From Funneliformis mosseae (Eukaryota > Glomeromycota > Glomeromycetes > Glomerales > Glomeraceae), in the NCBI GenBank assembly GCA_910592005.1, contig CAJVPP010002632.1, positions 1 through 14,070 on the forward strand: a DNA stretch of 14,070 nt, in the 5' to 3' direction. The notes below the pieces were generated by a model. It worked only from the letters and a program-made list of their open reading frames with translations. It was not told the DNA's origin and did no database searches. Shown here piece by piece: positions 1 through 14,070 of this stretch. The translations under genes and the position numbers were made by a program. Numbering within the stretch: position 1 is the stretch's first letter; each line of letters begins with the position of its first letter.

Positions 1-1805
1 TTAGAGCTTTATTAATTTAAAATAAATTTATATAAACTTTTTATTGTTTTACATAAAAATTTTGAGTTTAATATTGGATAAAAAAGCGTTCAGAAACTTT
101 TGGCAGGAGTCTGTATATACTAAAGATATACTTAATAATATTACTAATATCTTAGCTTAGAATAAATATAATTTATCTTATTATATCTAGTAATCTTAAT
201 AATATGCTTATTAGATTTTTGATTTGTCAATTATTTAAAGACATATTTTAATATAAATATTTTAATATATTCTATCTTTTAATAAAATAATAAATTTAGT
301 TTTTTTATCAATAATTTTATATTATCAATTAGTTTTTCATATAATTTTTACTATTTGTAAATTTCTTTTTATTATTAATATCATTTATATCAGTTTTGCT
401 TAAAATTTTTATTATAAAAAATTTTATAAACAAATTATTTACTTTATTCTAATTAGAAAAACTTAATTCTTATCTCTATAATATTAATAATATATTAAAT
501 AAAATAGAGTTATATAATATTTTTATATATATAAGAATATTTAATATATTATTTAAAAATGTTTAATATTATTGATCTACTAAAACCACTTATAACTTAT
601 AAAAATATATGATAATTCAAAATATATGACTAAATTTCAAATCTTCTTATTTTATTAATAAAATTTTTATTATTTTTTTCTTTTATATAATGATTATCTA
701 GTATAATATTTTTTAATATTTTAAATAATAAATTTTATCTAAATTTTCAGTATTATATTCAAATATTTAGTATTTGATCCTAAAAATCTGATTGGTAAAA
801 ATATGATATTTTATATACTTTTATTTTAATTATATTAATAATTTAATATATAATATTACTAAAGATAAAAAATTGTATTTTTCTATGATTTTATAAATAA
901 TTTAATTTTTTTAAAAGATTTTTTGAAGATTTTTGAAATACTATTATTAATAATTAATCAAAATATGGGATCTTTGCAATAATAAAAGATATAAAATAGC
1001 CAGAAAAAAATTAATTTTATTTTTATATGCCAAATATGATTTTAGATCAAAATATTTTTAAATTTAGCATTAACCCATTTTTTTATGTTTTTGAGCTGTT
1101 TCTTTCTTTTCTATTACAAAAGTCTTATATGATCCTTAAAAATCACAAAAAAAAATAAAAATAAATAGAATCTTATAAATATTTAAATTATAAATATTTT
1201 CTAAACTTTTAAGAAAATAAAAAACTTAGATATAATTAGTGAATAAATTTAATAATATATTTTTGGATATTTAAATAAATACTAATTTTTTTTTTTTTTA
1301 ATGATAACAATAGTCCTTATATATATATTTAATAAGTCTATTAAAATGAAAAGATAATAATTAATTTATTTAAATAAATTTGTAATAAAATTATAAAAAA
1401 TAATTAGTACTTATAAATAATTTATTTTGATTTATTTTAATATATTTTTTTATAAAATTAATAAATTATTAACAGATTACATATTAAAAAATAAAATAAA
1501 ATAAGTAAAAAATAGTAATTATATGTATTTTAAACTTTTGATATTAATAAATAGATTAAGTTATATATATATATTTCATTATATTTTACCTTTCAAATAA
1601 TTCAAATTAATTAATAAGTATTAGTTAATAAATATTAATTAACATTTTATTTAAATAATATTAATATTAAAATTTATATTATATATGAAGTTTTAACCTT
1701 TAAAAGAATAAATATCAATAATTTTTAAAGATGTTACTAATCTTAATCCTAATCTAAATTAAAAATTTGAAAATCTAGCTTAATTATATTTTTAATAATT
1801 TTGAT

Positions 1806-2060
1806 AGCTTTAATCAAAAGATTTCTTATTATTTAATTAAAATGATATTTTTAATTATTCTAATTAAACAATTCTTTATTATTCAATAAAATGATTGCAA
1901 TAATAATTTTGATCATTTCAATTAAATAATCCTTTTATTATTTGATTAAAATAATAATTTTGATTATTAGAATTAAATAATTCTTTTATCATTTAATTAA
2001 AATATAATTTTGATTATTTTAATTAAAAATAATTTTATTATTCAATTAAAATGATTCAAA
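1806..2060. repeat. Degenerate AT-rich tandem repeat, about 50-58 bp period
   Basis: About five units follow each other, beginning near 1806, 1862, 1920, 1971 and 2021. Each shows the order AATTAAA(T/C)AAT, then CTTTTATTATT, then (A/C)AATTAAAAT, then AATTTTGATTATT. Units differ by substitutions and small indels, so the array is old or error-prone. Borders are approximate because the surrounding sequence is itself simple. No coding potential is visible inside it. Confidence 0.6.
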
Positions 2061-3267
2061 ATGAAATTTTCAGATTAATTTGAAATTATTAATTTAAAAT
2101 ATTTAATTCAAAACTTATATAAAATTTTCAAATTAATTTTTATTAAATCTAAAAATAATTAAATTTGATTTGAACCAAATGGTCAGATTAATCTGAATCA
2201 TTTAAAACTTTAGTTGAGATTATAATATTTTACAATTTAGTTTATGCTTATTGATGATTAAACAATTAACTTTAACAATTTTATCTGATTTTATGCAATT
2301 TATCTTTAACAGAATACATTCTATATTTGTTATCTCTAAGAATTTAAAAAGTTAATATCAATATCAAATGTTCTCAATTTTGATTTAACCTTTTTCTCTT
2401 TAATCCTTTAGATAAGATGATTTGTTTAGAACCTATATGATCAAATTTTTGATGTTGTAATGATTAAACCTCCTATGTCACATATTACTATTACTGTAAA
2501 GTGATAGTTTTAGCTTAGATTTAGGATAGTGCATGTCAGTTTTGATATAAAATTAGTTTTTTATATAGAGATGTTTTTTTCTGAATTTGTATTTTGTATT
2601 ACTTTACATACTTAAAGGGTTATTTTAATTCTGCTATTTTAATTATAGATATCAAATTTATTTAATCACTAAATAAATTAAAGTTTCAAAACTGGCTTAA
2701 ACTAAATCAATGCCTTTTACGTTCAGATTTAGCATTAACTCATTTTTATTTTTCCAAAAGTTCCACCCTTTCTATGAAAAGATCCTATAGTAAATAATAC
2801 CTTCGAAAAAATATTTATCACCAAGTCTATAAATTTCACGATTGGTTTTTTTTTTAATTGACCAGAATCATGAATTTTTGTCGAAAATTAAAATATTTAT
2901 TGAAAATCTTGGAATCATACAATTAAGAAATTCTCTTTAGTATGAGAAAAAAATAATAAAATATTATACCTAAATTAAAGATAACAAAAATAACTTCGAA
3001 CGCGAAATAGTTCAATACGTGAAAATGAGAACCAAAACTTGATAAAGAATATAGAAATGGGGATTTCTGGAATTGTATTGTCAATCAATATACTGTAAAC
3101 AAACATCTGAGGCCAAAAAAAAGTACATGCTATTATAAATATTGAGATCTGTTGTGAAATAATTCAGTTAAACTACGGAATATTAAAAAAAAAAATTAAT
3201 AATAAATAATATATACCTTTAAAAATCACATCATATATTCTCTTTGTCATCATAAGTAGATCTTAAA

Positions 3268-3290
3268 TTTGAATTTTATTAAAATTCAAA
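3268..3290. repeat. Perfect 23-bp inverted repeat
   Basis: The arms TTTGAATTTTA (3268-3278) and TAAAATTCAAA (3280-3290) are exact reverse complements around one central T. An AT dinucleotide microsatellite follows at about 3292-3307. The element lies about 200 bp beyond the 3' end of the Acinus-like gene. It could form a hairpin, but in DNA this AT-rich it may be chance. Confidence 0.4.
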
Positions 3291-3437
3291 AATATATATA
3301 TATATATTTAGATTAATAAAGTTTTTGAATATCTGCATAAAAATATAATATCTGTACCCCGTTTAGACACTGTAATAAAACATTTAGAAATACAAACAAA
3401 ACTAAAAAGAGCATGAATTCAATTATTTCATTCTTAT

Positions 3438-3502
3438 AAATATCCTGTGAATTAGAAAAAATTGTAAGTACTAAATTTATTTGCCAAATACTAAACTTAC
3501 GA
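3438..3502 (-). other. Possible extra 3' intron of the Acinus-like gene
   Basis: The stop codon TAA of the last exon overlaps a strong donor, GTAAGT, on the minus strand. About 60 nt further on lies a pyrimidine-rich stretch ending in CACAG. If spliced, the final Ser codon is rebuilt and a short tail (about seven residues, ending ...IRMK) replaces the stop. Both ends would be Arg-rich and functional, so alternative or retained-intron expression is possible. Donor and acceptor are seen in the sequence; use of this intron is inference. Confidence 0.4.
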
Positions 3503-4938
3503 CCGACGCCTTCCCCTACTTCTTTCCAAAATTTTCATCTTTGCTTTGGCATCTTCTTGAGAAACTGTTTTATAATATAATGTAGGTTTTGTAGAAGTTT
3601 TTGAGAAAAGAGTATCTAAAGATATAACCTTAACATTAGATGTAGGTTGTGATGGTGGTGCTGGAATTGGAAATTGGATCGCGGCCGCATTTCCCACTAT
3701 AATTAGTTTGAAGTAAGTTTCTAAATTTATTAAGAATAGTGTGAATACACGAGTAACAAATAACAAAATCATTACAATTGTTATTCCCGTTAAGCCTCTT
3801 ATCTCTTGCTTCGCGCGAAGCTCCGTGTCCACTTTTCGCCGATTTTTCTTCGGCTTCAACAATTAACCCCTGCGCCTGTTCGAAAGTTAAAAATTCAAGT
3901 TCGAGGGGTCTACCAGTTTCAGGCGGGAAAATCGTATGCCATAGTGATTCTCGTGCCAAAATCGCTGATTCCAATTTCTCAAACTGTTCATAAATGATAA
4001 TATCATTTATAAATTATCATGATTTATAAAAATTCAAACATTTCAATATCAATAATTTACTTAATAAATGTTTACTTTCACATAGCAATGAGACTTAATT
4101 TTATCCATCCAAAAATATTCAATCCTGCCAAATTGTTCCAACAAATTCCTAACCATAGGAATTGTCAAAGGGCGAACAAAATTTTTAACGTGAAGAGTTG
4201 AAGTTGGCTCATGTTGAGAAGGAGGAACTAAACAAAATTTAGAAAAGATTTCATTATATTAATAAAAGTTTTGAAATAATCCCTATTAATTAATATCTTA
4301 CTAGTTCGTATTTGAGCAGAGTCTATTTCTTCGTCCGTCTCAGCATCTTCTCCCTAGATAGGTCAAACATAAAAAAGTTTTAGCAGATGAAATATAGATT
4401 TTTCTCTCTCGATTATCAAATGATTAGATTTACTTTCGTCAACCTTTTGAGAAGCACCATCATAATCTTGGTTATTATTCGGCCTTCCTGTATCATCATT
4501 CTCCGTTGACGATTGAGTGACATTAAGTATATCCTAAGAGATAATAAAAAGATGTAAGGATTTTCACCGATCCATAATTAATTGGTTGATACTCGATTTA
4601 CCTTTAAACTTTCGGTTGTAATTGATTCATCGAAATCATCAATAGTGTTAATATTTTCGGTCTTTTTAGGTGGAAATGATGACGAAGCTTTTGATTCATC
4701 AACACTTTTTCGATGCGTTTTTAACACTCTTCTTGGTCTTTTTGATCCTTCATTCAATTGATTATCTACGGCTATTGTGGCCTCGGCGACTGTTGTTGAA
4801 GTATTGTCTAAATGCTCTGTTTTAACAAATCAAATTAGCAGTAAAGGTCTATTTAATTAAATTAGTCCAAGTTTTTTCGTGTTAAGACAATGAAAGGGAA
4901 TGAAAAAAAAGGTAGGGCAAACCTGCTGAATCTGGCAT
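3497..4938 (-). CDS. Acinus-like RRM protein (ASAP complex subunit)
   Basis: Acinus binds RNPS1 and SAP18 in the ASAP complex, a nuclear complex at the periphery of the exon junction complex that affects splicing. The proposed exons (minus strand, 5' to 3') are 4938-4923, 4816-4602, 4533-4444, 4353-4302, 4227-4076, 3983-3776 and 3696-3497, giving 933 nt and 310 residues. All phases agree. Residues 1-124 are polar and acidic. An RRM-like fold starts at about 135: LHVKNFVRPLT (RNP2-like), then FGRIEYFWMDKIKSHCYV (RNP1-like), which closely resembles the Acinus RRM. The end (about 270-290, SLDTLFSKTSTKPTLYYKTV) matches the RSB motif that contacts RNPS1 and SAP18, followed by a short Arg/Ser tail. 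No N-terminal SAP domain is visible, as in short Acinus forms. The junction between the third and fourth exons is uncertain: an alternative is a donor after 4434 with an acceptor before 4349, which adds two residues. The 3' end may also continue through one more intron. Confidence 0.85.
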
Positions 4939-5278
4939 TTTTTTTCAAACGCCAATAGTTTTTTTTTTTTTTTACAATATAGATCGTTTTGTCAAATAAA
5001 CTCGGAAAAAGAATAAAATAAAGAAAACGAATAGTTGGTCACCAATGACTCAGCAAAAAGGATACTTATATTTTTATAGCTAAATATAATACCCGCGTAA
5101 AATTAGTCGTTTTTTTTTATTGTCAAACGCGCGAATAATAAAACCATTTTTTTTTTGATATTCAAGATTTATGTTTGAATGTTAAACGTGACTCTAGCAT
5201 TGTACCACCATTATATAAATATGATGAATACGACAAATTTTAACGATTTTTTTTTTCACTTACAGCTATACAAACACG
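4939..5278. promoter_or_regulatory. Divergent promoter region, Acinus-like / SNRNP40
   Basis: This 340-bp interval separates the two start codons and must hold both promoters. It has several T-runs, including 11-13 T next to the Acinus start. A palindrome TTGGTCACCAA lies at 5035-5045 and overlaps a CCAAT box (5042-5046), which abuts TGACTCA (5046-5052), the consensus of Gcn4/AP-1-type bZIP factors. A TATA-like TATATAAAT lies at 5212-5220, about 60 bp before the SNRNP40 start. A pyrimidine tract ending in TTACAG just before the SNRNP40 ATG could be a 5'UTR intron acceptor. The sites are read by eye; function is inferred. Confidence 0.5.
5035..5052. promoter_or_regulatory. Composite CCAAT box and bZIP (TGACTCA) site
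   Basis: The palindrome TTGGT-C-ACCAA runs directly into CCAAT and then TGACTCA. CCAAT is the core bound by the NF-Y (HAP2/3/5) trimer, and TGACTCA is the classic binding site of Gcn4 and AP-1 family bZIP proteins. It sits about 97 bp upstream of the Acinus-like start and 227 bp upstream of the SNRNP40 start. Confidence 0.4.
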
Positions 5279-7169
5279 ATGTCAGATAAAACTCCCGAAC
5301 CAAGTTCGCAAGGCTCTGGACAACTCATCAAAAAACAGAAATTGGATCAAACAAATGCATTGACTATTACAAGTGCTGGTTCAGGATCTAATGGCGCTTT
5401 AATACAAACGGTTTGTTTTTAATTTATTTTTCAAAAATTTAAACAAGTCGGTTCTTTAACGTTATACGGTTTTTTTGTTAGATTAAACGTACGTCCGGTC
5501 TTCAAGCACCGATAATGCTGTTATCCGGACATCAGGTGTGAGGTTGTTATCTTGTTTTAAAATGCTTTTCAAAAAAAAATTTGACAAATCCTATAGCCAA
5601 TTTATCTTAAGCAACTTTGTTTTTCAGGGAGAAATATACACTGTAAGATTTAACCCTTCGGGACAACACATAGCATCTGGTTCATTTGATAGAACGATAT
5701 GTAAGCAATTACTCTAGTCTTCAATTTTGAAACCAACAGAAATAATTGATTAAAAATTTTTTTTTTTTTTAGTATTGTGGAACACATACGGTGATTGTAT
5801 TAATTATGGAGTATTAAAAGGTCATAATGGAGCCATTATGGAACTTCAATGGTCACGAGATTCTAGGTAAGTTGTTGATAAATTATAAAAGAATAAATAA
5901 ATGAATGTTATTAATCATGGATTTCATTTCTTATCTTTAGCAAGATTTTTTCATGCGCTACGGATAAAACTGTTGGCGTATGGGACGTAACAACTGGCAC
6001 AAGGATAAAAAAGTTTAAAGGTCACACATCATTTGTCAATAGTGTATCTGCTGCTCGTAGAGGAAATGAAATTCTAGTTAGCGGTAGTGATGATGGTACC
6101 ATAAGGGTGAGTTAATAATTGAAATTAACAAAATTATGTCGAAATAAGAATGATGATTAATGGCTTGATTTGAAATTTGTTTAGATATGGGATCTCCGAC
6201 AAAAACATGCCGTTGACACTTTTACTCACCAGTATCAAATAACAGCTACATGTTTTAGTGAAGCTGGAGATTTGGTGTTTGCGGGTTGTTTGGATAATGA
6301 TATTATTGTAAGTCAATTCTTATCCTTCTTTGACTTCATAGTAAGAACGCTATTTAAAAAAATGATGACGATTTCAATGTCCAATTACTGTAAGACCGTA
6401 TATCAATACATAATGGTTAAAGTTTCTTGAATATCCTGATAAATACAATTCGTGATATATTTATATATAACATTATCTTGATAATTTAATTGACCTATCA
6501 TCTTAACTGTATTAGGCTTGGGATTTAAGGAAAAAGGCTCATGCTTATGTTCTCAAAGGACATCAAGATATTATATCCGGTATAAAATTGAGTCCTGACG
6601 GATCTTATCTTTTATCCAATGCGATGGATAACACGGGTAAATTTTTACTTTGATGTACATGATTTCGAGCTATAAATATATTTCGTTTTACAATTCATTT
6701 TGCATTATCTAGTTCGAGCCTGGGATGTTAAGCCTTTTGCCCCAACCGATCGTCTTCTTAAAATTTTTGAAGGTATAATGTAAATTTTGCTTTATCTGTT
6801 TATTATTTTCCTATTTCATCAAACACTTTATCAATTGTCTTTATAAAGGTGCACCTCATAGTTTTGAGAAAAATTTAATCAAACCCGCGTGGTCATCAGA
6901 TGGCTTACAAATAGCCTCAGGAAGCGGTGATCGAACGGTTGTAATATGGGATTTCTCGAGTCGCCGGATTTTATATAAATTACCTGGTCATAAAGGTTGC
7001 GTCAACGAAGTGGATTTCCACCCTAATGAACCTATTAGTAAGTTTCTTAATTTTGTCGATTTTATTTTACATTTATCTGATGTTAAGTTATTTCTTATTA
7101 TATACAGTTGTTTCTGGAAGTACCGATCGACAAATTTTCCTAGGTGAAATTAATCCAAGTAATTTATAA
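5279..7169 (+). CDS. SNRNP40: U5 snRNP 40 kDa WD40 protein (SNRNP40 / Cwf17 / Spf38 family)
   Basis: This is a core U5 snRNP beta-propeller protein that associates with Prp8 and Brr2 in the U5 and tri-snRNP particles. Ten exons are supported: 5279-5410, 5482-5535, 5628-5700, 5773-5866, 5941-6106, 6185-6307, 6516-6636, 6713-6772, 6849-7037 and 7108-7169. They sum to 1074 nt and 357 residues, matching the usual length of the family. Every junction is GT-AG and in phase. A polar N-terminus (about 1-55) precedes seven WD repeats, visible as LLSGH...ILLWN, LKGH...VGVWD, FKGH...IRIWD, ITATCF...IIAWD, LKGH...VRAWD, FEKNL...VVIWD and LPGH...IFLGE. The signature RRILYKLPGH near the end is typical of SNRNP40. 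The start follows CAAACACG and is the first ATG before the conserved region. A possible AATAAA poly(A) signal is at 7304-7309. The gene is divergent from the Acinus-like gene and convergent with the PPR gene. Confidence 0.95.
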
Positions 7170-7368
7170 ATCGAAGTAAAAACCAATCTTCAGGATTATT
7201 CTTTTGAATTCTTTTTTTTTTTCTTTTTGAATTTTACAATTTGGAAAATTATACAATGATTAGATTATTTTAACGGGTTTGTTTACATTAGATTGTTGAG
7301 TATAATAAAAAGTAGACATTGAATTTCAACTAGCTCATAATAATATACAATATACTATTATCATCAAA

Positions 7369-7374
7369 TTTATT
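7369..7374 (-). terminator. AATAAA-like poly(A) signal of the PPR gene
   Basis: On the minus strand AATAAA occurs only 12 nt after the PPR stop codon. The 216-bp interval to the SNRNP40 stop holds both 3' ends, so the two convergent transcripts may overlap. SNRNP40 has its own AATAAA on the plus strand at 7304-7309. Confidence 0.4.
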
Positions 7375-7385
7375 GAAAAAGATAA

Positions 7386-8697
7386 TTATGAATCTCCTAT
7401 AAGTGTCTCGAAACTTTTCACCCCTCTAGGAGTATTTATGTATGTGATTTTAGATCTCATCCTGTTGGAAATTTGTTTCCTCTCGAAGTAATCTTTAAGA
7501 ATTTTAAAATTCCTGATCCAAAGGACCTTTTGTTGATCGGTCAAACCTTCATCATCTAAAGTTGATTTATAAGCGTTCAAAATCTGACCAAGCAAGTTGT
7601 TGTTATATAATTCAAAATTCTTTTCGTTTTCAATCGAAGTAATGATATCTTGTAAACCAATTTTATGTAATGAGATCAATAGCCATCTAGTTTCAAATAA
7701 AGAATGATCATTGATCCGTTTAATCTCGGCCAATTCAAATACCTTTGTTAAAATTCGTAAATCAAAAGCGAGTTTCTTTTTAAATTTCATGATATCTATA
7801 TATAATAATTTGGCCATGGACCAATTCTCATTCATCCTACAAGAAATCATGAGTAAATCATAAGTTTCCGGGGTTAAATTTAAATCTCTGATCCGAATGG
7901 AATTTATTGTTGAAATGGCCTTTTCAAATTGTTTTGATTGATTACACATGAGGATCAATTTATTAAAATTATAGATATCTAATGGTAAGTCCGGAAATTG
8001 ATTCAAGGCTTGATCAAATAACTTTATCCCCCTTTCATATTTTTTACCATCAATACATAACCCGAGTATGATGTCCAAGGTTTGAGTTGATAATTGACAG
8101 ATGTATGATGATGATGATGATGATGATGATGAAGGGTCATCATCGGATCTCAAACCATAATAATTTCCGATTATTTCAAATGCCTTCTCATAATGAAGAG
8201 ATTTCTTACAAACCAATAACATGGAACGTACAAGGTGATCATCAATCGTAACCTCACTAGGTCTCTTAACCAAATTCCACTCCAAATCTCGTTTCACCAT
8301 TTGTTGATACTCTATGGAATTAACATCGAATTGATTCCATAATTTTAATGCGATATCATACCCATCAATACCTTGCCTCGCGCAAGCATTTATCATGATC
8401 GTAAATGATTCTTGATTTGGTAACCATTTCCCCTTACTGATGAATTCATTAAAAATCTCTTTTAAGGTTTCAAAATCATCCGATCTGGAACAAACTTTAA
8501 GTAAACAATTGACATGAATCGAGTTAAGTTCCACTTGACTATGTTGGATACTTTCCAAGATGGTTCGAGCTTGTGCGACGTTATCGTTGAACGTTCGATT
8601 TTCCGCGATACCATTTAATAAGATTGTGTACGTTTGTTCATTTGGAACGAACGAACGTTTTTTCATCTAACGTACGTTTTATCAATCAATGATTAAA

Positions 8698-8731
<34 letters not shown>

Positions 8732-9113
8732 TAATAAGTTTACAAACCTCATTTAATAATCGAATTGCTAATTTAAGCTTTCCTTTCTTGACGCTGTGAT
8801 GAATCAAATGATTCCATACGACCACTGATTGCGCGCTCCTTTTCGTATTCCATACGATTGATAATACGTCCTCGAACCTACCCTCTTCGCTAAATTTATT
8901 TATCAATTTGGTTAAGTCATACGGATCATCGGGTACTTTTACTTTTGGATCGATTTTTTTAAGAGGAATTTTTAATCGACGGCATTGGGCGGTTGCCGAA
9001 AAGGTACGCACAAAAGGTGAAATCCGGGGTGTAACGTTAAGGTTGGGATTTCTGACTCGATGATTTTTGATCAAATTTTTAAGAGAAAAAATTCTCAAGG
9101 TACTGATAAACAT
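7386..9113 (-). CDS. Mitochondrial-type pentatricopeptide repeat (PPR) protein
   Basis: PPR proteins bind organellar RNA and act in processing, stability or translation of mitochondrial transcripts. Two exons, 9113-8748 and 8666-7386, join in phase 0 as ...LLNE|MKKRSFVPNE..., giving 548 residues. The 80-bp intron has a GTTTGT donor and a TTAG acceptor. The first 40-odd residues are rich in Arg, Lys, Ser, Thr and Phe with no acidic residue (ending near VRTFSATAQ), a good mitochondrial presequence. Helical 35-residue repeats are visible from about residue 64: VVWNHLIHHSVKKGKLKLAI, then TYTILLNGIAE, VNCLLKVCSRSDDFETLKEI, FTIMINACARQ..., and later LDIILGLCIDGKKYERGIKL and YNFNKLILMCNQSKQFEKAI, TYDLLMISCRM. 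A run of about nine Ser near 8103-8131 is encoded by a TCA-type microsatellite. The exact orthologue (for example Ccm1/Dmr1- or Pet309/Cya5-type) cannot be decided by eye. Confidence 0.88.
8103..8131 (-). repeat. ATG/TCA trinucleotide microsatellite encoding a Ser run
   Basis: About nine GAT/ATG units on the plus strand read as TCA/TCATCATC on the minus strand and encode consecutive Ser residues between two PPR helices (after DDDPS). The tract lies in a predicted loop, so length changes would be tolerated. Confidence 0.8.
8698..8731. repeat. T19-A15 inverted homopolymer inside the PPR intron
   Basis: Nineteen T are followed directly by fifteen A, a perfect foldback, within the 80-bp intron of the PPR gene (8667-8747). 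The lengths are prone to sequencing and replication slippage. The coding frame does not depend on them because both lie in the intron. Confidence 0.85.
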
Positions 9114-9697
9114 TATATCAGAGGAATGAAAGAAATTATTATTATTATTATTTTTTATTTTTTTTTATAAAAAAAAGAAATTTTCGTATGATCATCGGAT
9201 ATGTCAGTAATTATTCCGCGGAATTCATAACACGTTCGTTTAATCTAATTGCCTTGTAACGTTTTCTTTTTCCTACGGGAAATTTAATGCGTGGTTTTAT
9301 TTGCATTAATGTTTATTATTTGTTTGACAATTAAATAATAATAAATAAAATAATGTTTCAAAGAATGTATCCATGTCAGAAACTCAATGCACTCTAATTG
9401 TATTACTAATAAATAAACATTAATATTCGACAAAATATTAATATATAATTCAAATTATTATAAATTCTTTGTCTATTAGGTTTAAGATCACTCATCCAAG
9501 CCTTTTAAAAAAAAATAATAATAAAAACTTTCCTATTAATATCGTGTATTTATAAAAGAAAATTAAAAACTCTATATTTTTTTATCCAATCACTGAAAAT
9601 CGGCATCGAAATTAAAAAGAAAAACAAAAAAATAAAAAAAAAAGATATATGCATATATATCAAGTGAAATAAACAATTAAATGATAGTGATAATTAA
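9114..9697. other. Intergenic region between PPR and NF-YB genes
   Basis: This 584-bp AT-rich interval contains the PPR promoter and the NF-YB 3' end, both on the minus strand. It has ATT trinucleotide and T-run tracts just upstream of the PPR start (about 9137-9175), a less AT-rich patch at about 9200-9290, and a near-palindromic GATATATGCATATATATC at 9643-9660. No open frame or RNA gene is recognised. Confidence 0.6.
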
Positions 9698-10473
9698 TTA
9701 ACTTTGATTGTTATCACCGAGATAACTTTGATGCGGCGGCACTATTATGCAAGGTTGACGAGGTTAGTGTATGACCAATACGAATATCCTTATTTATGAA
9801 GAGATTTACCTGGATAGTAAGACGCATGTTGAGGTGGCTGTGATGAATATATATCATCATCATCATTCCCATCATCATCTTTATCTTTAGAATTTGCTGA
9901 GCGTTCAATCTTTGTAGTCTATTAAATTTAACAAATTTGCATAAATTCAATTCAATCTTAATGACATTGATATCGATAAAATCTGATCAATTTAAATGAT
10001 CCGAAAATATTTCTCTTACCTCTCGATACTTTGCCAAGTAGATCTTTAGTGCCTCCGCATAATTTTCAAATCCTAAAGACTGCATCGCCCATAAAATATC
10101 TTCCCCGTTAATGGTTTTTCTTTTTTCTTGCTGACAACGATCACTTGCCGTACGAATAAAAAATTTATAGGTCAAGGAAAAAGATACGATATTGTCTTCA
10201 AAATTTATAACGTGTTTTACAAATTTTTTTTTTCGCAAAAAAAAAAAAAAATAATAATAATAATAAAGGATATTCGCTTGTTATAAATGAAATGAATTCG
10301 GAAACACACTCTTGTACGCATTCTTTGGCTTCTTTCGCTATTTTTGCGTTTTCTGGTAAAGCGCGTTTCATTATACGCGCGACATTTGCTATCGGAAGGA
10401 ATCGATCCTGTTCTTTAAAATCTTCGATATCATCGTCTCCGGATGGGTGTGCTCCTCCTTCGGATACGGACAT
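9698..10473 (-). CDS. HAP3: CCAAT-binding factor subunit B (NF-YB / HAP3 / CBF-A)
   Basis: NF-YB pairs with NF-YC through histone folds and with NF-YA forms the trimer that binds CCAAT boxes. The exons are 10473-10274, 10149-10020, 9918-9810 and 9741-9698, 483 nt in all, encoding 160 residues. A short acidic N-terminus precedes the near-invariant core from about residue 22: [58 protein letters not shown], then [19 protein letters not shown]. All are hallmark NF-YB histone-fold and DNA-contact segments. The C-terminal 50 residues are Asp-rich, then Pro/Gln/Tyr-rich, ending GDNNQS. Introns 2 (9919-10019) and 3 (9742-9809) are ordinary GT-AG introns. Intron 1 is an AT-AC intron of the U12 class and is phase 2, inside the Glu codon of ITSEAS. 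The context CTCACC before the ATG is favourable. CCAAT boxes upstream suggest autoregulation. Confidence 0.95.
10150..10273 (-). other. U12-type AT-AC spliceosomal intron (NF-YB intron 1)
   Basis: On the minus strand this 124-nt intron starts ATATCCTT at 10273-10266, the full U12-type 5' splice site consensus. TTCCTTGAC at 10179-10171 matches the U12 branch-point consensus (TTCCTTRAC), with 22 nt between the likely branch A and the exon. It ends GTAC, with AC at 10151-10150. Joining ...ACAAGCGA to GGCAAGTGAT gives T-S-E-A-S-D, exactly the conserved NF-YB core. No GT lies near the exon end, so a major-class intron cannot produce this product. Between donor and branch point are a TTA/ATA trinucleotide tract and a T/A foldback. 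Confidence 0.9.
10224..10267. repeat. Homopolymer foldback and ATA microsatellite inside the U12-type intron
   Basis: Ten T (10224-10233), CGC, then fifteen A (10237-10251) can fold into a 10-bp stem with a three-base loop. An AAT trinucleotide tract follows to 10267, ending beside the 5' splice site. The fold would bring donor and branch point closer; whether it matters is unknown. Confidence 0.7.
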
Positions 10474-10750
10474 GGTGAGATTTAAGATTTAAGCCTTTGT
10501 AATAAAAACAATTTTCTCAAAGACTTGAAAACGCGGCGTATTTAAAGCTGTAATACTAATATTGGTTAAGTAGTTGTGGTACTCGTGGTAGGCAAGAAGT
10601 TCAACACTGTATACTTTTTAATGAAAAAATTCCGGTGAGTAAAAATTCGGAGATTTTATAGTTGATGTGATTGGCTACAATGATGCTCACGTTAAAAAAA
10701 CGGCTATTAAAATCATATGATCCTTTGCGTAATTATTTGATGGTTAAAAT
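10474..10750. promoter_or_regulatory. Divergent promoter region, NF-YB / LRR gene, with CCAAT boxes
   Basis: This 277-bp interval separates the NF-YB start (minus) from the LRR gene start (plus). CCAAT boxes in reverse orientation (ATTGG on the plus strand) lie at 10561-10565 and 10670-10674. The second, TGATTGGCT, is a good match to the extended NF-Y site. A TATA-like TATTTAAA is at 10539-10546, about 65 bp upstream of the NF-YB start. The boxes are about 90 and 200 bp upstream of the NF-YB ATG. Confidence 0.5.
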
Positions 10751-11713
10751 ATGACAAAAGCCCAAGAATGGCTAAATGCCAATGTTCCAAATATAAATCA
10801 AAGAGGCCAAATAGTTCAATTGACTATATATCAGGCTGCAGGAACAAGTGTCAACCAAAACAATGTATTTACATTTTATAACTCAAATTTGGAAGACGAA
10901 TTAAATTTGAATGAATTTGTGAATTTGCAACGATTATTTATTCAAGGTAGCAACCAAAATCAAAGGCAAGCTTTAACTGGCTTGAAGGTCAATAAATGCT
11001 TGAAATTAAATTATATACAAATTGTGTTCACTAATCTAAGTGAATTAGATTTTGAGAAAAATTCAGCGTTACAGACTTTGTATTGTCATCAAAATCAACT
11101 TGTTAATTTGAACTTGGGGGGTAATCCAGCTCTCCAAACCTTGAATTGTTGTAATAACAAATTTACAAGTCTTAATTTAAGTAATGCTCCTGCTATTACG
11201 ACTTTAAATTGTCAATTTAATCAATTAAATAGTTTGGATTTAAGTAAGAACACCAAATTAGTAAATCTTATTAAGGATGCTAGGACTGATCTTTACACTA
11301 CGTTTTTGGGTAATTTAAATGATACAATGGAAGAGTTGAAAAAGGAAAAGGAACAAGCACAACGCCAATTGAAAAGATTAATTGACATAATCAAACCTAA
11401 TAACAGTTTTGCCAATACTAGTTTAAAAGGCGAAGTGGAAAAAATTGAAGAGGAAAATCTTACTCAGAAATTGGAAAATAAGAAGAGGGAACTAGAAAAA
11501 TTAATTGGCGACGCAAAAAAGGATCTTAATGAAGATCTACGGGAGTGGTTAGAAACTATCCTAGAAGCTCAATTAGAAATTCTAAAAACTAATAATCCCT
11601 TTGCTCAAAAGCAATCGGAAAAGGCTGAGAGAATATTAACTAGAACATTACCTGCTGAAGTATTGAAGAACCTTCTTGATAAACAAAAAGAAGTCAAATC
11701 ACTAAGTGAATAG
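10751..11713 (+). CDS. Leucine-rich-repeat and coiled-coil protein, probably truncated
   Basis: This intronless frame encodes 320 residues. The start is fixed by an in-frame stop just upstream (TAA at 10745). Residues 1-20 (KAQEWLN...NQRGQI) are followed by an LRR domain at about 58-175. Its clearest repeats have a 21-residue period: LDFEKNSALQTLYCHQNQL, LNLGGNPALQTLNCCNNKF, LNLSNAPAITTLNCQFNQL, then LDLSKNTKL. The L-x-C-x-x-N-x-L pattern is common in bacterial LRR proteins, including Mollicutes, and in expanded families of arbuscular mycorrhizal fungi. Residues about 185-320 are Lys/Glu/Leu-rich coiled coil, with an internal echo about 64 residues apart (IIKPNNSFA near 213 and ILKTNNPFA near 277). 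No signal peptide or membrane segment is seen. The function is unknown. Coding-like sequence continues in another frame after the stop, so the gene may be a frameshifted pseudogene. Confidence 0.7.
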   Translation: MTKAQEWLNANVPNINQRGQIVQLTIYQAAGTSVNQNNVFTFYNSNLEDELNLNEFVNLQRLFIQGSNQNQRQALTGLKVNKCLKLNYIQIVFTNLSELDFEKNSALQTLYCHQNQLVNLNLGGNPALQTLNCCNNKFTSLNLSNAPAITTLNCQFNQLNSLDLSKNTKLVNLIKDARTDLYTTFLGNLNDTMEELKKEKEQAQRQLKRLIDIIKPNNSFANTSLKGEVEKIEEENLTQKLENKKRELEKLIGDAKKDLNEDLREWLETILEAQLEILKTNNPFAQKQSEKAERILTRTLPAEVLKNLLDKQKEVKSLSE

Positions 11714-11834
11714 TCAACGACTCGATGAGTTGAAGCACGAACGGAACTTCCTTCATCGCGAAGCCACTAGACTTGGTGTGCTAAAAGATTTGATGGCATC
11801 AAAAGATAATTTTAAAACAAAAAGTAATCTTTGA
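11709..11834 (+). pseudogene. Out-of-frame coiled-coil continuation of the LRR gene
   Basis: Starting at 11709, one base into the last sense codon of the LRR frame, the +1 frame stays open for 41 codons to a TGA at 11832-11834. It reads as charged coiled-coil sequence (NSQRLDELKHERNFLHREAT, then RLGVLKDLMASKDNFKTKSN). The same frame beyond the TGA still reads KAKDKLRESHHEQ before a TAA. This matches the style of the preceding domain and implies a one-base change plus a later stop, or a sequencing error. A hairpin-capable segment lies at 11714-11733. Confidence 0.6.
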
Positions 11835-14070
11835 AAGGCAAAAGATAAGTTAAGAGAATCACATCATGAACAATAACGAATGTGCTTTGAATTTTGGTAA
11901 TTATTTATATAACTTTAAACTTTAATTTTAGATAAGCAAATTCATCGAAAAAAAGGTTATCAAGAACTTAAACTATGCCCATTCGGTTAATTATCATCAC
12001 TTTATAATGGACATTCATCATGGGTTTCTTGTTAATTTATTCTGGTTAATTTTAAGGGAAAAATTTTCAAAAATTACATTTTAATTCATGCTTGCTTTAA
12101 AATCGCTAATTACTTAAAACTTTGCAAAGTTTTGAAATTCAAGCATAGATGATTCTTCGTATTATTTATAAATATAGATATTAGTAAATTTAAATTAGAT
12201 ATAAATTTACCTTAATAACTGAATGTATTTATTAAATAAATTTTATATTATTTTAAATTGATCAAAATTTTTTATATTAAATTATTAAATTAAATATAAT
12301 TAGAATTATATATAATAAGTATTTTTGGTTAAATTTATTATAGAATTTTTTAAACTTAATATACTAAATCAAAGTTTTAGATTTTAAAAAAAATATATAT
12401 TAAAGATTTAATTTAATCTATAAATAATATTTAACTTTTATATATTAAAATAAAATTTTATAAATACACATCACAAAAATCTAACTTAATAGGAATTAAT
12501 TACATATCTATCAATTACCTATAAAAATAGTAGAAATGATTAGATATTAATTAGTAATAAAAATCAAAGATCACAATTAAATTTGAACAAATAGATTAAT
12601 AAATCAAGGTCTTCAAATCAGAAAAATTCTAAAAAAAATTATATATAAATTAATTTGATAAAAAGTAATATTGATAATTATTTATAAAAATAACTATATA
12701 TTGCGAAAATTATTAATTAACAATAAAATCAAAACTTTTTTATTTTTCCACCAATTAATGAATTAGTAGGATTTATCTTAATACTTACTACATACTTTGC
12801 AATGATTAAATTCTTGAAATTCAACTAAAAGATAGCTTTGATTAAATAATAAACTAACCTATATTTGAAACATAAATACTACAAAAATTAAAATTTCTAA
12901 ATATATATGTATAAAAAAAAAAATAATTGTATATATAATATTTGACTTTTTAGCTTTATTGATATTATATATAAGTAAAAAATAAAAAAAATAAATTATT
13001 ATATGAATTAGTAGTATTTGAACTTTTAGCTTCATCTATAGTACTAGGCGTAAATTAGCATTCATTTCTTTAAGATTATGATCTTTAAAAATTGATTAAT
13101 TAATAAATTGATATTCATTAAATATTATCAAAATTAATTAAACCTATCTATTTTTTTTATTTTACCAATTTTGTATTTTACAACTTCTATAAAAAATATA
13201 AATAAAAATGAACATGAACAAATATATCATCAACATTAATAAACAAGAAGAATTTTCACAGCCATTATGTAAAAAAATTTTAATTTTTAGACATTTTACA
13301 TTTAGTGGTAGGCGTAACTTCTTTATAATTCAAATAACAGTGAAATACTTACCTTTTTATACTGATTATAAATTTCTCTTTTCTTATTGTAAAAAATCTA
13401 TTAAGCTGAAATAAAAATTTATTAAATTATTTATCTTATATTTATATTAATAGTTAACTTAAAATAGTTTATTATATATAACTTATAGAAATAAATGAAA
13501 GAAATTTCCTGAAGAATATAATTTTTAATATTTTATAAATAAAATTTGATTTTTAATCAATAAAGAGATTTTTATTTCTATTAAAAAATACTTGTTAATG
13601 TATCTATAATTTATTAAATGATCAATTTAAGAATATGATTTATCATTATAACTAACAATTATGTCAGTTTATGAAAAAAATTTATTAATATCACATGTGA
13701 TAATTAGTCAATAATAATTATTAAATTTTAAGTAAAATATTATTATTAAAAGGTGAAACAAATTTATTTTCAAATTTTAGTTCTATTTATAAGATGATTT
13801 GTTAATTTATTAATTTTTAATGAAAGATTCTTAAAATAATAAAAGTATTTGATTTTACTCTTATAAAATATTTTTTATAATATATATATTTATAAATATG
13901 TATATATATATTTACAATTATTAAAGTATTGCTATAGTAATCACAAAATTAGGATGAATAAGAGAAACTATAACCTAAAGTAATGCTTAATAGTAATTAT
14001 TTTAATAAGTAATAAAAAATAATATATATATCTCTTTGATTCTTATACCTTCTATTCTTCTTTTACTTTT
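11835..14070. other. AT-rich gene desert, right flank
   Basis: No supportable gene is seen. A 68-residue frame at 13208-13414 has biased composition (Ile, Lys, Phe, Asn), no motif and no splice context, so it is not called. The stretch holds A/T runs, AT dinucleotide tracts (for example about 13881-13912) and a perfect 18-bp palindrome at 12116-12133. The first 200-300 bp are somewhat less AT-rich and may be decayed LRR-gene 3' sequence. Confidence 0.65.
12116..12133. repeat. Perfect 18-bp palindrome with flanking partial arms
   Basis: AAAACTTTGCAAAGTTTT equals its own reverse complement. Further out, ATGCTTG (about 12088) and CAAGCAT (about 12141) are also reverse complements, so a larger, imperfect hairpin of about 60 bp is possible. 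This could be a small relic of a foldback element; no target-site duplication is evident. Confidence 0.5.

Follow-up and report, generated by a model that had tools for sequence, protein, structure and literature searches.

An interval at positions 10150..10273 on the minus strand of the analysed DNA of Funneliformis (the whole stretch of 14,070 nt, hereafter the window) is almost certainly a genuine U12-type AT-AC intron of the NF-YB/HAP3 gene, one that would be removed by the minor spliceosome. It had been proposed by a previous sequence-only reading, whose coordinates, strand, donor, branch site and terminal AC all proved exact (Table 1). The four exons of the gene join into a coding sequence of 483 nt without an internal stop, yielding a protein of 160 residues, i.e. 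of the same length as that of R. irregularis (P0001). Both the Pfam profile PF00808 (100.8 bits, E = 5.2e-29) and the structure of HapC (PDB 4g91_B; E = 1.3e-49), the latter aligned without gaps over residues 20-110 and thus across the junction of intron 1, mark the joined protein as having an NF-YB-type histone fold, in agreement with the identity given by the earlier reading. The host was likewise rightly taken as fungal, the nearest matches listed for both NF-YB and the adjoining PPR protein being records of Glomeromycotina; the closest NF-YB records among the matches listed are those from R. irregularis and G. margarita.

Table 1 Features of the NF-YB/HAP3 gene in the window and joins predicted at further U12-type candidates elsewhere in the genome
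Feature	Position	Strand	Description
NF-YB exon 1, coding part	10274..10473	minus	200 nt
NF-YB intron 1, U12-type AT-AC	10150..10273	minus	124 nt, phase 2
U12-type 5' splice site	10266..10273	minus	ATATCCTT; fits RTATCCTT; can pair with U11 5' end and U6atac AAAGGA
U12-type branch site	10171..10179	minus	TTCCTTGAC; branch A at 10172; exact TTCCTTRAC; can pair with U12
3' splice site	10150..10151	minus	AC, terminal dinucleotide of intron 1
NF-YB exon 2	10020..10149	minus	130 nt
NF-YB intron 2	9919..10019	minus	101 nt, GT-AG
NF-YB exon 3	9810..9918	minus	109 nt
NF-YB intron 3	9742..9809	minus	68 nt, GT-AG
NF-YB exon 4, including stop codon	9698..9741	minus	44 nt
L014, UBC-fold gene			AT-AC; domain match across junction, 6.7e-10
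L022, COA3			GT-AG; domain match across junction, 9e-17
L023, Nup85			GT-AG; domain match across junction, 2.4e-14
L025, ChAPs			AT-AC; domain match across junction, 1.2e-14
L026, DNA-PKcs-like	G000:C517:19703-19755		GT-AG; PF19704 match across junction, 4.7e-14
L027, adaptin			GT-AG; domain match across junction, 5.5e-49
L012	G000:C1849:10702-10785		AT-AC candidate; weak EF-hand 0.0012, Ion_trans 0.046
L016			NTP_transferase 5.6e-5, weak; match ends at junction
L017			HEAT_EF3_N 7.4e-5, weak; below curated cut-off
L018			Cullin 0.0011, weak; below curated cut-off

The decisive evidence for the intron, stronger than any counting of motifs, is the restoration of the reading frame. Pairs of cuts were scanned with donors up to 60 nt from the end of exon 1 and acceptors 20-200 nt downstream, and the conserved NF-YB core of 31 residues was rebuilt by only two of the pairs tried, AT-AC and TA-CG, the latter lying one base after the former and being without a U12 motif. 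None of the 12 in-frame GT-AG or GC-AG joins enumerated in the scanned range restores the conserved core, so that the claim that removal of precisely this interval rebuilds it stands.

Concerning the motifs themselves, a single exact copy of the branch motif is present in the window; this copy, TTCCTTGAC, is followed by the last 21 nt of intron 1. The distance from the branch A to the last base of the intron is 22 nt, which is at the long end of the range for U12-type introns, the corresponding distances in the other favoured candidate U12 joins of this genome being 11, 14, 19 and 14 nt; between the branch A and the intron end there is no AC or AG other than the AC of the branch motif itself. 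The donor RTATCCTT is present three times in the window against a mean of 1.61 in shuffled sequences and, since three or more copies are reached in 44 of 200 shuffles, the donor alone carries little weight. The strict combination of donor, branch site and AC/AG, looked for on both strands, has one occurrence in the actual sequence and arose in 7 of 2000 windows generated by a first-order Markov model. Two strict donors were rejected: GTATCCTT at 5065-5058 of the minus strand, upstream of an acinus-like gene, was dropped, the window having no exact branch site to go with it; a copy of ATATCCTT at 9784-9791 of the plus strand, antisense to NF-YB intron 3, was taken as a chance occurrence.

It is very improbable that the gene is spliced as in the deposited Funneliformis models, in which 10309-10144 is removed as a GT-AG intron; the histone fold of the resulting NF-YB would be shortened. 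The join is in frame and its product, ECVQDDRCQQEK, is present exactly in the records from F. caledonium and F. geosporum (P0163 and P0164), the models of which continue into the adjoining PPR gene; it replaces, however, 15 core residues by a single one at a junction for which 136 of the 162 different NF-YB-like proteins among the matches listed show the canonical motif. Against it speaks also the probable origin of these models, since predictors such as GeneMark-ES expect GT-AG introns. That program was used for the annotation of Glomeromycota genomes, according to the text of PMC10512289, the study from which both records, judged by their names, appear to come. In the rDNA trees of the same source, an isolate named F. 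caledonius UK204 groups with F. mosseae; the deposited F. caledonium record, which agrees with the window at 98% over its first 55 residues and at 100% over the next 42, presumably derives from that isolate.

The two models thus bear out the expectation that predictors confined to GT-AG introns would mis-annotate the gene, and they are accompanied by others. At the NF-YB junction, the R. clarus record carries an altered sequence (a string of 19 residues), that of G. rosea reads ITSEYPFITDRC and that of R. diaphanus (P0023) reads EFISDRC with residues dropped (EFI|SDRC); no such defect is seen in the records of R. irregularis and G. margarita, which keep EASDRC. In all, five of the seven named Glomeromycotina NF-YB records among the matches listed are wrong at this place. 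Residues are dropped at the same junction also in two records from Rhizopus microsporus (P0104 and P0107; ITT|SDRC), two others from that species (P0015 and P0019) being intact. The residue-dropping models P0104, P0107 and P0023 may be read as another sign of a poorly predicted intron there.

Just as improbable is a cut of intron 1 as AT-AG, with the AG at 10145-10144, by which ITSDDRC would be made instead of ITSEASDRC. Such a join is in frame, and other termini are on record for minor introns, according to the main text of PMC10639083, but it loses core residues, demands a distance of 28 nt from the branch A to the AG with the nearer AC being skipped, and is at odds with the EASDRC retained in the models of R. 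irregularis and G. margarita. Least probable of all is that the insert is no intron, the gene being either a pseudogene or wrongly assembled, which is contradicted by four open and conserved NF-YB exons, by there being no other NF-YB-like gene among the PF00808 matches and by the remnants of the donor that other species show at this codon.

A removal of the AT-AC intron by the minor spliceosome is in line with the components of that machinery present in the same genome. The searches covered the whole genome (82 Mb in 4154 contigs), together with 14 control genomes for each snRNA. One match each was obtained for U12 (71.5 bits; Rfam cut-off 53), U6atac (80.1 bits; cut-off 33), U11 (74.7 bits; cut-off 39) and U4atac (48.5 bits, E = 1.1e-5; below the cut-off of 53), no match being found for any of them in the 14 control genomes. 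The U4atac match was accepted despite its score because it pairs with the U6atac of this genome better than all 500 shuffles (-41.7 kcal/mol versus -26.1 ± 4.1 kcal/mol, the best shuffle reaching -38.4 kcal/mol). Among the proteins, a homologue of U11-48K is located on contig C927 (locus L015), exhibiting a CHHC-type zinc finger (PF05253, 34 bits), a profile that is not specific for U11-48K and matched also the archaeal control Sulfolobus acidocaldarius; the open frames of this locus, joined by hand, match the U11/U12 48K protein of PDB 8r7n_F (E = 2.2e-10), including RDYKRRR..YRAKN. The profiles of SNRNP25 (25K, PF18036) and PDCD7 (59K, PF16021) gave no match in the genome and none in the controls either. 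The sequence-only reading, which had held that the organism should possess an active minor spliceosome and had named these snRNAs and the 48K protein as the components to be looked for, is thus supported as far as sequence evidence goes, three of the snRNAs being above the cut-off and U4atac just under it.

In the textbook scheme of minor splicing, U11 recognises the donor, U12 pairs with the branch site and U6atac replaces U11 at the donor. The pairings computed with the snRNAs of this genome agree with that scheme: the U11 5' end pairs with nine bases of the intron 1 donor (-9.1 kcal/mol), the AAAGGA of U6atac pairs with the donor (-6.4 kcal/mol), and the GTAAGGA of U12 pairs with the branch site at -9.4 kcal/mol if the branch A is omitted from the strand or, more weakly, at -6.2 kcal/mol if it remains there. 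In the NF-YB transcript, U11 together with the 48K protein would recognise ATATCCTT, U12 would pair with TTCCTTGAC while leaving the branch A bulged, U6atac would take over the donor from U11, and cleavage behind the AC at 10150 would finally allow exons 1 and 2 to be joined. From the sequence features described, we infer that the NF-YB RNA is spliced at 10274/10149.

If intron 1 were retained, a product of 91 residues would result, all residues after ITSE being intron-encoded. No second NF-YB-like gene was found among the PF00808 matches in the genome, the others being a DR1-like gene and histones H2B and H2A, as identified by eye. In view of the short retention product and the lack of another such gene among these matches, minor splicing is most likely required for the output of NF-YB, by which a core transcription-factor subunit, apparently encoded in a single copy, would be put under the control of that process.

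The genome carries also further predicted U12-type introns, both AT-AC and GT-AG, lying across conserved domains (Table 1). A copy of ATATCCTT followed by TTCCTTRAC at a distance of 60-90 nt was found five times in the genome, NF-YB included, versus three times in the reversed control, i.e. with hardly an excess. All five sites permit an open AT-AC join; since some open AC join is permitted by 2004 of 6000 random sites, this is weak evidence by itself. The strict pattern of RTATCCTT followed by the branch site at 25-55 nt yielded 16 matches (nine starting with A and seven with G) versus five in the reversed control. Proteins joined at all five wide-gap sites and at 10 of the 16 narrow-gap ones were compared with Pfam, each join having been chosen by eye among several possible per site; the narrow-gap sites left out were L019, L020, L021, L024, L030 and L031, two of which (L024 and L031) appear non-coding by eye. 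Besides NF-YB, the outcome was strong across the junction in six cases, weak in four and negative in four, the last being the joined proteins of L010 and L011 from the wide-gap set and of L028 and L029 from the narrow-gap set, without any Pfam match. The adaptin join (L027) can be aligned with AP-1 gamma straight through the junction, no gap being needed there. It may be added that the gene hosting L012, although its domain matches are weak, resembles to the eye a voltage-gated calcium channel of the Cch1 type.

The comparison with NF-YB proteins of other fungi and of animals, which had also been proposed, bears on the age of the intron. It relies on the insertion TSEYP at the junction, which we take to be a readthrough of GA into RTATCC, i.e. 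a translated U12 donor. In an unbiased search with the spliced protein, four insertions at the junction were seen among the best 120 of 7707 homologues, all of them TSEYP, in records from G. rosea, R. clarus, Apophysomyces ossiformis and Dichotomocladium elegans. A second search (best 120 of 4234), seeded with a TSEYP protein and therefore enriched by design, added Gongronella butleri, Absidia glauca, a second protein of Dichotomocladium, Fennellomyces, Circinella minor, Syncephalis, Thamnocephalis, Elysia marginata, Caerostris darwini (two records) and two unnamed records; the labels Mucorales and Zoopagomycota for the fungi concerned, as well as those of mollusc for Elysia and spider for Caerostris, are our own assignments. 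Both searches taken together, TSEYP is present in 16 of the 162 different proteins among the matches listed, 136 being canonical, which fits either the absence of the intron or its correct removal. Syncephalis pseudoplumigaleata has one record of each kind (canonical P0046 and TSEYP-containing P0126). The residue following TSEYP is F, L, C or S in all 16 cases, each of which allows a codon starting with T, as required by RTATCCNT, the TSEYP codons being unable to separate A from G as the first base of the intron. The record P0130 reads through the whole insert, its residues allowing a donor at the right place as well as TTCCTTRAC; by hand count, the insert would have 72 nt, with the branch A 10 nt before its end, which is formed by the AC of a threonine codon, and would be in the same phase. 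As 285 of 5000 shuffles of this insert are also able to encode the branch motif somewhere, P0130 is suggestive only.

Since other early-diverging fungi and two animals, the mollusc and the spider, show the translated U12 donor at this very codon, the position is probably ancestral, which suggests that NF-YB intron 1 is an ancient U12-type intron. In addition, P0148, P0140 and P0152 have SEY..R|A(S/C)DRC, as would be expected from GA|GTAT...AG|GGC, i.e. from a GT-AG intron in the identical position, the first base of which might also be A, and P0125, P0142 and P0157 read SEG(N/E)...(I/L)|ASDRC, which fits GARG|GTRA...TAG|C, i.e. a GT-AG intron 2 nt downstream. For both sets, which are environmental protein rows interpreted by hand, a conversion from a minor to a GT-AG intron is possible. 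The chances seem evenly balanced that the minor intron predates the split of fungi and animals, that GA|RTATCCTT in phase 2 has been kept in Glomeromycotina, Mucorales, Zoopagomycota, the mollusc and the spider, and that elsewhere it has been converted to GT-AG, either in place or with a shift of 2 nt downstream, the gene being repeatedly mis-annotated. If true, one conserved junction would record both the retention of a minor intron and its conversion to a major one across opisthokonts, and the supply of NF-Y would be gated by minor splicing in the fungi keeping the intron.

As far as the surroundings of the gene are concerned, NF-YB and a PPR gene, which together occupy 7386-10473 of the window (minus strand), are neighbours, the latter matching Funneliformis caledonium at 73% and F. 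geosporum at 75% among the matches listed. By these records, and by the agreement of the F. caledonium one with the window, the host is a Funneliformis or stands very close to that genus. This adjacency looks conserved, since the NF-YB and PPR records of R. clarus have consecutive locus numbers (RclHR1_01100020 and 01100021). The acinus-like gene (approximately 3650-4830, minus strand) has a sole match, PDB 6g6s_A (Apoptotic chromatin condensation inducer; E = 5.9e-12). A WD40 gene (5228-7170, plus strand) matches, with two joined exons, the U5-40K chains 6qdv_N and 3jcr_D over the full length in one stretch, these chains ranking just behind repeat proteins that match multiply; it may encode the U5 snRNP 40K protein. 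Counting the acinus-like gene, two putative splicing-related genes lie close to the minor-intron NF-YB. Finally, an uninterrupted frame of 321 residues (10748-11713, plus strand) exhibits leucine-rich repeats, with LRR_4 below the cut-off, and a coiled-coil-like tail.

Minor introns in Glomeromycotina are of a known kind, the main text on Rhizophagus irregularis reporting 205 predicted ones along with all four minor snRNAs (Larue et al. 2023, PMC10639083). Among open-licence full texts, as distinct from supplements and databases, this is the only paper found on U12-type introns in an arbuscular mycorrhizal context, and no mention of a minor intron in NF-YB was found among the papers listed; 'NF-Y' is absent from its main text, as are 'CCAAT' and 'HAP3' from the main text of PMC2846911. 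The orthologous NF-YB intron may already be listed in the supplements or database of PMC10639083. As far as searched, the five wrong records out of seven named Glomeromycotina ones among the matches listed and the comparative history of the junction appear to be new. The present results place the minor spliceosome in another genus of Glomeromycotina besides the published Rhizophagus and illustrate a concrete cost of annotation restricted to GT-AG, i.e. mycorrhizal NF-YB records with a missing or distorted histone fold, two of which run into the neighbouring gene. The NF-YB junction may, moreover, serve as a handy marker for the retention or conversion of minor introns across fungi and animals and as a simple RT-PCR readout of fungal minor splicing.

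With R. irregularis, as described in the main text of PMC10639083, the present case shares the fungal group, the grammar of donor and branch site, the four snRNAs and minor-spliceosome proteins, represented here by U11-48K; it differs in that the host is Funneliformis and the intron position has been followed across phyla. AT-AC and GT-AG minor introns occur likewise together in two other early-diverging fungi, Rhizopus oryzae and Phycomyces blakesleeanus, few introns having been found there; for the latter, Table 2 of Bartschat and Samuelsson (2010, PMC2846911) gives, by two methods, 9 or 8 AT-AC versus 8 or 12 GT-AG minor introns. Within the HapC/NF-YB/HAP3 family, the gene of the window conforms in its histone-fold core, which aligns gapless to HapC, but departs from the plain family description in that the coding sequence of this fold is split by a minor intron.
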